In this document: positions 1 through 59,742 of the stretch, piece by piece | How the letters are laid out: the number at the start of each line of letters is the position of its first letter | Numbering within the stretch: the stretch's first letter is position 1 | Assembly (NCBI GenBank): GCA_017476665.1 | Contig: JAFUZJ010000022.1 | Location: forward strand, 1 to 59,742 | From: Lachnospiraceae bacterium | Lineage (GTDB): Bacteria; Bacillota; Clostridia; Lachnospirales; Lachnospiraceae | Direction of reading: 5' to 3' | DNA length: 59,742 nt | The notes under the pieces: model-generated | What the model was told of the DNA's origin: nothing | What the model saw: the letters and a program-made list of their open reading frames with translations, nothing else | Database searches by the model: none | Position numbers and translations under genes: made by a program

Positions 1-111
1 TGAGGCAGAAATAACACCGCAAAAGAGAGAAGAAAAAGGGAACACCGGGAAAGAACGGAGAACATCAGGAAATATAGGTGGAACACCGAAGAAATGAGCA
101 GGTTTACCGAT

Positions 112-126
112 ATTTCGCGGAGACCC
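112..126 (+). repeat. short direct repeat bracketing the ATPase gene, left copy
   Basis: ATTTCGCGGAGACCC here recurs with one change (ATTTTGCGGAGACCC) at 2136-2150, inside the last codons of the ATPase gene. In both places one reading frame gives F-(R/C)-G-D-P. Here the repeat runs straight into microORF copy 1. The matched ends suggest recombination or duplication of an ATPase gene tail; this is inference. Confidence 0.45.
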
Positions 127-127
127 A

Positions 128-178
128 ATGTTTTTTTGGAAATCTTGGCTGAAACAGCCGGATGCTTTATTAGAATGA
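128..178 (+). CDS. microORF, FWxSWLKQPD peptide copy 1 (unrecognised)
   Basis: A 16-codon frame begins at ATG 128, five bases after a GGAG ribosome-binding-like motif at 119-122, and stops at TGA 176-178. It encodes MFFWKSWLKQPDALLE. A second frame at 2402-2464 encodes the same core, FWxSWLKQPDxLL. Three of the differences between the copies are synonymous third-base changes (CCG/CCA, TTA/TTG twice), as expected if the peptide rather than only the DNA is conserved. The same bases contain a short dyad (GGCTG-AAA-CAGCC, 147-159), so a DNA or RNA element is the alternative reading. I do not recognise the peptide. It lies upstream of the ATPase gene at 361. Confidence 0.3.
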   Translation: MFFWKSWLKQPDALLE

Positions 179-280
179 TATGTCGTATTGTAATACAATT
201 AATTTGCGGTGTCAATATGTTTTTGATTTTAGGGTAAAAGTGGACGGGTTACATATTAAAATTAATGGTTGATATTTTAT

Positions 281-310
281 GATAACAGCGGATAACCCTC
301 GATAACCCCT
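281..310 (+). repeat. three 10-bp tandem repeats (GATAACnnnn)
   Basis: GATAACAGCG, GATAACCCTC and GATAACCCCT follow each other without gaps, so the conserved hexamer falls on the same face of the helix each turn. They sit 51-80 bases upstream of the ATPase start at 361. Such phased repeats are typical of protein-binding iterons. The binding protein is unknown; autoregulation by the ATPase's N-terminal domain is only a guess. Confidence 0.5.
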
Positions 311-335
311 TGATAAATTTTTAAAGAGGGGTTAT
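302..335 (+). other. leader hairpin before the ATPase gene
   Basis: ATAACCCCT (302-310) is complementary to AGGGGTTAT (327-335), giving a 9-bp stem with a 16-base loop. No T-run follows, so it is not a classical terminator. Its left arm is the third GATAAC repeat. It lies just upstream of the G-rich ribosome binding site. Confidence 0.35.
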
Positions 336-360
336 ATTAATAATAGTCGGGGGGATGATT

Positions 361-2184
361 ATGCCGGACAAGATTAAAAAACTGGAATCGGAAATAGCTT
401 CGCTTCCGTCAGGGTATATTTCTAAGAAGAATATCAAGGGCAGCGTAAAGAAGTATTATCAGTGGACGGAAGATGGAAAAAAGAAAAGCAAGTATCTTGA
501 TGATGAAAGTGCTGCAGAGCTGGAGATTCAGATAGAAAAACGCAGGAAATTGCAGAAAGAATTAAGAGCAATAAAAAAAGCGGTTATCAAAACACCGAAA
601 ACATTCACTTTGCCGGAACACCATTTTAAGACAAATTTACTGCGTGGAGAGTTGCTTAGGAGTTTTATTGAACCCATAATGGATTTTCAACATAGGGATT
701 GCTTCCGGGTGGTGGAGGACTATCTTGAACACCGTAATTTGGGAAAGGTTTTTATACTCTATGGACTTAGAAGGACCGGTAAAACCACGCTTATCAAGCA
801 GGCCATAGCATCTCTGGCACAACAGGATTTTGAAAAGACAGCGTTTATTCAGGTTAAGCAGGGAGATACGCTTGGTTCTGTCAATTATGATCTGAAATGG
901 CTTTTGGAAAACGGATATAAAAATGTGTTTATCGATGAAGTTACTTTTGCAGAGGATTTCATTGAAGGTGCTGCATTGCTTTCCGATATATATGCGGCTT
1001 CAGGAATGAAGGTGATCCTTTCGGGGACAGATTCTCTTGGTTTTATTCTCTCTGAGAGTGAGGAGCTGTATGATCGTTGCATAATGCTTCATACCACGTT
1101 TATTCCATATCGTGAATTTGAGAGTGTGCTTGGCATTTCCGGTATAGATGAATATATCCGATATGGTGGAACCATGAGCCTTGGAGGCAGACATTATAAT
1201 GAAGCTGTGACATTTAAAACTAAAGCAAGCACAGATGAATATATCGACAGTGCCATTGCAAAGAATATTCAGCATTCTCTGAGATTTTATCAGGATGGTG
1301 GTCATTTCAGACATCTGGCTGAGTTGTATGATAAGAATGAATTAACAAATGCAATTAATCGTGTAGTGGAAGATATAAATCATAGATTCACGATAGAAGT
1401 GCTTACAAAAGACTTTGTTTCCCATGACCTTGGAATATCCAAAAGGAACCTTCGTAAAGACAGGGAGAATCCAATCGATATACTTGATCGAATAGATCAA
1501 GAGGCGCTGACAAATGGATTGAAGAACGCAATGGATATTCTGAATAAAAATGAGCAGAGTGTGCAGATCACAGATACGCATCGTATTGAAATAAAGGAGT
1601 ATTTGGATCTTTTAGATCTGACAGTTGATATTCCGACTGAGTTTATTCCCGTCCGGAACGAGAAGAAATACAGAACCGCAATTGCTCAACCCGGAATGCG
1701 ATATTCACAGGCGGAGGCTTTAGTACGTCAGCTGCTCTTGGATGAGGAATTTCAAAACATATCCATAGCGGATAGAAATTATGTGCTGGAACGAATCTTA
1801 AATGAGATCAAAGGACGGATGATGGAGGATATAATTCTTCTTGAAACGATGATGGCAAATCCGGATAAAGAAGTCTTCCGCCTTCAGTTTGCCGTGGGCG
1901 AATTTGATATGGTCATTGCTGATCCGGCTAGGGCTACCTGTGAAATCTATGAGATCAAACACAGTACAGAAATGATTCCGGAGCAGTATAAGAATCTTGC
2001 AGACAGTGAAAAGTGTGAAAGTACAGAGTTCAGATTCGGAAGAATAACCAGAAAAGCTGTTATATACCGTGGAGAAAATAGGAATGATGGAGACGTTTAT
2101 TATTTGAATGTCGAGGATTATCTCGGTACTCTGAGATTTTGCGGAGACCCCCGAGGTACCGCCAGCGCGGTGAGAGGAGATTGA
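361..2184 (+). CDS. AAA-family ATP-binding protein with C-terminal nuclease-like domain
   Basis: The 607-residue protein has a basic N-terminal segment resembling DUF6788 (GYISKKNIKGSVKKYYQW, near residues 20-37), then a P-loop ATPase core with Walker A GLRRTGKTT (about 135-143) and Walker B VFIDE (about 189). Near the C-terminus, GEFDMVIAD followed by YEIKH (about 513-534) resembles the D...(D/E)xK core of restriction-like nucleases, as in the AAA/DUF4143 ATPases of accessory regions. ATG 361 is preferred over ATG 355 because the G-run at 349-354 abuts 355 but lies six bases from 361. The last residues (CGDPRGTASAVRGD) come from a sequence repeated upstream, so the natural end may have been replaced. 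A terminator follows at 2245. Cellular role is unknown; a mobile-element or defence function is possible. Confidence 0.75.
   Translation: MPDKIKKLESEIASLPSGYISKKNIKGSVKKYYQWTEDGKKKSKYLDDESAAELEIQIEKRRKLQKELRAIKKAVIKTPKTFTLPEHHFKTNLLRGELLRSFIEPIMDFQHRDCFRVVEDYLEHRNLGKVFILYGLRRTGKTTLIKQAIASLAQQDFEKTAFIQVKQGDTLGSVNYDLKWLLENGYKNVFIDEVTFAEDFIEGAALLSDIYAASGMKVILSGTDSLGFILSESEELYDRCIMLHTTFIPYREFESVLGISGIDEYIRYGGTMSLGGRHYNEAVTFKTKASTDEYIDSAIAKNIQHSLRFYQDGGHFRHLAELYDKNELTNAINRVVEDINHRFTIEVLTKDFVSHDLGISKRNLRKDRENPIDILDRIDQEALTNGLKNAMDILNKNEQSVQITDTHRIEIKEYLDLLDLTVDIPTEFIPVRNEKKYRTAIAQPGMRYSQAEALVRQLLLDEEFQNISIADRNYVLERILNEIKGRMMEDIILLETMMANPDKEVFRLQFAVGEFDMVIADPARATCEIYEIKHSTEMIPEQYKNLADSEKCESTEFRFGRITRKAVIYRGENRNDGDVYYLNVEDYLGTLRFCGDPRGTASAVRGD
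2136..2150 (+). repeat. short direct repeat bracketing the ATPase gene, right copy
   Basis: ATTTTGCGGAGACCC, partner of 112-126. It encodes the F-C-G-D-P near the C-terminus of the ATPase and marks where the protein ceases to look family-like. Confidence 0.45.
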
Positions 2185-2244
2185 AAAAAAGACGTCCCTA
2201 TGTTAAAATAAAACCGTCAGCGGGTTTATGATAAAATGTTTTTG

Positions 2245-2287
2245 AAAAGCCTTGAACACTATAAAAATAAAGTATTCAAGGCTTTTT
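2245..2287 (+). terminator. Rho-independent terminator of the ATPase gene
   Basis: AAAAGCCTTGAA (2245-2256) pairs with TTCAAGGCTTTT, and the stem can extend to 16 pairs with one mismatch. The loop is AT-rich and the right arm runs into TTTTT at 2283-2287. It lies about 60 bases after the ATPase stop. Confidence 0.8.
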
Positions 2288-2401
2288 GTGTTACTAATTT
2301 GTTACTTATTCAATTGTTTGCTTTGTGGGGTGAGCTGGGGATATATTGTTTGGAATGGGATATAATGGGCAGATTATAGGAATGCTCGTGGAGGTTAAAA
2401 T

Positions 2402-2464
2402 ATGCTTATCAATGTCTTTTGGGAATCTTGGCTGAAACAGCCAGATATTTTGTTGCGATTATAA
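2402..2464 (+). CDS. microORF, FWxSWLKQPD peptide copy 2 (unrecognised)
   Basis: A 20-codon frame starts at ATG 2402, seven bases after a strong ribosome binding site (GTGGAGG, 2388-2394), and ends at TAA 2462-2464. It encodes MLINVFWESWLKQPDILLRL. A TATAAT lies at 2361-2366 and a perfect terminator hairpin at 2507-2541, so the frame has the parts of an independent transcription unit. No convincing -35 is seen. The core peptide matches copy 1 at 128-178 with mostly synonymous DNA differences. It is tryptophan-rich and short; a leader peptide, a small toxin-like peptide or a relic of a longer gene end are all possible. Confidence 0.4.
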   Translation: MLINVFWESWLKQPDILLRL

Positions 2465-2506
2465 TAGATGTAACGTGTCAACATAGAGAATCTAGAGAAC
2501 CATAAG

Positions 2507-2541
2507 AGCCGGGAGTTTTGACCAATTACTCCCGGCTTTTT
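2507..2541 (+). terminator. Rho-independent terminator after microORF copy 2
   Basis: AGCCGGGAGT (2507-2516) pairs perfectly with ACTCCCGGCT (2528-2537), an 11-base loop separates them, and TTTT follows. The only plus-strand frame it obviously serves is the microORF at 2402. Confidence 0.8.
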
Positions 2542-2546
2542 GTTTG

Positions 2547-2987
2547 TTATTGCTTTTGCGCAAGTTGCGCCTGAAGCTCGGCAATGAGTTTATCTTTCTC
2601 AGCGAGAGCGTTGTCCTTTTCGACGAGGGCGTTTTGCTGTTCAACGAGCGCGTTCTGCTGTTCAGCGAGTGTGTTACCCATCTCTGCAACTTTTTCCTGC
2701 AGCTCAGTCACCATCATACGTTCCGTATTGCGGTCCATGATATAAAGTTCCTGTGAAAACATCGTCATTAACACCTCCGGACTCATGGCAAATTCGGCAA
2801 TTTCCTGATAAATGGGCAGGAACTCCGGAAATTCTGTGATCAGGTTCATAATGGTTCCCGTATCTGTCGCGGACAGGAACGTGAGCCATACATCCAGCGG
2901 GCTGCTGGACTTATCTACATTATGTACGTTTTGCTGGAAGATGTCAAGGCACAGAAAGATGTCTTCGTGGAGTCTATGTTTTTGATT
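2547..2987 (-). pseudogene. Truncated Rpn-family nuclease/putative transposase (C-terminal remnant)
   Basis: The minus-strand frame is open for 147 codons from 2987 and is closed upstream by TAG at 2988-2990. It reads NQKHRLHEDIFLCLDIF, then QNVHNVDKSSSPLDVW, then MNLITEFPEFLPIYQE, ending in a long heptad coiled coil. This matches the C-terminal half of the Rpn (PD-(D/E)XK) family of recombination-promoting nucleases as I know it; the N-terminal catalytic half is absent. An in-frame ATG at 2849 could give a 100-residue product, but no ribosome binding site supports it. The coiled-coil tail is built from 21-bp DNA repeats. It points away from the VTC gene. Confidence 0.7.
2604..2666 (-). repeat. 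21-bp tandem repeats encoding heptads
   Basis: Three consecutive 21-bp units (2604-2624, 2625-2645, 2646-2666) differ at a few positions and encode the heptads ALAEKDK/N, ALVEKDN and ALVEQQN of the coiled-coil tail of the Rpn remnant. Such units expand and contract by slippage in this family. Confidence 0.75.
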
Positions 2988-3093
2988 CTAAATGAATTCT
3001 ACAAAAAATTTTTTGTAATTTAAAAAAATTTAAAGTTCTTTTTAGGTTCATCCTTTACAATGACCTCAGAACGAACGTAAAGGGGTGACAAGT

Positions 3094-3900
3094 ATGAGTT
3101 ATCAGGATATTTTCAAACGTTACGAAATGAAATATATGTTGACGAAGGAGCAAAAGGAACTGGTCCTTCAGGCAATGGCAGAATATATGAAGCCTGACGA
3201 ATTCGGCAGAAGCACGATCTGCAACATTTATTTTGATACGCCGGACTATCAGTTGATCAAGCGGTCGTTGGAGAAGCCGGTCTACAAAGAGAAGCTTCGG
3301 GTGAGAAGCTACGGCAAAGCCAAAGAGGACGGCACCGTATTTGTAGAACTGAAAAAGAAATATAAGGGTGTGGTTTACAAACGCCGCATCAGCACCAGTG
3401 AAAAAGAGGCAATGGCTTATCTGATTCAGGGTGAAGAACTCTCCAAGCAGAGCCAGATCACAGATGAGATCAGCTACTTCAAGCAGATGTACCAGGGGTT
3501 GCAGCCGGCAGTGTATCTCTCCTATGACAGAGAAGCGTTCTATGGCGTGGAGGACAGAGACCTGCGGATCACGTTCGATGAGAACATTCTATGGAGAAAA
3601 GAAGATATCAGCCTTTGCTCAGAAGTGTACGGAACGCCGATCCTGGAACCGGGATGTGCACTGATGGAGATCAAGATCGCTTCCGCAATGCCGATGTGGT
3701 TGTGCAGAGTGCTTTCGGAAAACGGAATTTTCCAGACCAGCTTTTCCAAATATGGCAGAGCTTATGAGACGATCGTGGCGGAGCAGATGGCGGCAGCAGC
3801 ACAGCGGATCGGCGGGACAGCAGGACAGACCGTGGCCGGTCAGGCAGCAGTGCAGAATGCAAACAGAAGACTGGGCGGGCGCCGTACCAGAATCGCATAA
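3094..3900 (+). CDS. VTC domain-containing protein (polyphosphate polymerase-like)
   Basis: The 268-residue protein has the VTC (PF09359) tunnel-domain motifs in order: KRYEMKY near the N-terminus, YFDTPDY, KLRVRSYG, VELKKKYKGVVYKRR, LSYDREAFYG, LRITFD, LMEIKI and SKYGRAY. In yeast Vtc4 the equivalent basic tunnel residues bind triphosphate and polyphosphate, so phosphate polymerisation or polyP binding is the family-based prediction. ATG 3094 is preferred over GTG 3085 because AAAGGGG (3079-3085) sits eight bases upstream. A -10-like TACAAT is at 3056-3061. It is the first gene of a set with a DUF4956 membrane protein 14 bases downstream. The final 30 residues are low-complexity. Confidence 0.88.
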   Translation: MSYQDIFKRYEMKYMLTKEQKELVLQAMAEYMKPDEFGRSTICNIYFDTPDYQLIKRSLEKPVYKEKLRVRSYGKAKEDGTVFVELKKKYKGVVYKRRISTSEKEAMAYLIQGEELSKQSQITDEISYFKQMYQGLQPAVYLSYDREAFYGVEDRDLRITFDENILWRKEDISLCSEVYGTPILEPGCALMEIKIASAMPMWLCRVLSENGIFQTSFSKYGRAYETIVAEQMAAAAQRIGGTAGQTVAGQAAVQNANRRLGGRRTRIA

Positions 3901-3914
3901 AGGAGGGATAAGTT

Positions 3915-4607
3915 ATGATGAATACATTGTTTGGAGGAATTTTTGATACAAGTACAACGAGTGTAATCTCGGTGAGCAGTTTCTTGCTGTGTGTGGCGGT
4001 TTCGCTGGTGATCGGGTTGTTTATATCGGCGGTTTTCGGCTATAAGAGTAAGTCCAGCCAGAGTTTTCTGGTGACGTTGGCGCTCCTGCCGGCAGTGGTG
4101 TGTGTGGTGATCATGATGGTAAACGGCAATGTGGGCGCGGGCGTGGCTGTAGCAGGTGCTTTCAGTCTGGTGCGTTTCCGTTCGGCTCCCGGTACGGCCA
4201 GAGAGATCGGGGCAATCTTCTTGGCAATGGCGTCGGGGCTGTTGACAGGAATGGGTTATCTGGGATACGCGGTGCTGTTTGCGGTGATCATCGGACTGGT
4301 GAATTTCCTGTATGAGAGCATCGGCTGGAAGAAAGCGGAAATGCAGACAGGGAAGACATTGCACATTACCATTCCGGAAAATCTGGATTATACAAATATT
4401 TTTGACGAGATCTTCAAAGAGTTCACAAAGAGCTGTGAGATGGTAAATGTGAAGACAACCAACATGGGAAGCCTGTTCAAACTGACCTATCAGGTGGAGT
4501 TGAAAGAGGACGTTTCGGAGAAGGATTTTATCGATAAACTGCGCTGCAGGAACGGTAATCTGGAGATCGTGATGGCGCGGAGAGAAACGGTGGTCGGAGA
4601 TCTGTAA
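3915..4607 (+). CDS. DUF4956 domain-containing membrane protein
   Basis: The 230-residue protein has an N-terminal half with about four hydrophobic spans (near residues 20-42, 50-68, 72-90 and 105-128) and a conserved G-A-F-S-L-V-R-F-R motif between spans. The C-terminal half is a soluble alpha/beta domain of about 90 residues. This is the DUF4956 layout. The family travels with VTC-domain and CotH/beta-helix genes in Clostridia, as here, and is thought to be the membrane partner of that set; biochemical function is unknown. An AAGGAGGG ribosome binding site lies seven or more bases before ATG 3915; ATG 3918 is an equivalent alternative. Confidence 0.88.
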   Translation: MMNTLFGGIFDTSTTSVISVSSFLLCVAVSLVIGLFISAVFGYKSKSSQSFLVTLALLPAVVCVVIMMVNGNVGAGVAVAGAFSLVRFRSAPGTAREIGAIFLAMASGLLTGMGYLGYAVLFAVIIGLVNFLYESIGWKKAEMQTGKTLHITIPENLDYTNIFDEIFKEFTKSCEMVNVKTTNMGSLFKLTYQVELKEDVSEKDFIDKLRCRNGNLEIVMARRETVVGDL

Positions 4608-4622
4608 AGGAGTGAGGATGTT

Positions 4623-6494
4623 ATGAAAAAGATGCAGATGAAGTGTAAAAACAGAAGATTTTATTACGGCGCACTGGCTGCTATACTGGCGGCGGGAATG
4701 CTGATGGCCGGTTGCGGAAACACAGCAAATACCGGTTCCGGGGCGAGCGGCGCTACGGCCAGCAGTACGGTGTCCGTGAGCAATACTGCAAAGAACAGTA
4801 GCAATGCGCAGGCAGTCGGCAGTTCTACTATTTTGGATACATCGGATCTGTTCAGCAACAGGGATGTAGAGGTGGGATATGATGAGTCGGAGTGCGTGAA
4901 GATCAGCCTGAACGGAAATACGGCGCAAAGCGATTCTCAGTCGGTGAAAGTGGACGGCAATGTGGTGACGATCACCGATGAAGGTACATACCTGATCTCG
5001 GGAACCTTAAACGGTCAGATTATCGTGGAAGCGGAAAAAAGCGACAAGGTGCAGCTGGTTTTGGACAATGCGAATATTTCTTGCGCGAGTAGTGCAGCGC
5101 TGTATGTGAGCCAGGCGGATAAGGTGTTTGTTACAACTGCGGCAGGCAGTGAAAATCTGCTGGAGACCACCGGCGCGTATGTGGCAATTGATGATCATAA
5201 TATTGACGGCGCAGTTTTTGCAAGAGATGACATCACGTTTAACGGCGAGGGAACATTGGTAGTGAAATCCACTGAGGGAAACGGTATTGTCTGTAAGGAT
5301 GATCTGAAGATTACCAGCGGTACCTATGAGATCACATCCGGCAATCATGGATTGCAGGGCAAGGACAGCATCCGGATTGCAAACGGTACCATTACGATCA
5401 CGGCAGCGCAGGACGGAATCCATTCCGGCAATGATGAAGACGATACGGTGGGTTACACCTATATTGAGGGCGGTACCATTACGATTGCGGCGGACGATGA
5501 CGGTATCCACTCCGATACCCAGCTTGTGATCGCAGGCGGCTCGATCAATATAACCAAGAGCTACGAAGGTTTGGAAGGGCAGGAGATTGAGATCCTGGGC
5601 GGCGAGATCAATGTGGTGTCCAGCGATGACGGTCTGAACGCGGCCAGCGGTAATAGCAACAGTGGCTCTAATGACTTCCAGATGCCGACGAGGGACGGCA
5701 ACTTCGGCGGCGGACGTCAGAATATGGATGGACAGGAAGGCTTTACTGGCGGAAGAGGCGGATTTGGAGGAGGCGGAGCGTTTGATGTGGACGAGGATGC
5801 GCAGATCATCATTTCCGGCGGTGTGCTACATGTAAATGCACAAGGAGACGGAATTGATTCCAACGGGAATCTGTATGTATATGGCGGCGAGATCATTGTC
5901 AACGGTCCGGTCAACGACGGAAACGGTGCATTGGACTTCGGCGGCAGCGGATACATTTACGGTGGCAGTGTGATCGCTATCGGCTCCAGCGGAATGGCAG
6001 AGAATTTTGCCTCTGATTCCACACAGTGTTCTATCATGGTGACAACCCAGAGCACGCAGAAGGCCGGGACAACGGTGACCCTGAAGGACGCGTCCGGGCA
6101 GGTGTTGTTGAGCGCTGTTTCGGAGAAAACATTTAACAATGTGGTATTCAGCTGTGGGGAGATTCGGGTTGGCGAAACCTATACTGTGGAGATCGGCAGC
6201 GAAACCATCGAGGTTACCATGACGGAAACAATCTATGGAAGCGGAAGCGGCTTTGGTGGCGGCAGAGGCGGCATGGGCGGTTTCGAAGGCGGACGCCCGG
6301 GGATGGACGGCCAGAATGGCTTTGAGGTGCCCAACGGCCAGAACGGCTTTGGCAGACCTGACGACCAGAATGGTTTTGGCGGACCGAACGGTATGGATGG
6401 ACAGAATGGTATGGGCGGCCAAGGAAACTTTGGCAGGCAAAAAGGCGGCAGAGGCGGCATGGACAGTTCCCGCGAATCGACTAATAATCTGTGA
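4623..6494 (+). CDS. Carbohydrate-binding beta-helix lipoprotein (Cthe_2159/DUF4353 family)
   Basis: The 623-residue product begins with a signal peptide and lipobox (LMAGC, near residue 31), so it should be lipid-anchored outside the cell. The body carries many short right-handed beta-helix repeats (I..G.I.I...DGI.S, G..I.ITSG..G), as in Cthe_2159, a family described as binding acidic polysaccharides. An acidic, glycine-rich insert lies near residues 345-390 and the last 85 residues are glycine/asparagine-rich repeats (GQNGF-type). It starts 15 bases after the DUF4956 gene and ends just before a strong terminator, so the three genes form one unit. No CotH kinase gene is present, which often accompanies this set. 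Confidence 0.85.
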   Translation: MKKMQMKCKNRRFYYGALAAILAAGMLMAGCGNTANTGSGASGATASSTVSVSNTAKNSSNAQAVGSSTILDTSDLFSNRDVEVGYDESECVKISLNGNTAQSDSQSVKVDGNVVTITDEGTYLISGTLNGQIIVEAEKSDKVQLVLDNANISCASSAALYVSQADKVFVTTAAGSENLLETTGAYVAIDDHNIDGAVFARDDITFNGEGTLVVKSTEGNGIVCKDDLKITSGTYEITSGNHGLQGKDSIRIANGTITITAAQDGIHSGNDEDDTVGYTYIEGGTITIAADDDGIHSDTQLVIAGGSINITKSYEGLEGQEIEILGGEINVVSSDDGLNAASGNSNSGSNDFQMPTRDGNFGGGRQNMDGQEGFTGGRGGFGGGGAFDVDEDAQIIISGGVLHVNAQGDGIDSNGNLYVYGGEIIVNGPVNDGNGALDFGGSGYIYGGSVIAIGSSGMAENFASDSTQCSIMVTTQSTQKAGTTVTLKDASGQVLLSAVSEKTFNNVVFSCGEIRVGETYTVEIGSETIEVTMTETIYGSGSGFGGGRGGMGGFEGGRPGMDGQNGFEVPNGQNGFGRPDDQNGFGGPNGMDGQNGMGGQGNFGRQKGGRGGMDSSRESTNNL

Positions 6495-6501
6495 GAAGAT
6501 T

Positions 6502-6532
6502 GGCGTCGGAAAGTAATTTCCGGCGCCTTTTT
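6502..6532 (+). terminator. Terminator of the VTC/DUF4956/beta-helix operon
   Basis: GGCGTCGGAAA (6502-6512) pairs with TTTCCGGCGCC (6517-6527) over 11 pairs including one G-U, with a GTAA loop and TTTTT after the right arm. Confidence 0.88.
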
Positions 6533-6615
6533 ATGCCGGAACCGCCTTGACTTTTGCCGGTCCATCATTTACGCTTAATTATACTGGGCAGAATGCTTCT
6601 GAAAGGAGCGGACAG

Positions 6616-9396
6616 GTGAGTATGGTAGTTGGTATTTTGGCACATGTGGATGCGGGTAAGACAACGTTGGCGGAATGTATGCTGCATTTGAGTGGGAAGC
6701 TGCGTCAGACCGGCAGGGTGGATCACGGGGATGCGTTTCTGGATCATTATGCATTGGAGCGGAAGCGTGGGATCACAATCTTTTCCAAGCAGGCACGGTT
6801 TACATGGAAAGATATGGAGATAACTCTGTTGGATACGCCGGGTCATGTGGATTTTGCTGCAGAGATGGAGCGGACGCTGGCAGTGCTTGATTGCGCCATA
6901 TTGGTGATAAACGGAACGGACGGAGTTCAGGCACACACAAGGACATTGTGGAAGCTTCTGGACTATTATGACGTTCCGGTTTTTGTGTTTGTGAATAAAA
7001 TGGATCAGCCGGGAAATGACCGGGTGCTGCTAATGGAGCAGTTGAAGCGCCAATTGAGCGGAAATTGTGTGTGCTTTTCTGCGGAGAATTCCGGGAAGGG
7101 TGTCTGTGAGGGAAGTGCCGCGTGGTTGGAGGAGGTTGCAACCTGTGAGGAGACGCTGATGAACCGGTATCTGGAAACCGGAGAACTGGGGGAGGAGCAG
7201 ATCGCGCAGGCAATTTGGGACAGGCAGGTTTTTCCGTGCTATTTCGGCGCAGCGCTGAAGGAAGAGGGGGTGGAGGCACTTCTTGACTCAATAGCGGTGT
7301 ATCGGAGGGCGTATCGGGCGGTCTGTCCGGCTGAGCAGGAGTATCCGGAGACGTTTGGTGCCAGGGTTTATCAGATCACCAGAGACAGCGCGGGAATGCG
7401 GCTCACGCACATTAAGGTTACGGGAGGAAAGCTGCGGGTAAAGCAGTTTTTGGATAACAAATTCAGTGCCCAGGGTGAGGATGAGGTGTTTTCGGAGAAA
7501 GCGGATCAGCTGCGGTTGTATAACGGGACAGAGTATGCGCTGGCGGAGGAAGTGAAGGCGGGCGAAATCTGTGCGGTGACCGGTCTGACAAAGACCTTTG
7601 TAGGACAGGGACTGGGATTTGAGACGGAGAATGAGAAACCGTTGTTAGAGCCGGTGTTGACATACCGGATCGAACTGCCGGAGGGCGAGGATGCAGTGCG
7701 GGTGCTCGGTTTGTTTCGGCAGCTGGAGGAGGAAGAACCGCTCCTGCACATTCTGTGGCAGGAGGCGACGAAGGAAATTCATGCGCAGATCATGGGAGAG
7801 GTGCAGATAGAGATTTTGCAGGAGTTGATCGCGGAACGGTTTGGGCTGGAGGTTACATTCGGCGAGGGAAGTATCGTTTATAAGGAGACACTGGCAAAGC
7901 CGGTGATCGGGGTCGGCCATTTTGAACCGCTCCGGCATTATGCGGAGGTGGAACTCCTGTTGGAGCCCGGGGAACCCGGCAGCGGCATGCAGTTTGCCAG
8001 TGTGTGCAGTGAGGATGGGTTGGATCGGAACTGGCAGCGGTTGATCCTGACCCATCTGGAGGAGCGGCCGCATGTCGGGGTGCTTACAGGAGCGCCGGTG
8101 ACGGATCTGCGGATCCTGTTGGTGGCGGGGAGAGCCCACGCCAAACATACCGAGGGCGGTGATTTCAGGCAGGCGACCTACCGGGCAGTCCGACAGGGCT
8201 TGCGCAGCGGGGAGTGTGTTTTGCTGGAGCCCATGTTTTCTTTTGTTCTGGAACTTCCCACAGAGTATCTGGGACGGGCCATGTCGGATGTGCAGCGGAT
8301 GTACGGCAGTTTTGAGACGCCGGTGACGGAGGGGGACCGGAGCATACTCAGGGGTCGGGCACCGGTGGCGACCATGCGGGACTATCAGCGGGAGGTGGCT
8401 GCGTATACCCATGGAACAGGCCACTTTGCCTGCACGCCGGACGGATATGCACCCTGTCACAACGCGGAGGAAGTGATCGCTCATCAGGGGTACGATCCCG
8501 AGGCGGATGTGGCAAACCCGACGGGATCGGTGTTTTGCGCTCACGGGGCAGGATTTATTGTGGATTGGGATCAGGTGCCGGAATATGCCCATGTGGAGGT
8601 CCCGGCAGATATTAAGGCGCTTGTGGAACAGGCAGGGCGTGAGGAGCAGGGGAAGCAGGGATCGGTGGACGGATCAGGAGAGCAGAGGGAATCTGCAGGG
8701 CGATGCGGAGGACATGCGCAGGGCGGCACGGAGCACTATATCACCCAGGAGGAGATCGAGCAGATTTTCGCGCAGACCTACGGCAAAAGGGAGAAGGATG
8801 CAAGACACCGCAGGCGGTATCATGTGACAAGGCGGGACAGCAGAATGGGGGCTGCGGGTGGTCAGGCTGGCGGATATGGCGATGGTTCGGGCAACTCAAG
8901 CAGATTGAGCAGTAGTGCAAAATCAGGAGCGGCGAAGAAGTCCTGTCTGTTGGTAGACGGCTATAATATCATTTTTGCGTGGGACGAGCTGCGGGCGCTC
9001 TCGGAAGTCAATATTGACAGTGCCAGGGACAGGCTGATGGATATTCTGAGTAATTATCAGGGAACACTGGGAGGAGAACTGATTTTGGTGTTTGACGCCT
9101 ACAAGGGAAAAGGCAATCCGGGCAGTACCCTGAAGTATCACAATATCTATGTGGTTTATACCAGAGAAGCAGAGACGGCGGATCAATATATTGAGAAGAC
9201 AGTGCATGAGATGGCGGATCAATATCAGATCACGGTGGCAACGTCAGATCGTTTGGAGCAGATGATCATTTGGGGCGATGGCGCGATGCGGATGTCGGCA
9301 AGGGGCTTGTATGAGGCGGTTGAGAATGCTGCAAAAGAGCTGCGGGAAAACTATACGGAGCAGGACAGCAGGATTGCGTTCAGACCTTTTTTGTGA
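6616..9396 (+). CDS. TetM/EF-G-like ribosomal GTPase fused to a YacP/Rae1-type NYN nuclease domain
   Basis: The 926-residue protein starts with a translational GTPase domain: G1 AHVDAGKT, G2 RGIT, G3 DTPGH, G4 NKMD and a G5-like SAEN, followed by EF-G domain II-V-type sequence resembling TetM/TetW ribosome protection proteins. A low-complexity linker (about 650-770) leads to a C-terminal NYN/PIN-like domain (about 774-926) with LLVDGYN, SARDRL, LVFDAYK and ETADQYI, including the acidic residues expected for metal-dependent RNA cleavage. In Bacillus subtilis, Rae1 (YacP) is known to cut mRNA in the ribosomal A site. GTG 6616 is chosen because AAAGGAG (6602-6608) lies seven bases upstream; ATG 6622 is the alternative. 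A true tetracycline-resistance role is not shown; ribosome-associated mRNA quality control is a reasonable alternative. Confidence 0.88.
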   Translation: MSMVVGILAHVDAGKTTLAECMLHLSGKLRQTGRVDHGDAFLDHYALERKRGITIFSKQARFTWKDMEITLLDTPGHVDFAAEMERTLAVLDCAILVINGTDGVQAHTRTLWKLLDYYDVPVFVFVNKMDQPGNDRVLLMEQLKRQLSGNCVCFSAENSGKGVCEGSAAWLEEVATCEETLMNRYLETGELGEEQIAQAIWDRQVFPCYFGAALKEEGVEALLDSIAVYRRAYRAVCPAEQEYPETFGARVYQITRDSAGMRLTHIKVTGGKLRVKQFLDNKFSAQGEDEVFSEKADQLRLYNGTEYALAEEVKAGEICAVTGLTKTFVGQGLGFETENEKPLLEPVLTYRIELPEGEDAVRVLGLFRQLEEEEPLLHILWQEATKEIHAQIMGEVQIEILQELIAERFGLEVTFGEGSIVYKETLAKPVIGVGHFEPLRHYAEVELLLEPGEPGSGMQFASVCSEDGLDRNWQRLILTHLEERPHVGVLTGAPVTDLRILLVAGRAHAKHTEGGDFRQATYRAVRQGLRSGECVLLEPMFSFVLELPTEYLGRAMSDVQRMYGSFETPVTEGDRSILRGRAPVATMRDYQREVAAYTHGTGHFACTPDGYAPCHNAEEVIAHQGYDPEADVANPTGSVFCAHGAGFIVDWDQVPEYAHVEVPADIKALVEQAGREEQGKQGSVDGSGEQRESAGRCGGHAQGGTEHYITQEEIEQIFAQTYGKREKDARHRRRYHVTRRDSRMGAAGGQAGGYGDGSGNSSRLSSSAKSGAAKKSCLLVDGYNIIFAWDELRALSEVNIDSARDRLMDILSNYQGTLGGELILVFDAYKGKGNPGSTLKYHNIYVVYTREAETADQYIEKTVHEMADQYQITVATSDRLEQMIIWGDGAMRMSARGLYEAVENAAKELRENYTEQDSRIAFRPFL

Positions 9397-9423
9397 TAAG
9401 ATACCCACTGGGAGAAATTTTTC

Positions 9424-11859
9424 ATGAGAGATCAAATTATCGGGTATATGAAGAAGCATAAGATCAGGCTGGCTGCGGGATGTCTTCTGCTGTTGGTGGA
9501 GTTTGGCTTGTTTTTTGGAAGCGGCGTGATGCTGGAGGATCAGACGCATTTCCATTCGGGAGAAGGCGCAAGGGGAGTTGCTTTTTCGGACACGGTTTTC
9601 ATACGTCAGGAGTTTGTACCGGGATATGACCATATGCATGAAATCAGTATTTTATTGGATATGGGAACAGAACGTGATGATGGGATAGTTCATGTGGAGA
9701 TTCTGGCTAATGGGGAGGAGAAAGTATATCAGGTCAGTCTGCCATTCTCGGACATGGAGGACATGGCGTTTACCGATCTGGAGATTCCATCCGCACTATC
9801 AGGCGGAAAAACGTATTATCTGGATATCTGGTGCGAGCCGTCTTCCCTTGGAGAGTATCCGGAGATTATGGTGGGAGATACAAAACAGTTTCTGCCTGAA
9901 AACCGGAAACTGCAATCTGTTTCTTTGACACAAGACGTGCAGAAGGATGTAGCTGATAATGAGATCGGAAGCGATCAACTGATCATGCGCTATCAGTATA
10001 CGGATGTGATGCCTGCAAAAAAAGCGGTAAAGATAGTGATACTTTGTCTGTTTACTGCATTGGCTGTTGGGGTTGGAATACCGCACGATCGGAAGATACG
10101 ACAGATTGCAGGTTGCCTGCTGTTGATATTGATGCCCCTGCTTCTGGGCAGATGGCTGGAATTATTGAATTACAAGGAAGTTTTTTACCGTCCTATGGCG
10201 ATGGCGTGGAACATTTTTCTGATGTATTTGATAGAGTTGTTGTTCCTGCTTGTAACATATTCACCGGGTATTACAGTCATATTGTCCGGACTGCTGTTGA
10301 CAGGATTATATTCTGCCAACTATTTTGTGTATTATTATCGGGGTACCCCGCTGCGAATTGCGGAATTCACCGCTGTTAAGACTGCCAAAAATGTGATAGG
10401 CGGATTTCAGTTTGTGCCCAATGATCGTTTGGCATTCGCCTGGGGAATGTCGCTTTTGTTTCTTATTATGGCGGTCCAGACGGGAGTCGGACGAAAAACG
10501 CGTATGCATAAAATGAGTTTCCGTGTATTGGTGCGCCTGGGAAGCGTGCTTCTGGCAGCTGTGCTTGGCTGGGGATGCCTGTGGATGGTAGGAGAAACGC
10601 CTATACTGAGCAAAACCGGTCTGATAGGACGGGATGAGATGTCTGCCGTGAACAGACAGGCAATTTATGAGATCAATGGTTATCTTGTAGGGCTGATCAC
10701 AGATTATCAGAGTTCCGGTTTCTCCAAGCCGGATGAGTATTCACAAGAGGCTGTAGCTCATATTTTTTCAAACTATTCTGCCGGACAGGCGCTGACACAA
10801 GAGGAGCAGGAAGCGTTGCCGCATATTTTCTTTATCATGAATGAAAGTCTGGCGGATCTGAGGGTATATGGCGAGTTAAATTTGAATCAGGAGTATCTGC
10901 CCTTTTTGAGTTCTATGCGCGAAAATACAATACGGGGTTATACGAATGTATCGGTATTCGGGGGCGGTACGGCGAATTCAGAATTCGAAGCGTTGACAGG
11001 ATGTACGATGGCGTTCTTTGATAGCAGTATGTATCCCTATCAACAGATGATAAATGGTCCGCTCGATTCTGTGGTGACCTGTGCAAAGAAATCCGGGTAC
11101 ACAACGTATTCCATGCATCCCGCGCCAAGGACCAATTGGAACAGGGCTGTGGTATACGGCTATTTGGGGTTTGACGATTTCCTGTGGGATACGGATTTTC
11201 CCGATGCAGAGGAATATTATGATAAGATATCCGATCAGGCCACTTATGATAAGATCATTTCGCTGTACGAGAACAGACAAGAGAAAGAGAAATTGTTTGT
11301 TTTTGATATTACACTGCAGAACCATGGGGGATATAGCGGCCATAACGAGCCATATGAGGTCAATGAATTGAACCTGAAAAACGGTCAGATGGATGAATAT
11401 CTTTCTCTGGCGAAGATATCGGATGAGGCTTTTGAAAATCTTGTGACGTACTTTGCGGATCAGGACGAAAAAGTCCTTATCTGCATGTTTGGAGATCATC
11501 ATCCTTTTGTGACAAGTATTTTGACACCATATGCATCGAATACGGAAAGCGAGAACATGATGAATATGTATAAGACTCCGTTTGTCATATGGGCAAATTA
11601 TGACATGGAGGAAGCAGAGGGATTGGACATTAGCGCCAATTATCTGGGAGGAATGTTGTTGGAACAGGCAGGGATTCCTCTTTCCCCCTGGTTTGCATTT
11701 CTGAGGGAGCTGAGAAGAAGTTATCCAATTATCACTGCAATTGGATGTGTGGATGACAGGGGGGATTATTTGTACAGTGATGATGTTGCTTTTGAAGAAT
11801 ATCGTATTTGGGAATATGATCATATGCAGGGTGAGAAAGGCTATCAATGGGTATATTAG
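9424..11859 (+). CDS. LtaS-like sulfatase-fold phosphoglycerol transferase, membrane-bound
   Basis: The 811-residue protein has an N-terminal membrane span (about 15-31), a presumed outside domain of about 170 residues, then a block of five or six membrane spans (about 207-390) and a C-terminal sulfatase-fold domain. That domain shows IMNESLADL (metal site), GGGTANSEFEALTG (the Thr matches the catalytic Thr of LtaS), and GDHHPF (metal-binding His residues). LtaS-type enzymes move glycerol phosphate from phosphatidylglycerol to a surface polymer. The long extracellular insert between the first and second spans differs from classic LtaS. It begins a string of closely spaced envelope genes, 12 bases before the MraY-like gene. 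A different alkaline-phosphatase-fold head-group transferase is possible. Confidence 0.85.
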   Translation: MRDQIIGYMKKHKIRLAAGCLLLLVEFGLFFGSGVMLEDQTHFHSGEGARGVAFSDTVFIRQEFVPGYDHMHEISILLDMGTERDDGIVHVEILANGEEKVYQVSLPFSDMEDMAFTDLEIPSALSGGKTYYLDIWCEPSSLGEYPEIMVGDTKQFLPENRKLQSVSLTQDVQKDVADNEIGSDQLIMRYQYTDVMPAKKAVKIVILCLFTALAVGVGIPHDRKIRQIAGCLLLILMPLLLGRWLELLNYKEVFYRPMAMAWNIFLMYLIELLFLLVTYSPGITVILSGLLLTGLYSANYFVYYYRGTPLRIAEFTAVKTAKNVIGGFQFVPNDRLAFAWGMSLLFLIMAVQTGVGRKTRMHKMSFRVLVRLGSVLLAAVLGWGCLWMVGETPILSKTGLIGRDEMSAVNRQAIYEINGYLVGLITDYQSSGFSKPDEYSQEAVAHIFSNYSAGQALTQEEQEALPHIFFIMNESLADLRVYGELNLNQEYLPFLSSMRENTIRGYTNVSVFGGGTANSEFEALTGCTMAFFDSSMYPYQQMINGPLDSVVTCAKKSGYTTYSMHPAPRTNWNRAVVYGYLGFDDFLWDTDFPDAEEYYDKISDQATYDKIISLYENRQEKEKLFVFDITLQNHGGYSGHNEPYEVNELNLKNGQMDEYLSLAKISDEAFENLVTYFADQDEKVLICMFGDHHPFVTSILTPYASNTESENMMNMYKTPFVIWANYDMEEAEGLDISANYLGGMLLEQAGIPLSPWFAFLRELRRSYPIITAIGCVDDRGDYLYSDDVAFEEYRIWEYDHMQGEKGYQWVY

Positions 11860-11871
11860 AAGGAGTAGAGT

Positions 11872-12834
11872 ATGATTGATTATTTTTTTGATCCGGAACG
11901 CAGTATTTTGGCATTTGCAGGTATTTTGGCTGCATTTGCACTTACGGTGATCATGACAGGAAAATTAAGTCCTTACCTGCCAAAGGATGGCGGCAGGGAG
12001 TTTGCCCATGATGGTAAACTGTCCGCCGGGAAGCCCAGGGGTGCCGGGATCATATTTGTACTGGTATTTGTAGCGTCGGTGCTTTTGTTTGTGCCGTTAC
12101 AGGTGGAACTGGTCGTTTATCTGGTGCTGATCGTGCTGTGTATGTTGACGGGTTTTTTTGATGATGCAGCTGAGAAGCCTTGGGGAGAATACAGAAAGGG
12201 TTTGTTGGATCTGGGTATTGCAGTGATGACGGCGGTAAATTTCCTTCAGCATAATCCCAGCGAGGTGGAACTGGCTTTTTTTCGTGTGAAATTTGAATTG
12301 AATCCGGTAGTATTTGCAATCTTTGCGGTAATATTGGTCTGGACATCTGTGAATGTGACAAACTGCGCGGACGGTGTGGACGGGCTGTCGGGGACGTTAG
12401 CGATCATCACGCTGGTGACAATCTACTATATTGACCGGATGAAAGAACGGCCGGACAACTTCTCGTTTCCGATCCTGTTGTTTGCCGCATGCCTTCTGGG
12501 CTATCTGTGGTATAACGCTACGCCCAGCAAGCTGATGATGGGAGATGCAGGCAGTCGTGCCATGGGCTTGATGATTGCGATCGCCATTCTGAAGACAGGG
12601 TGCCCGTTCCTCTATATTCCGGTGGCATTGGTGCTGATCCTGGATGGTGGCTTAGGTTTGTTAAAAGTGTTTTTACTACGGTTTTTGAAGATCCATATTT
12701 TTAAAAATACCAGGATGCCGCTGCACGATCATGTGCGGAAGGTGTTGGGATGGTCCAATACGCAGACGGTTTACCGTTTTGCGATCATTCAGATTGTGCT
12801 GTCCGCAGCGGTGATCTATGGGATGCAGATATAG
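11872..12834 (+). CDS. MraY/WecA-like polyprenyl-phosphate sugar-1-phosphate transferase
   Basis: The 320-residue protein is almost entirely hydrophobic with about ten spans. It carries the family's cytoplasmic signatures: FFDD (near 101), NCADGVDGLSG (near 165), MGDAGSRAMG (near 225) and a His-containing MPLHDHVRK loop near 285. These fit MraY-type enzymes that load UDP-MurNAc-pentapeptide, or another UDP-sugar, onto undecaprenyl phosphate. It is not next to other mur/fts genes, so it could be a second MraY-like copy serving another polymer; the motifs alone do not decide the donor. GGAGTAGAGT precedes the start. Confidence 0.82.
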   Translation: MIDYFFDPERSILAFAGILAAFALTVIMTGKLSPYLPKDGGREFAHDGKLSAGKPRGAGIIFVLVFVASVLLFVPLQVELVVYLVLIVLCMLTGFFDDAAEKPWGEYRKGLLDLGIAVMTAVNFLQHNPSEVELAFFRVKFELNPVVFAIFAVILVWTSVNVTNCADGVDGLSGTLAIITLVTIYYIDRMKERPDNFSFPILLFAACLLGYLWYNATPSKLMMGDAGSRAMGLMIAIAILKTGCPFLYIPVALVLILDGGLGLLKVFLLRFLKIHIFKNTRMPLHDHVRKVLGWSNTQTVYRFAIIQIVLSAAVIYGMQI

Positions 12835-12848
12835 AGAGGTGAAAGATT

Positions 12849-13349
12849 ATGTATGATGAGTTGACTCCCAGTGATATCAAGAAGATGGAGGAAGAGATAG
12901 AGTACCGGAAACTGGTGGTGCGTCCGAAAGCGTTGGAGGATGTGAAAGAGACCAGGGCGCATGGGGATCTGAGCGAGAATTTTGAGTACCATGCGGCAAA
13001 GAAGTACAAGAATCAGAATGAGAGCCGGATCCGGTATCTGGAGCGGATGATCAGGACGGCGAAGGTGATCTCGGAGGATTCCGCTGAGGATGAGGTTGGC
13101 ATCAACAATACGGTAAAAGTGGTTTTTCTGGACGACGGCAGCGAGGAGACTTACAAGATCGTGACGACTGTGCGGGGGAATTCCCTGGCAGGACTGATCA
13201 GCAATGAATCCCCGTTGGGCAAGGCGCTTCTGGGCAAAAAGGTCGGCGACGTGGCGCATGTGCAGGTGAACGATACGGTGGGGTATGACGTGCGTATCGT
13301 GAGTTTTGAGAATACGGAAGATGACGGAGATAAGATCAGGAGTTTTTAG
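12849..13349 (+). CDS. greA: Transcription elongation factor GreA
   Basis: The 166-residue protein has the GreA layout: an N-terminal antiparallel coiled coil (about 8-75) carrying the conserved acidic tip R-A-x-GDLSEN, then a C-terminal FKBP-like domain with SPLGKALLGKKVGD. GreA enters the RNA polymerase secondary channel and stimulates cleavage of backtracked transcripts. Length and motifs are normal for the family. It lies 14 bases after the MraY-like gene and 17 before the HAD-CPBP gene, so it is probably co-transcribed with envelope genes. Confidence 0.93.
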   Translation: MYDELTPSDIKKMEEEIEYRKLVVRPKALEDVKETRAHGDLSENFEYHAAKKYKNQNESRIRYLERMIRTAKVISEDSAEDEVGINNTVKVVFLDDGSEETYKIVTTVRGNSLAGLISNESPLGKALLGKKVGDVAHVQVNDTVGYDVRIVSFENTEDDGDKIRSF

Positions 13350-13366
13350 GGATCAGAGGAGTTTTT

Positions 13367-14905
13367 ATGAAGAAATATCTTTTGTTTGATCTGGATGGCA
13401 CGCTGACGGATCCGAAGGTCGGCATTACAACTTGTGTGCAGTATGCACTGGCATCTTTTGGCATCGAGGAGCCTGACCTGGACAAACTGACTCCGTTTAT
13501 CGGACCGCCCCTTCGTGACAGTTTTATGCGGTTTTATGATTTTGATGAGGAGCAGGCCAAGAAAGCGGTTGCAAAGTACAGAGAACGCTTTCAGGATGTG
13601 GGCATATTTGAAAATGAGGTGTATGAGGGGATTCCACATATGCTGCGGACACTGCAGTCCAAAGGGCTTTATCTGGCGGTGGCGTCTTCCAAGCCGCAGG
13701 TATATGTGGAGCGCATTTTGGAGCATTTTGACCTGAAAAAATACTTTAAGGTGATCGTGGGCAGCGAGTTGGACGGAACCAGAGAGAGTAAGGATGAGGT
13801 GGTGCAGGAAGCGCTGAACCGCCTTTTTGCGTATAAACCGATCCAACGGGATCAGGTGTATATGATCGGTGACAGATGCTTTGACATTGAAGGCGCGAAG
13901 GCGCAGAAGGTGGAAAGTGTAGGGGTCACTTACGGTTTCGGAGACATGGAAGAGTTGAAGGCTGCCAAGGCGGATTATATTGTGCGCAGTGTGGCGGAAC
14001 TGGAGAAGTTTCTGCTGCGCGGCGTGGAGGAGGAAAGGCAGGCAGAGACGAAGAAAAAGGGTTTGACCCTGGGCAATATGTGGGTAATGCTTTTTTCTTT
14101 CCTGATCTTTATGGGCGTGCGCAGCGTGGTCATGTATGCGGTGGAACTGCTCTGTGTACAGATGTGGAATTGGAATCTGCCGGAATGGCTGGATCGTTTT
14201 TTGTTTGCGCGGGATGCGGCGCTGGCGGACGGCGCACAGTTTGCATTTACGGGAAACCAGAGCGTGCTTCGGTCGGCGCTGGGATTTGTGGGTGGGGCGT
14301 TAGCCGTCAGAAAGGATGCGGTGGAGCTGATCCGGGAGACGGCAGAGGATACGAAGCTTGCGCATCTGCGGAAAGAAGAGAGGGTGAATTATCTGCTTCT
14401 GGCGGGCGCCGTGGTCGGCGCGGCTGTGGGGTTGAATCTGTTGTTAGACCTGATGGGATTGGTGGATAAGTCTGAGGCCTATCAGGCGGTGAGAGCGGAT
14501 CAGTATTCTGCGAATTTCTTTCTGGGTTTACTTGCCTTCGGGATCTTATCTCCTACGGCGGAGGAATTATTATTCCGTGGGATCCTTCACAATTATCTGC
14601 GGAAATTTTATCCGGTGCGGCTGACGTTGTTGGTATCGTCGGCGCTGTTTGGGCTGTATCATATGAATTTTGTACAGGGAATGTATGGCTTTTTGATGGG
14701 CTGCCTGATCGCGTACGGGTATGAATTTTTCGGAGATTTTAGAGTGGCATTGGCGGCGCATGCAGGGGCGAATATTCTGGTGTATTGTTTGTCCTATACG
14801 GCTTTAGCGGGTACGGCGTTTGTGAGCTGGCCGGTGTGTCTGCTCTTTGGGGCGTTGGCGGTGGTCTGCCTGCGGATTCTGAGTAAGAAGAAAGATGTGT
14901 TATAA
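13367..14905 (+). CDS. HAD phosphatase fused to a CPBP-type intramembrane protease
   Basis: Residues 1-220 are a HAD hydrolase of the phosphoglycolate phosphatase type: DLDGTLTD (nucleophile Asp), ASSKP, a later Lys and IGDRCFDIEGA. Residues 235-512 are polytopic and carry CPBP/Rce1-like motifs EELLFRG (the EExxxR motif), FGLYHMN and HAGAN, which form the presumed metal site in the membrane. No stop or shift separates the halves. HAD and CPBP proteins are normally separate, so this is an unusual fusion; what links a soluble phosphatase to an intramembrane protease is unknown. It lies within the envelope gene string, three bases before the GT2 gene. Confidence 0.85.
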   Translation: MKKYLLFDLDGTLTDPKVGITTCVQYALASFGIEEPDLDKLTPFIGPPLRDSFMRFYDFDEEQAKKAVAKYRERFQDVGIFENEVYEGIPHMLRTLQSKGLYLAVASSKPQVYVERILEHFDLKKYFKVIVGSELDGTRESKDEVVQEALNRLFAYKPIQRDQVYMIGDRCFDIEGAKAQKVESVGVTYGFGDMEELKAAKADYIVRSVAELEKFLLRGVEEERQAETKKKGLTLGNMWVMLFSFLIFMGVRSVVMYAVELLCVQMWNWNLPEWLDRFLFARDAALADGAQFAFTGNQSVLRSALGFVGGALAVRKDAVELIRETAEDTKLAHLRKEERVNYLLLAGAVVGAAVGLNLLLDLMGLVDKSEAYQAVRADQYSANFFLGLLAFGILSPTAEELLFRGILHNYLRKFYPVRLTLLVSSALFGLYHMNFVQGMYGFLMGCLIAYGYEFFGDFRVALAAHAGANILVYCLSYTALAGTAFVSWPVCLLFGALAVVCLRILSKKKDVL

Positions 14906-14908
14906 TTT

Positions 14909-15727
14909 ATGCGCTTTTCAATCATTGTAGTGACCCTGAATGCAGGGGAAAAACTGAAGGAAACGGTGCAGAGTGTGCTGGCACAGCAATTCACGGATTA
15001 CGAGATCGTAGTGAAAGATGGCGGGAGTACAGACGGTTCCGTGGAGAAGCTGCCGCAGGATGCGCGGCTCCGGATATATGTCAGGAAGGACAAGGGCATA
15101 TATGATGCCATGAATCAGGCAGTGGAGTTTGCGAAGGGGCAGTATGTGCTGTTTTTGAATTGCGGGGATCTTTTCTATGATCAGACAGTGTTGACACGGG
15201 CAGATGCGGCGCTTGCAGCGGCGGAGGCTTCTATGGCTTCAGCGGGTACGGCCGGGTCAGGGCGTCCTCTGGTGCTTTACGGAGACACTTACGGTGCCAA
15301 GAATCAGGTGCTGATCGCGGCGCCCAGAACGATCACCGGCGGGATCTGTTACCGCAATATTCCCTGTCATCAATCCTGTTTTTATGCGGCGGAACTCTGC
15401 AAAAAGAAGCCGTACGATCTGCAATTCCGTATTCGGGCGGATTATGACCATTTTTTGTGGTGCTATTATCGGGCGAAAGCGAACATGATCTATATGGGCG
15501 GCGTGGTGGCGTCTTATGAAGGCGGCGGCTATTCGGAGAATCAGGCAAACCGGAAGCGGGATAAGGCGGAACATAAGATGATCACAGAGCGTTATATGGC
15601 GCGTGGGGAGCTGATAAAATACAGGCTGTTGCTGTTGCTGTCGTTTGCGCCGCTTCGCAGTATGCTGGCGGAAAATCGATTGACTTCCGGGCTGTATCAC
15701 CGATTGAAAGAGCTGGTGCGGAGGTAG
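14909..15727 (+). CDS. Family 2 glycosyltransferase
   Basis: The 272-residue protein has the GT-A fold signatures of GT2: FSIIVVTLNAG at the N-terminus, VVKDGGSTDGS near residue 35, DKGIYDAMNQ near 70 and LNCGD near 90 as the DxD-like metal site. A short Ala/Ser/Gly-rich insert lies near 100-115. No membrane spans are obvious, so it is probably cytoplasmic and modifies a lipid-linked glycan. The start is three bases after the previous stop with a weak ribosome binding site, which suggests translational coupling. Confidence 0.87.
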   Translation: MRFSIIVVTLNAGEKLKETVQSVLAQQFTDYEIVVKDGGSTDGSVEKLPQDARLRIYVRKDKGIYDAMNQAVEFAKGQYVLFLNCGDLFYDQTVLTRADAALAAAEASMASAGTAGSGRPLVLYGDTYGAKNQVLIAAPRTITGGICYRNIPCHQSCFYAAELCKKKPYDLQFRIRADYDHFLWCYYRAKANMIYMGGVVASYEGGGYSENQANRKRDKAEHKMITERYMARGELIKYRLLLLLSFAPLRSMLAENRLTSGLYHRLKELVRR

Positions 15728-15730
15728 GAT

Positions 15731-16810
15731 ATGACACAGAAAACAAAGGAAAGACAAAAGAATCTGGACGAACTCCGTGCATTGGCGATGATGATGGTGG
15801 TGGTGTTGCATTTCCTCGGCAAGGGAAATCTGTTGGGAGATGTGACATCGGCTTCCATGGACAGTGCAGGGCTTGCCGCATGGGTGCTGGAGGCGTTTTG
15901 TATTGTGGCAGTGAACTGTTATATGCTGCTCTCCGGTTATTTCCTGTGTGAGACGGAGTTTAAGTTCAGCAGGTTGTTCAAGCTGTATCTCCAGGTGTGG
16001 ATGTACTCCGTGGGGATAGGGCTTTTGGCGGCTGCGACGGGGTTTGTGCCTGCGGCAGAGGTGGATACCCATTATTATCTGACGCTGTTTTGTCCGGTAT
16101 CCATGGGGCATTATTGGTTTATGACCGCATATTTGTTTTTGTATGTGCTGCTCCCGGTGGCGGGGACAGCGGTGAAACATATGGATCGGGCGCAGCTGCG
16201 AAGAAGTGTGTTGTTGGTGCTTGCGGTATTTTGCGTACTGAAATCCGTGCTGCCGTTCCGGCTGGAGGAGGACAGTGTGGGATATGATGTAGTCTGGTAT
16301 CTGTGTGTATTTTTGCTGGCGGCTTATATCCGGAAATACGGCCTGTCGCTTTTGAACAGGCGGTGGCGTTGTGTGTGCCTGTATCTGGGCGGGTGCATCC
16401 TGATCCTGGCGGAGCTGTTTGTGCTGCGGGCGTTTTATCTGCGCAGCGGAAGCTTTGGGTTGATCCTGAAGGTGAGTTTTGAGTACAATCATGTGTTTGC
16501 GCTGGCAGCGGCGGTAGGGTTGTTTGGGTTTTTCCTGCATGGTAAGGGTGCGGGAATGATCGGCACGGTGGCGGAAAAGCTGTCGCCTTATGTGTTGGGC
16601 GTATATCTGCTGCATGAAAATATCGGTGTGCGGTACGGCTGGCAGCAGTTCTTTCATGCGGAGGAGATCCGGACGGTGCCGGAGCTTTTGCTCTGGACTG
16701 TGTTGGCTGCAGTGTGCATGTTTGCGGCAGGTGTGGCGGTTGAGTGGCTGAGGAGTTTTCTGGTGAAGGCTTTGAGCGGTGCGAATGCGGAGGCGGCATG
16801 GAAACGATAG
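15731..16810 (+). CDS. Acyltransferase 3 family membrane protein (OafA-like)
   Basis: The 359-residue protein starts with NLDELRALAMMMVVVLHF, the conserved R-x10-H region of acyltransferase 3 proteins, followed by about ten membrane spans. These enzymes O-acylate surface glycans or teichoic acid-like polymers. It starts three bases after the GT2 stop and overlaps the next gene by 13 bases, consistent with one operon. Confidence 0.85.
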   Translation: MTQKTKERQKNLDELRALAMMMVVVLHFLGKGNLLGDVTSASMDSAGLAAWVLEAFCIVAVNCYMLLSGYFLCETEFKFSRLFKLYLQVWMYSVGIGLLAAATGFVPAAEVDTHYYLTLFCPVSMGHYWFMTAYLFLYVLLPVAGTAVKHMDRAQLRRSVLLVLAVFCVLKSVLPFRLEEDSVGYDVVWYLCVFLLAAYIRKYGLSLLNRRWRCVCLYLGGCILILAELFVLRAFYLRSGSFGLILKVSFEYNHVFALAAAVGLFGFFLHGKGAGMIGTVAEKLSPYVLGVYLLHENIGVRYGWQQFFHAEEIRTVPELLLWTVLAAVCMFAAGVAVEWLRSFLVKALSGANAEAAWKR

Positions 16811-18636
16811 GACAGAAAAAGGGAAAGCGAATATGGTGGGAGCCGGTGCTGCTGGTCATTTTATTCTGGTATCCCTTGCGGTTCATCCATGGGGGGATCG
16901 ATTTTTGGGATACAGGCTATAATTATGCCAATTTCCTCTACATGGGGACGGAACATATGGACTCTATGTGGCTGTTCTCCACTTATCTGGCAAATCTGGT
17001 AGGGCATGGATTGACGAAGCTGCCCGGTGCCGGGACATTGGTGGGGATGAATCTGTATACGGGGCTGTTTGCCAGCGTATTGGCGCTTCTGGGATATTGG
17101 TTTTGTACCAGAAAGCTGGGAATCTCCTGGTGGATTGCTTATCTGGGAGAGTATGTTGCGCTTAGCTTGTGTTGGTGTCCTACGGCGCTTCTGTACAATT
17201 ATCTGACGTATTTGCTGTTCACCGGCTGCGTGATCCTATTGTATCTGGGATTGACGCAGGAGAAAAAAGCATGCCTGTTTGCCGCGGGAGTCTGTCTGGG
17301 AACCAATGTGCTGGTGCGTTTTTCTAATCTGCCGGAGGCGGCATTGATCGTGGCAGTCTGGGTGTATGCTTTCCTGGAGGGCAGAGAGAAAAGGGACGGA
17401 AAGAGTTTCGGCAGGGCAGTGCGGTATACCCTCTGGTGTCTGGCAGGTTATGTGGCGGCGCTGTTTGTCCTGTTTGGCTGGATTCAGCTTCGGTATGGAA
17501 TGGATGCCTATGTAGCGGGCATCGGAAGATTGTTTGCCATGACAGATAAGGCCACTGATTACAAGGCCGGTTCCATGATAGGGCAGTTGGTTTTCACCTA
17601 TGTGGACAATCTGTATTGGGTGCTGCGGATCGGTGCGATCGTGTTTGTGGGTGTGATCGGGTTTGCTTTTGCAGGCTTTTTGGATGATCTGGAATCGGAA
17701 CTTTGGGAGCGTGTGCAGGGGGAAGTCCGGTTGATCTGGTGCGGCGTCTGCGTGGGTATGGTATGCTGGTTGTACCACCGTGGGTTTTGTGCGATGACCT
17801 ATGATAATTACGGCGCCATTTTGAGACCGGGGATTTCTTTTTTGACGTTGGCACTGGGAATCTGCGTGATCCGGATCTTGTGGAGGGGCGTGCCGAAAGA
17901 GGAGAAGTTGATCAGCGGGCTGGTATTTCTGATGGTGTTGCTGACTTCAATCGGCAGCAACAACGGTGTGTATCCCAGTCTGAACCATCTCTTTCTTCCC
18001 GCACCTTATACAATCTGGCAGTGTATGCGATTTGTACGGGAGGCGAAAAGGCGGGCGTTGTGGGCGTTGAAGCCTGCGGTGCTTGCTTTGCTTTTGTTGT
18101 TCTTTGTGCAGAGTGCCGGGTTCGGACTTACGTTTGTGTTTGCAGAAGCTACCGGAGCCAAGGAGATGACCACTGTAGTTGGAAATAATGAGATTCTTCA
18201 GGGAGTGCGAATGAGTCCGGAGCGGGCAAGATGGATATCGGAGATCAGTGCCTATGCGGAGAGTAAAGGTATGAAAGGGCGGGAAGTGATCCTGTTCGGC
18301 AATATTCCGTCCATGTCCTATTATTTACAGATGCCGTCGGCGTTTAATCCCTGGAGCGATCTGGACTCCTATAACGAAGCGGTCCTGGCAGAGGCACTTG
18401 AGAAGACGGCAGAGTCGGTCAGAGCGGGAAAAGAGCGGCCGGTAGTGTTGTTGGAGGCGGATTATGCGCGGTATATGCTTGGTGGCGCGGAGGCGTTAGA
18501 GGCAGCAGGGGTGCATGAGTCAGTGATCGGGAAAATACAGCAGAATGATGGGAAGATAGAGCTTTTGAGGGCTTATCTGGAGAAATTGCAGTATGGAGTT
18601 ACCTTTGCAAATGAAAAGTTTGTAATGATGGAGTAA
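16798..18636 (+). CDS. Polytopic membrane protein, possible GT-C glycosyltransferase
   Basis: The 612-residue protein has about a dozen membrane spans and a C-terminal soluble region of about 150 residues. An early outside loop contains HGGIDFWDTGYNYANF, resembling the first-loop acidic motif of GT-C type lipid-linked sugar transferases, but I cannot name the family with confidence. ATG 16798 is chosen since GGAGGCGG lies just upstream and the start overlaps the acyltransferase stop. It is the last gene of the envelope string and is followed by a strong terminator. Hypothetical if the GT-C guess fails. Confidence 0.7.
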   Translation: METIGQKKGKRIWWEPVLLVILFWYPLRFIHGGIDFWDTGYNYANFLYMGTEHMDSMWLFSTYLANLVGHGLTKLPGAGTLVGMNLYTGLFASVLALLGYWFCTRKLGISWWIAYLGEYVALSLCWCPTALLYNYLTYLLFTGCVILLYLGLTQEKKACLFAAGVCLGTNVLVRFSNLPEAALIVAVWVYAFLEGREKRDGKSFGRAVRYTLWCLAGYVAALFVLFGWIQLRYGMDAYVAGIGRLFAMTDKATDYKAGSMIGQLVFTYVDNLYWVLRIGAIVFVGVIGFAFAGFLDDLESELWERVQGEVRLIWCGVCVGMVCWLYHRGFCAMTYDNYGAILRPGISFLTLALGICVIRILWRGVPKEEKLISGLVFLMVLLTSIGSNNGVYPSLNHLFLPAPYTIWQCMRFVREAKRRALWALKPAVLALLLLFFVQSAGFGLTFVFAEATGAKEMTTVVGNNEILQGVRMSPERARWISEISAYAESKGMKGREVILFGNIPSMSYYLQMPSAFNPWSDLDSYNEAVLAEALEKTAESVRAGKERPVVLLEADYARYMLGGAEALEAAGVHESVIGKIQQNDGKIELLRAYLEKLQYGVTFANEKFVMME

Positions 18637-18666
18637 GAAGGTAGATATAGAAATTTAGGATAGGCA

Positions 18667-18702
18667 AAAAGGTCTGCAGCTTATAACAGCTGCAGACCTT
18701 TT
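18667..18702. terminator. Bidirectional terminator between envelope operon and asnA
   Basis: AAAAGGTCTGCAGCT (18667-18681) pairs perfectly over 15 bases with AGCTGCAGACCTTTT (18688-18702). A-run on the left and T-run on the right let it act on both strands. It overlaps the last codons of asnA. Confidence 0.9.
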
Positions 18703-19691
18703 GTCTGTGCATCCTTCATGACCTGATCGGGCCAGAGGGAACATTGTACTTCACCGATATGTGCTTTCCGCAGGAAGAACATGCAGATCCGGGACTGACC
18801 GATACCACCGCCGATGGTGTAGGGCAGTTCCCTGTTCAGGATTGCTTTGTGGAAAGGCAGTTCAGCGCGCTCCGGGCAGCCCGCTTTTTCCAACTGTTCC
18901 TTCAAGGAGGTTTCGTCCACGCGGATTCCCATGCTGGAGAGTTCCAAAGCAATGTCCAGAACCGGATAGTAGACCACGATGTCGGCGTTCAGTGCCCAGT
19001 CGTCATAGTCCGGCGCACGACCGTCATGGGGCTTGCCGTTTTCCAGCTTGTCGCCAATCTGCATGATGCAAACGGCGCCTTTTGCTTTTGCAATATAATA
19101 TTCTCTTTCCTTGGGTGTATAGTCCGGGAACATTTCTTCCAATTCTTTGGTAGTGATGAAGAAAATGTCATGCGGAAGGATCTCGGTTATGTAGTCATAC
19201 TGAATGGACATGTATTTCTCAGTCTTGCGCAGCACCTTGTACACCGTCTTGACCGTATCCTTCAGAGTGGCTAAACTGCGATCCTCCTTGGAGATGATCT
19301 TCTCCCAGTCCCATTGATCCACATAGATGGAGTGGATATTGTCGGTGATCTCGTCCCGACGGATGGCGCTCATGTCGGTATAGAGTCCCTCGCCCTCTGA
19401 AAATCCGTATTTTTTCAGCGCATAGCGTTTCCATTTTGCCAGAGATTGTACAATTTCGCCCTCGGCGCCTTCCTGTTCGCCAATGTCAAAACTGACAGGA
19501 CGTTCCACACCGTTTAAGTTGTCATTCAGACCGGAGTTGGGATCTACGAACAGCGGAGCGGACACGCGCAGCAGATTCAGGCGCTCTGCTAACAGTGTCT
19601 GAAAGAAATCTTTTACTGTCTTGATCGCAATCTGTGTGTCGTGCAGATTGAGCTCGGACTTGTAATCATTGGGAATTGTCAAATTTGCCAT
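18681..19691 (-). CDS. asnA: Aspartate-ammonia ligase AsnA
   Basis: The 336-residue protein matches the AsnA type of asparagine synthetase, which joins ammonia to aspartate with ATP: TQIAIKTVKDFFQ, VSAPLFVDPNSGLNDNLNG, VQSLAKWKRYAL, GLYTDMSAIRRDE, VDQWDWEK and the class II synthetase motif GGGIGQSR near the end. Length is normal (E. coli AsnA is 330). The start at 19691 follows an AGGAA site; longer frames exist but lack support. The leader contains a GGAACC-GTTG-GGTTCC dyad. The gene converges on the envelope operon and diverges from the repair set. Confidence 0.95.
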   Translation of the reverse strand: MANLTIPNDYKSELNLHDTQIAIKTVKDFFQTLLAERLNLLRVSAPLFVDPNSGLNDNLNGVERPVSFDIGEQEGAEGEIVQSLAKWKRYALKKYGFSEGEGLYTDMSAIRRDEITDNIHSIYVDQWDWEKIISKEDRSLATLKDTVKTVYKVLRKTEKYMSIQYDYITEILPHDIFFITTKELEEMFPDYTPKEREYYIAKAKGAVCIMQIGDKLENGKPHDGRAPDYDDWALNADIVVYYPVLDIALELSSMGIRVDETSLKEQLEKAGCPERAELPFHKAILNRELPYTIGGGIGQSRICMFFLRKAHIGEVQCSLWPDQVMKDAQTKGLQLL

Positions 19692-19726
19692 AAAAGTTCC
19701 TGCTTTCCTACTCATAAATTTGGACG

Positions 19727-19742
19727 GGAACCGTTGGGTTCC
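19727..19742 (-). promoter_or_regulatory. Dyad in the asnA leader
   Basis: GGAACC (19727-19732) and GGTTCC (19737-19742) form a perfect 6-bp dyad with a 4-base loop, between the predicted asnA promoter and start codon. It could be an operator or RNA hairpin. I looked for a T-box AGGGTGGNACCGCG signature and did not find one. Confidence 0.3.
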
Positions 19743-19759
19743 AATCACTTTACTTTATT

Positions 19760-19788
19760 ATTTAACCGCTTTTTGGTCTATTTTGCAA
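19760..19788 (-). promoter_or_regulatory. Predicted asnA promoter
   Basis: On the minus strand TTGCAA (19783-19788) is followed after 17 bases by TTAAAT (19760-19765), a reasonable sigma-A pair about 70 bases before the asnA start. Confidence 0.45.
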
Positions 19789-19842
19789 TAGTTTTTCCTT
19801 ATTTTTTCCGCAAAAAATATAGAGGAAAAAGGCAGCCCGGGC

Positions 19843-19891
19843 TTGCAGATATCGAACATATGTGCTAATATGAATAAAGAACATATGTTTG
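19843..19891 (+). promoter_or_regulatory. SOS-type promoter with two LexA-like boxes
   Basis: TTGCAG (19843-19848) and TAATAT (19866-19871) are spaced by 17 bases. A LexA-like box, CGAACATATGTGCT, fills the spacer (19853-19866), and a second, GAACATATGTTT (19879-19890), covers the predicted transcription start. The Gram-positive SOS box consensus is CGAACnnnnGTTCG, so the match is good though not perfect. Repressor bound at both boxes would block the promoter. The downstream genes are repair-like, which supports this reading. Confidence 0.75.
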
Positions 19892-19913
19892 AATGGGTGG
19901 GAGCATGGAATAT

Positions 19914-21266
19914 ATGGCAGAGGTGGGGAAAATGTCCGTCATGGAAAAACTGAAGATCCTGACGGATGCGGCAAAATATGACGTGGCCTGTACGTCCAGC
20001 GGAGTGGACAGGCGGGGGAAAGCGGGAAAGCTGGGGAATTGTGTGGCGGCCGGAATCTGTCACAGCTTTGCCGGCGATGGAAGATGTATTTCTCTGTTGA
20101 AGATCCTGCTGACCAACGAGTGCATTTATGATTGCAAATATTGTCTGAACAGGCGGTCCAATGATGTGCCCAGGGCGATGTTTACCCCGGAGGAGATCTG
20201 CGAGCTGACGATTCAGTTTTATCGGAGAAATTATATCGAGGGACTGTTTCTGAGTTCCGGAATCGTGCAGAGTCCCACTTTTACCATGGAATTGATCTGC
20301 AGGACCATTTATCTGCTGCGGACAAAATACGGATTTAACGGCTACATTCACGTGAAAGCGATTCCAGGGGCGGACGGTGAGGTGATCCGGCAGACGGGAT
20401 TCCTGGTGGACAGAATGAGTGTGAATCTGGAGCTGCCCACAGCGGACGGATTGCGAAACCTGGCGCCGAACAAACACCGAAAGAATATTTTGGCGCCCAT
20501 GCGGCAGATCCAGAACGGGATCACGCAGAACCGCAGCGAGGTTGCGGTTTATCGGCATGCGCCTGCATTTGTGAGCGGAGGGCAGTCCACACAGATGATC
20601 GTGGGAGCCACAAATGAGAATGACTATCAGATTCTGAACGTGGCGGAGAGCCTGTATCAGAAATTTGAGTTAAAGAGGGTATTTTATTCTGCGTTTGTGC
20701 GGGTGAATGAAGACAAGAGTCTGCCGGTTCTGCCCGGCGGTCCGCCGCTTTTACGGGAGCACAGGCTGTATCAGGCGGACTGGCTGCTGCGGTTTTACGG
20801 TTTCCGGGCGCAGGAGCTGCTGAGTGAGAGAAGACCGTTTTTTAACGTGATGTTGGATCCCAAGGAGGATTGGGCTGTGGGGCATCTGGAGGAATTCCCG
20901 GTGGAAATTAACAGAGCGCCCTATGAAAAGCTGCTGCGGGTGCCGGGAATCGGGGTACAGAGCGCCAGGAGGATCGTGGCGGCGCGAAGGAGCTGCAATC
21001 TGGATTTCGAAAATCTGAAGAAGCTGGGTGTGGTTTTGAAGCGTGCCCTATATTTTATCACCTGCAGCGGAAAAATGATGTATCCGACGAAGCTGGAGGA
21101 GGATTATATCGTACGGCAATTGACGGAAAAAGAGCAGCGAATTCGGTTTGGCAGCGATGGGATGACTTACCGGCAGATGTCGCTGTTTGATGATGCGGGT
21201 TTTGCGGGGAATGCGGAAGTGATTTCAGCGCAGGAGAAATGGCAGACAGCAATGGGACAGCTGTGA
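19914..21266 (+). CDS. Putative DNA modification/repair radical SAM protein (TIGR03916 type)
   Basis: The 450-residue protein has the radical SAM cluster motif CIYDCKYC (Cx3Cx2C), a TIM-barrel body and a C-terminal helix-hairpin-helix (RVPGIGVQSARRIV), a common DNA-binding element. This is the layout of TIGR03916, distantly like spore photoproduct lyase and regularly paired with the TIGR03915/DUF4130 protein that follows here. Substrate is unknown. ATG 19914 is chosen because ATG 19893 falls only a few bases after the predicted transcription start; ATG 19932 is also possible. Promoter has two LexA-like boxes, so DNA-damage induction is likely. Confidence 0.88.
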   Translation: MAEVGKMSVMEKLKILTDAAKYDVACTSSGVDRRGKAGKLGNCVAAGICHSFAGDGRCISLLKILLTNECIYDCKYCLNRRSNDVPRAMFTPEEICELTIQFYRRNYIEGLFLSSGIVQSPTFTMELICRTIYLLRTKYGFNGYIHVKAIPGADGEVIRQTGFLVDRMSVNLELPTADGLRNLAPNKHRKNILAPMRQIQNGITQNRSEVAVYRHAPAFVSGGQSTQMIVGATNENDYQILNVAESLYQKFELKRVFYSAFVRVNEDKSLPVLPGGPPLLREHRLYQADWLLRFYGFRAQELLSERRPFFNVMLDPKEDWAVGHLEEFPVEINRAPYEKLLRVPGIGVQSARRIVAARRSCNLDFENLKKLGVVLKRALYFITCSGKMMYPTKLEEDYIVRQLTEKEQRIRFGSDGMTYRQMSLFDDAGFAGNAEVISAQEKWQTAMGQL

Positions 21267-21354
21267 GGCATGTGTTTCGGTACATGGCGTGAGAACATGA
21301 CAGGTGGTGAGCGCGGCGGACGGGATGCGCGGCAGACGAAGGGGGAACGCGGAT

Positions 21355-22140
21355 ATGTATGTATATAGGTGCGAGGACACGCTGGAGAGTATTTTTACCG
21401 CAATTTACAGGGTATATGAGGAACACAGGCCGAAGGATGAGGTGCTGTTAGCGTTGGATGAGGAGCCGCGGCTTTTTGCGGAGGAGATGATCGTGACGGC
21501 GGATCAGGAGCGCAGCGGGAAGGTAGTGCGGACTTTGTGCAGGCGCTTTGGTATGGAGGATTATGAAAGGATCTGCTTTGCGTTGACCGCGGAGGATGTG
21601 GAAAAGGCGCAGGCTGTATACCGAACAGTTGTGAGTGGGCTTGCTTTGCGGGAGGGAGCCGGTTACGGGCGGCTGTTTGAAGGACTGGGGGATGCCCAGG
21701 TGTGTAAAGCATTCAAACTGGCCCGGAGCGCAGAGCGGGAATGCTGTCATCTGGAGGGATTCTTGCGGTTTGAGGAGCTGGAAAAGGGGGCACTCTATGC
21801 GCAGGCGGAGCCGAAGAACAATCTGCTTCCGTTCCTGATGGCGCATTTTGCCGACCGATTTCCGGAAGAGAATTTTCTGATTCATGATGTGGGACGGGGG
21901 ATAGCAGGGGTTCATTACAGGCAGACAGGGCCGGAGGCCTGGGTATTGATAGGTGGAAAAGGAGAAAAGGGGGCAGCCGTCACGAAGGGTGTGGAGGCTG
22001 CGCTTTCAGAGAGCGAATTGTACTATCGGAGCCTGTTCCGACGCTTTTGCGGGGAAATTGGTATCAGAGAGCGGGCAAATGAAGCGCTGCAAAGGAATCT
22101 GCTCCCGCTGCATTTCAGAAAATATATGACGGAATTTTAA
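21355..22140 (+). CDS. TIGR03915/DUF4130 family putative DNA repair protein
   Basis: The 261-residue protein opens with YVYRCEDTLESIFTAIYRVYEE and contains GLGDAQVCKAFKLARSAERECCHLEGFLRFEEL and FPEENFLIHDVGRGIAG, which fit the TIGR03915 family as I know it. That family is defined by its link to the radical SAM protein upstream; some relatives are fused to uracil-DNA glycosylase, but no such domain is seen here. ATG 21355 follows an AAGGGGG site. Its gene starts 88 bases after the radical SAM gene and likely shares the SOS-type promoter. Confidence 0.85.
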   Translation: MYVYRCEDTLESIFTAIYRVYEEHRPKDEVLLALDEEPRLFAEEMIVTADQERSGKVVRTLCRRFGMEDYERICFALTAEDVEKAQAVYRTVVSGLALREGAGYGRLFEGLGDAQVCKAFKLARSAERECCHLEGFLRFEELEKGALYAQAEPKNNLLPFLMAHFADRFPEENFLIHDVGRGIAGVHYRQTGPEAWVLIGGKGEKGAAVTKGVEAALSESELYYRSLFRRFCGEIGIRERANEALQRNLLPLHFRKYMTEF

Positions 22141-22254
22141 GCGTTGTATTTGACGCAGGAAGCGGAAGGGAGTAGTATAGGGGTAGTTATATAATAGCAT
22201 ATATAGCGTTTAAAAACGGACAGATCAACCAGATGTTGTGGATGCTGGGAATCA

Positions 22255-25029
22255 ATGGATTGGACGAAGCATATGGATCGCACGGAAAAGACGACGGGGA
22301 TAACTGAATATACGAAGCCTGCTGATAATGGGGAGGTATGGACTGAAAGCCTTCCGGGGGAAGTGCGCGTATCCGTCAGAGGGCTGGTTGAGTTTATCCT
22401 GCGACAGGGAGATATTGACAATCGGCATCAGGGACTGCATGAAGATGCCATGCAGGAGGGAAGCCGGATCCATCGCATGATACAGCGTCGGATGGGCTCG
22501 GATTATCAGGCGGAAGTGCCGCTGCAATACACGCTGTATACAAAGGAGTACCGACTGGTCGTGGAGGGACGGGCTGACGGGATCATTGATAACGGGGAAG
22601 GCATCACGGTCGATGAGATAAAGGGAACCTATCGGGATGTGAACCGTATGAAAGAGCCCATTGCCGTGCATGTAGCCCAGGCAAAGTGCTATGCATACAT
22701 GTATGCGTTGCGCAAAGAAGCAGATCAGGCTTATCTGAAGATAGAGACGGAGCAGAAGGCTTTGGCGCAGCCGGGCAGAGAAATTCAGGTCCGTATGACA
22801 TACTGCAATATTGAGACGGAGAAGATTCGCTATTTCTATGAAGATTATACCTTTGAAGAGCTGGAAAAGTGGTTTGCAGAGCTGCTTACGGCGTATCGCA
22901 AGTGGTCGGATTACAGTTGGGAATGGCGAAAAATCCGGCAAAAATCCATAGAACAGCTGCAATTTCCGTATCCTTACAGAGAGGGCCAGAGAGAGCTGGT
23001 GACCTATGTGTATCAGACGATTTATCATAGGAAAAAACTGTTTCTGGAGGCCCCGACGGGCGTCGGAAAGACAATTTCGGCACTTTTTCCTGCAGTCAAG
23101 GCCATGGGCAGAGACATGGGAGAGCGGATTTTCTATCTGACGGCCAAGACTATCACCCGCACCGTGGCGGATGATACGCTGGAATTGCTGCGGCAGGGCG
23201 GTCTGCAGTTCAAAAGTGTGGTTTTGACTGCCAAAGAAAAAATCTGTTTTATGGATCAGACGGAATGCAATCCGGAACATTGCCCGTATGCTAAGGGACA
23301 TTATGACCGCATCAACGATGCCGTGTATGACCTGTTAACGCACGAGGACAGGTTCAGCAGGGAAATGATAGAAGAGTATGCCGTGAAACATCAGGTTTGT
23401 CCTTTCGAATTCTGCCTCGACATGAGTCTGTTTGCCGATGGGATTATCGGGGATTATAATTATCTGTTCGATCCACATGTTTATCTAAAACGCTTTTTTG
23501 GAGACAGCTCCAGTCATTCCTATTTGTTTCTGATTGATGAGGCGCATAATCTGCTGGAACGGGGCAGAGAGATGTACAGCGCATCTCTGATCAAAGAAGA
23601 TTTTTTGAAATTAAAGCGGGAAATACAGGCGACACTAATGTCAGAAATGGAGGAAAAAAACCGAAAAAAGCAGGTTTCTGGTCAATTGACATTGGAAATG
23701 ACACTGGAGGCAACAAAAGCGGTAACAGCAGAGGCAATAGAAATTAATAACGATAGTTATTTAAATGAGACCGAAATTCCCATGACTGAGAAAAGGAGAA
23801 GATCGGGCAGCTCGGTTTTGTTCCGGGAGGGATACGGAGAGAAGCTGATGCAGCGCCTGGAGAAGTGCAATAAGGAATTGCTGAAGCTGAAGCGGGAGTG
23901 CGAGAGTGCCTGTGTTGTGGATAGTATTGATACTTTTACCAATGCATTGATGCGTCTTTACAGCACCATGTCGGACTATCTGGGAGAACAGGAACAGCAG
24001 AAGATGCCGGTCAGAGACAGTATCCTCGATTTTTATTTTGAAGTATCCCATTTTCTGGATATTTATGAGCGGCTGGATTTAAATTATGTGAAATATACCA
24101 TGCTGCAGGAGGACGGAAGTTTTCTTTTGAAGCTTTTTTGTATGAATCCGCGGGAGAATCTGAAAGAATGTATGGGAAGGGGGCGCAGCAGTATTCTGTT
24201 TTCGGCGACCTTTTTGCCCATACAATATTATAAAGAGCTTCTGGGCGGCGATCAGGAAGATTATGAAGTGTATGCAAAATCTGTGTTCAATAAAGAAAAA
24301 CGGGCGTTATTTATTGCGGACGATGTGACCAGCAAATATACCCGAAGAACAGATGACGAGTATGTCAGAATTGCGAAATATATCGCAGAAATCGCAAAAA
24401 ACAGGCACGGAAACTACATGGTGTTTTTCCCTTCTTACAGCTTTATGAGAAAAGTCTGCGAGTTGTATCTCGCGAAGTATGGAACAGAAGAAGTGGAGTG
24501 CATTCAGCAGCAGGAGTTTATGAGTGAGAAGGACAGGGAGGATTTTCTGGCGCGCTTCCGAAACATGCGATCGGGGGACTCGGACACATGGCTGGAGACT
24601 CAGCTGCAAGAGGCAATCCATATGGAGATTGAGGAGGAAGATCACACATTGATCGGATTCTGCGTGCTAGGGGGAATATTCGGAGAAGGGATAGACTTAA
24701 AGAATGACAGTCTGATCGGAGTGGTCATCGTGGGGACGGGATTTCCTCAGGTTTGCTATGAGCGGGAGCTGTTGAAACGATATTTTGATGAACAGGGGGA
24801 GAACGGATTCGACTACGCGTATCGGTATCCGGGAATGAATAAGGTACTGCAGGCAGCGGGGAGAGTGATACGAACGGAAAATGATATAGGAATTATCGCT
24901 TTATTGGATGAGAGATTCCTGCAATTATCCTACAGGCGAATGTTTCCGAGAGAGTGGGACTCCTACGAGGTGGTCAGCCTGGAGAAAATTGCAAAACGGG
25001 TGGAACGTTTTTGGGATTCATGGTTATAA
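22255..25029 (+). CDS. XPD/DinG-type ATP-dependent DNA helicase with N-terminal PD-(D/E)XK domain
   Basis: The 924-residue protein starts with a Cas4/RecB-like nuclease segment (about 40-170) with GRADGIIDNGEGITVDEIKG, the D...(D/E)xK core. The helicase part has Walker A EAPTGVGKT (about 265), a cysteine set (KICFMDQTECNPEHCPYA ... HQVCPFEFC) suited to an XPD-like 4Fe-4S cluster, DEAH box LIDEAHNL, and C-terminal motifs including GGIFGEGIDL and QAAGRVIRTEND. Superfamily 2 Fe-S helicases unwind damaged or structured DNA. A nuclease-helicase of this form, downstream of two repair-type genes under LexA-like boxes, fits a DNA-damage response. The start is preceded by no strong ribosome binding site. 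Confidence 0.88.
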   Translation: MDWTKHMDRTEKTTGITEYTKPADNGEVWTESLPGEVRVSVRGLVEFILRQGDIDNRHQGLHEDAMQEGSRIHRMIQRRMGSDYQAEVPLQYTLYTKEYRLVVEGRADGIIDNGEGITVDEIKGTYRDVNRMKEPIAVHVAQAKCYAYMYALRKEADQAYLKIETEQKALAQPGREIQVRMTYCNIETEKIRYFYEDYTFEELEKWFAELLTAYRKWSDYSWEWRKIRQKSIEQLQFPYPYREGQRELVTYVYQTIYHRKKLFLEAPTGVGKTISALFPAVKAMGRDMGERIFYLTAKTITRTVADDTLELLRQGGLQFKSVVLTAKEKICFMDQTECNPEHCPYAKGHYDRINDAVYDLLTHEDRFSREMIEEYAVKHQVCPFEFCLDMSLFADGIIGDYNYLFDPHVYLKRFFGDSSSHSYLFLIDEAHNLLERGREMYSASLIKEDFLKLKREIQATLMSEMEEKNRKKQVSGQLTLEMTLEATKAVTAEAIEINNDSYLNETEIPMTEKRRRSGSSVLFREGYGEKLMQRLEKCNKELLKLKRECESACVVDSIDTFTNALMRLYSTMSDYLGEQEQQKMPVRDSILDFYFEVSHFLDIYERLDLNYVKYTMLQEDGSFLLKLFCMNPRENLKECMGRGRSSILFSATFLPIQYYKELLGGDQEDYEVYAKSVFNKEKRALFIADDVTSKYTRRTDDEYVRIAKYIAEIAKNRHGNYMVFFPSYSFMRKVCELYLAKYGTEEVECIQQQEFMSEKDREDFLARFRNMRSGDSDTWLETQLQEAIHMEIEEEDHTLIGFCVLGGIFGEGIDLKNDSLIGVVIVGTGFPQVCYERELLKRYFDEQGENGFDYAYRYPGMNKVLQAAGRVIRTENDIGIIALLDERFLQLSYRRMFPREWDSYEVVSLEKIAKRVERFWDSWL

Positions 25030-25247
25030 TTTTGAAAGAAATGACGTCAAAGTAGTATGAAAAAGACAAAAAGTGTGGTAAAATGACAGAGGTGTTAGAT
25101 TGTGGATAACTTGGTGGATATGGTGGATTTCTTGAAAAAAGACAGCAAAAAAGCCACAAAATATGACACATATTGACAAGATATTCTGACAATCGACACT
25201 GAAAATTTTTGCAGGAAATTTGCAAGACACAGGAGGAAATGGAGTTT
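25030..25247. other. Intergenic region between helicase and GH13 genes
   Basis: No gene is visible. The stretch contains one TGTGGATAA (25101-25109), a perfect single DnaA-box match, two TGGTGGAT copies close by, and a TTGACA without a convincing -10. A single box is not evidence of an origin. Confidence 0.4.
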
Positions 25248-26561
25248 ATGTGGGCTTACGAAAGTGTATTTTATCAGATTTATCCGTTGGGTTTCTGTGG
25301 AGCGCCTTTCGAGAATGACGGTGTGTTGGAGCATCGTATTTTAAAGGTGAAGGAATGGATTCCGCACATGCAGAAGCTTGGGATCAATGCAATTTATTTT
25401 TCACCGGTTTTTGAGTCGGATACGCATGGGTATAATACAAGAGATTACAGAAAAATAGATGTACGTCTTGGCACCAATGAGGATTTCAGGGAGGTCTGTG
25501 GGGCGCTTCATGAGGCCGGGATCAAGGTCGTGTTGGATGGCGTGTTTAATCATGTGGGCAGAGGGTTCGGACCGTTCCAGGATGTGCTGCATAACAGAGA
25601 GGGTTCCCGCTATGTGAACTGGTTTCACCGGATTGATTTTGGGGGCAACTCAAACTACAATGACGGACTATGGTACGAAGGCTGGGAAGGGAACTATGAC
25701 CTGGTCAAACTGAATCTTTACAATGATGAAGTGGTGAATTATCTGCTGGAAAGCATCAAGGGCTGGGTGGATGAATTTGATATTGATGGCCTCAGATTGG
25801 ATGTGGCATACTGCCTGAATGAGAATTTCTGCCGCAGACTGCGGGAGTACACATCCGGGCTGAAGCAGGATTTCTTCCTGGTGGGAGAGATGCTGCATGG
25901 CGACTATAACCGCCTGATGAATGACACTATGCTGCATTCCGCGACCAATTATGAGTGCTATAAGGGATTATACAGTAGTTTTAACAGCATGAATCTGTTT
26001 GAGATCGTTCACTCATTGTTGCGTCAGTTCGGCCCTGAAAACTGGACGCTTTACAAAGGAAAACACCTGTTATCTTTTGTGGACAACCACGATGTAACGC
26101 GTGTTGCAAGTATATTGACCAATGAGAAGCATTTGCCGCTTATCTACGCGTTGATGTTTGGCATGCCAGGGATTCCCTGCGTTTATTACGGCAGTGAATG
26201 GGGAGAAAAAGCAGAGAAGCACCAGGGTGATCCGGCGTTGCGCCCTTGCATAGATGCGCCGATATGGAATGAGTTAACTGACTTTATCAGTCAATTAGCC
26301 GAGGCAAAAAAGCATTGTGAGGCGCTGAATTACGGTACTTTCCGCTCCGTACTTCTCACGAACAAGCAGTGCATTTTTGAACGGAAGACGGACAATGAGC
26401 GCGTGTTGGTAGCAATCAATGCCGACGGCCAGGATTTTGTGGCACACTTTGATGCCGGCTGCGGGATGGCGGAGGATCTGATCACCGGAAAGCCTCATGA
26501 TTTTGGCGGAGGCAGTACATTGCCCGCCTACAGTGCGGCATTTTGGAAGATGGAGAAATAA
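25248..26561 (+). CDS. Alpha-amylase family (GH13) glycoside hydrolase, cytoplasmic
   Basis: The 437-residue protein has the four GH13 regions: I DGVFNHVG, II DGLRLDVAY (nucleophile Asp), III LVGEML (acid Glu) and IV FVDNHDVTR. It has no signal peptide and little beyond the catalytic barrel and a short C-terminal beta domain, so it probably acts inside the cell on imported maltodextrins (alpha-glucosidase, cyclomaltodextrinase or similar). AGGAGG at 25231-25236 lies 11 bases before ATG 25248 and two before ATG 25239; the former is preferred. A hairpin follows the gene. Confidence 0.9.
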   Translation: MWAYESVFYQIYPLGFCGAPFENDGVLEHRILKVKEWIPHMQKLGINAIYFSPVFESDTHGYNTRDYRKIDVRLGTNEDFREVCGALHEAGIKVVLDGVFNHVGRGFGPFQDVLHNREGSRYVNWFHRIDFGGNSNYNDGLWYEGWEGNYDLVKLNLYNDEVVNYLLESIKGWVDEFDIDGLRLDVAYCLNENFCRRLREYTSGLKQDFFLVGEMLHGDYNRLMNDTMLHSATNYECYKGLYSSFNSMNLFEIVHSLLRQFGPENWTLYKGKHLLSFVDNHDVTRVASILTNEKHLPLIYALMFGMPGIPCVYYGSEWGEKAEKHQGDPALRPCIDAPIWNELTDFISQLAEAKKHCEALNYGTFRSVLLTNKQCIFERKTDNERVLVAINADGQDFVAHFDAGCGMAEDLITGKPHDFGGGSTLPAYSAAFWKMEK

Positions 26562-26576
26562 AGAAGATGAAGAAAT

Positions 26577-26611
26577 ACAGAAAAGGGAGTCATTCAGACT
26601 TCCTTTTCTGT
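26577..26611. terminator. Hairpin between convergent GH13 and ECF S-component genes
   Basis: ACAGAAAAGGGAGTC (26577-26591) pairs with GACTTCCTTTTCTGT (26597-26611) over 15 positions with one G-T wobble. It overlaps the end of the minus-strand gene. T-runs are weak on both sides, so its efficiency is uncertain. Confidence 0.6.
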
Positions 26612-27388
26612 AAAAAGACCGGCTTTTTTTAATGCGGGCCGCAGTGCCAGATAGAACACAGTCGCTGCAATGACTGCGACCACGGCGTTCACTAAAGTGG
26701 TCATGGCGTTGATCTTTGCAAAAGTTTTTGCAATATCCTGTGGGATGTCCAGCAGGTATGTTTTATAGAAATATCCCACCAGCGGGTCGGCGATCACATT
26801 GAAAACCATTCCGCATATGCTGGCTGCAATGGTTGCGCCGGTTATATATTTTACGGTGTGCTCTCTGCTGATATGAAAGAGCTTATGCGCAACAAAACCG
26901 ACCACCAGACCGATCATCAGCTTCAATAAGAAAGTTTTGGGAGCACTGGTCACATAAGCGGTGGTCAGATCTGCGATCGTCATGCCGATGGCACCGGCCA
27001 GACCGCCCCAATAGCCGCCTAAAAGTAACGCCCCAAGTACACAGAATACATTGCCAAAGTGAAACGCAGTTTTCTCTGTGCCCACGGGAATATCGATCTT
27101 GAAGACGGCAAAACCGATATAACATAAGGCAGCCAGAAGTCCCGCCTGAGCTAACTGTTTTACATCCGCTTCCTGTGAAGGATGCACGCCGATGAAAGCT
27201 TTATAGGCGCCGCGCACGGTGATCATGACAGCCACAAACAATGCGGTCAGACTGTACGCATAGGGCTGTTTGATCTCCTGAAGATAAGATTTATGTGTGA
27301 CAAAGGAACAGATCAGGCTGACCAATAAGAGCACAATTCCTACGATCAACATTGTCTTGCTTTTGGTTCTTTTTTCTGGCTTTTCCAT
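26594..27388 (-). CDS. ECF transporter S component
   Basis: The 264-residue protein has two N-terminal spans, then an S-component-like block: GLLAALCYIGFAVFKIDIP, FHFGNVFCVLGALLLGGYWGGLAGAIGMTIADLT and conserved spans to the end. S components bind a vitamin or small metabolite and work with a shared EcfAA'T module, which is not in this window. Substrate cannot be read from sequence. The start at 27388 follows an AGAGGG site; an upstream extension to 27583 is open but has no support. A long dyad lies upstream at 27488-27531. Confidence 0.82.
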   Translation of the reverse strand: MEKPEKRTKSKTMLIVGIVLLLVSLICSFVTHKSYLQEIKQPYAYSLTALFVAVMITVRGAYKAFIGVHPSQEADVKQLAQAGLLAALCYIGFAVFKIDIPVGTEKTAFHFGNVFCVLGALLLGGYWGGLAGAIGMTIADLTTAYVTSAPKTFLLKLMIGLVVGFVAHKLFHISREHTVKYITGATIAASICGMVFNVIADPLVGYFYKTYLLDIPQDIAKTFAKINAMTTLVNAVVAVIAATVFYLALRPALKKAGLFTEKEV

Positions 27389-27487
27389 AGTGATCCCTCT
27401 TTTCCTGATATCATATCTGTTTGAATTATATTTATTCCTGTGATCTGTTTGAGCGCTCCTCACATTACGCATAGTATATAGAAAGAG

Positions 27488-27531
27488 TGGCATGATAAAA
27501 AGTGCCAGAATGAAACTTTTTTGCCATGCCA
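27488..27531. promoter_or_regulatory. Two-tier inverted repeat in the divergent 27389-27644 region
   Basis: TGGCATG (27488-27494) pairs with CATGCCA (27525-27531), and inside it AAAAAGT (27497-27503) pairs with ACTTTTT (27515-27521). It lies between the ECF S-component gene and a sigma factor gene transcribed away from it. It may be an RNA structure in the S-component leader or an operator. I could not match it to a known riboswitch. The rest of the region shows no gene. Confidence 0.4.
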
Positions 27532-27644
27532 GTTTGAAAACAGCATAAGTGAAAAAAGAAAATTGCATGACCGGTTGTAACAAAATCCATCAAATTCCGA
27601 TATATCAGTAAAAGCAGAGCTTGCACCGGAAAGGAAAAGACAAA

Positions 27645-28121
27645 GTGGATGAGATATATGAACAAAACGCGAAAATAGTATATTTTTTCCTGTATTCACT
27701 TTGTCGGGATGAGGCACTGTCGGAAGATCTGATGCAGGAAACATTTCTTCGGGCAATCCAGTCTCTGGACACCTACAACGGTCAATGCAAACTCTCTACC
27801 TGGCTCTGCCAGATTGCAAAGCATCTGCTCTATCAGCACTGGGAGAAAACGGCCAAGCGGGATCTGATCGAGCTGGATGAAGACTTGCTCTTGCAGGCGC
27901 CTGACACCGGAGAAAAAGTGTTAAAGAAACTGGAGCTGGATGCTGTCATGAAGCGGATACAGACCCTGCCGGAACAGATGCGGAAAGTGGTGCTCCTGCG
28001 GGCCCTGAGCGACCTCTCCTATCGGGAGATCGGACAGATGCTGGGCAGGAGCGAGAACTGGGCCCGGGTGACATTTTACCGGGCAAAAGAAATTTTGATC
28101 AGGGAGGGATACCATGAATAG
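27645..28121 (+). CDS. ECF-type RNA polymerase sigma factor
   Basis: The 158-residue protein has region 2 (DLMQETFLRAIQSLDTY, KLSTWLCQIAKHLLYQHW) and region 4 (LPEQMRKVVLLRALSDLSYREIGQMLGRSENWARVTFYRAKEIL) of extracytoplasmic-function sigma factors. GTG 27645 is the only well-placed start, with AAAGGAAA upstream. The stop overlaps the start of the anti-sigma gene by 8 bases, a usual arrangement for a sigma/anti-sigma pair. Confidence 0.9.
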   Translation: MDEIYEQNAKIVYFFLYSLCRDEALSEDLMQETFLRAIQSLDTYNGQCKLSTWLCQIAKHLLYQHWEKTAKRDLIELDEDLLLQAPDTGEKVLKKLELDAVMKRIQTLPEQMRKVVLLRALSDLSYREIGQMLGRSENWARVTFYRAKEILIREGYHE

Positions 28122-28950
28122 TGAACACATGACTATAAAATGCGAAGTGATCCAGGATCTGATGCCGTCATATCTCGATGAGATCTGCTCGGACGCTTCC
28201 AGAGAACTTGTGGAACAGCACATGCAAAACTGCGAAAGCTGCCGTAAACGCTGTGAACTGCTGAAAAACTGGAGCAATGATTTCGCTGTGGAAAATATGG
28301 AAGAGAAACAGCTCGACGGCATGCAGAAAGTACGGAAAAAGATGCAGATGCAAAAGTGGTTTTTGGTAATGGCATGCGTTTATCTGGTATGGCTGGGATA
28401 CAGCACTTTTATCGAGTACAGATCATCCTTTTTCCCAAGCGTGGTGCTGCAAGTCATTTCCCAGGTACTTCTGCTGCTGGCGGCAGAAGCAGGTCGTAGA
28501 CATCGCGAAAAACAGACTGGGGACATAAAATTTGCTGACAAAAAGGACATGGCAGTGATTGCTGCTGCGGTTTTTCTCTCCGGGCTGGCATTCGTGGGGA
28601 TGCATATGGCGTGGGGACATTTGGAGGCAGGAGCTCCCGATTTTTACGGAATCGCCTGGTATCAGGTTGGTCCTGCGCTGTCCATGTTATTCGGTCTTGT
28701 CTTTGCGATAAATTTTGCGGGGATTTTTTATTGCTATTCGAAAGTTTTAAATTCACAGATCCGCAGGCGCTGGATGCTTGCCGTATTTCTCACGGGGACA
28801 CTTCTGATGGTATCCTATGGAGGCATGCTGCACAATATGGAATCTCCCGAGACGATCATGTATTGCCTTGACAGGGATACGGTGGTGATCTGCGGGATCG
28901 GCCTGCTTGGGGTCGCGCTCAATCTGCTGTATGACAGACTGAGAGGATAA
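28114..28950 (+). CDS. Anti-sigma factor with zinc-finger N-terminus and membrane C-terminus
   Basis: The 278-residue protein starts with a zf-HC2/ZAS-type segment (KCEVIQDLMPSYLDE, then HMQNCESCRKRC: H-x3-C-x2-C) that normally binds the cognate ECF sigma factor. About six membrane spans follow. The gene overlaps the sigma gene, so its product very probably holds that sigma factor at the membrane until an envelope signal is sensed. The signal is unknown. Confidence 0.85.
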   Translation: MNSEHMTIKCEVIQDLMPSYLDEICSDASRELVEQHMQNCESCRKRCELLKNWSNDFAVENMEEKQLDGMQKVRKKMQMQKWFLVMACVYLVWLGYSTFIEYRSSFFPSVVLQVISQVLLLLAAEAGRRHREKQTGDIKFADKKDMAVIAAAVFLSGLAFVGMHMAWGHLEAGAPDFYGIAWYQVGPALSMLFGLVFAINFAGIFYCYSKVLNSQIRRRWMLAVFLTGTLLMVSYGGMLHNMESPETIMYCLDRDTVVICGIGLLGVALNLLYDRLRG

Positions 28951-28956
28951 AAACAT

Positions 28957-28985
28957 TTTACAAATCCGATGAAACGAAGTATAAT
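28957..28985 (+). promoter_or_regulatory. Sigma-A promoter of the MATE gene
   Basis: TTTACA (28957-28962) and TATAAT (28980-28985) are separated by exactly 17 bases, about 57 bases before the MATE start. Confidence 0.75.
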
Positions 28986-29041
28986 GTTCCGCGGTGAGAA
29001 AGTAGCACAGACAAAGGAAAACACAACAAAGGAAGTGCAGC

Positions 29042-30379
29042 ATGAACAAAGATCTGACCGTGGGAAAACCGGAAACCATTTTGTGGAGGTTCTGCCTGCC
29101 GCTGTTTGGCAGCATCATCTTCCAGCAGCTTTATAACATTGCCGACAGCCTGGTGGCAGGCAAATTCATCGGAGAGAACGCACTGGCGGCGGTGGGCAAC
29201 AGCTATGAGATCACACTGATCTTTATAGCCTTTGCCTTTGGCTGCAACATAGGCTGTTCCGTGGTGGTGTCCACCTTTTTCGGCGCGAAACGGTACCGGG
29301 AGATGAAGACCGCTGTATCCACAGCCATGATCTCCAGCGCTGTGCTGTGCATTCTGCTTATGGCTGTGGGCATTGCGTTCTGCGGGCAGCTGCTTGATCT
29401 GATCCACACACCCGGAGAGGTGTTCGCGGATTCAAAGCTCTATCTGGACATATATGTCTGGAGCCTGCCGTTTGTTTTCTTTTACAATATCTCCACCGGA
29501 ATTTTCTCCGCATTGGGTGATTCCAAGACACCCTTCTATTTTCTGGCGGCGTCCTCCTGTACCAACATTGCCATGGACATCTGGTTTGTGGCAGGGTTTC
29601 ATATGGGAGTCGCCGGTGTGGCGTGGGCGACCTTTATCTGCCAGGGAGTAAGCTGTGTGCTGGCGGTCATTGTGGTCATGAACAGGTTGCGGGGAATTCG
29701 GATCGAGTCCGAGCAGTTTCCTCTATTTTCCTGGCGCATCTGCGGCATGATTGCCAAGGTTGCCATCCCCAGCATTCTGCAGCAGAGCTTTATCTCTATA
29801 GGAAATATCGTGATCCAGGGCGTGATCAACGGCTTTGGTCCCGGCGTCATGGCCGGTTATTCCGCAGCCATCAAGCTGAATAATCTGGTGATCACTTCCT
29901 TCACCACGCTGGGCAACGGCATCTCGAACTATGCGGCGCAGAATCTTGGCGCAAGCAAAACGGATCGGGTGCATACTGGGTTTCAGGCCGGTCTGAAGTT
30001 AGTTTGGATGCTTGCTGTGCCGTTGGCGGCACTTTATGTGCTCTGTGGCAGGTATCTTCTGCTGTTTTTTGTGGACGAGCCTTCAGCGGAGACCATTCAT
30101 TCCGGACTGATGTTTCTTCGCATTGTGGCGCCGTTCTATGTCGTGATCTCCACGAAGCTGGTGGCGGACGGAATTCTCAGAGGGGCCGGTATGATGGGAA
30201 AATTCATGATTGCCACCTTTACGGATCTGATCTTACGAGTGGTGCTCGCCATTCTGCTTGCAAAGACCGGTCTGGGCTCCACCGGGATCTGGTGCGCATG
30301 GCCTGTGGGCTGGTGCACGGCGACGGTGCTCTCGGTCTGCTTTTACTATACCGGGCCGTGGCGAAAGAAAATGGATTAA
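29042..30379 (+). CDS. MATE family efflux transporter
   Basis: The 445-residue protein has twelve hydrophobic spans in two related halves, beginning with PETILWRFCLPLFGSIIFQQLYNIADSLVAGKFIGENALAAVG, which is typical of MATE exporters. These use Na+ or H+ gradients to expel drugs or metabolites. AAGGAAG precedes the start. It has its own promoter (28957-28985) and terminator (30393-30417), so it is a single-gene unit between two sigma-factor modules. Confidence 0.92.
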   Translation: MNKDLTVGKPETILWRFCLPLFGSIIFQQLYNIADSLVAGKFIGENALAAVGNSYEITLIFIAFAFGCNIGCSVVVSTFFGAKRYREMKTAVSTAMISSAVLCILLMAVGIAFCGQLLDLIHTPGEVFADSKLYLDIYVWSLPFVFFYNISTGIFSALGDSKTPFYFLAASSCTNIAMDIWFVAGFHMGVAGVAWATFICQGVSCVLAVIVVMNRLRGIRIESEQFPLFSWRICGMIAKVAIPSILQQSFISIGNIVIQGVINGFGPGVMAGYSAAIKLNNLVITSFTTLGNGISNYAAQNLGASKTDRVHTGFQAGLKLVWMLAVPLAALYVLCGRYLLLFFVDEPSAETIHSGLMFLRIVAPFYVVISTKLVADGILRGAGMMGKFMIATFTDLILRVVLAILLAKTGLGSTGIWCAWPVGWCTATVLSVCFYYTGPWRKKMD

Positions 30380-30392
30380 GGGAACAGATTGC

Positions 30393-30417
30393 GGGAGCCG
30401 AATGAGGCTCCCTTTTT
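30393..30417 (+). terminator. Terminator of the MATE gene
   Basis: GGGAGCC (30393-30399) pairs with GGCTCCC (30406-30412), six-base loop, followed by TTTTT. Confidence 0.85.
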
Positions 30418-30512
30418 GGTGAAAAATAAATTTTCAAATCAGAGGATTTTTTGAAATTTTGATACGTTTACTATATGGAGTGTGACAAGATTGATACGAA
30501 GAGGAAATAGGA

Positions 30513-30977
30513 ATGAGTAACCACGATTGTGAAGAAATATACAACCGTCTGTCAGATACCGTTTACCGCATGGCGTTAGTTATATTAAAAAACACCGCAG
30601 ATGCTGAGGATGCCGTATCGGAAGTGTTCCTGCGATATCTGCGCAGACCGCAGTGCTTTCAGGATCAAAATCACGAAAAGGCATGGTTTTTGCGGGTGAC
30701 GATCAATTATTGCAGAGATCAGCTCAGAAAACGGAAATACCCGGTGGAGGATATTGAAATGCTTCCGGATCAACCCATGGAAGATAAGGACCGATACGTG
30801 CTGCAGGAAGTCATAGCACTTCCGGATAAATACAGAGAAGTGATCTATCTGCACTATTACGAAGGCTATACCTTGAAAGAGATTGGAAAGATGACTGGAA
30901 CTCTGGAGAGTACGCTGCAGACCAGACTGGTACGCGCCAGAGATCAGCTTAGGATGAGATTGGAGGATGAAACATGA
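30513..30977 (+). CDS. ECF-type RNA polymerase sigma factor
   Basis: The 154-residue protein has ECF region 2 (NTADAEDAVSEVFLRYLRR, KAWFLRVTINYCRDQLRK) and region 4 (LPDKYREVIYLHYYEGYTLKEIGKMTGTLESTLQTRLVRARDQLR). A repeated TTGATACG (30459-30466 and 30491-30498) lies upstream and could be a regulatory element. The gene overlaps the next by four bases (ATGA), pairing it with that membrane protein. Confidence 0.9.
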   Translation: MSNHDCEEIYNRLSDTVYRMALVILKNTADAEDAVSEVFLRYLRRPQCFQDQNHEKAWFLRVTINYCRDQLRKRKYPVEDIEMLPDQPMEDKDRYVLQEVIALPDKYREVIYLHYYEGYTLKEIGKMTGTLESTLQTRLVRARDQLRMRLEDET

Positions 30978-32452
30978 GGAGAGAGGATATTCAAAGTACA
31001 TTCGATCAGATCCAACTTTCTGATGACCGGAAAAAAGAGATATTTCATCATATTCGGGACAAGAGCGCAGAAAAAAATGTGCGCCCCAAAATAGGAATAT
31101 GGAAAGCACTTGCCAGTGCAGCGGCTGTTTTTTTCGTCATCGGGATGTCTGTTATGGGAGTGGACGCCGCGACAGACGGCAAGATCAGCAATGCGATCAA
31201 AGGACTGTTTGGTCTCAATACGGACACGCCGGAGGTTGTGCGTCAGGCCGAACAGTACATTTTCCTAGACATGATCTTTGCGCCGGATGTGGTTTATCTG
31301 GATGATGAGACACTGGTTTTTTCTACCGGGAGAGCGATCTTCATCTACGACAGGCAGGATCGGAGCGGGTTGCAGACCATTGATCTGCAAAAAACGGATT
31401 GTATCTACTGGAATGTGGCAGCGGGGGAGATCCATACCCATGCACTGTATGATGGCGGCGAGATCTGGGTGTTTAACGACAAAAACGGGCAGCGGTACGG
31501 CAAATTTTATCACTACGATCTGTCTGCAGAGCCGTCGTCTCCCGGAATGTCATCCGAGGAGTCTGAGGATGACAACGTATGGAATGAAATCTATGCAAGA
31601 TGGAAAAATGAGGCGGAGAAATATGTTGATACATTCCGCACTTTCGAAGAGATCGGATTAGGGGAACAGCAGATCCATCCGAATAATAGTGTATACAGTG
31701 AGCACAGCTATTCATACAGAAATGCGGAGGGTTCGGATTATCTGGCATATCTCACGGTTCCCTCGGATGAAAAAGGCATACCTACCGAGAAAAGATTTAT
31801 TTTGAATCTTTATGACAAGGAAAGCGGTGAAACTTCGACCGAAGAAGTGCAGTTGGAGTCTTACTCTGTTGCGGAAAGTGATGTAAAAGGGAATGGAACC
31901 GGGGAAGAAACCAAACAAACGGCACCGAAACTACCGGAATTCGTCTACACAGGTGGCGACCCTGCGTTGAAACCGATCTGCGATTATATGGTACAACAGG
32001 GAACGGAGAACTATTATCTCCCGGATGGCAGCGTCTGTATTCCGGCTTTTGTGATATATGATAAAATAGAGCGGGACGGCTCGCTGTATGTATTTGGAAA
32101 TTTTTGGATTCACAACTATTATCAAAACGGAAATACGCTGGAGGAAATTAGCGGCGGTGCGTATCCCGCGAGATTTGAACTGAAACAAAACAATCCCGAA
32201 GTGCATGGAAGAACCTATGAAATTCTGGAGATCACGGTTGCAGGAGACGGGCCCGATTATGACAGGGACATCCGGAAGTTTACGGAGGGGTTTGATGGCG
32301 TCTATCAGAAATATTTCGGAGACTGGGAGAAGACGCAGACTGCTTATCAGGAGACAAGAAAAGAATACATCCGCATGTATGAGGAGAAAAATCACTTGGG
32401 AATCAAGTATTATAAAGACTACGGATGGGAACCTGTAGCAATCAATGAGTGA
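30974..32452 (+). CDS. Membrane-anchored protein, probable anti-sigma/sensor (unrecognised ectodomain)
   Basis: The 492-residue protein has a short cytoplasmic N-terminus (about 45 residues), one membrane span (about 46-63, SAAAVFFVIGMSVMGV) and a large outside domain with no motif I recognise. This is the form of RsgI/anti-sigma proteins, whose N-terminal segment binds the sigma factor encoded just upstream, and the four-base overlap with that gene supports such a role. The outside domain, rich in Tyr/Asp and beta-type sequence, would be the sensor. Hypothetical beyond that. A terminator follows. Confidence 0.6.
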   Translation: MRREDIQSTFDQIQLSDDRKKEIFHHIRDKSAEKNVRPKIGIWKALASAAAVFFVIGMSVMGVDAATDGKISNAIKGLFGLNTDTPEVVRQAEQYIFLDMIFAPDVVYLDDETLVFSTGRAIFIYDRQDRSGLQTIDLQKTDCIYWNVAAGEIHTHALYDGGEIWVFNDKNGQRYGKFYHYDLSAEPSSPGMSSEESEDDNVWNEIYARWKNEAEKYVDTFRTFEEIGLGEQQIHPNNSVYSEHSYSYRNAEGSDYLAYLTVPSDEKGIPTEKRFILNLYDKESGETSTEEVQLESYSVAESDVKGNGTGEETKQTAPKLPEFVYTGGDPALKPICDYMVQQGTENYYLPDGSVCIPAFVIYDKIERDGSLYVFGNFWIHNYYQNGNTLEEISGGAYPARFELKQNNPEVHGRTYEILEITVAGDGPDYDRDIRKFTEGFDGVYQKYFGDWEKTQTAYQETRKEYIRMYEEKNHLGIKYYKDYGWEPVAINE

Positions 32453-32460
32453 GGACAATG

Positions 32461-32492
32461 AGAGGACTGTCAGCGGATGGTCCTCTTTTTTT
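32461..32492 (+). terminator. Terminator after the second sigma/anti-sigma pair
   Basis: AGAGGAC (32461-32467) pairs with GTCCTCT (32480-32486) and six further T residues follow. Confidence 0.75.
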
Positions 32493-32503
32493 AAACAAAA
32501 AGG

Positions 32504-32555
32504 TTGACAATAGTCACACGAAATGATATTCTATAGAAAAGGTTGACTATAGTCA
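32504..32555 (+). promoter_or_regulatory. blaI-like promoter with two operator dyads
   Basis: TTGACA (32504-32509) and TATTCT (32527-32532) are spaced by 17 bases. Two near-identical 12-bp dyads, TGACAATAGTCA (32505-32516) and TGACTATAGTCA (32544-32555), sit on the -35 and just after the predicted start of transcription, 39 bases apart. They are the likely binding sites of the BlaI-type repressor encoded next, giving autoregulation. Confidence 0.8.
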
Positions 32556-32583
32556 CACAGATTAACCAAGGAGGAAATGACAC

Positions 32584-32967
32584 ATGGATGAGGAAAAGAT
32601 CATCTTACAACCCAGCGAGAGAGCGCTGATGGAAGAACTTTGGCGCGAGAGGCCGCAGACAATCACACAGCTATACCATGCGCTGGAAGAAAAATGCGGT
32701 TGGACAAAAAGCACTGTGAGCACCATGCTGAAGAGGATGACGGAGAAAGGCTTACTCAGATATGAGCAGGGGACAAAAGCCAAAAACTATTTTCCAACAG
32801 TGGAGCAGAGCACAGTAAATTATGCAGAAACCCAGAGCTTTTTAAGCAGGGTATATAATGGCTCTGTCAGCATGATGATGAGCACCCTGTTAAAGCAGCG
32901 AAAACTTTCGGCGGAGGAGTTGCAGGAATTGTATGATATGCTGCAGGAAATGGAGGAAGAATCATGA
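32584..32967 (+). CDS. BlaI/MecI/CopY family transcriptional repressor
   Basis: The 127-residue protein is a winged-helix repressor of the Penicillinase_R family: LMEELWRERPQTITQLYHALEEKCGWTKSTVSTMLKRMTEKGLL is the DNA-binding part, followed by a short dimerisation segment. Such repressors are cleaved when their metalloprotease partner is activated. The partner gene follows with a four-base overlap. Two dyads upstream (32505, 32544) are its probable operators. AAGGAGG precedes the start. Confidence 0.92.
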   Translation: MDEEKIILQPSERALMEELWRERPQTITQLYHALEEKCGWTKSTVSTMLKRMTEKGLLRYEQGTKAKNYFPTVEQSTVNYAETQSFLSRVYNGSVSMMMSTLLKQRKLSAEELQELYDMLQEMEEES

Positions 32968-35525
32968 TCGACAGGCTGATCAATTCATCATTATTGATCG
33001 TAGGTGTCCTGATACTCAGGGGATCACTGGGCAAATATTTGAATCGACGTTTTACCTATGCCATGTGGCTCGTGGTTGCGGTACAGTTGCTTTTGCCGTT
33101 TTCTATGGAAAATCCTTTTTTGTTCAGCAGCGCGGTGCACACCTATCGGACAGTGATTACCGATGGTGCGGAGTATCGGGGGGCAGGAGAGAATGATTCC
33201 GTTGCCGGTATGCCTTTACAGAAAATTTCGAATGAGCAGATGTCAGATCGCCCGCAAGGACAGATGTTGCAAGGTAATTTCCGGCAGGGACAATCAATCC
33301 AGAACCAAACTTCACAGCAGATACAGGATTTGCAACAGCAGCAACTTAATTCAGGAACACAAACCGGGCAACAGAGTCCGGATCAGGCTCGGCTGCAGTC
33401 TCCCGGACAAGCAGACTGGCTTGTGCTTCTCCCTGCTATCTGGATTGCGGGGATGGTAGTGACCGGCGGCTGTCTGCTTCTCTCTAACCTCTTTTTTTAC
33501 CGTAAACTGAGAAAGCAGAGAACGCCGGAGGCAACCTATCAGGGACGCAAGGTCTATATAAGTCCGCAGGTGAAATCACCATGTCTGTACGGGCTGTTTA
33601 CCCCGGCAATCTATCTGCCGGAGGATTGTGTGCTGACGGAAGAACAGCAAAACTATATTTTGATGCACGAGTGGACACACTACAGACATGGAGATAACTT
33701 ATGGGCGTTCATCAGAGCCGTAGGTCTGACTATATACTGGTTCGACCCCTTGGTATGGGCGGCGTGCCATTTTTCCCGCAAGGACTGTGAGACCGCTTGT
33801 GACGAAGGTGTCTTGAAGATCCTTACTTCACAGGAACGGTTGCAGTATGGCAGGACACTGGTGGATTTATGCGCCATGTTTTCCGGACATTCCGCTGCAT
33901 GGCTTGTGGTGCAGGAATTCAGCGGAGGGAAACAGGAATTGAAATACCGCATAGGGTTTATCAGACAGAAGAAAACGGGGCGACTTGCGGGAATGCTGGT
34001 GGCGGGAGGGCTTCTGCTCCTGACCGCGGGCTGCACATTGGGAGGACAAAGCGCGGAACAGGATACAGGACAGACCTTGGATCAATCAGGACAGACCTCG
34101 GATCAATCTGCGGGACAACTACAGACGGATACAGCCTTGTTAGGGAATTACGAAGATACGATTACGGGACTGCCGGACGGTGTTCAATTTGCCCTGGTTG
34201 ATTTGGGGCTGCGGTATCCGGTTCTGCTGACTACCGATCATACCTATGATGACGGGAACGGACATAATGCAGCAGTCTACTGTGATGTGTATTACGAGAT
34301 GGATGATGGTACGGTGAAGAAAATGGGGACTTTGGAGAGTGGCGGCACGGCGTATCCCATCGCACATTCGCCAACTTGCCTTTATACAACGCATGGACAT
34401 GGTATGGAAGGTTATGTAATAGACGAGAAAGACGGGAAAACGCCTTACCTGCAGCCAGCCTGGTCTTTACTGATGACACCCACAACCGGAGAGGATATTT
34501 ATACAAGGACCACCGGAGACACACAGGAGATCATCACAGAGGCAATGTATCTGTCTTGGTTGGAGAAGCTGTTTCAAGACGCAGAGGTTGTGAACTTTGA
34601 AAATACAGAACAGAATCAGGAGGTTCTGGAGACCTACCGCAACGCAACCCGGATGGCCATGTGGTTTCATGCCGGCACACTGGAGACAGACCACAAGGAG
34701 TCTGCCAACATAAACGGTATGACCTATTACAAGGTGAAAGACTATGCGAATCTGGAGGAACTTCATGCGAAACTCTGCGAGGCATTTACCCCGGAAACTG
34801 CCGCCTGGATGATCTTTGACAGCGGGGCTCACTACAGGGAGGTGAACGGTTCCCTATATGCGATCGACGCGGATTCAGGCACGGACATGACCAAAGGCGA
34901 GGAAAGCTATCGTATTATCAGCGAAACAAAGGATGGAGGGATTCTGGCTGTCACAGTAGAGCTTCTGAATCCGGAGGATCCGGATCGGGTGACGGGGTAT
35001 CAGGAATATGAGTTCCGCTATACATATTTAAACGGTACAGTGCAGTTTTTTGAGTTTCCCCTTATCCGTATGGGCAATTATGAGGGGGAGGCAAGCGTGG
35101 TGAAACCGGATTTCCCGGAGGACATACAGGGACTCCGTACAGGACTTGACTATGGACAGCCTTATCTGCGGATACTTGCCCGGGATGAGGTGAAAGACAT
35201 TGCGGAGATTCGCATGATCGTGGACGGAAGGCTGAAGCGCTGTGACAATTCGGAAGCGCTCCGCTATCTGGAGACACATATGCAAAAGGCGACGTACGTG
35301 AAGGGCGGCAGCGGCTGTCCGTTCTATACGCCGATGTATCTCACACTGCAAAATGGGGAGACTGGTGTTATCTACCCGGCGGGAGACAGCTGCAACATGG
35401 CTGTCTGCATAGACGGGGAGTATGATCTGAGCGGAAATGAAGGCGATGGAAGCAATACCGAATTCTGGAATCTGCTTGGCTGGGAGCCGCCCACAAGGGT
35501 TGCGGACTATATCGGAGCCAAATGA
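32964..35525 (+). CDS. M56 family metallopeptidase sensor (BlaR1/MecR1-like) with large unknown ectodomain
   Basis: The 853-residue protein begins with BlaR1-like membrane spans, a Gln-rich loop (about 90-150), and the peptidase motif HEWTH (about residue 235) within VLTEEQQNYILMHEWTHYRHGDN, then a span ending LLLLTAGC near 355. The remaining 490 residues lie outside and do not show the penicillin-binding motifs of BlaR1, so the ligand is probably not a classic beta-lactam. A Gln/Ser/Thr/Asp repeat follows the TAGC. The zinc protease would trigger inactivation of the BlaI-like repressor upstream. No resistance gene follows in the same unit. Confidence 0.85.
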   Translation: MIDRLINSSLLIVGVLILRGSLGKYLNRRFTYAMWLVVAVQLLLPFSMENPFLFSSAVHTYRTVITDGAEYRGAGENDSVAGMPLQKISNEQMSDRPQGQMLQGNFRQGQSIQNQTSQQIQDLQQQQLNSGTQTGQQSPDQARLQSPGQADWLVLLPAIWIAGMVVTGGCLLLSNLFFYRKLRKQRTPEATYQGRKVYISPQVKSPCLYGLFTPAIYLPEDCVLTEEQQNYILMHEWTHYRHGDNLWAFIRAVGLTIYWFDPLVWAACHFSRKDCETACDEGVLKILTSQERLQYGRTLVDLCAMFSGHSAAWLVVQEFSGGKQELKYRIGFIRQKKTGRLAGMLVAGGLLLLTAGCTLGGQSAEQDTGQTLDQSGQTSDQSAGQLQTDTALLGNYEDTITGLPDGVQFALVDLGLRYPVLLTTDHTYDDGNGHNAAVYCDVYYEMDDGTVKKMGTLESGGTAYPIAHSPTCLYTTHGHGMEGYVIDEKDGKTPYLQPAWSLLMTPTTGEDIYTRTTGDTQEIITEAMYLSWLEKLFQDAEVVNFENTEQNQEVLETYRNATRMAMWFHAGTLETDHKESANINGMTYYKVKDYANLEELHAKLCEAFTPETAAWMIFDSGAHYREVNGSLYAIDADSGTDMTKGEESYRIISETKDGGILAVTVELLNPEDPDRVTGYQEYEFRYTYLNGTVQFFEFPLIRMGNYEGEASVVKPDFPEDIQGLRTGLDYGQPYLRILARDEVKDIAEIRMIVDGRLKRCDNSEALRYLETHMQKATYVKGGSGCPFYTPMYLTLQNGETGVIYPAGDSCNMAVCIDGEYDLSGNEGDGSNTEFWNLLGWEPPTRVADYIGAK

Positions 35526-35620
35526 TCGTGCAGGATACGCTGCAAGGACGGATGAAATACTCCGTATAAAATTAACCGGACTGCGCATACTTTTTCAAAC
35601 AGGATTTAAGAGGAAAAAGT

Positions 35621-36091
35621 ATGTGCAGTCTTTTTTTGATCATCATTGGAGCCAGTTTCGGACTGCTGGCGGCGGCAGGGGTATTTACCGTCTTTGTGGC
35701 GGTGGGTATCATACCGCGGTTTGCCGGCAGAACCCACACCGCCAACAAAATCTTTCTCTATGAAGAGATGGTGACCATCGGCTCCATTATCGGGGGCCTG
35801 GTCAGCATTTTTCCCGAGTACTGTCAGCTCGGTGCTTTTTTGCAGGCGCATCACGCTGCATGGTATAAAGCGGCAGGCACCTTTATCCAGGCAGTCTTCG
35901 GTCTGTTCGCAGGCATGTTTGTGGGATGTCTCGCGCTGGCCATCGCGGAAATGCTGGACTCCATCCCGATTTTCTCCAGGCGCATTTCCTTTCGGCACGG
36001 ACTGGGACTAGCGGTGTTTGGCATGGCGTTGGGAAAACTATGCGGCTCTCTGTTCTATTTCTGGGATGAGCTGCATCGCGTGATGCCGTGA
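35621..36091 (+). CDS. spoVAB: Stage V sporulation protein AB
   Basis: The 156-residue protein has four membrane spans and the SpoVAB-type motifs GVFTVFVAVGIIPRFAGRTHTA and YEEMVTIG near the N-terminus. SpoVA proteins handle dipicolinic acid movement into the forespore and its release at germination; the exact part played by AB is not settled. AAGAGGAA precedes the start by six bases. It comes before spoVAA here, the reverse of the Bacillus order. Confidence 0.88.
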   Translation: MCSLFLIIIGASFGLLAAAGVFTVFVAVGIIPRFAGRTHTANKIFLYEEMVTIGSIIGGLVSIFPEYCQLGAFLQAHHAAWYKAAGTFIQAVFGLFAGMFVGCLALAIAEMLDSIPIFSRRISFRHGLGLAVFGMALGKLCGSLFYFWDELHRVMP

Positions 36092-36146
36092 TCCGGTTTC
36101 GCAATTACTAAAAAAGCAGAATGCTAGAAAGGAGCCGAAGCAACCC

Positions 36147-36779
36147 ATGAAATCCAATCGCACCGTGGTATATCTGAAATGTGAACAGGACGTGGAGACA
36201 CAGGCACAGGATGTGTTTTTAAAACAGCTGGGCACGGTTTACTGCGCAGATCCGCATACCGCTGCCAGGTGCAATGCCATCAAAGTGCATCATTTTGAAA
36301 AAGATGGCGACAAACGCTGTGTGATCAGCGTGCTGAAGCTCATCAGGCTGATGGAGGAGGCATGTCCTAACATCTGTGTGGAAGTTGTAGGCGAGGCGGA
36401 CATCCTGGTGGAATGGGTGAAAGTGAATAAGTACAAAGGGATCGGACAATGGGCAAAGATCCTGTTGGTCTGCCTGATCAGCTTCTTCGGCACCGCCTTC
36501 ACCATCATGGCATACCACAATGATATCGGCATCAATGAAGTGTTTGCGGAGATCTACCGCATGGTCATGAACGCCGAGCCCGGCGGTGTCAACACGCTGG
36601 AGGTTTCTTATTCGGTCGGCCTTGCTGCCGGTATCATCATCTTTTTCAACCACATCGGTGGGAGGCGGATCACCAAAGATCCGACGCCTCTGGAGGTCGC
36701 CATGCGTAATTATGAGGATGATGTGAACAAAGCGCTGATCGAATTGGCAGACAGAGAACAGAAGGAAGAGGACGTCTGA
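36147..36779 (+). CDS. spoVAA: Stage V sporulation protein AA
   Basis: The 210-residue protein has a soluble N-terminal half (VYLKCEQDVE..., IKVHHFEKDGDKRCVISVLKLIRLME) and two C-terminal membrane spans with GTAFTIMAYHNDIGINEVF and SYSVGLAAGIIIFFNHIGGRRITKDPTPLEVAMRNYEDDV, which match SpoVAA. It starts 55 bases after spoVAB. Together they show that the organism, or its recent ancestor, forms endospores. The other spoVA genes are not in this window. Confidence 0.88.
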   Translation: MKSNRTVVYLKCEQDVETQAQDVFLKQLGTVYCADPHTAARCNAIKVHHFEKDGDKRCVISVLKLIRLMEEACPNICVEVVGEADILVEWVKVNKYKGIGQWAKILLVCLISFFGTAFTIMAYHNDIGINEVFAEIYRMVMNAEPGGVNTLEVSYSVGLAAGIIIFFNHIGGRRITKDPTPLEVAMRNYEDDVNKALIELADREQKEEDV

Positions 36780-36886
36780 GCGGAAGGGTTCAGACAGCTG
36801 GCTACAGAATGGGGATTGATTTTTCAGAAAAAAATACATACACTAAAAGCAGAATGCAGCAACAGAGATACGATGGAGGGGATATA

Positions 36887-38071
36887 ATGAGAAGAGAGCA
36901 GTTTTTGGATCATCTGACACACAATCTGATCCCGTTCTGGAATCAATTGGAGGATGATGCTTTCGGCGGATTTTACGGGTTTATGGATAAGGATCTGAAG
37001 GTAGATCCGCAGGCTGATAAGGGCGTGATATTGAACAGCCGGATCTTGTGGTTTTATTCGGCGGCGTACAGACTGTTGGGCGAAGAGGACTTGCGTGCCA
37101 AGGCAGAGCATGCTTTCCGTTTTCTCAAAGAATACTGTTACGACAAAAGGCGGGGCGGCGTGTACTGGTCTGTGGGCTATGACGGAAAGCCCGTTGACAC
37201 CACGAAGCATACATACAATCAGGCGTTTGCCATCTACGCGCTGGCGGAATATTATATGGCGACAGGAGACGGGGATGGGCTGCTGCTGGCCTATGATCTG
37301 TATCGCATCATTGAGGAAAAATGCAGGGATGCGGCGGGATATCTGGAGGCGTTCCGGGTGGATTTTACACCGGATGACAACAATGAAAAGCTGTCCGAAA
37401 ACGGCGTCATGGCAGGGCGCACCATGAACACGCTGCTGCATGTATTGGAGGCCTACACCAATCTGTATCAGGCGGATCATTATGAGCCGGTTGCCGGGAA
37501 ACTGAAGGAGATCATGGATCTGTTTGAGACCAGAGTGTATGACAGGGAGAAGGGCAGGCTGCAGGTGTTCTTTGATCTGGAGTATCATTCCCTGATCGAT
37601 CTGTATTCCTACGGACACGATATTGAGGCATCCTGGCTTCTGGACAGAGCGGCGGATGTCTTGGGGGATGAGGCGTATGCCGCCAGGATTCATGCCATGA
37701 CGAAGGTGCTGGCGACGGAGGTCAAAAAGCACGCTTACGATGAAACCGTGCACGCATTATATAATGAGTGTGAGAGAGGCGTGGACGATCCACAGAAAAT
37801 ATGGTGGGTGCAGGCGGAATCCGTGGTGGGATTCTATAATGCGTTTCAAAAGGATCCCGGTCAAACGGAATTTGAGAAAGCGGCAGCAGACCTGTTTGAA
37901 TTCATTCAGCAAAATCTGGTGGATCCCAGATGCGGCGAGTGGTATGAGAGCATCCGGGCGGACGGCAGCGTGAATCTGGACAGAGGCATGGTGCATGAGT
38001 GGAAGTGCCCGTATCACAACGGACGGATGTGCATCGAAATGTGCAGGAGGATGTCAGATGAAACCCGTTAA
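36887..38071 (+). CDS. Cellobiose 2-epimerase (AGE family)
   Basis: The 394-residue (alpha/alpha)6 barrel enzyme shows the AGE/cellobiose epimerase motifs ILNSRILWFYSAAYR, RRGGVYWSVGYDGKP, KHTYNQAFAIYALAEYY, MNTLLHVLEAYTNLY, SYGHDIEASWLL and WWVQAESVVGFYNA, including the catalytic His residues. The family interconverts glucose and mannose at the reducing end of beta-1,4 disaccharides. Start 36887 follows GGAGGGG. A GH26 mannanase gene overlaps its end, so the likely substrate here is mannobiose, turned into mannosyl-glucose for phosphorolysis. Confidence 0.93.
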   Translation: MRREQFLDHLTHNLIPFWNQLEDDAFGGFYGFMDKDLKVDPQADKGVILNSRILWFYSAAYRLLGEEDLRAKAEHAFRFLKEYCYDKRRGGVYWSVGYDGKPVDTTKHTYNQAFAIYALAEYYMATGDGDGLLLAYDLYRIIEEKCRDAAGYLEAFRVDFTPDDNNEKLSENGVMAGRTMNTLLHVLEAYTNLYQADHYEPVAGKLKEIMDLFETRVYDREKGRLQVFFDLEYHSLIDLYSYGHDIEASWLLDRAADVLGDEAYAARIHAMTKVLATEVKKHAYDETVHALYNECERGVDDPQKIWWVQAESVVGFYNAFQKDPGQTEFEKAAADLFEFIQQNLVDPRCGEWYESIRADGSVNLDRGMVHEWKCPYHNGRMCIEMCRRMSDETR

Positions 38072-38993
38072 CAAAAATGCGACTAAAGAAGCAGCCAAAC
38101 TCTTGGACTATCTCTATCGTGTGCAGGGAAACGGAATCGTCACCGGACAGCATACCCAGACGAAACCCTGTGAGGAGATCGCGTACGTGAAAGCGGTGAC
38201 GGGCAGGGAGCCGAAGCTGAGAGGCTTTGAACTGCTTGGGTATTCCCCCAATATCAATTATAGTCAGGCCTCCCAGGAATGTCTCACAGAGGTGTATGAG
38301 AATCAGGGGACGCTGGATACGGCATATGATTGGGCGACATCCACGGATGGCATCGTGACATTTTCTTTTCACTGGTTTTCTCCCATAGGCGGACAGGACA
38401 AGAGCTTCTATGCCAGGAATACAGACTTTGACGCGTCACGCGTGTTGATCCGGGGGACATCGGAGCGGGAGGCTTTTTATCGTGATATGGATAGGATTGC
38501 AAAGGAGCTTGCACGGTTTCAGGATGCGCATATTCCGATCCTGTGGAGACCGTTTCATGAGTCCGACGGCACCTGGTTCTGGTGGGGCGCCAAAGGACCG
38601 GAGATCGCCCGGGAACTCTACCGCCTGATGTATGAATATTATGTGGGCGAGAAACATTTGGATCACCTGTTGTGGGTATGGAACTGCAGGTACAAAGAGG
38701 GCTATCCCGGAGATGAATATGTGGATGTCATTTCTGTGGATCTCTATCTTGAAAAATACGAAGCTACGGACTATGGAGAAGATTATGAGAAGCTGGTGAA
38801 AGAAACCACCCGGAATAAGGTGGCTGCGCTGGGGGAAGTCGGATATCTTCCCGATATCCGGCTGTTGGAACAATCCAAAGTCCCCTGGGCATATTATATG
38901 TGCTGGTCAAAAGAATTCTGCATCGGTGAGCAGTATAACAGCAAGCGCCGACTGCGGGAAATGTATGACAGCTCCTACGCCATCAAATTATAA
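38058..38993 (+). CDS. GH26 beta-mannanase, apparently intracellular
   Basis: The 311-residue protein carries the GH26 signatures: WRPFHESDGTWFWWG with the acid/base Glu and ALGEVG with the nucleophile Glu, plus GIVTGQHTQ near the start and WNCRYKEGYPGDEYVDVISVD. There is no signal peptide or carbohydrate-binding module, unlike secreted mannanases, so it probably trims imported manno-oligosaccharides. AGGAGG lies six bases before ATG 38058, and the gene overlaps the epimerase by 14 bases. Exo- versus endo-action cannot be told. Confidence 0.9.
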   Translation: MKPVNKNATKEAAKLLDYLYRVQGNGIVTGQHTQTKPCEEIAYVKAVTGREPKLRGFELLGYSPNINYSQASQECLTEVYENQGTLDTAYDWATSTDGIVTFSFHWFSPIGGQDKSFYARNTDFDASRVLIRGTSEREAFYRDMDRIAKELARFQDAHIPILWRPFHESDGTWFWWGAKGPEIARELYRLMYEYYVGEKHLDHLLWVWNCRYKEGYPGDEYVDVISVDLYLEKYEATDYGEDYEKLVKETTRNKVAALGEVGYLPDIRLLEQSKVPWAYYMCWSKEFCIGEQYNSKRRLREMYDSSYAIKL

Positions 38994-39003
38994 GTGCTGT
39001 ATT

Positions 39004-39447
39004 CTACAATAATTTCTGCAGCAGTCCATGCAACTGCATTGCTTCTTCCGGTGCCAGTGAAATGCATCCGGCCATCTGCGCCGGCACATTGACTGCCCGC
39101 TCTTTCAGGGCTTCGCCTTCCTTTGTGATTTCCACGTTCAGCACCCGCTCGTCATCCTTGTCGCGGTAGCGGCGGACAAAGCCCTTCGCCTCCAGATTTT
39201 TCAGCATAGGCGTGAGTGTGCCCGAGTCCAGATACAGTTTTTCCCCGAGCTCTTTCACCGTAATCTTTTTCTGCTCCCAGAATACCATCATCGCGATGTA
39301 CTGGGTGTAGGTGAGCCCCAATTCATCCAGATAAGGTCTGTATTTCTTGATGATCTCCCTGGATGCGGCATATAAGGGAAAACAGAGCTGGTTTTCCAGC
39401 TTTAAGGTGTCATAATTTGGTTTTTGGTCAGATTTCTTCTTCGGCAT
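39004..39447 (-). CDS. MarR family regulator, OhrR-like peroxide sensor
   Basis: The 147-residue winged-helix protein has LENQLCFPLYAASREIIKKY near the N-terminus; the Cys in LCFPLY matches the reactive Cys of OhrR, which is oxidised by organic peroxides. LTYTQYIAMMVFWE and LYLDSGTLTPMLKNLEAKGFVRRYRDKDDERV are the DNA-binding region. The start at 39447 follows GGGGGA. It is third in a minus-strand unit after gpx and a TSCPD gene, and an OhrR-type operator covers the promoter of that unit, so autoregulation is likely. Confidence 0.88.
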   Translation of the reverse strand: MPKKKSDQKPNYDTLKLENQLCFPLYAASREIIKKYRPYLDELGLTYTQYIAMMVFWEQKKITVKELGEKLYLDSGTLTPMLKNLEAKGFVRRYRDKDDERVLNVEITKEGEALKERAVNVPAQMAGCISLAPEEAMQLHGLLQKLL

Positions 39448-39481
39448 TGTCGCAGTCCCCCTCTTATCTTTATGCATTCTT

Positions 39482-39742
39482 TTATGCACTCTGTGCCGCA
39501 TAAGCCTCGCGGACTGCCCGAGCCAACTGATCCGCGCAGGAAGTGGCGCGCATGCCACAGGTGTTGCCGTCCAGCTTCTCAGCGATCTGTTCCACCGTCC
39601 AGCCGTCGATCAGCTTGGAGATCGCTTTCAGATTGCCGTTGCAGCCGCCGGTAAAGCGGACATTGGAGATTACATCTCCGTCGATATTGAACTTGATTTC
39701 CATGGAACAAACGCCATGGGGGTGATATACATATTCCATCAC
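39482..39742 (-). CDS. TSCPD domain protein (TIGR03905 type)
   Basis: The 86-residue protein has the four-Cys pattern of TIGR03905: HPHGVCS, FTGGCNGN, GNTCGM and TSCADQL. TSCPD domains occur at the C-terminus of B12-dependent ribonucleotide reductases, and small stand-alone forms are common in Clostridia, probably as metal-binding proteins; function is unknown. It overlaps the glutathione peroxidase gene by four bases and precedes the OhrR-like gene. Confidence 0.88.
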   Translation of the reverse strand: MMEYVYHPHGVCSMEIKFNIDGDVISNVRFTGGCNGNLKAISKLIDGWTVEQIAEKLDGNTCGMRATSCADQLARAVREAYAAQSA

Positions 39743-40212
39743 AGTAGCTCCTTTATCTTTTCATCAATTTTTTCCGGTGTAACGGTGGGAGCGAAACGCT
39801 CCACCACATGTCCTTCCTTGTCAATCAGAAATTTGGTAAAATTCCATTTGATATTGTCACCCATGATACCGCCCTTCTCGGACTTTAAGAAAGTATAGAG
39901 CGGATGCTCGTTTGCGCCGTTCACCTCAATTTTGGCGAACTGCTTGAAACTCACGCCGTAGGTCAGCTGACAGAAGCTGGTGATCTCCGCCTCCGTGCCC
40001 GGGGCCTGATGGCCAAACTGGTTGCAGGGGAAATCAAGAATCTCGAATCCCTGCGCCTGATATTTCTTGTAAAGATTTTCCAATCCTTCATACTGGGGAG
40101 TGAAGCCGCATCCGGTAGCGGTGTTTACCACCAACAGAACCTTTCCCTGATAATTGCTTAATGCAATTTCCTGTCCCTCGGCGTCTTTTGCCTTGTAATC
40201 ATAGATGCTCAT
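39739..40212 (-). CDS. Glutathione peroxidase-family thiol peroxidase
   Basis: The 157-residue protein has the GPx motifs LLVVNTATGCGFTPQY with a Cys (not selenocysteine) at the peroxidatic site, LDFPCNQFGHQ with the Gln, and IKWNFTKFLID with the Trp/Asn of the active site. In bacteria such enzymes usually use thioredoxin to reduce organic hydroperoxides. It is the first gene of a unit with an OhrR-like regulator and its promoter holds an OhrR-type box. GGAGG lies before the start. Confidence 0.93.
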   Translation of the reverse strand: MSIYDYKAKDAEGQEIALSNYQGKVLLVVNTATGCGFTPQYEGLENLYKKYQAQGFEILDFPCNQFGHQAPGTEAEITSFCQLTYGVSFKQFAKIEVNGANEHPLYTFLKSEKGGIMGDNIKWNFTKFLIDKEGHVVERFAPTVTPEKIDEKIKELL

Positions 40213-40278
40213 ACCCTGGTGTCCTCCTTATCATTTTCCTGTTATGCGGATTATTATTAGCAACTAAATTAAATTTGA

Positions 40279-40315
40279 TACAATTTAATTATAAGCCAAC
40301 AAAAAGATTTGTCAA
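40279..40315 (-). promoter_or_regulatory. gpx promoter with OhrR-type operator
   Basis: On the minus strand a consensus TTGACA (40310-40315) and TATAAT (40288-40293) are 16 bases apart. TACAATTTAATTATA (40279-40293, plus strand) overlaps the -10 and closely matches the Bacillus OhrR operator TACAATTAAATTGTA. Repressor bound here would block gpx, TSCPD and ohrR-like genes until peroxide oxidises it. Confidence 0.85.
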
Positions 40316-40373
40316 CATATTTTTTATTTTTGCGCAGATAATATTTTTTATCAATAACAGAATCAACCAAATA

Positions 40374-40402
40374 TTGAAAAGCGGCAGGACACGTGTTATG
40401 AT
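40374..40402 (+). promoter_or_regulatory. Promoter of the DUF3793-flavodoxin unit
   Basis: TTGAAA (40374-40379) and TATGAT (40397-40402) are 17 bases apart, about 50 bases upstream of the DUF3793 start. Confidence 0.7.
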
Positions 40403-40416
40403 GATAAATGTTTAAA

Positions 40417-40432
40417 GTTAGACATAACTAAC
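40417..40432 (+). promoter_or_regulatory. DtxR/Fur-like dyad (GTTAG-N6-CTAAC)
   Basis: GTTAGACATAACTAAC is an inverted repeat of GTTAG/CTAAC placed about 8 bases after the predicted transcription start. It resembles DtxR/IdeR-type iron-regulator sites. The genes downstream (DUF3793, flavodoxin) are typical iron-limitation genes, which supports this reading. Confidence 0.6.
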
Positions 40433-40453
40433 CAACCGCGGAAAGGAAGCAAC

Positions 40454-41074
40454 ATGTCGGTAAACGAATTTGTTAATCTCAATACAGCGGAAGATCTGGA
40501 TCTGCGTATGACGGCACAGCTGGCAGTTCACTGTGCGCCGATCCTGAAGGATGTGAAAGTTGCCAACATCCTGACGGTGGAGGAAGCGGATTTTAAGGGA
40601 CTTGGCTATCTGCTGCGCGGGACGGGGATATCGTATCGCTTCTTAAAAACTGAGGGAGGGAAGGCAATCCTGTATCTTTACCGTAAAAAACGCCTGCAGA
40701 AGTTATTGCAGGATGCACAGGTCAGGGCATTTCTCGCGGGGTACGGTTATGGAACCAAGACGGGCGATTGTGAGGAGAACGCGGCGGAAGTGGATATGAA
40801 TGCGGCACTGGATATTTTGTCCGCCCATATTACGCTGTTTCAAAACGGCGGGGGCGCGTTTCCACATGAGATCGGAATTTTCCTGGGATATCCACTGTGG
40901 GATGTGCAGGGCTTTCTGGAGAATGAGGGCAAAAATTTTGCATATCTTGGTTACTGGAAAGTATATCGCGACGTGCAGGGGGCGAAGAATATTTTCAGGC
41001 GGTTTGATGAAATGAAAGAGCAGGCTCTGCAGGAACTCATGTGCGGCAAGACACTGCGGGAGATTGCGGTTTGA
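40454..41074 (+). CDS. DUF3793 family protein
   Basis: The 206-residue protein begins LNTAEDLDLRMTAQLAVHCAPILKDVKVANI and contains PHEIGIFLGYPLWDVQGF and YWKVYRDVQGAKNIF, which are the DUF3793 signatures. No catalytic motif is known. In Clostridia it is found next to flavodoxin and Feo iron-uptake genes, as here. GGAAAGGAAG precedes the start. Iron-related function is inferred from context and from the dyad at 40417. Confidence 0.88.
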   Translation: MSVNEFVNLNTAEDLDLRMTAQLAVHCAPILKDVKVANILTVEEADFKGLGYLLRGTGISYRFLKTEGGKAILYLYRKKRLQKLLQDAQVRAFLAGYGYGTKTGDCEENAAEVDMNAALDILSAHITLFQNGGGAFPHEIGIFLGYPLWDVQGFLENEGKNFAYLGYWKVYRDVQGAKNIFRRFDEMKEQALQELMCGKTLREIAV

Positions 41075-41080
41075 ACCGGT

Positions 41081-41100
41081 ATTAATGCGAAAGCGTTAAT
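41081..41100 (+). other. GNRA-type hairpin between DUF3793 and flavodoxin genes
   Basis: ATTAATGC (41081-41088) pairs with GCGTTAAT (41093-41100) around a GAAA loop. No T-run follows. It may influence mRNA stability between the two genes. Confidence 0.35.
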
Positions 41101-41174
41101 CGATAGAGGCTGAAAAGCAACAAAAAAGCAACAAAAAAGAAAGTGCCCACACCAAGGGCAGAAAGAGAGGCAAA

Positions 41175-41609
41175 ATGAGCAAAGTAAGTATTGTATATTG
41201 GAGCGGAACGGGTAACACGGCTGCGATGGCTGCAGCGGTAGCCGAGGGTGTAAAAGACGGCGGCGCCGAGGCGGAGCTTTTGGAGGTTTCCGCTGCCAGC
41301 GTGGATGCACTGAAGGAGGTAAAAGCGATTGCGTTGGGCTGTCCTTCCATGGGCGCGGAGCAGTTGGAGGAGTCCGAGATGGAGCCGTTTATGGAGGAAC
41401 TGGACGGTCTGATCTCCGGCAAGACGGTTGCGTTATTTGGCTCCTACGGCTGGGGCAACCAGGAGTGGATGCGCGATTGGGAGAACCGCATCCAGGCGGA
41501 CGGTGCCACTGTATTAAACGGCGAAGGCATCACGGTAAACGGTGCCCCCGGTGAAGATACATTGGAAGACTGCAGGAACGCGGGGCGTGGTCTTGCGGGC
41601 ATTGCCTAA
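41175..41609 (+). CDS. Flavodoxin
   Basis: The 144-residue protein has the flavodoxin FMN-binding P-loop WSGTGNTAAMA at the N-terminus, GCPSMGAEQLEE, and FGSYGWGNQEWMRDW near the second FMN loop. Flavodoxins replace ferredoxin as low-potential electron carriers when iron is scarce. GAGAGG precedes the start, and a strong terminator follows at 41634. Confidence 0.94.
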   Translation: MSKVSIVYWSGTGNTAAMAAAVAEGVKDGGAEAELLEVSAASVDALKEVKAIALGCPSMGAEQLEESEMEPFMEELDGLISGKTVALFGSYGWGNQEWMRDWENRIQADGATVLNGEGITVNGAPGEDTLEDCRNAGRGLAGIA

Positions 41610-41633
41610 ACAGTGCAAATAAATGGGAGAAAG

Positions 41634-41664
41634 GCACATCGGTATGATCCGGTGTGCTTTTTTT
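41634..41664 (+). terminator. Terminator of the flavodoxin unit
   Basis: GCACATCGG (41634-41642) pairs with CCGGTGTGC (41649-41657), nine pairs with one T-G, followed by seven T. Confidence 0.88.
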
Positions 41665-41702
41665 GTATGGTGCTGATCCTAATCTGTGTACGGAAGGAAA
41701 AG

Positions 41703-41730
41703 TTGCATTTAGATCACAATTTGCTATAAT
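41703..41730 (+). promoter_or_regulatory. Promoter of the HD-domain gene
   Basis: TTGCAT (41703-41708) and TATAAT (41725-41730) are 16 bases apart, 58 bases before ATG 41788. Confidence 0.65.
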
Positions 41731-41787
41731 GTGAATGATGGCAGATCGGATTGATCTGACCGGATTTAGATGTGGAGGAAACAGCAT

Positions 41788-42354
41788 ATGTTGACATTAG
41801 AGAGAGCAAAAGAATTGAATGATTCCATGGTGACGGAGGAGCATCTGCGCATTCATGCGAAGAACGTGATGGCGGCGATGGGCGCCATGGCGGAGCATTT
41901 TGGAGAGGACAAGGAACACTGGATGGCAGTAGGATATCTGCATGATTATGACTATGAGAAATATCCCGAAGAGCATCTGCAGCATACAGAGGCCCCCCTT
42001 TTGGCAGCGGGCGTTTCCGAGGAGGATGTGCGCGCGATCTTAAGCCACGGATACAGTATCGTAAATGATGTGGAACCTATCACCAATATGGAGAAAAGCC
42101 TTTTCACTGTGGACGAACTGACCGGCATTATACAGGCTTGTGCCCGTATGCGTCCCAAGGGAATCACAGATCTGGAAGTGAAGAGCTTCATGAAGAAATT
42201 CAAGGATAAAAAGTTCGCGGCAAAATGCGACCGGGACACGATCCTGAAGGGATGCGAAATGTTGGGCATGGACATCAAAGAGGTAGCGGAGATCTGCATT
42301 GAAGGCATGAAACCGTATGCGGCTGAGATCGGACTCATGGGAACGGAAAGCTAA
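41788..42354 (+). CDS. HD domain-containing phosphohydrolase-like protein
   Basis: The 188-residue protein has an HD-type metal site: HLRIHAKNV, then LHDYDYEKYPEEHLQHTEAP and LSHGYS. It resembles stand-alone HD hydrolases of Clostridia with unknown substrate (nucleotide or phosphoester). GGAGG lies nine bases before ATG 41788. It has its own sigma-A-like promoter and no clear terminator. Confidence 0.85.
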   Translation: MLTLERAKELNDSMVTEEHLRIHAKNVMAAMGAMAEHFGEDKEHWMAVGYLHDYDYEKYPEEHLQHTEAPLLAAGVSEEDVRAILSHGYSIVNDVEPITNMEKSLFTVDELTGIIQACARMRPKGITDLEVKSFMKKFKDKKFAAKCDRDTILKGCEMLGMDIKEVAEICIEGMKPYAAEIGLMGTES

Positions 42355-42598
42355 GAGCGGAAAGACGGTAGCTGCAAATTTAGGGAAGGGATTTCTTATC
42401 GCCTTTTTTATCTGGATCGTTCTCCCTTTGGGGTTGTATATTTTTCTCATGGGAGGATTAGAACCCCGGACTTTGGAGGATCAGACTGCTTATACGGAAG
42501 CAGGCGGAGAGCAGATGATGAGGGCAAGGATCCATATGGTTATTTCGTTGCGTTTTACAAGAAAAAAGTTCAGACTTTCACTGCGCTTTCCAAGATAA
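42317..42598 (+). other. Doubtful small membrane-protein frame
   Basis: A 93-codon frame overlaps the end of the HD gene. Its middle (GKGFLIAFFIWIVLPLGLYI) is a clear potential membrane span. There is no ribosome binding site before the first ATG, which lies inside the HD gene, and the last 30 codons run through direct repeats. It may be a relic of a small membrane protein. I do not recognise it. Confidence 0.2.
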
Positions 42599-42626
42599 AA
42601 TGAGAAAAATTCATTGCGTTTTCCAA
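42543..42626 (+). repeat. Three 18-bp direct repeats, 33-bp period
   Basis: TTTCGTTGCGTTTTACAA (42543-42560), TTTCACTGCGCTTTCCAA (42576-42593) and ATTCATTGCGTTTTCCAA (42609-42626) are imperfect copies at a constant 33-bp spacing. The third overlaps the -35 of the ATPase gene promoter. They look like binding sites for a regulator. Confidence 0.6.
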
Positions 42627-42642
42627 ATAAATACTGTAGTAT
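42614..42642 (+). promoter_or_regulatory. Predicted promoter of the AAA/DUF4143 gene
   Basis: TTGCGT (42614-42619) and TAGTAT (42637-42642) are 17 bases apart, with the -35 inside the third direct repeat. Confidence 0.5.
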
Positions 42643-42687
42643 CAATATATAGGGCTGTTTGCTCAAAAGAAACCAAGGAGACGTAAA

Positions 42688-44049
42688 ATGGTTTTTCAGC
42701 GGAAAATATATGAAAAATTGTTGGAATGGCGCAAGGAAGCATCAACTGAAAAAGCCTTGCTGATAGAAGGTGCAAGACGTATCGGAAAGTCCACGATCGT
42801 GGAGGAGTTTGCCAAAAATGAATTTAAATCCTATATACTGATAGATTTTAATGATGCCAGTGACATTGTGTTATCAGCATTTGAACGATACATGAATGAT
42901 CTGGACAGTTTTTTTATGGTGCTTTCTACAGAGTATGGGAAACCGCTATACCCTGGGGAAACTTTGTTCATATTTGATGAAATACAGCGCTATCCAAAAG
43001 CCAGACAATCCATTAAACGTCTTGTGGCGGATGGGCGGTATTGTTATATAGAAACAGGTTCGCTTATTTCAATCAGGGAAAATGTTCAGGACATTACAAT
43101 ACCTTCCGAAGAACGGCAGCTTCGGATGTATCCTATGGATTTTGAAGAGTTTTGCCTCGCACTCAAGGAAGAGCAGATGATTGAGTACATCCGTGACTGC
43201 TTTGATAAGAAAAAGCCCTTAGAGGATGGACTGCATCACAAGGCAATGTTGTTATTCAAGCAGTATATGCTGGTCGGCGGAATGCCGCAAAGCGTTTTGA
43301 AATATATTGAAAATGAGCGAAATTTCATGGCAGCGGACAGAGAGAAAAGAGATATTCTGACTTTGTACAGAAGCGATATGAACAAAGCAGATTTCAGATA
43401 TCGTTCAAAAGTTGCAGCTATATTTGCGCAAATCCCCTCATTTCTTTCTCAACATGAGAAACGTGTCAGGTTGTCCAATATAGAGGAAGGCAGCGGATAC
43501 CCGGCTTATGAGGATACTTTTTTCTGGCTGGGTAATTCCATGATTGCGAATGAATGCTTTAACTGCAATGATCCGAATGTGGGACTTGCGTTGAACGAAG
43601 ACCGGACTTATGTGAAATGTTATATGGGTGATACGGGGTTGTTGGTCAGTCATACGTTCAATGAAAGGGAACTAGCTGATGGATCTTTATATCGGGAAAT
43701 CCTGCATGATAATCTCGCTATGAATGAAGGCATGTTTTTTGAAAATGCAATTGCTCAGTGTCTGACGGCCAATGGATATCCTTTGTTTTTTTATACGAGA
43801 TATAGCGCTGAAAAACATCGCAATGATATAGAAATTGATTTTATTCTGTCAAATGGAAGTAAATTAAAGCCAAAGATTTATCCGATCGAAGTGAAGTCTA
43901 CAAAGCGATATACCACAAATTCTCTGGATAAGTTTATGGAAATCTACGGAAAACGAATCGGAACAGCATATATCATTCACACGAAGAATCTACAGGTAAA
44001 AAATACGAAGCTGGTATGTATTCCGGCATATATGGCGTTTTGTTTATGA
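42688..44049 (+). CDS. AAA_14/DUF4143 ATP-binding protein
   Basis: The 453-residue protein has Walker A EGARRIGKS, Walker B FIFDEIQ, then a DUF4143-type C-terminal part (EGMFFENAIAQCLTANGYPLFFYTR) with a restriction-nuclease-like end: IEIDFILSNG followed by YPIEVKS. This is a very common family of uncertain function, abundant in accessory regions. AAGGAG lies before the start. Base composition is more AT-rich than the neighbours. It recalls the ATPase at 361-2184, and both genes have direct repeats upstream. Confidence 0.9.
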   Translation: MVFQRKIYEKLLEWRKEASTEKALLIEGARRIGKSTIVEEFAKNEFKSYILIDFNDASDIVLSAFERYMNDLDSFFMVLSTEYGKPLYPGETLFIFDEIQRYPKARQSIKRLVADGRYCYIETGSLISIRENVQDITIPSEERQLRMYPMDFEEFCLALKEEQMIEYIRDCFDKKKPLEDGLHHKAMLLFKQYMLVGGMPQSVLKYIENERNFMAADREKRDILTLYRSDMNKADFRYRSKVAAIFAQIPSFLSQHEKRVRLSNIEEGSGYPAYEDTFFWLGNSMIANECFNCNDPNVGLALNEDRTYVKCYMGDTGLLVSHTFNERELADGSLYREILHDNLAMNEGMFFENAIAQCLTANGYPLFFYTRYSAEKHRNDIEIDFILSNGSKLKPKIYPIEVKSTKRYTTNSLDKFMEIYGKRIGTAYIIHTKNLQVKNTKLVCIPAYMAFCL

Positions 44050-44087
44050 AAAATTGTATAGATATCAGTTGGGCGCGGATGTGTAGT

Positions 44088-45479
44088 ATGAAAAAAAATT
44101 TGACAGGAATGCTGATTGCAGGTTGGATCGTGGCTGGCATGTTTGGTGGTTGCGGCGTAGGTGCAGAAGAAACAGGGAGCTCTCTTGCGGATAATTCTTC
44201 GGTAGAACTGTCGGTGATAGAGTTTTCTGTAGAGACGGCAAATGTGCAATCTACAGAACAATCCGCAGAGCAACCTGTAGATCAACCGTTCGACCAACCG
44301 GCCGAGAAGCCCGTAGAGCAGCGGGTGATCCTCGGTGATGAACAGTTTGAAGCCTATCTGCCGCTTCTGGAGGGAAAACGTGTGGCACTGTTTTCCAACC
44401 ACACAGGCATTGTGGGAGATGCAGAGGACGGAGAACATATTTTGGATGCGCTGATTGCGCAGAAGGTGAATGTGACGGCTGTTTTCAGCCCGGAGCATGG
44501 ATTTCGGGGAACAGAGGATGCCGGCGCAGCGGTTGGCAATTCGGTGGACGAACAGACGGGAGTTGCAATCTACTCGCTATATGGAGGAACCTCCGCGGAA
44601 TCGTTGGACGCGGAGACGATGGCGCAGTTTGACTTTTTGCTTATCGACATACAGGATGTAGGACTCCGGTATTACACATATTATCTTTCCATGTACGATC
44701 TGATGGACGCTTGCGCATCACATGGCAAAGCGGTGGTGCTGTTGGACCGTCCCAACCCAAACGGATTTTATGTGGATGGACCGATCCTGCAGGAGGAATA
44801 TCATTCGGGCGTAGGGAAGCTTCCCATTCCCATAGTCCATGGGATGACCCTGGGGGAACTGGCCCGGATGATCAATGGGGAAGGCTGGCTGCAGGCGGGA
44901 AAAGATGCCTGTGATCTTACCGTCATTTCCTGCCGGAATTATACGCATCAGACTAAAACCACTCTGGTCTGCAATCCGTCGCCGAATCTCAAAGACATGC
45001 GGGCGGTTTATCTCTATGCATCCACCTGCTTCTTTGAGAATACGCTCGTTTCTGTGGGACGGGGAACGGATTTTCCCTTTGAATTATACGGCAGCCCTTA
45101 TCTGGAAGGTGTTCCCGGCAATGAATTTTCTTTTACACCCCGGAGCATGGCCGGGGCTGTACAGCCGCCTTTTCTGGAACAGAAATGTTACGGCAGGGAT
45201 CTGCGCCAAGTGGATTTGGAGAAAATTCTGGAAAGGGGGATTGACCTGACTTATCTGACGGAGGCATATCGGGATGTGCATGCCGCGCATCCGGAACAGG
45301 ATTTCTTCGGAAAGCCGGATGGAAAAGGGCGGTACTGGATCGATCTGCTCAGCGGTTCCAACGCGCTCCGGAAAATGATCACAGAGGGAAAAAGCCCTGC
45401 GGAGATCAAGGCATTCTGGCAGGAAGATATCGAGCGTTTTCGGACAGAACGGGCGCCCTATCTGTTGTATGCGGAGTAA
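44088..45479 (+). CDS. NamZ-like exo-N-acetylmuramidase lipoprotein (DUF1343/GH171)
   Basis: The 463-residue product has a signal peptide with lipobox FGGC, a Thr/Glu/Gln-rich linker (about 25-80), then the DUF1343 domain: RVALFSNHTGI, FSPEHGFRGTEDAG, LIDIQDVGLRYYTY, LLDRPNPNG, GMTLGELARM and VSVGRGTDFPFELYG. In Bacillus subtilis NamZ removes terminal MurNAc from peptidoglycan fragments and is encoded with AmiE and NagZ. The next gene here encodes both of those activities in one chain, which strongly supports the assignment. The ribosome binding site is weak; ATG 44079 is possible. Confidence 0.88.
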   Translation: MKKNLTGMLIAGWIVAGMFGGCGVGAEETGSSLADNSSVELSVIEFSVETANVQSTEQSAEQPVDQPFDQPAEKPVEQRVILGDEQFEAYLPLLEGKRVALFSNHTGIVGDAEDGEHILDALIAQKVNVTAVFSPEHGFRGTEDAGAAVGNSVDEQTGVAIYSLYGGTSAESLDAETMAQFDFLLIDIQDVGLRYYTYYLSMYDLMDACASHGKAVVLLDRPNPNGFYVDGPILQEEYHSGVGKLPIPIVHGMTLGELARMINGEGWLQAGKDACDLTVISCRNYTHQTKTTLVCNPSPNLKDMRAVYLYASTCFFENTLVSVGRGTDFPFELYGSPYLEGVPGNEFSFTPRSMAGAVQPPFLEQKCYGRDLRQVDLEKILERGIDLTYLTEAYRDVHAAHPEQDFFGKPDGKGRYWIDLLSGSNALRKMITEGKSPAEIKAFWQEDIERFRTERAPYLLYAE

Positions 45480-45493
45480 AAAAAGAAAGGAAA

Positions 45494-48400
45494 ATGATTC
45501 ACTTGTATAGAGCGATCAATTCAAAACAGAAAGATTCCTCAAGAAGGCGTTTGGTCGCGCTGCTGACCGTGCTGGCATTGCTTTTGTCCATGGCGGCAGG
45601 CTGCGGTCTGCAAAACGGACATCCGGTCACGGATCCGTCTCAGGAGACGCAGACCGGGGAAACGGCTGAGACCTCGGACCCAGAGCAGGTACAGACCGAG
45701 GAGACCGTCGCACGCCTGCAGGGGGTGGAGGCTGCATTGCCGGAAGCTTCCTGGCAGACAGATGTGCGATTCCCGGACTGGAAAGGATATGTGGATGACA
45801 CGCTGGCGATGAACGGGATGGTCAGCTTTGCCGGATATCACGGTCAGGGAAGCGTATATGTGACGGTGGCGGACCATGTGACGGATTTCTCCATGTATGT
45901 CAACAATACCCAGGTGGACACCACCGAAATGAGCGGCGGAAAAAGTTATTGGATCGACATTTCCGATGTGGTGATGAACGGGCGCAATACCGTGCAGATT
46001 TCCGGCATCAGACCGCGGGAGGCAGAGAATGCGGTGCGGGTGAGCATCGGTTATCCGGAGGTGCTTCCGGGAGCGCCGGAGGAAGAGGGCATTGCGGCGG
46101 AATCGCTGCAGTTGATCTCAGACCTGATCACCTCGGACGTGAACCATGGTTTTACCAGCGCACAATTGGCGGTGGTGCGCAACGGACGCCTGGTCTATGA
46201 GAATGCCTGGGGCAGGACGAATTCTTATCTGCCGGACGGCACGAAAAATATTGAAAGCGCGCCGGTGACCACGGACACACTCTATGATCTGGCTTCCGTG
46301 ACGAAAATGTTTTCCGCAAACTACGCGCTGCAAAAGCTGGTGACAGACGGCGTGGTGACACTGGATGACCGGATTGCGGATTATCTGGGGGACCGGTTTT
46401 ACAAAGATGTGATCAAGGTCAGCTATGCGGGCGGTGTGGATGTGGATCTTGCCACGCAGAGAGCGTGGAAACAGAAACTTACGATCCGGGATCTTTTGCA
46501 GCATCAGGGAGGCTTTCCGGCCGATCCGCAGTATTTCAGACCTTCCAGTTCCCTTTTCTCCGGCAACGACGGTTCTCCGGAGACGAAGGCGGCCACGGTG
46601 AAGGCCATCTGCAAGACGCCCCTGCAGTATGAACCGGGCACCAAGACTGTCTACTCCGACGTGGATTACATGGTGCTGGGGTTGGTGGTGGAACAGGTTA
46701 CAGGCAAGGATCTGAATACTTATCTGAAAGAAACTTTCTGGGAGCCCATGGGGTTAACCTATATCACATACAATCCGCTGGAAAACGGATTCACCAAAGA
46801 AGACTGTGCGGCCACGGAGTTAAACGGCAACTCCAGGGACGGATTTGTGAAGATTTCCGGACTGCGCACGGAGACCATTCAGGGACAGGTGCATGACGAG
46901 AAAGCATTTTACTGTATGGGGGGAATTTCCGGTCACGCGGGTCTTTTCTCCAATGCTTCCGATCTGGCGAAACTGGCCGGTGTGATGCTGACCGGCGGAT
47001 ATGGGGAGAACCGGTTTTTCTCTCAGAACGTCATTGACATGTTTACTGCACCGAAGAAAGAGAACGCGGCCAACTGGGGCTTGGGCTGGTGGCGGGAAGG
47101 AGACAGTCAGCGGGTATGGTACTTCGGCACCCAGTCCGGTTCGGATACGATCGGACATCAGGGGTGGACGGGTACCGTGTGCATGATCGATCCGGACAGG
47201 GATCTGGTGATCGTGTATCTGACGAACAAGATCAATTCTCCGGTGACGGACGCCGGAGACGATCCCAATAAATTTGACGGCTCTTATTATACGGCTTCCA
47301 CACTTGGGTTTGTCCCGCAGATCCTTTCCGTCGGGATGGATTCCGAACTGGCGCAGCCCGGGCAGGCGTCCGATGAATCCGCGTCCGGTTCCGCGCTGCA
47401 TGCCCAGCTTTCCACACTCGCTGCAGATATGGCAGCGGAATCCGTTAAGCTGATTCCCGGCAATGCCTGGGTGGAGCATCCTTCCGTAAAAAATGCCAGG
47501 AGTAAGATCGCGCTGCTTTCCAAGTGGTATGAGGAGGGGGAAGAAGAAAGCTATCGGAGCCTGGCAGCGGAACTGACCGGAGAGATTGCTTACCTGAAAG
47601 AGCCTGATGTGCTGGAGGTGGAGGTGAAGCTTTCCACCATGACCACCAGACAAAAGGTGGCGCAGATGCTGATGCCGGCCTTTCGGGTCTGGGGGAAAGG
47701 GGAAGACGCAGAGGATGTGACCGAACTGAATCAGGAGCTTTCGGATGCAATCCGCAAAAACGCTTTCGGAGGTATCATTCTCTTTGCACAAAATACTGCG
47801 TCTGCGGACCAGACCACAAAACTGGTGCAGGCTATGCAGGATGCGAACCGCGCCGGAAATGCGCCGGCCGGTCTTCTGATCGGTGTGGATCAGGAGGGGG
47901 GCGGAGTCACCAGACTGCAGACCGGTACGGTCATGCCCGGAAATATGGCGTTAGGCGCCACGGGAGATCCCGCTTGTGCGAAGGCTGCGGCCCGGGTGAT
48001 CGGCAGGGAGCTTGCCGTGCAGGGAATCAATGTGAATTTTGCCCCGGTGCTGGATACGAATAATAATCCCTCCAATCCGGTGATCGGCGTGCGTTCTTTT
48101 TCGGATGATCCGGACACGGTAGCGGAGTTTGGAAGTGCCTATATCGGCGGACTGCACAGTGTAGGCGTGATGGCGGCAGTCAAACATTTCCCCGGACATG
48201 GCGACACGGAGACGGACAGCCATACGGGACTTCCGGAGATTGATAAATCCCTGGGAGAATTAAAGAAATGCGAATTGATCCCTTTTCAGAAGGTCCTGCG
48301 CGGAACGGACATCGTGATGACGGCACACATTCGTTATCCGCAGATTGAGAGGGAGATTTATGTGTCAAAGCAAAGCGGTGAGGAGATCACATTGCCTGCC

Positions 48401-49369
48401 ACTTTGTCGAAGAAGATCATTACCGACCTCCTGCGCGAGGAGCTGGGGTACGACGGCGTGGTGGTGACGGATGCCATGAATATGGGTGCAATCGCGGCAC
48501 ACTTTCAACCCTTGGATGCGGCGAAACTTGCCATCAATGCAGGGGTGGATCTGATCCTGATGCCGGTGAATGTGGAGGGACCGGAGGATATTGCCAAACT
48601 GGATGCCTATATCGGCGGAATTACACAAATGGTGGAAAACGGTGAGATCGCGCAGGAGCGGATTGACGAGTCGGTTCGCCGTATCCTTCTGTTAAAAGAC
48701 AGATACGGTTTGCTGGATGAGATTACGCTATCCCCTGAGAAGGCAGCGGAGGTTGTGGGCTGTGAGGCAAACCGTGCCAAAGAATGGGAGCTCTCACTTC
48801 GTGGGGTGACGGTTTTGAAAAATCAGGGCAATGTATTATCGACCGCTGAGGAGCGGAGTGTGGTCGTACTGTATCCTTACCCGACGGAAGAAGAGGGAGT
48901 TGCCTATGCGATCGCCAGACTGCAGGAAGAAGGAAAAATTTCCGGGGATGCACAGATTCAGACTGTGTGTTATGAAGATCGCACAGCAGTTGATCTGGAT
49001 GATATCTTAGAGGATGCCGATGAAGTGATCGCAGTCTCTGCACTGTATCAGGAAGAAACTCTGGATCCGCAGACAGAGGCGGGGGCAGCGTCTGCATTCC
49101 TGGATGAAGCTCTGCGCAAGACCCATGACAACGACGGTGTGTTTGTATTGATCAGTGCACAGCTGCCTTATGATACGGCGCGATATCCGCAGGCGGATGC
49201 CATCCTGGCATGCTATAATGCAAAGAAGATGCCGATGCTTCCCGCCGCAATCTATACCGCATTGGGCGGAAACAAGGCATCGGGAAAACTGCCTGTCAAC
49301 ATTCCCAAGCTGGATGCACAATATCATTATACAGGGGAGATGCTGTATAAGAGAGGCAGCGGAATGTAA
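45494..49369 (+). CDS. AmiE-NagZ-type fusion: serine beta-lactamase-fold domain plus GH3 N-acetylglucosaminidase, lipoprotein
   Basis: The 1291-residue product has a signal peptide with lipobox MAAGC, a beta-rich domain of unknown type (about 70-200), then a class C beta-lactamase-fold domain (about 200-620) with S268-V-T-K271, Y387-S-D and H555-Q-G. A GH3 domain follows (about 705-1080) with KHFPGHG from K897, the NagZ dyad D908-x-H910 and nucleophile D993 in TDAMNMG; a GH3 C-terminal domain ends the chain. In B. subtilis AmiE (YbbE) and NagZ (YbbD) are separate secreted enzymes that strip peptide and GlcNAc from muropeptides. Fusing them next to NamZ suggests a compact cell-surface muropeptide salvage system. 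Activity on other substrates is possible. Confidence 0.88.
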   Translation: MIHLYRAINSKQKDSSRRRLVALLTVLALLLSMAAGCGLQNGHPVTDPSQETQTGETAETSDPEQVQTEETVARLQGVEAALPEASWQTDVRFPDWKGYVDDTLAMNGMVSFAGYHGQGSVYVTVADHVTDFSMYVNNTQVDTTEMSGGKSYWIDISDVVMNGRNTVQISGIRPREAENAVRVSIGYPEVLPGAPEEEGIAAESLQLISDLITSDVNHGFTSAQLAVVRNGRLVYENAWGRTNSYLPDGTKNIESAPVTTDTLYDLASVTKMFSANYALQKLVTDGVVTLDDRIADYLGDRFYKDVIKVSYAGGVDVDLATQRAWKQKLTIRDLLQHQGGFPADPQYFRPSSSLFSGNDGSPETKAATVKAICKTPLQYEPGTKTVYSDVDYMVLGLVVEQVTGKDLNTYLKETFWEPMGLTYITYNPLENGFTKEDCAATELNGNSRDGFVKISGLRTETIQGQVHDEKAFYCMGGISGHAGLFSNASDLAKLAGVMLTGGYGENRFFSQNVIDMFTAPKKENAANWGLGWWREGDSQRVWYFGTQSGSDTIGHQGWTGTVCMIDPDRDLVIVYLTNKINSPVTDAGDDPNKFDGSYYTASTLGFVPQILSVGMDSELAQPGQASDESASGSALHAQLSTLAADMAAESVKLIPGNAWVEHPSVKNARSKIALLSKWYEEGEEESYRSLAAELTGEIAYLKEPDVLEVEVKLSTMTTRQKVAQMLMPAFRVWGKGEDAEDVTELNQELSDAIRKNAFGGIILFAQNTASADQTTKLVQAMQDANRAGNAPAGLLIGVDQEGGGVTRLQTGTVMPGNMALGATGDPACAKAAARVIGRELAVQGINVNFAPVLDTNNNPSNPVIGVRSFSDDPDTVAEFGSAYIGGLHSVGVMAAVKHFPGHGDTETDSHTGLPEIDKSLGELKKCELIPFQKVLRGTDIVMTAHIRYPQIEREIYVSKQSGEEITLPATLSKKIITDLLREELGYDGVVVTDAMNMGAIAAHFQPLDAAKLAINAGVDLILMPVNVEGPEDIAKLDAYIGGITQMVENGEIAQERIDESVRRILLLKDRYGLLDEITLSPEKAAEVVGCEANRAKEWELSLRGVTVLKNQGNVLSTAEERSVVVLYPYPTEEEGVAYAIARLQEEGKISGDAQIQTVCYEDRTAVDLDDILEDADEVIAVSALYQEETLDPQTEAGAASAFLDEALRKTHDNDGVFVLISAQLPYDTARYPQADAILACYNAKKMPMLPAAIYTALGGNKASGKLPVNIPKLDAQYHYTGEMLYKRGSGM

Positions 49370-49395
49370 CGATAAAAAGCAAAAGGAGAATTCAT

Positions 49396-50025
49396 ATGAA
49401 CGAGAACATTTTCAAAAGAAACGAATTGTTGGCACAGAAAGTCATCAAAGGCCTGCAATCCCGCAATATGAGCGGTTACTATGCGGCCGACAAAGAAGCG
49501 GCGTTAAAGCAGGCGTTGGAGTTGATCCCGAAGGGAAGTACCATCACCATGGGCGGCGGAATGAGCGTGCATGAGATCGGTTTGGTGAAAGCGCTCAAGA
49601 ATGCAGATTACAATTTTATTGACAGAGATGAAGCTACAGATAAGCGGGCTGCCATGCTGGACGCTTATGATGCCGACTTTTTCCTGGCGAGTACCAATGC
49701 GATCACAGAAGATGGGGTCCTGGTGAACATCGACGGCAATTCCAACCGGGTTTCAGCAATCGCCCAGGGACCCAAGAAGGTGATCTTTATTGTAGGTATG
49801 AACAAGGTGTGTGATGACGTGGACGGCGCCATGAAACGCGCGAGGAATGTGGCAGCGCCCATCAACGCACAGCGGTTCGGCCTGTCAACACCCTGTGCGA
49901 AGACGGGTTCCTGCTTTAACTGTAAATCTCCGGACACCATATGCTGCCAGTTTCTGATCACCCGGTTTTCCAGACATGAAGGCAGAATCCATGTGATCCT
50001 AGTAAATGATGATCTGGGATTTTAA
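49396..50025 (+). CDS. LUD domain protein (lactate utilization/LutC-like)
   Basis: The 209-residue protein has the LUD (DUF162) signatures TITMGGGMSVHEIGLVKAL, FLASTNAITEDGVLVNIDGNSNRVSA and a Cys-rich end (CAKTGSCFNCKSPDTICC). LutC-type proteins take part in lactate oxidation with LutA and LutB, but neither is here, and single LUD proteins in Clostridia have no assigned role. AAAGGAGAA precedes the start. Confidence 0.88.
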   Translation: MNENIFKRNELLAQKVIKGLQSRNMSGYYAADKEAALKQALELIPKGSTITMGGGMSVHEIGLVKALKNADYNFIDRDEATDKRAAMLDAYDADFFLASTNAITEDGVLVNIDGNSNRVSAIAQGPKKVIFIVGMNKVCDDVDGAMKRARNVAAPINAQRFGLSTPCAKTGSCFNCKSPDTICCQFLITRFSRHEGRIHVILVNDDLGF

Positions 50026-50073
50026 CGAGAAAAGGAAAGCGGAGCAATATAGAGGATAAAGGAGAAGACTGAA

Positions 50074-50472
50074 ATGGGTACATTTAGCAGCACGGAAGAG
50101 GCCAGAGAATATTTTAAGGGAGATCGGTTTGCCACCTTAAACGGGATGCAGTTGGACGAGCTTACGGACGAGCAGTCTGTGTGCAGCATGACGCTGGGAG
50201 ACGGTCATAAAAATGCAAACGGCGGGATCATGGGAGGCGTGATGTTCACACTGTCAGATCTTGCTTTTGCTGCATTGGCGAACCAGATCCACAGACCTAC
50301 GGTAGCGCAGCAGGTCAGCATCAATTATCTGAGTGCGCCCAAGGGGGAGCGGCTGATCGCCAGAGCCATCTGCAAAAAGAACGGACGCAGTACATTGGTG
50401 ATCAATGTGGATGTGACGGACGACACCGGCAGAGAGGTGGCGCAGTTTATCGGAAGCGGATTTAAGCTATAG
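50074..50472 (+). CDS. PaaI-family hotdog thioesterase
   Basis: The 132-residue protein has the hotdog-fold core [26 protein letters not shown], with the Asn/Gly and Asp arrangement of PaaI-type acyl-CoA thioesterases, then [18 protein letters not shown]. Substrate is unknown. AAAGGAGAAG lies before the start. It is 48 bases after the LUD gene and 17 before the AMMECR1 gene. Confidence 0.9.
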
Positions 50473-50489
50473 CCCAAAGGAGGGTTTCT

Positions 50490-51890
50490 ATGTCAATTTT
50501 GGCAGCTTTTATGGTGCCGCATCCGCCCATGATCGTACCGCAGATTGGGCGGGGGAGCGAGGCACAGATTCAGAAGACCATCGATGCGTATCGGAAAGTA
50601 GCGGAGGAGATTGCAGAGATAAAGCCGGAGACAATTCTGATCTCCAGTCCCCATGCCACCATGTATGCGGACTATTTCCACATCTCACCCGGTAACGGGG
50701 CTTCGGGTTCCTTTGCAAATTTCGGTGCGCCGGAGGTAAGCTTTACCGAAGCCTATGACACCGAGTTGGTGGGGCGTATGGAAATTCTGGCCCAGGAGAG
50801 AGAGTTTCCTGCCGGAACATTAGGGCAACGGGATAGAATGCTGGATCACGGTACCATGGTGCCGCTGTATTTTATCCGGCAGAAATATGAAGCCTTTAAA
50901 GTGATCCGCATTGGCCTGTCGGGACTTTCGCTTGCACAGCACTATGCCTTCGGACAACTGATCGCGCAGGCGGTGGAGGATACCGGAAGACGGGTGGTGT
51001 ACGTGGCCAGCGGCGATCTGTCCCATAAGCTGCAGGAGTACGGACCCTATGGGTTTGCGCCGGAGGGACCGCAGTATGACGACCGCATTATGGATGTGTG
51101 TTCCCGGGCTGCTTTCGAAGAATTGTTTGATTTTGAGGAAAGTTTTTGCGAGAAAGCGGCAGAGTGCGGGCACCGCTCTTTTGTGATCATGGCCGGAGCA
51201 TTGGATGGACATACGGTCGAGGCAAAGCAATTGTCCCATGAGGATGTGACCGGTGTGGGGTATGGAATCTGCACATTCCATGTGGGACCCAAAGCGGATG
51301 ACCGGAAGTTTTTAGAACGCTACTTAGACCGGAAAAAACAAGAATTACAGTGGCAACAGGAACAGTCAGACGCTTATGTGAAGCTGGCGAGAAAATCACT
51401 GGAAAGCTATATCTTATCCGGAAGGCAGATTACGCTTGCGGATGGAATGCCGTATGCGGAGACTGCGCCGGAGCTTACCACCACCCGTGCGGGTGCGTTT
51501 GTTTCGATCCATGAGCACGGAAGACTGCGGGGATGCATCGGCACCATACTGCCGACCACAGACTGCGTGGCGGAGGAGATCATACAGAACGCGGTCAGTG
51601 CATCCACCAGAGATCCTCGGTTCGAGCCCATTACGGCGGAGGAACTTCCTTGGCTGGAGATCAATGTGGATGTACTCGGTGCGCCGGAGCCGATTTCCGG
51701 CACGGATCAGCTGGATGTGAAGCGGTACGGCGTGATCGTGACCAGTGGTGCAAGGAGAGGGCTTCTCTTGCCGGACCTGGACGGTGTGGACACGGTGGAG
51801 CAGCAGGTATCCATTGCAATGCAGAAGGGCGGCATCCGGCAGGGAGATCCCATACAACTGGAGCGTTTCGAGGTGATCCGCCATACCTAG
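50490..51890 (+). CDS. amrA: AmmeMemoRadiSam protein A: LigB/MEMO-like domain fused to AMMECR1
   Basis: The 466-residue protein has an N-terminal class III extradiol dioxygenase/MEMO-like domain (about 1-270: [42 protein letters not shown]) and a C-terminal AMMECR1 domain (about 295-466: [47 protein letters not shown]). The metal-binding His residues of the dioxygenase fold are present. The system is defined by co-occurrence of these domains with a radical SAM enzyme, present here at 52465; its chemistry is unknown. AAAGGAGGG precedes the start. Confidence 0.9.
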
Positions 51891-51943
51891 TAACTCCATA
51901 AGCCTCTCTCACATATGTTATAAAAAACACAAAGAGGTTTTCT

Positions 51944-52369
51944 ATGGATAGTGCTCATTGCGGCTGTTCCCGGGATCATGGCCCCATGCCTTATACTGCC
52001 GATGTAACCCGGGCGGCAATTGAAAATACCAATTTCCGCACTGCATTCTGGACCGGAAAGCATGCGCAGATGACATTGATGAGTATTCCTGTGTGCTCGG
52101 ACATCGGGATGGAGATCCACAAGGACACGGATCAGATCATTCGGATTGAGCAGGGAAGCGCCCGGGTAGTCATGGGGAAAAACTGTAACCGTCCTGATCT
52201 GGAACAACAGTTACACTGTGGGGATACCGTTTTTGTACCGGCAGGAACCTGGCATAATATTATCAATGCAGGCAGGACGCCTTTGAAAGTATCCTCCATC
52301 TATGCACCGCCGCATCACAAGGCGGGAACGGTTCATCGCACCAAAGAGGATGCGGAAAGAGAATATTGA
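51944..52369 (+). CDS. Cupin domain-containing protein
   Basis: The 141-residue protein has a single cupin barrel: GMEIHKDTDQIIRIEQGSARVVMG is motif 1 and DTVFVPAGTWHNIINAG motif 2, with His residues fit for a metal site. The end is His/Pro-rich. It lies between the two AmmeMemoRadiSam genes, so a connected role is possible. AAAGAGG precedes the start. Confidence 0.88.
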   Translation: MDSAHCGCSRDHGPMPYTADVTRAAIENTNFRTAFWTGKHAQMTLMSIPVCSDIGMEIHKDTDQIIRIEQGSARVVMGKNCNRPDLEQQLHCGDTVFVPAGTWHNIINAGRTPLKVSSIYAPPHHKAGTVHRTKEDAEREY

Positions 52370-52464
52370 TCCGAAACCGTTTCAGTATTGGGGGAAGAGG
52401 GAATTTCATAGTTCCAGTCTTCCCTCATTCTGTATTATAAATGGAGTTTCAAAGGAGAAAAACT

Positions 52465-53301
52465 ATGGCGAGATGCGAAGTTTGTTTCAGACACTGCGAG
52501 ATAGAAGAAGGACAGCTTGGTTTCTGCGGAGCGCGTATCTGCAGGGACGGAAAAGTGCAGGCGGCTAATTATGGGAAGATCACTTCCCTGGCTCTGGATC
52601 CGATTGAAAAAAAGCCCCTGCGCCGCTTTCATCCGGGCAGCAGGATTTTTTCGGTAGGAAGTTATGGCTGTAATCTCCGCTGCCCGTTTTGCCAGAATGA
52701 TGAAATATCCTGGTCACAGAGGGCGTTTGACTTTGCCGAACAGGCTGAAGTGCTGACGCCGGAGAAACTGGCAAGAGCGGCCGCATTCTATCGAAATCAG
52801 GGCAATATCGGCGTGGCGTTCACTTACAATGAACCGTTGGTGGGATATGAGTTTGTGCGTGACACTGCAAAGCTGGTGCATGAGCAGGGAATGCTCAATG
52901 TACTGGTCAGCAATGGCATGGCGGAATCCTCTGTTTTGGAAGAACTGGCGCCTTATATAGATGCTATGAACATTGATCTCAAGGGATTTACGGATCGGTA
53001 TTACAGCGAAGTGCTAGGCGGAAGTCTGGAAATGGTGCTGCGCTTCATTGAACGTGCTGTTCAGATTTGCCATGTTGAATTGACCACATTGATCGTGCCT
53101 GGGGAGAATGACTCAGAGGACGAGATGCGACAGATCAGCGGATTTATTGCTGACCTGAATGATTCGGTCCCACTGCATATCTCCAGATTTTTCCCCTGTT
53201 TTCACATGACAGATCGGGATGCTACCGATGTGAAGCTAGTGTATCGGCTGGCAGAGGTGGCGAGAGAAAAGCTGAAGTATGTCTACACGGGGAACTGTTA
53301 G
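52465..53301 (+). CDS. amrS: AmmeMemoRadiSam system radical SAM enzyme
   Basis: The 278-residue protein begins with a Cys-rich segment (CEVCFRHCEIEEGQLGFCGAR), then the radical SAM motif GCNLRCPFCQN (Cx3Cx2C), and VAFTYNEPLVGYEFV, NIDLKGFTDRYY and HISRFFPCFHM, which match the AmmeMemoRadiSam radical SAM subfamily. AAAGGAG lies seven bases before ATG 52465. The AMMECR1 partner is 575 bases upstream with a cupin gene between. Confidence 0.92.
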   Translation: MARCEVCFRHCEIEEGQLGFCGARICRDGKVQAANYGKITSLALDPIEKKPLRRFHPGSRIFSVGSYGCNLRCPFCQNDEISWSQRAFDFAEQAEVLTPEKLARAAAFYRNQGNIGVAFTYNEPLVGYEFVRDTAKLVHEQGMLNVLVSNGMAESSVLEELAPYIDAMNIDLKGFTDRYYSEVLGGSLEMVLRFIERAVQICHVELTTLIVPGENDSEDEMRQISGFIADLNDSVPLHISRFFPCFHMTDRDATDVKLVYRLAEVAREKLKYVYTGNC

Positions 53302-53361
53302 CGGTATTTGATATGATGCGATGTCTGAAGCCAAGGCAGGTCGGACGTATGAATACCGGGC

Positions 53362-53625
53362 ATGCCGCTTGCGAGAGTCGCATTGTATCAAAAAGGGATT
53401 ACGATTTATATTTCTCCAAATACAAATGATAATCCAGAGTGGCAGGCTACGATAGATCCTTTCGGACACTATTTGTCTGATCCTGTGTGGGATTTAGAAA
53501 CAATCATATATGCTGATCTCGACATGAGGCTCCCTGCAAAGTGCAAAATGGAACATGATCCAGTAGGACACTATGCAAGACCAGACGTGCTGAATCTGAC
53601 CTTTATCGATAGTCTTGCTATTTAG
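53362..53625 (+). pseudogene. Nitrilase-family (carbon-nitrogen hydrolase) remnant
   Basis: The 87-codon frame reads MPLARVALYQKGITIYISPNTNDNPEWQATI and then jumps to DPFGHYLSDPVWDLETIIYADLD and MEHDPVGHYARPDVL. In full nitrilases the first part follows the catalytic Cys (CWENYMPLAR) and about 80 residues lie between the two parts. So the N-terminal 160 or so residues, with the catalytic Glu-Lys-Cys, and an internal block are missing. It is surely a decayed gene. Confidence 0.8.
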
Positions 53626-53646
53626 AGTGAAAAAGCGTACAGCCTT

Positions 53647-54255
53647 TTAGGAGATTATGATGGGGGAAAGATAGTTTCCTATGAGCCTGTGGAGAGAAGT
53701 CTGTATGTCCGCCTTCCCATCATTTAAACACCATTCAAATACACAGCCTTTAACGATAGTGCAGATATCCATGCAGACAGTATGAATATCTGCATTTTCT
53801 GATATATACCCGAAACTCAAGGCATCATTTAATTCCTTTTCGCTCCTTGCCATAACGGTTCCGGGTGCAAAAACTCCATCAACTTCTCCCATATATGCAG
53901 AAAGTGAACGGTTTGATGTGGAGTAGAAACTTTTCATAAAATCCAGTCCCAGCTCTTGATATTTGCTGATCAGTTTCATATATAATTCACAGATTCGTTC
54001 GGAGACTTTGGAAGGATCAGTTTTCAGGCTGCAATTATCGAAAGCAGTCTCAGAGAGAAAATACATCATCAGATCGTCCTTGTCACGGAAGTAATGATAG
54101 AAGGTACCGATGGAAAGGCCGGCTTCATTACAGATATTTCTGACAGTAATGGCATCAGCACCTTTTGTTTTGATCATGGAAACGGTTGTATCTATGATAT
54201 GTTCTCTACTATTTTTCTCATCACCCTTTGCAGGGCGACCGCTTTTTTTGGGCAT
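53647..54255 (-). CDS. TetR/AcrR family transcriptional regulator
   Basis: The 202-residue protein has the TetR helix-turn-helix: REHIIDTTVSMIKTKGADAITVRNICNEAGLSIGTFYHYFRDKDDLM. The rest is a ligand-binding domain with several Cys. It is divergent from a DsbA/MBL unit, and three copies of a TAGAACnTGTTnnA box lie in between, so it very likely represses that unit and itself. The inducer is unknown. Confidence 0.92.
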   Translation of the reverse strand: MPKKSGRPAKGDEKNSREHIIDTTVSMIKTKGADAITVRNICNEAGLSIGTFYHYFRDKDDLMMYFLSETAFDNCSLKTDPSKVSERICELYMKLISKYQELGLDFMKSFYSTSNRSLSAYMGEVDGVFAPGTVMARSEKELNDALSFGYISENADIHTVCMDICTIVKGCVFEWCLNDGKADIQTSLHRLIGNYLSPIIIS

Positions 54256-54276
54256 ATGTAGACTCCTTTACTAATT

Positions 54277-54358
54277 TAGAACGTGTTTTATTTTTCCTCT
54301 TGACATTATAGAACGTGTTTGATATACTGTCAATCAGAAATAAATAGAACATGTTCTA
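54277..54358. promoter_or_regulatory. TetR-type operator cluster and DsbA-gene promoter
   Basis: Three related 14-bp boxes are present: TAGAACGTGTTTTA (54277-54290), TAGAACGTGTTTGA (54309-54322) and TAGAACATGTTCTA (54345-54358), the last a perfect palindrome. On the plus strand TTGACA (54300-54305) and TATACT (54323-54328) are 17 bases apart, and the middle box fills that spacer. Bound repressor would block the promoter. Confidence 0.85.
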
Positions 54359-54377
54359 ATCGAAAGGAGAACAGACA

Positions 54378-55076
54378 ATGAAAATAACATACTGGTCGGA
54401 CTATGCATGCCCTTATTGTTATATCGGAGAAGCAAGACTAAAGAAGGCGATAGCTGATATACCGGAACTGAAGGATGTAGAAATAGAAATGAAGGCGTTC
54501 CAGCTTGATCCGTCCGCAGGCAAACATGCCACGGGGGATACTCAGACGAGATTTGCACATAAATATGGGATTTCAATGGAAGAAGCAGGAAAGACAATCG
54601 AACATATCTCACAGATGGGGATTGATGAGGGCCTGGATTTCAAATATGCGACAACCTTATTTACCAATACGATGGATGCCCATCGTTTAACGAAGCTGGC
54701 TCAGAGCAAGAATGATCCGGGGCTTGCAGATAAGGTTATAGAGAATCTTTTCAAGGCATATTTTTCGGATAATAAGGAGCTTGCAGATAAGGAACTGCTC
54801 CAAAGGATCGGGGAAACCTGTGGGCTTAATGCCGAAGAAGTACGGGGGGTTCTTGCGTCAGATCAGTATAAGGATGAGGTGATCCTTGATGAAAGAGAAG
54901 CATCCCGTTACGGAGTACATGCGGTGCCATTCTTTGTTGTAGGGAAGTATGGTATCTCCGGCGCACAGAGTGTAGATGGTATGAAAGCCACGATCATGAA
55001 GGCGATAGAAGAAACATCGGGTGAGCCATCTGAGCATGGCATGAGCTGTGGCCCCGAAGGGTGCAGGGTAAGGTGA
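54378..55076 (+). CDS. DsbA family oxidoreductase (FrnE-like)
   Basis: The 232-residue protein begins ITYWSDYACPYCYIGEARLKKAI with a CPYC redox motif, as in FrnE/2-hydroxychromene isomerase-like thioredoxin-fold proteins, and has GVHAVPFFVVGKYGISGAQ with the cis-Pro loop. No signal peptide, so it is cytoplasmic. It lies behind a TetR-controlled promoter with a metallo-hydrolase four bases after its stop. A role in electrophile or quinone stress is possible. Confidence 0.9.
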   Translation: MKITYWSDYACPYCYIGEARLKKAIADIPELKDVEIEMKAFQLDPSAGKHATGDTQTRFAHKYGISMEEAGKTIEHISQMGIDEGLDFKYATTLFTNTMDAHRLTKLAQSKNDPGLADKVIENLFKAYFSDNKELADKELLQRIGETCGLNAEEVRGVLASDQYKDEVILDEREASRYGVHAVPFFVVGKYGISGAQSVDGMKATIMKAIEETSGEPSEHGMSCGPEGCRVR

Positions 55077-55080
55077 TGGT

Positions 55081-55704
55081 ATGGTGGCAGAGGTTCCGGT
55101 AAAAGGATATTTTGAAGAGAACTGTTTTTTTTATATTGATGACAAGACAAAGCATGGATTCATCATTGATCCGGGAGCACAGGCAAAAGGCCTGCTTGGA
55201 ATTATAAAAGAAAATGGATGGACAATCGAAAAGATTTTGCTTACACACGGACATTTTGATCATACAGGGGCGGTGGATGGGATCAGAATAGCATTAGATA
55301 TCCCTGTTCTTGCACACCGCAGGTCAGATGAGTATCTTTTAGATGCAAGGAAGAATCTGTCTGCCCTTTGCGGACCGGCTATCATCGTAGAGAATGTAAA
55401 GTATATGGATGATGGTGATGTGATAGAAATTGATTCTAACCCTGATTTTCATCTTGAAGTAATATATGTGCCGGGGCATACGACAGACTCTGTGATGTTT
55501 TATTCAGAGGCTGATCATGTGGCATTTGTCGGAGACACGATATTCAAGGGCAGCATCGGAAATTATCTGTATCCGGGCGGTGATCCAAAGGATTTGCAAA
55601 GAAGCATCATTGAGAGAATATTTACCTTGCCTGATGATACTGTGCTTTGTTCAGGTCACTCGGAGCAGACTACAGTGGGTATAGAGAAGAGCAGATACAG
55701 ATAG
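55081..55704 (+). CDS. MBL-fold metallo-hydrolase
   Basis: The 207-residue protein has the metallo-beta-lactamase motif THGHFDHTG, then VIYVPGHTTDSVMFY, FVGDTIFKGSIG and LCSGHSEQT, as in glyoxalase II-like hydrolases of the YcbL type. It would cleave thioesters or similar bonds. It is co-transcribed with the DsbA-like gene and followed by a terminator. Confidence 0.92.
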   Translation: MVAEVPVKGYFEENCFFYIDDKTKHGFIIDPGAQAKGLLGIIKENGWTIEKILLTHGHFDHTGAVDGIRIALDIPVLAHRRSDEYLLDARKNLSALCGPAIIVENVKYMDDGDVIEIDSNPDFHLEVIYVPGHTTDSVMFYSEADHVAFVGDTIFKGSIGNYLYPGGDPKDLQRSIIERIFTLPDDTVLCSGHSEQTTVGIEKSRYR

Positions 55705-55743
55705 GACCATTGTACCTATGAGAAAAGGGTGCAATGGTCTTTT
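55705..55743 (+). terminator. Terminator of the DsbA-MBL unit
   Basis: GACCATTG with further pairs to ACC (55705-55716) pairs with GGGTGCAATGGTC (55727-55739); TTTT follows. Confidence 0.75.
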
Positions 55744-55816
55744 CTAATATCCTTTATGTCGTCAAGATGGGAATCCCAGGCAGGACGGACCCACGTACAT
55801 CAGCTGTTTTTTGTTT

Positions 55817-56692
55817 TTACGATAAAGCTTTCCTGATCTGATTCATGAACCTCTCTGCAATCGGTGAAAATGTCTGGTATTTTTTCCAGATCAGATACAG
55901 GTTAGTTTCAAGTTTTGGTGTGAGAGGGCGGAATACGAGTCCGCTGTCAGCCGAGGTATCGACAAGTTTATCAAAGGTCAGCAGAATCCCAAGATGCTCC
56001 TTTGCAAAGAGGGACGCGTTGTAGGAAAGGCGGAAGGACCCTTCCAGATGCAGCTGATCCATCTTATCTTTTGCCCATCCCGGGATATCCTTTTCCCATC
56101 CCTGACCGGAACAAAAAAGAGGCAAACCAATGAGGTCATCTACACGGATGGCTTTTTTCTTTGCAAGTGGTGAGTCAGATGGCATAACGACTCCCCAGAT
56201 ATCTGCTTCAGGAAATACCAGGGAATCATATTTTGACGCATCCGGGATCTCTGCAAGGACTGCGAAGTCTAACAGACCTTTATCCAGCTTTTCAACCACC
56301 TGCTCAGTGTCTCCGCTGGTGATGTGGTATCTGAGGTTAGGGTAATTTTGCTTAAAGGTGTTGATCTCTCTGGCAAGGAGGCTGATCTGATATGATTCGG
56401 CCAGCCCGAAGTACAGATCTCCACCGGTAATGTCATCCAAAGATATAAATTCTTTTTCTATCCTGTCTGCCATTCCGACAAGGTCTTCCGCACGGTTTCT
56501 GAGCAGAACGCCTTCTTCTGTGAGCTTTATACTGAATGAGTGGCGGGTAAAGAGCTTCTTTCCAAGTTCATCCTCCAGTGATTTCAGCTGTTTTGAAAGA
56601 GTTGGCTGTGTGACATGCAGCAGCTCGGCGGCTCTGGTCATGTTTTCTTCTCTTGCTACAGCAAGGAAGTATCTGAGGGTTCGTATTTCCAT
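55817..56692 (-). CDS. LysR family transcriptional regulator
   Basis: The 291-residue protein has the LysR winged helix at the N-terminus (MEIRTLRYFLAVAREENMTRAAELLHVTQPTLSKQLKSLEDELG) and a periplasmic-binding-like effector domain. It diverges from a small gene, a hydrolase gene and an AKR gene; two long dyads in the intergenic region are probable binding sites. The effector is unknown. Confidence 0.94.
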   Translation of the reverse strand: MEIRTLRYFLAVAREENMTRAAELLHVTQPTLSKQLKSLEDELGKKLFTRHSFSIKLTEEGVLLRNRAEDLVGMADRIEKEFISLDDITGGDLYFGLAESYQISLLAREINTFKQNYPNLRYHITSGDTEQVVEKLDKGLLDFAVLAEIPDASKYDSLVFPEADIWGVVMPSDSPLAKKKAIRVDDLIGLPLFCSGQGWEKDIPGWAKDKMDQLHLEGSFRLSYNASLFAKEHLGILLTFDKLVDTSADSGLVFRPLTPKLETNLYLIWKKYQTFSPIAERFMNQIRKALS

Positions 56693-56732
56693 CGGGGTTC
56701 TCCAATTGGGTCTTTTGCGATATGCTGTTTAG

Positions 56733-56814
56733 GAATATCATGATATTCATTATAACCATTAGCGCGGAGAATTACAAGATGCTATATTATGAAATGCAAG
56801 GTGTATTTCATAAT
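56733..56814. promoter_or_regulatory. LysR gene promoter and two dyads
   Basis: On the minus strand TTGTAA (56772-56777) and TATAAT (56749-56754) are 17 bases apart. GAATATCATGATATTC (56733-56748) is a perfect 16-bp palindrome directly after that -10. Further on, ATTATGAAAT (56786-56795) and ATTTCATAAT (56805-56814) form a perfect inverted repeat with a 9-base gap, in the position expected for a LysR activation site for the divergent genes. Confidence 0.65.
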
Positions 56815-56864
56815 CATGAACTTGGAATTGTCAAAGAGAGAAAAAGAAAGACACGAGGAATACT

Positions 56865-57092
56865 ATGGATTATGAGCGAATGAAACAAAACCTGTCCGAT
56901 GCCGGGTGTTGTGATTCTGTTATAAAAGAAATCATCACTTTAAGTGAGAACGGGAGGATCACAGAAGCCCTGCTCGCGATGAGGAAAGACCGGTGCAGAC
57001 TCATGGAAGAGCTGCATGAGAGCGGAAGGAAGGTCGATTGCCTGGACTTCCTGATCCGCCAGACCGAAAAAGAGCTGCAGGCAAATCATTAA
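56865..57092 (+). CDS. Small helical protein of unknown function
   Basis: The 75-residue protein (MDYERMKQNLSDAGCCDSVI...) is predicted to be largely alpha-helical, with LSENGRITEALLAMRKDRCRLMEELHESGRKVDCLDFLIRQTEKEL. I have an impression of similar small proteins beside LysR or MerR regulators in Clostridia, but give no function. It precedes the hydrolase gene by 20 bases and is probably in its operon. Confidence 0.7.
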   Translation: MDYERMKQNLSDAGCCDSVIKEIITLSENGRITEALLAMRKDRCRLMEELHESGRKVDCLDFLIRQTEKELQANH

Positions 57093-57112
57093 AACATACG
57101 GAGGTATCAAAC

Positions 57113-58120
57113 ATGATGAAGAAAGAAGAATTAAAGCTGGTGGCAGAGTGGGATAAGACTTTCTCGAAGAGCGAAAAGGTAGATCATAGCAAGGTGACAT
57201 TTGTGAACCGATATGGGATCACGCTTGCAGCGGATATGTATGTCCCTAAGGGAACAGAGGGAAAACTTCTGGATACGAAGTATCCTGCGATTGCTGTTTC
57301 CGGTCCGTTCGGGGCAGTCAAGGAACAGTGTTCCGGGTTGTATGCACAGACGATGGCAGAGAGAGGATTTTTGACGATTGCTTTCGATCCGTCCTTTACC
57401 GGAGAGAGCGGCGGCAGTGTTCGATATATGGCTTCTCCCGATATCAATACAGAAGATTTCATGGCGGCAGTGGACTTTCTTTCCCTGAATGATAAAGTGG
57501 ATCCTGACCGCATCGGCATCATTGGTATCTGCGGATGGGGAGGCATGGCAATCAATACGGCGGCATTGGATACCAGGATCAAGGTTACGGTTGCAACCAC
57601 GATGTATGACATGACCAGAGTAAATGCCAATGGATATTTTGATTCTGAGGACAGTGAAGAAGCTCGCTATGAGAAAAAGAAGGCTATGTGCGCTCAGAGA
57701 TTAGAAGATATTAAGACCGGAGAGTACAAGCTGGGTGGCGGCGTTGTAGATCCTCTTCCGGAGGATGCTCCTTTCTTTGTTGCAGACTATTATGATTATT
57801 ACAAGACCGACCGCGGCTATCATGTGCGTTCACTTAATTCTAATGGCGGATGGAATGTGATTGGGTGTGAGTCTTTCATAAATCAGCCGATTTTAAAGTA
57901 CAGCAATGAGATTCGCAGTGCGGTTCTGCTTATCCACGGGGAGAAGGCACATTCCTGCTATTTCAGCAAGGATGCTTATGCGGCAATGATAGGAGACAGC
58001 AAGTATGCGGATAACAAGGAACTTATGATCATCCCGGATGCCGTTCATACGGATCTGTATGACAGAACGGATATCATACCGTTTGATAAGATACAGAGAT
58101 TCTTTGAAGAGAACATGTAA
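57113..58120 (+). CDS. Alpha/beta hydrolase (dienelactone hydrolase-like)
   Basis: The 335-residue protein has an alpha/beta hydrolase core: ITLAADMYVP, YPAIAVSGPFGAVKEQ, DPDRIGIIGICGWGGMA with Cys in the nucleophile-elbow position (G-x-C-x-G), VLLIHGEKAHSCYFS and IPDAVHTDLYD with the Asp and His. A Cys nucleophile is the dienelactone hydrolase type. GGAGG lies eight bases before ATG 57113. It is close to the LysR regulator and upstream of the AKR gene. Confidence 0.88.
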   Translation: MMKKEELKLVAEWDKTFSKSEKVDHSKVTFVNRYGITLAADMYVPKGTEGKLLDTKYPAIAVSGPFGAVKEQCSGLYAQTMAERGFLTIAFDPSFTGESGGSVRYMASPDINTEDFMAAVDFLSLNDKVDPDRIGIIGICGWGGMAINTAALDTRIKVTVATTMYDMTRVNANGYFDSEDSEEARYEKKKAMCAQRLEDIKTGEYKLGGGVVDPLPEDAPFFVADYYDYYKTDRGYHVRSLNSNGGWNVIGCESFINQPILKYSNEIRSAVLLIHGEKAHSCYFSKDAYAAMIGDSKYADNKELMIIPDAVHTDLYDRTDIIPFDKIQRFFEENM

Positions 58121-58156
58121 GAGGCGGACAGCCACCGGGAAGAACTGTGGAGGCAT

Positions 58157-59572
58157 ATGAGTTTGAAAAAAATCTGCGATAACAAAATGAAAAGGATGCT
58201 TTGTCTGTTATGGATGGCTCTCATGGTATTTTCCGTGACAGCATGCGGGACTTGGAAGACTGCAAAAGAACCTTTGTCGGATGAGGCGGTTATAGAGAAC
58301 GACCATAAAGAGACGAAGGATACCACAGAGCCGGAGCTGCAAACGGATACGGAGGAAGCGGAGGATGCCACGATGAATACGTTGATCCTTATGGTTGATG
58401 ATCAGGAAGTCGAAGTTGAATGGGAGAATAATGAAAGTGTATCTGCCATAACAGAGATGGCAAAGAAAGCACCTGTCCGGATCAATATGTCAATGTATGG
58501 CGGTTTTGAACAGGTGGGTTCGATCGGACAGAGTATTCCGAGAAATGATAAACAGACAACGACAAAAGCCGGAGATATTGTTTTGTATTCCGGAAATCAG
58601 GTGGTCGTGTTTTATGGCTCCAATTCCTGGGCATATACAAGGCTTGGCAGGATAACGGATAAAACGGATCAGGAACTGACCAAGATGTTGGGGAATGGTG
58701 ATGTAACCCTGTCCTTGTTTTATGGAGATATCGGGAGTGATAAAGCGAACGCATACCAGATTGAGGATATTATGCTGAATAGCGGATATCAAATGCCGGT
58801 GATAGGACTTGGGACCTGGACGTTATCAAATGATGAGGCTGAAAAATCGGTTTATCATGCTCTAAAAAGTGGGATGCGGCTTATAGACACGGCGCGATAC
58901 TACCGCTGTGAGGTTGGCGTGGGAAAAGGCATCCAAAGGGCGATTGATGAAGGAATCGTCAGTCGGGAAGAAATCTTTGTTACAAGCAAAATCATGCCGA
59001 GTGATTTTGACAGAGCGGCACAGGGCATAGATGATTCCTTAAGAGATTTAAACTTGTCATATCTCGATTTGATGCTGATCCATCAGCCGGGGGCAAACGA
59101 TAAAGCGGTCTATCAGGCGATGGAGAAGGCGGTCAGGGATGGTAAGGTGCGGTCAATAGGGATATCCAACTATTATACGAAGGAAGCGGTGGATGAGGTC
59201 CTCTCCTATGCAGAGATTGTACCTGCCGTTATCCAGAATGAAAACCATCTGTATTATCAGAACAATGAGCTGCAGGAGTATGTAAAAAAATATGGCATCG
59301 TAGTTGAGTCATGGTACCCGTTCGGCGGGAGAGGCCATACGCAGGAAAACTTTAACAACGATGTGATTGTTCAGCTTGCTGATAAATATGGAAAAACATC
59401 TGCACAGATCATTCTTCGCTGGCAGGTGCAGGCGGGTTATATAGCAATACCGGGATCGAGTAATCCGGAGCATATAGCGGAGAACTATGATATCTTTGAT
59501 TTTGAATTGTCCGAGGACGAGATGCAGAGCATCTACGAATTGGACAGGCAGGAGAGATATGAGAATTGGTAA
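58157..59572 (+). CDS. Lipoprotein fusing a cyclophilin-like domain with an aldo/keto reductase
   Basis: The 471-residue product has a signal peptide with a lipobox-like VTAC, an acidic linker, a cyclophilin-like domain (about 70-195: GGFEQVGSIGQSIPRND, AGDIVLYSGNQVVVFYG, LGRI) and an aldo/keto reductase (about 210-471) with GLGTWTLSNDEAEKSVYHAL, DTARYY, VTSKI, LMLIHQP and IPGSSNPEHI. The catalytic Asp, Tyr, Lys and His are all present. AKRs need NAD(P)H, so an outward-facing AKR is odd; the protein may be processed, or may stay inside. GGAGG is only three bases before ATG 58157. Confidence 0.85.
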   Translation: MSLKKICDNKMKRMLCLLWMALMVFSVTACGTWKTAKEPLSDEAVIENDHKETKDTTEPELQTDTEEAEDATMNTLILMVDDQEVEVEWENNESVSAITEMAKKAPVRINMSMYGGFEQVGSIGQSIPRNDKQTTTKAGDIVLYSGNQVVVFYGSNSWAYTRLGRITDKTDQELTKMLGNGDVTLSLFYGDIGSDKANAYQIEDIMLNSGYQMPVIGLGTWTLSNDEAEKSVYHALKSGMRLIDTARYYRCEVGVGKGIQRAIDEGIVSREEIFVTSKIMPSDFDRAAQGIDDSLRDLNLSYLDLMLIHQPGANDKAVYQAMEKAVRDGKVRSIGISNYYTKEAVDEVLSYAEIVPAVIQNENHLYYQNNELQEYVKKYGIVVESWYPFGGRGHTQENFNNDVIVQLADKYGKTSAQIILRWQVQAGYIAIPGSSNPEHIAENYDIFDFELSEDEMQSIYELDRQERYENW

Positions 59573-59645
59573 AATATAAACCAAATGGTTTAAATAAAAG
59601 AATGTCAACCATTTTTGAAAATGTCTCAATAATTGATAAACATTA

Positions 59646-59666
59646 GCACCGGTGGTCGGTGCTTTT
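59646..59666 (+). terminator. Terminator after the AKR gene
   Basis: GCACCG (59646-59651) pairs with CGGTGC (59657-59662) and TTTT follows. The 76 bases after it, to the end of the window, hold no gene I recognise. Confidence 0.65.
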
Positions 59667-59742
59667 GTTTTGACATTTTTGGTGCAGCCTTGAGAATCCG
59701 CAAGTGGCAAGTCTCTTTCCCAGGAAAATGGATGATCCGGCA

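Follow-up and report, generated by a model that had tools for sequence, protein, structure and literature searches.

EF-G places its domain IV in the A site of the ribosome. The same is true of TetM (PMC8161019), and it is there that the endonuclease Rae1 cleaves mRNA (PMC12320835, PMC6613710). In Bacillus subtilis, Rae1/YacP (5mq8, 5mq9) stands alone and is co-transcribed with yacO (rlmB) (PMC6613710). YacP-like NYN domains have been described on Tet proteins of ten Clostridiales, for which an RNase-based tetracycline resistance was proposed (Atkinson 2015; PMC4342817). These Tet-YacP/NYN proteins have the same domain order as the protein analyzed here, a Tet-like GTPase followed by an NYN RNase; the architecture as such is therefore already published. 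Atkinson 2015 classed the fusions as Tet proteins, whereas we find the GTPase outside the Tet group and the fusion widespread and in place of free rae1. In the open-access literature, covered short of full texts, neither the position of the GTPase outside Tet nor the replacement of free rae1 was found in print, and no second paper on the GTPase–NYN pairing was found in the same literature, here also short of key Rae1 papers.

The window, i.e. the whole stretch of 59,742 nt that was analyzed (contig JAFUZJ010000022.1 of a Lachnospiraceae bacterium), carries the fusion gene on the plus strand at 6616..9396; all features given below lie on this strand. The frame is open for 926 codons (926 aa) with a GTG start and a TGA stop, and a ribosome-binding site, AAAGGAG (6602..6608), can be read upstream of the GTG at 6616. 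A terminator-like hairpin of the upstream gene at 6502..6527, identified by a consensus scan only (one found, 0.2 expected), separates the fusion from that gene. Tetracycline-type leader regulation was set aside; the upstream scan was limited to the terminator-like hairpin, which was found. Just upstream of the fusion (3085-6494) a VTC-domain protein, a DUF4956 protein, and a Cthe_2159 carbohydrate-binding protein are encoded in a row, and at 13367-14905 a HAD hydrolase (PF13419) and a CAAX-protease-like domain (PF02517) share a single frame. Among 35 fusions no conserved neighbours of the fusion gene were found, and a function with an operon partner was set aside for this reason. Likewise, an anti-phage defence system was set aside, since none of the PADLOC-DB families matches the fusion.

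The protein is an EF-G-family translational GTPase with the EF-G domains present and the G motifs intact, joined to a C-terminal nuclease domain; all Pfam domain calls are above the gathering cut-off. The GTPase domain (residues 4-227, 6625..7296; GTP_EFTU, 2.5e-51) contains the motifs AHVDAGKTT, DTPGHVDF, and NKMD. It is followed by EF-G domains III and IV (residues 345-531, 7648..8208; EFG_III 345-416, EFG_IV 419-531) and domain V (residues 535-616, 8218..8463; EFG_C 535-616). Domain II has no Pfam match, yet it lies inside the fold alignment. The NYN_YacP/Rae1-type domain occupies residues 776-926 (8941..9393). In the AlphaFold2 model the GTPase part (1-684) and the NYN part (about 772-914) mostly reach a pLDDT above 70. 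Both halves of the fusion are intact, and the fusion of a complete EF-G-type GTPase to an NYN_YacP domain with every acidic residue, as proposed in the initial annotation, is confirmed by the Pfam matches and the open frame. Chance or an assembly error as the cause of the fusion is unlikely, as long fused frames occur in 68 of 196 genomes of the class. An assembly artefact was also rejected on the basis of a separate genome collection, in which all 80 loci examined were fused; these were the best 80 of 595, ranked by their match to the whole fusion and found by the patterns KHTEGGDF or VD[AS]GKTTL[SA].

The NYN_YacP match spans residues 778-918 (1.9e-46) with 158.6 bits at a Pfam cut-off of 24.6, and this part matches the solved structure of B. 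subtilis YacP/Rae1 (5mq8) with an E value of 4.7e-25. The NYN_YacP domain and all acidic residues are thus common to Rae1 and the fusion. The comparison covered 121 fused proteins, of which 41 come from NYN-positive genomes (the source protein included) and 80 from the genome collection. The residues D781, D827, D856, E860, and D878, whose positions were taken from the alignment, are presumably catalytic. None of the 121 fused proteins lacks D781, D827, or D856, while 119 have E860 and 120 have D878; the exceptions are L068, which ends early at E860/D878, and L129, which has a threonine at 860. All five are found in 26 of 26 free-standing NYN proteins. The residues are therefore conserved among the homologues of the fusion, a point on which the proposal of the initial annotation could have failed. 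Conserved NYN positions are largely common to the fused and the free forms; an exception is Arg892, present in 26 of 26 free and in 76 of 121 fused NYN proteins. The C-terminal end of the domain differs from that of B. subtilis Rae1. The profile match of the source protein stops at position 143 of 166, leaving the last 20 or so residues without a recognizable counterpart, whereas in many other fusions the match reaches positions 164-166. The short ending is shared by L162 and L179, the nearest relatives in the collection. In Rae1 the loss-of-function mutation R166P lies in the C-terminal tail (PMC6613710), and this tail region is not recognizable in the source protein.

The initial annotation had called the GTPase TetM-like and had linked it to ribosome protection. 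This likeness holds for the fold: over residues 1 to about 655 the predicted model shares its fold with TetM and with EF-G. Beyond the fold, the GTPase does not belong to the Tet proteins, and the attribution to tetracycline ribosome protection is not supported by family score, tree, or loop III. The GTPase scores 414.4 bits against the NCBIfam tet_protect cut-off of 775. With EF-G it shares the fold and the GTPase motifs, yet it scores 294.4 bits against a cut-off of 659.4 for EF-G TIGR00484, and no EF-G family cut-off was reached among the matches listed (25 of 36 families). Sequence identity is 27.5% to Tet(M), 27-29% to Tet(M)/Tet(W), and 27% to the EF-G-like protein of the same genome, which is encoded by a separate 724-codon frame and judged as such from an alignment. 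A tree with 49 rows places 26 fusions and 15 clostridial GTPase-only relatives in sister clades (98/96 and 98/95, respectively). A common branch (100/99, length 1.81) separates both clades from the three Tet rows, among them Tet(M) and Tet(W). The tree is without the Ligilactobacillus salivarius row L242 and 5 of 24 selected fusion loci (L045, L060, L113, L114, L129), so that the two most divergent fusions, L114 and L129, lie outside the test of the fused clade.

Loops I and III of domain IV also distinguish the fusion from Tet(M)/Tet(W). Since the 80 collection loci had been preselected by sequence patterns, loop conservation was taken from the 41 fusions of NYN-positive genomes, five of which were located via a GTPase search or lie in regions chosen after it. 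In this set, conservation is at least 90% at most positions of the two loops. Loop III (GRAHxKHTEGGDFRxATYRAVRQGL, residues 505-529, 8128..8202) reads xKHTEGGDFR in the fusion and most of its subfamily and SPVSTPADFR, from residue 508, in Tet(M). Lys510 of the fusion is aligned with Pro509 of Tet(M), a position at which Tet(W) and L082 also have proline. In TetM, Pro509 lies within the tetracycline site, in contact with C1054 (PMC8161019). The loop I region (GHFEPLRHYAEVEL, residues 434-447, 7915..7956) is common to the fusions and the GTPase-only relatives, and the Tet and EF-G rows differ from the subfamily form GHFEPLRHYAEV; several of the selected rows had been dropped from this alignment by a sequence pattern. 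L114 and L129 are divergent fusions with altered domain IV loops that keep D781, D827, and D856; consequently, the two parts can decay separately. The genome of L129 (G178, 5674-8460) also harbours a canonical Tet gene, L082.

Domain V is followed by an extension (residues 610-659, 8443..8592; GYxxCHN...YDxxxD...SVFCxHGxGF...W...MH) that sets the fusion further apart from Tet(M)/Tet(W). Both Cys614 and Cys641 are present in 118 of 118 aligned fusion rows; the pattern used for this alignment preselects D781 and dropped 3 of the 41 profile-found fusions, among them L114 with a phenylalanine at 641 and L129 without an alignable extension. The extension also occurs in the GTPase-only relatives and is absent from the Tet and EF-G rows. 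No Pfam match was obtained for residues 601-777. The linker (residues 662-775, 8599..8940) is mostly disordered according to the predicted model, with pLDDT values below 50 at 685-709 and 723-770 and modelled helices at 664-681 and 711-722. The second helix, modelled with low confidence, contains the short conserved sequence EIEQIFAQTY (residues 713-722, 8752..8781), whose commonest form is E[LI]xxI[FI]x[RK]T[YF]. A looser pattern drawn from the consensus occurs in 33 of the 41 profile-found fusions and 92 of 121 overall; when the linkers of the 41 were shuffled, 0.3% contained it. This count is descriptive. This helix may be a docking element.

GTPase-only relatives are exemplified by the protein encoded on plasmid pMP118 of L. 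salivarius UCC118 (L242, 223564-231450). It lacks the NYN domain, is 45-47% identical to the fusion, and has loop I and the Cys extension as in the fusion; its loop III, HTVGGDFR, has valine at the Lys510 column, whereas the clostridial GTPase-only rows shown have KHTxGGDFR. The gene is annotated as tetracycline resistance, and its neighbours are a plasmid-borne rpsN copy and a small gene with a putative function in metal homeostasis. Together with the conserved cysteines, these neighbours hint at a link to zinc. For L. salivarius L33, considered as a phenotype of GTPase-only relatives, intermediate tetracycline susceptibility was reported together with amrfinder calls of tet(M) and tet(L) (PMC12502609); the tet(M) call may or may not refer to this gene. 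Tet genes were present in only 20 of the 191 genomes of an older survey (PMC1780047).

The survey of the fusion and stand-alone yacP suggested in the initial annotation showed the fusion to take the place of free rae1. In the class Clostridia, 128 of 196 genomes contain an NYN domain, which by frame length is fused in 68, free in 58, and partial in 2. No genome among the 196 has both a fused and a free NYN domain above the family cut-off; G334 has an extra match of 21 bits, below it. In the family Lachnospiraceae, NYN_YacP was found in 180 of 200 genomes, with a single match in 175. Among the matches listed (about 149 genomes of the family), the domain lies in frames of at least 516 codons in 136 genomes and in frames of at most 271 codons in 13, three of which (G042, G095, G128) may hold broken or contig-edge fusions. 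Outside Clostridia, a long fused frame was found in 9 genomes when a phylum sample of 199, 109 of them with NYN, was searched.

The source genome has no NYN_YacP match other than the fusion, which lies elsewhere in the genome than the slot used in B. subtilis; a free-standing form of ~170 aa beside rlmB is not the case here, the gap between rlmB and sigH being 15 nt without yacP. Seven free-NYN genomes were examined, and in six of them yacP adjoins rlmB (exception G059). In five of seven fused genomes, the source included, sigH follows rlmB after 13-55 nt with nothing in between, and the remaining two showed no sigH beside rlmB; for G099 and G288 the gene order was judged from coordinates. From the empty slot in fused genomes we infer that the nuclease moved from between rlmB and sigH onto the GTPase. 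The GTPase tree fits one origin of the fusion. The NYN tree alone needs two label changes instead of one; it has long branches, and one row inside its fused part (L033) is only 19% filled. On mobile elements, at least 80% of the fusion is covered in only two plasmid and two phage-collection records. A fusion-like relative on a 252-kb plasmid of Agathobacter rectalis (L244, 20809-31541; 84% of the query covered, 55% identity) is annotated as a resistance protein of the TetM/TetW/TetO/TetS type, which is likely a misannotation.

The initial annotation had suggested that the two parts work as one machine. We considered how often the parts occur together outside the fusion. Of the 58 Clostridia genomes with free NYN, 53 lack the GTPase subfamily. 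Conversely, the subfamily is present in 80 genomes, 6 of which lack any NYN match; one of these cases (G329) lies at a contig edge. When fused and partial genomes are left out, free NYN occurs in 5 of 11 genomes with GTPase-only proteins as against 53 of 115 (p 1.0). Within the family, in a sample chosen by hand, GTPase-only proteins occur in 6 of 10 free-NYN genomes as against 0 of 20 NYN-less genomes (p 0.0004); this sample was drawn from 45 picked, related genomes, and the p value takes no account of their kinship. A stop interrupts the GTPase of G099, one of the six, and the Tet-like gene of G068, which would have been the seventh, was excluded, as it groups elsewhere. G319 has two GTPase-only copies (L252 and L253) alongside a free-standing NYN protein. 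As the free GTPase and the free NYN do not co-occur beyond chance at the class level, the idea of one inseparable machine is weakened.

We put a probability of roughly 55% on the reading that the protein is the Rae1 of the source bacterium, a metal-dependent endonuclease associated with the ribosome that cleaves A-site mRNA when ribosomes pause and is carried by a dedicated GTPase of the EF-G family. The fusion probably serves in ribosome quality control, not in tetracycline resistance. Resistance by ribosome protection with an added RNase mode, as suggested by Atkinson 2015 (PMC4342817), would agree with the fold shared with TetM and with the name given to such proteins in print and in some public annotations. 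We consider it highly improbable in view of the score below the tet_protect cut-off, the 27.5% identity to Tet(M), the position outside the Tet clade, and the lysine in place of the C1054-contacting Pro509 (PMC8161019). The spread of the domain speaks against it, too, being like that of a core gene in the 180 of 200 family genomes and mostly fused among the matches listed. It is also unlikely that the nuclease targets rRNA or tRNA instead of mRNA, be it in maturation or by cleavage of A-site tRNA or decoding-centre rRNA. Domain IV would put the protein at the decoding centre, and an older proposal of a maturation function for NYN domains is cited in Atkinson 2015 (PMC4342817). Yet Rae1, the studied YacP relative, cuts A-site mRNA (PMC12320835, PMC6613710), and the conserved NYN residues are largely common to the fused and free forms.

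A more serious alternative, though in our view a doubtful one, is that an ordinary Rae1 and a separate translation factor are merely tethered, the fusion keeping the nuclease near ribosomes or equalizing the amounts of the two. The long and, in the model, mostly disordered linker is compatible with this, as are the occurrence of each part without the other and the lacking class-level association outside the fusion; since 53 of 58 free-NYN genomes are without the GTPase subfamily, free-standing Rae1 works without the GTPase. Tethering alone would not account well for a single fused GTPase clade kept across many families, for a free NYN copy never being found beside the fusion above the cut-off, or for the short conserved helix within an otherwise variable linker. 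The reading as a Rae1 carried by its own GTPase has several points against it: each part occurs without the other, GTPase-only proteins and free NYN are not associated in the class, L114 and L129 keep the three aspartates while their domain IV loops are altered, the tail region of R166P is not recognizable, and the NYN tree by itself needs two changes.

For such a GTPase-borne Rae1, we infer ribosome delivery, ribosome binding, metal use, cleavage, the order of events, and control by GTP. By analogy with TetM and Rae1, a TetM-type domain IV and a Rae1-type nuclease would want the same space in the A site and could not act there simultaneously, which the initial annotation had not considered. 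As they cannot share the site, we propose a hand-over between them, which is also suggested by the long linker. The GTP-bound factor would bind in the position of EF-G/TetM to a ribosome that has stalled with its A site empty, and the tip of domain IV, rich in His, Lys, and Arg, would probe the decoding centre. GTP hydrolysis would then withdraw domain IV, and the NYN domain, tethered by a flexible linker of about 110 residues, could enter the vacated A site and cut the mRNA. Finally, tmRNA, which is present in the source genome, would rescue the ribosome. That the protein is a GTP-gated nuclease of this kind, in which domain IV senses that the stalled A site is empty and then, upon GTP hydrolysis, gives way to the tethered NYN domain, is put forward as a tentative model; probing of the ribosome and cleavage of the mRNA would thereby form a single regulated step. 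If it is true, a large proportion of gut clostridia would have the GTP-gated nuclease as their standing Rae1 system.

The fusion offers a clean test of whether a translational GTPase controls Rae1-type cleavage. If our reading is right, some genes annotated as tetracycline resistance would be housekeeping factors, which matters for resistome counts and for probiotic safety files. Many clostridia, including, among the matches listed, most of the sampled Lachnospiraceae genera, would then run A-site mRNA surveillance through an uncharacterized GTPase-nuclease.
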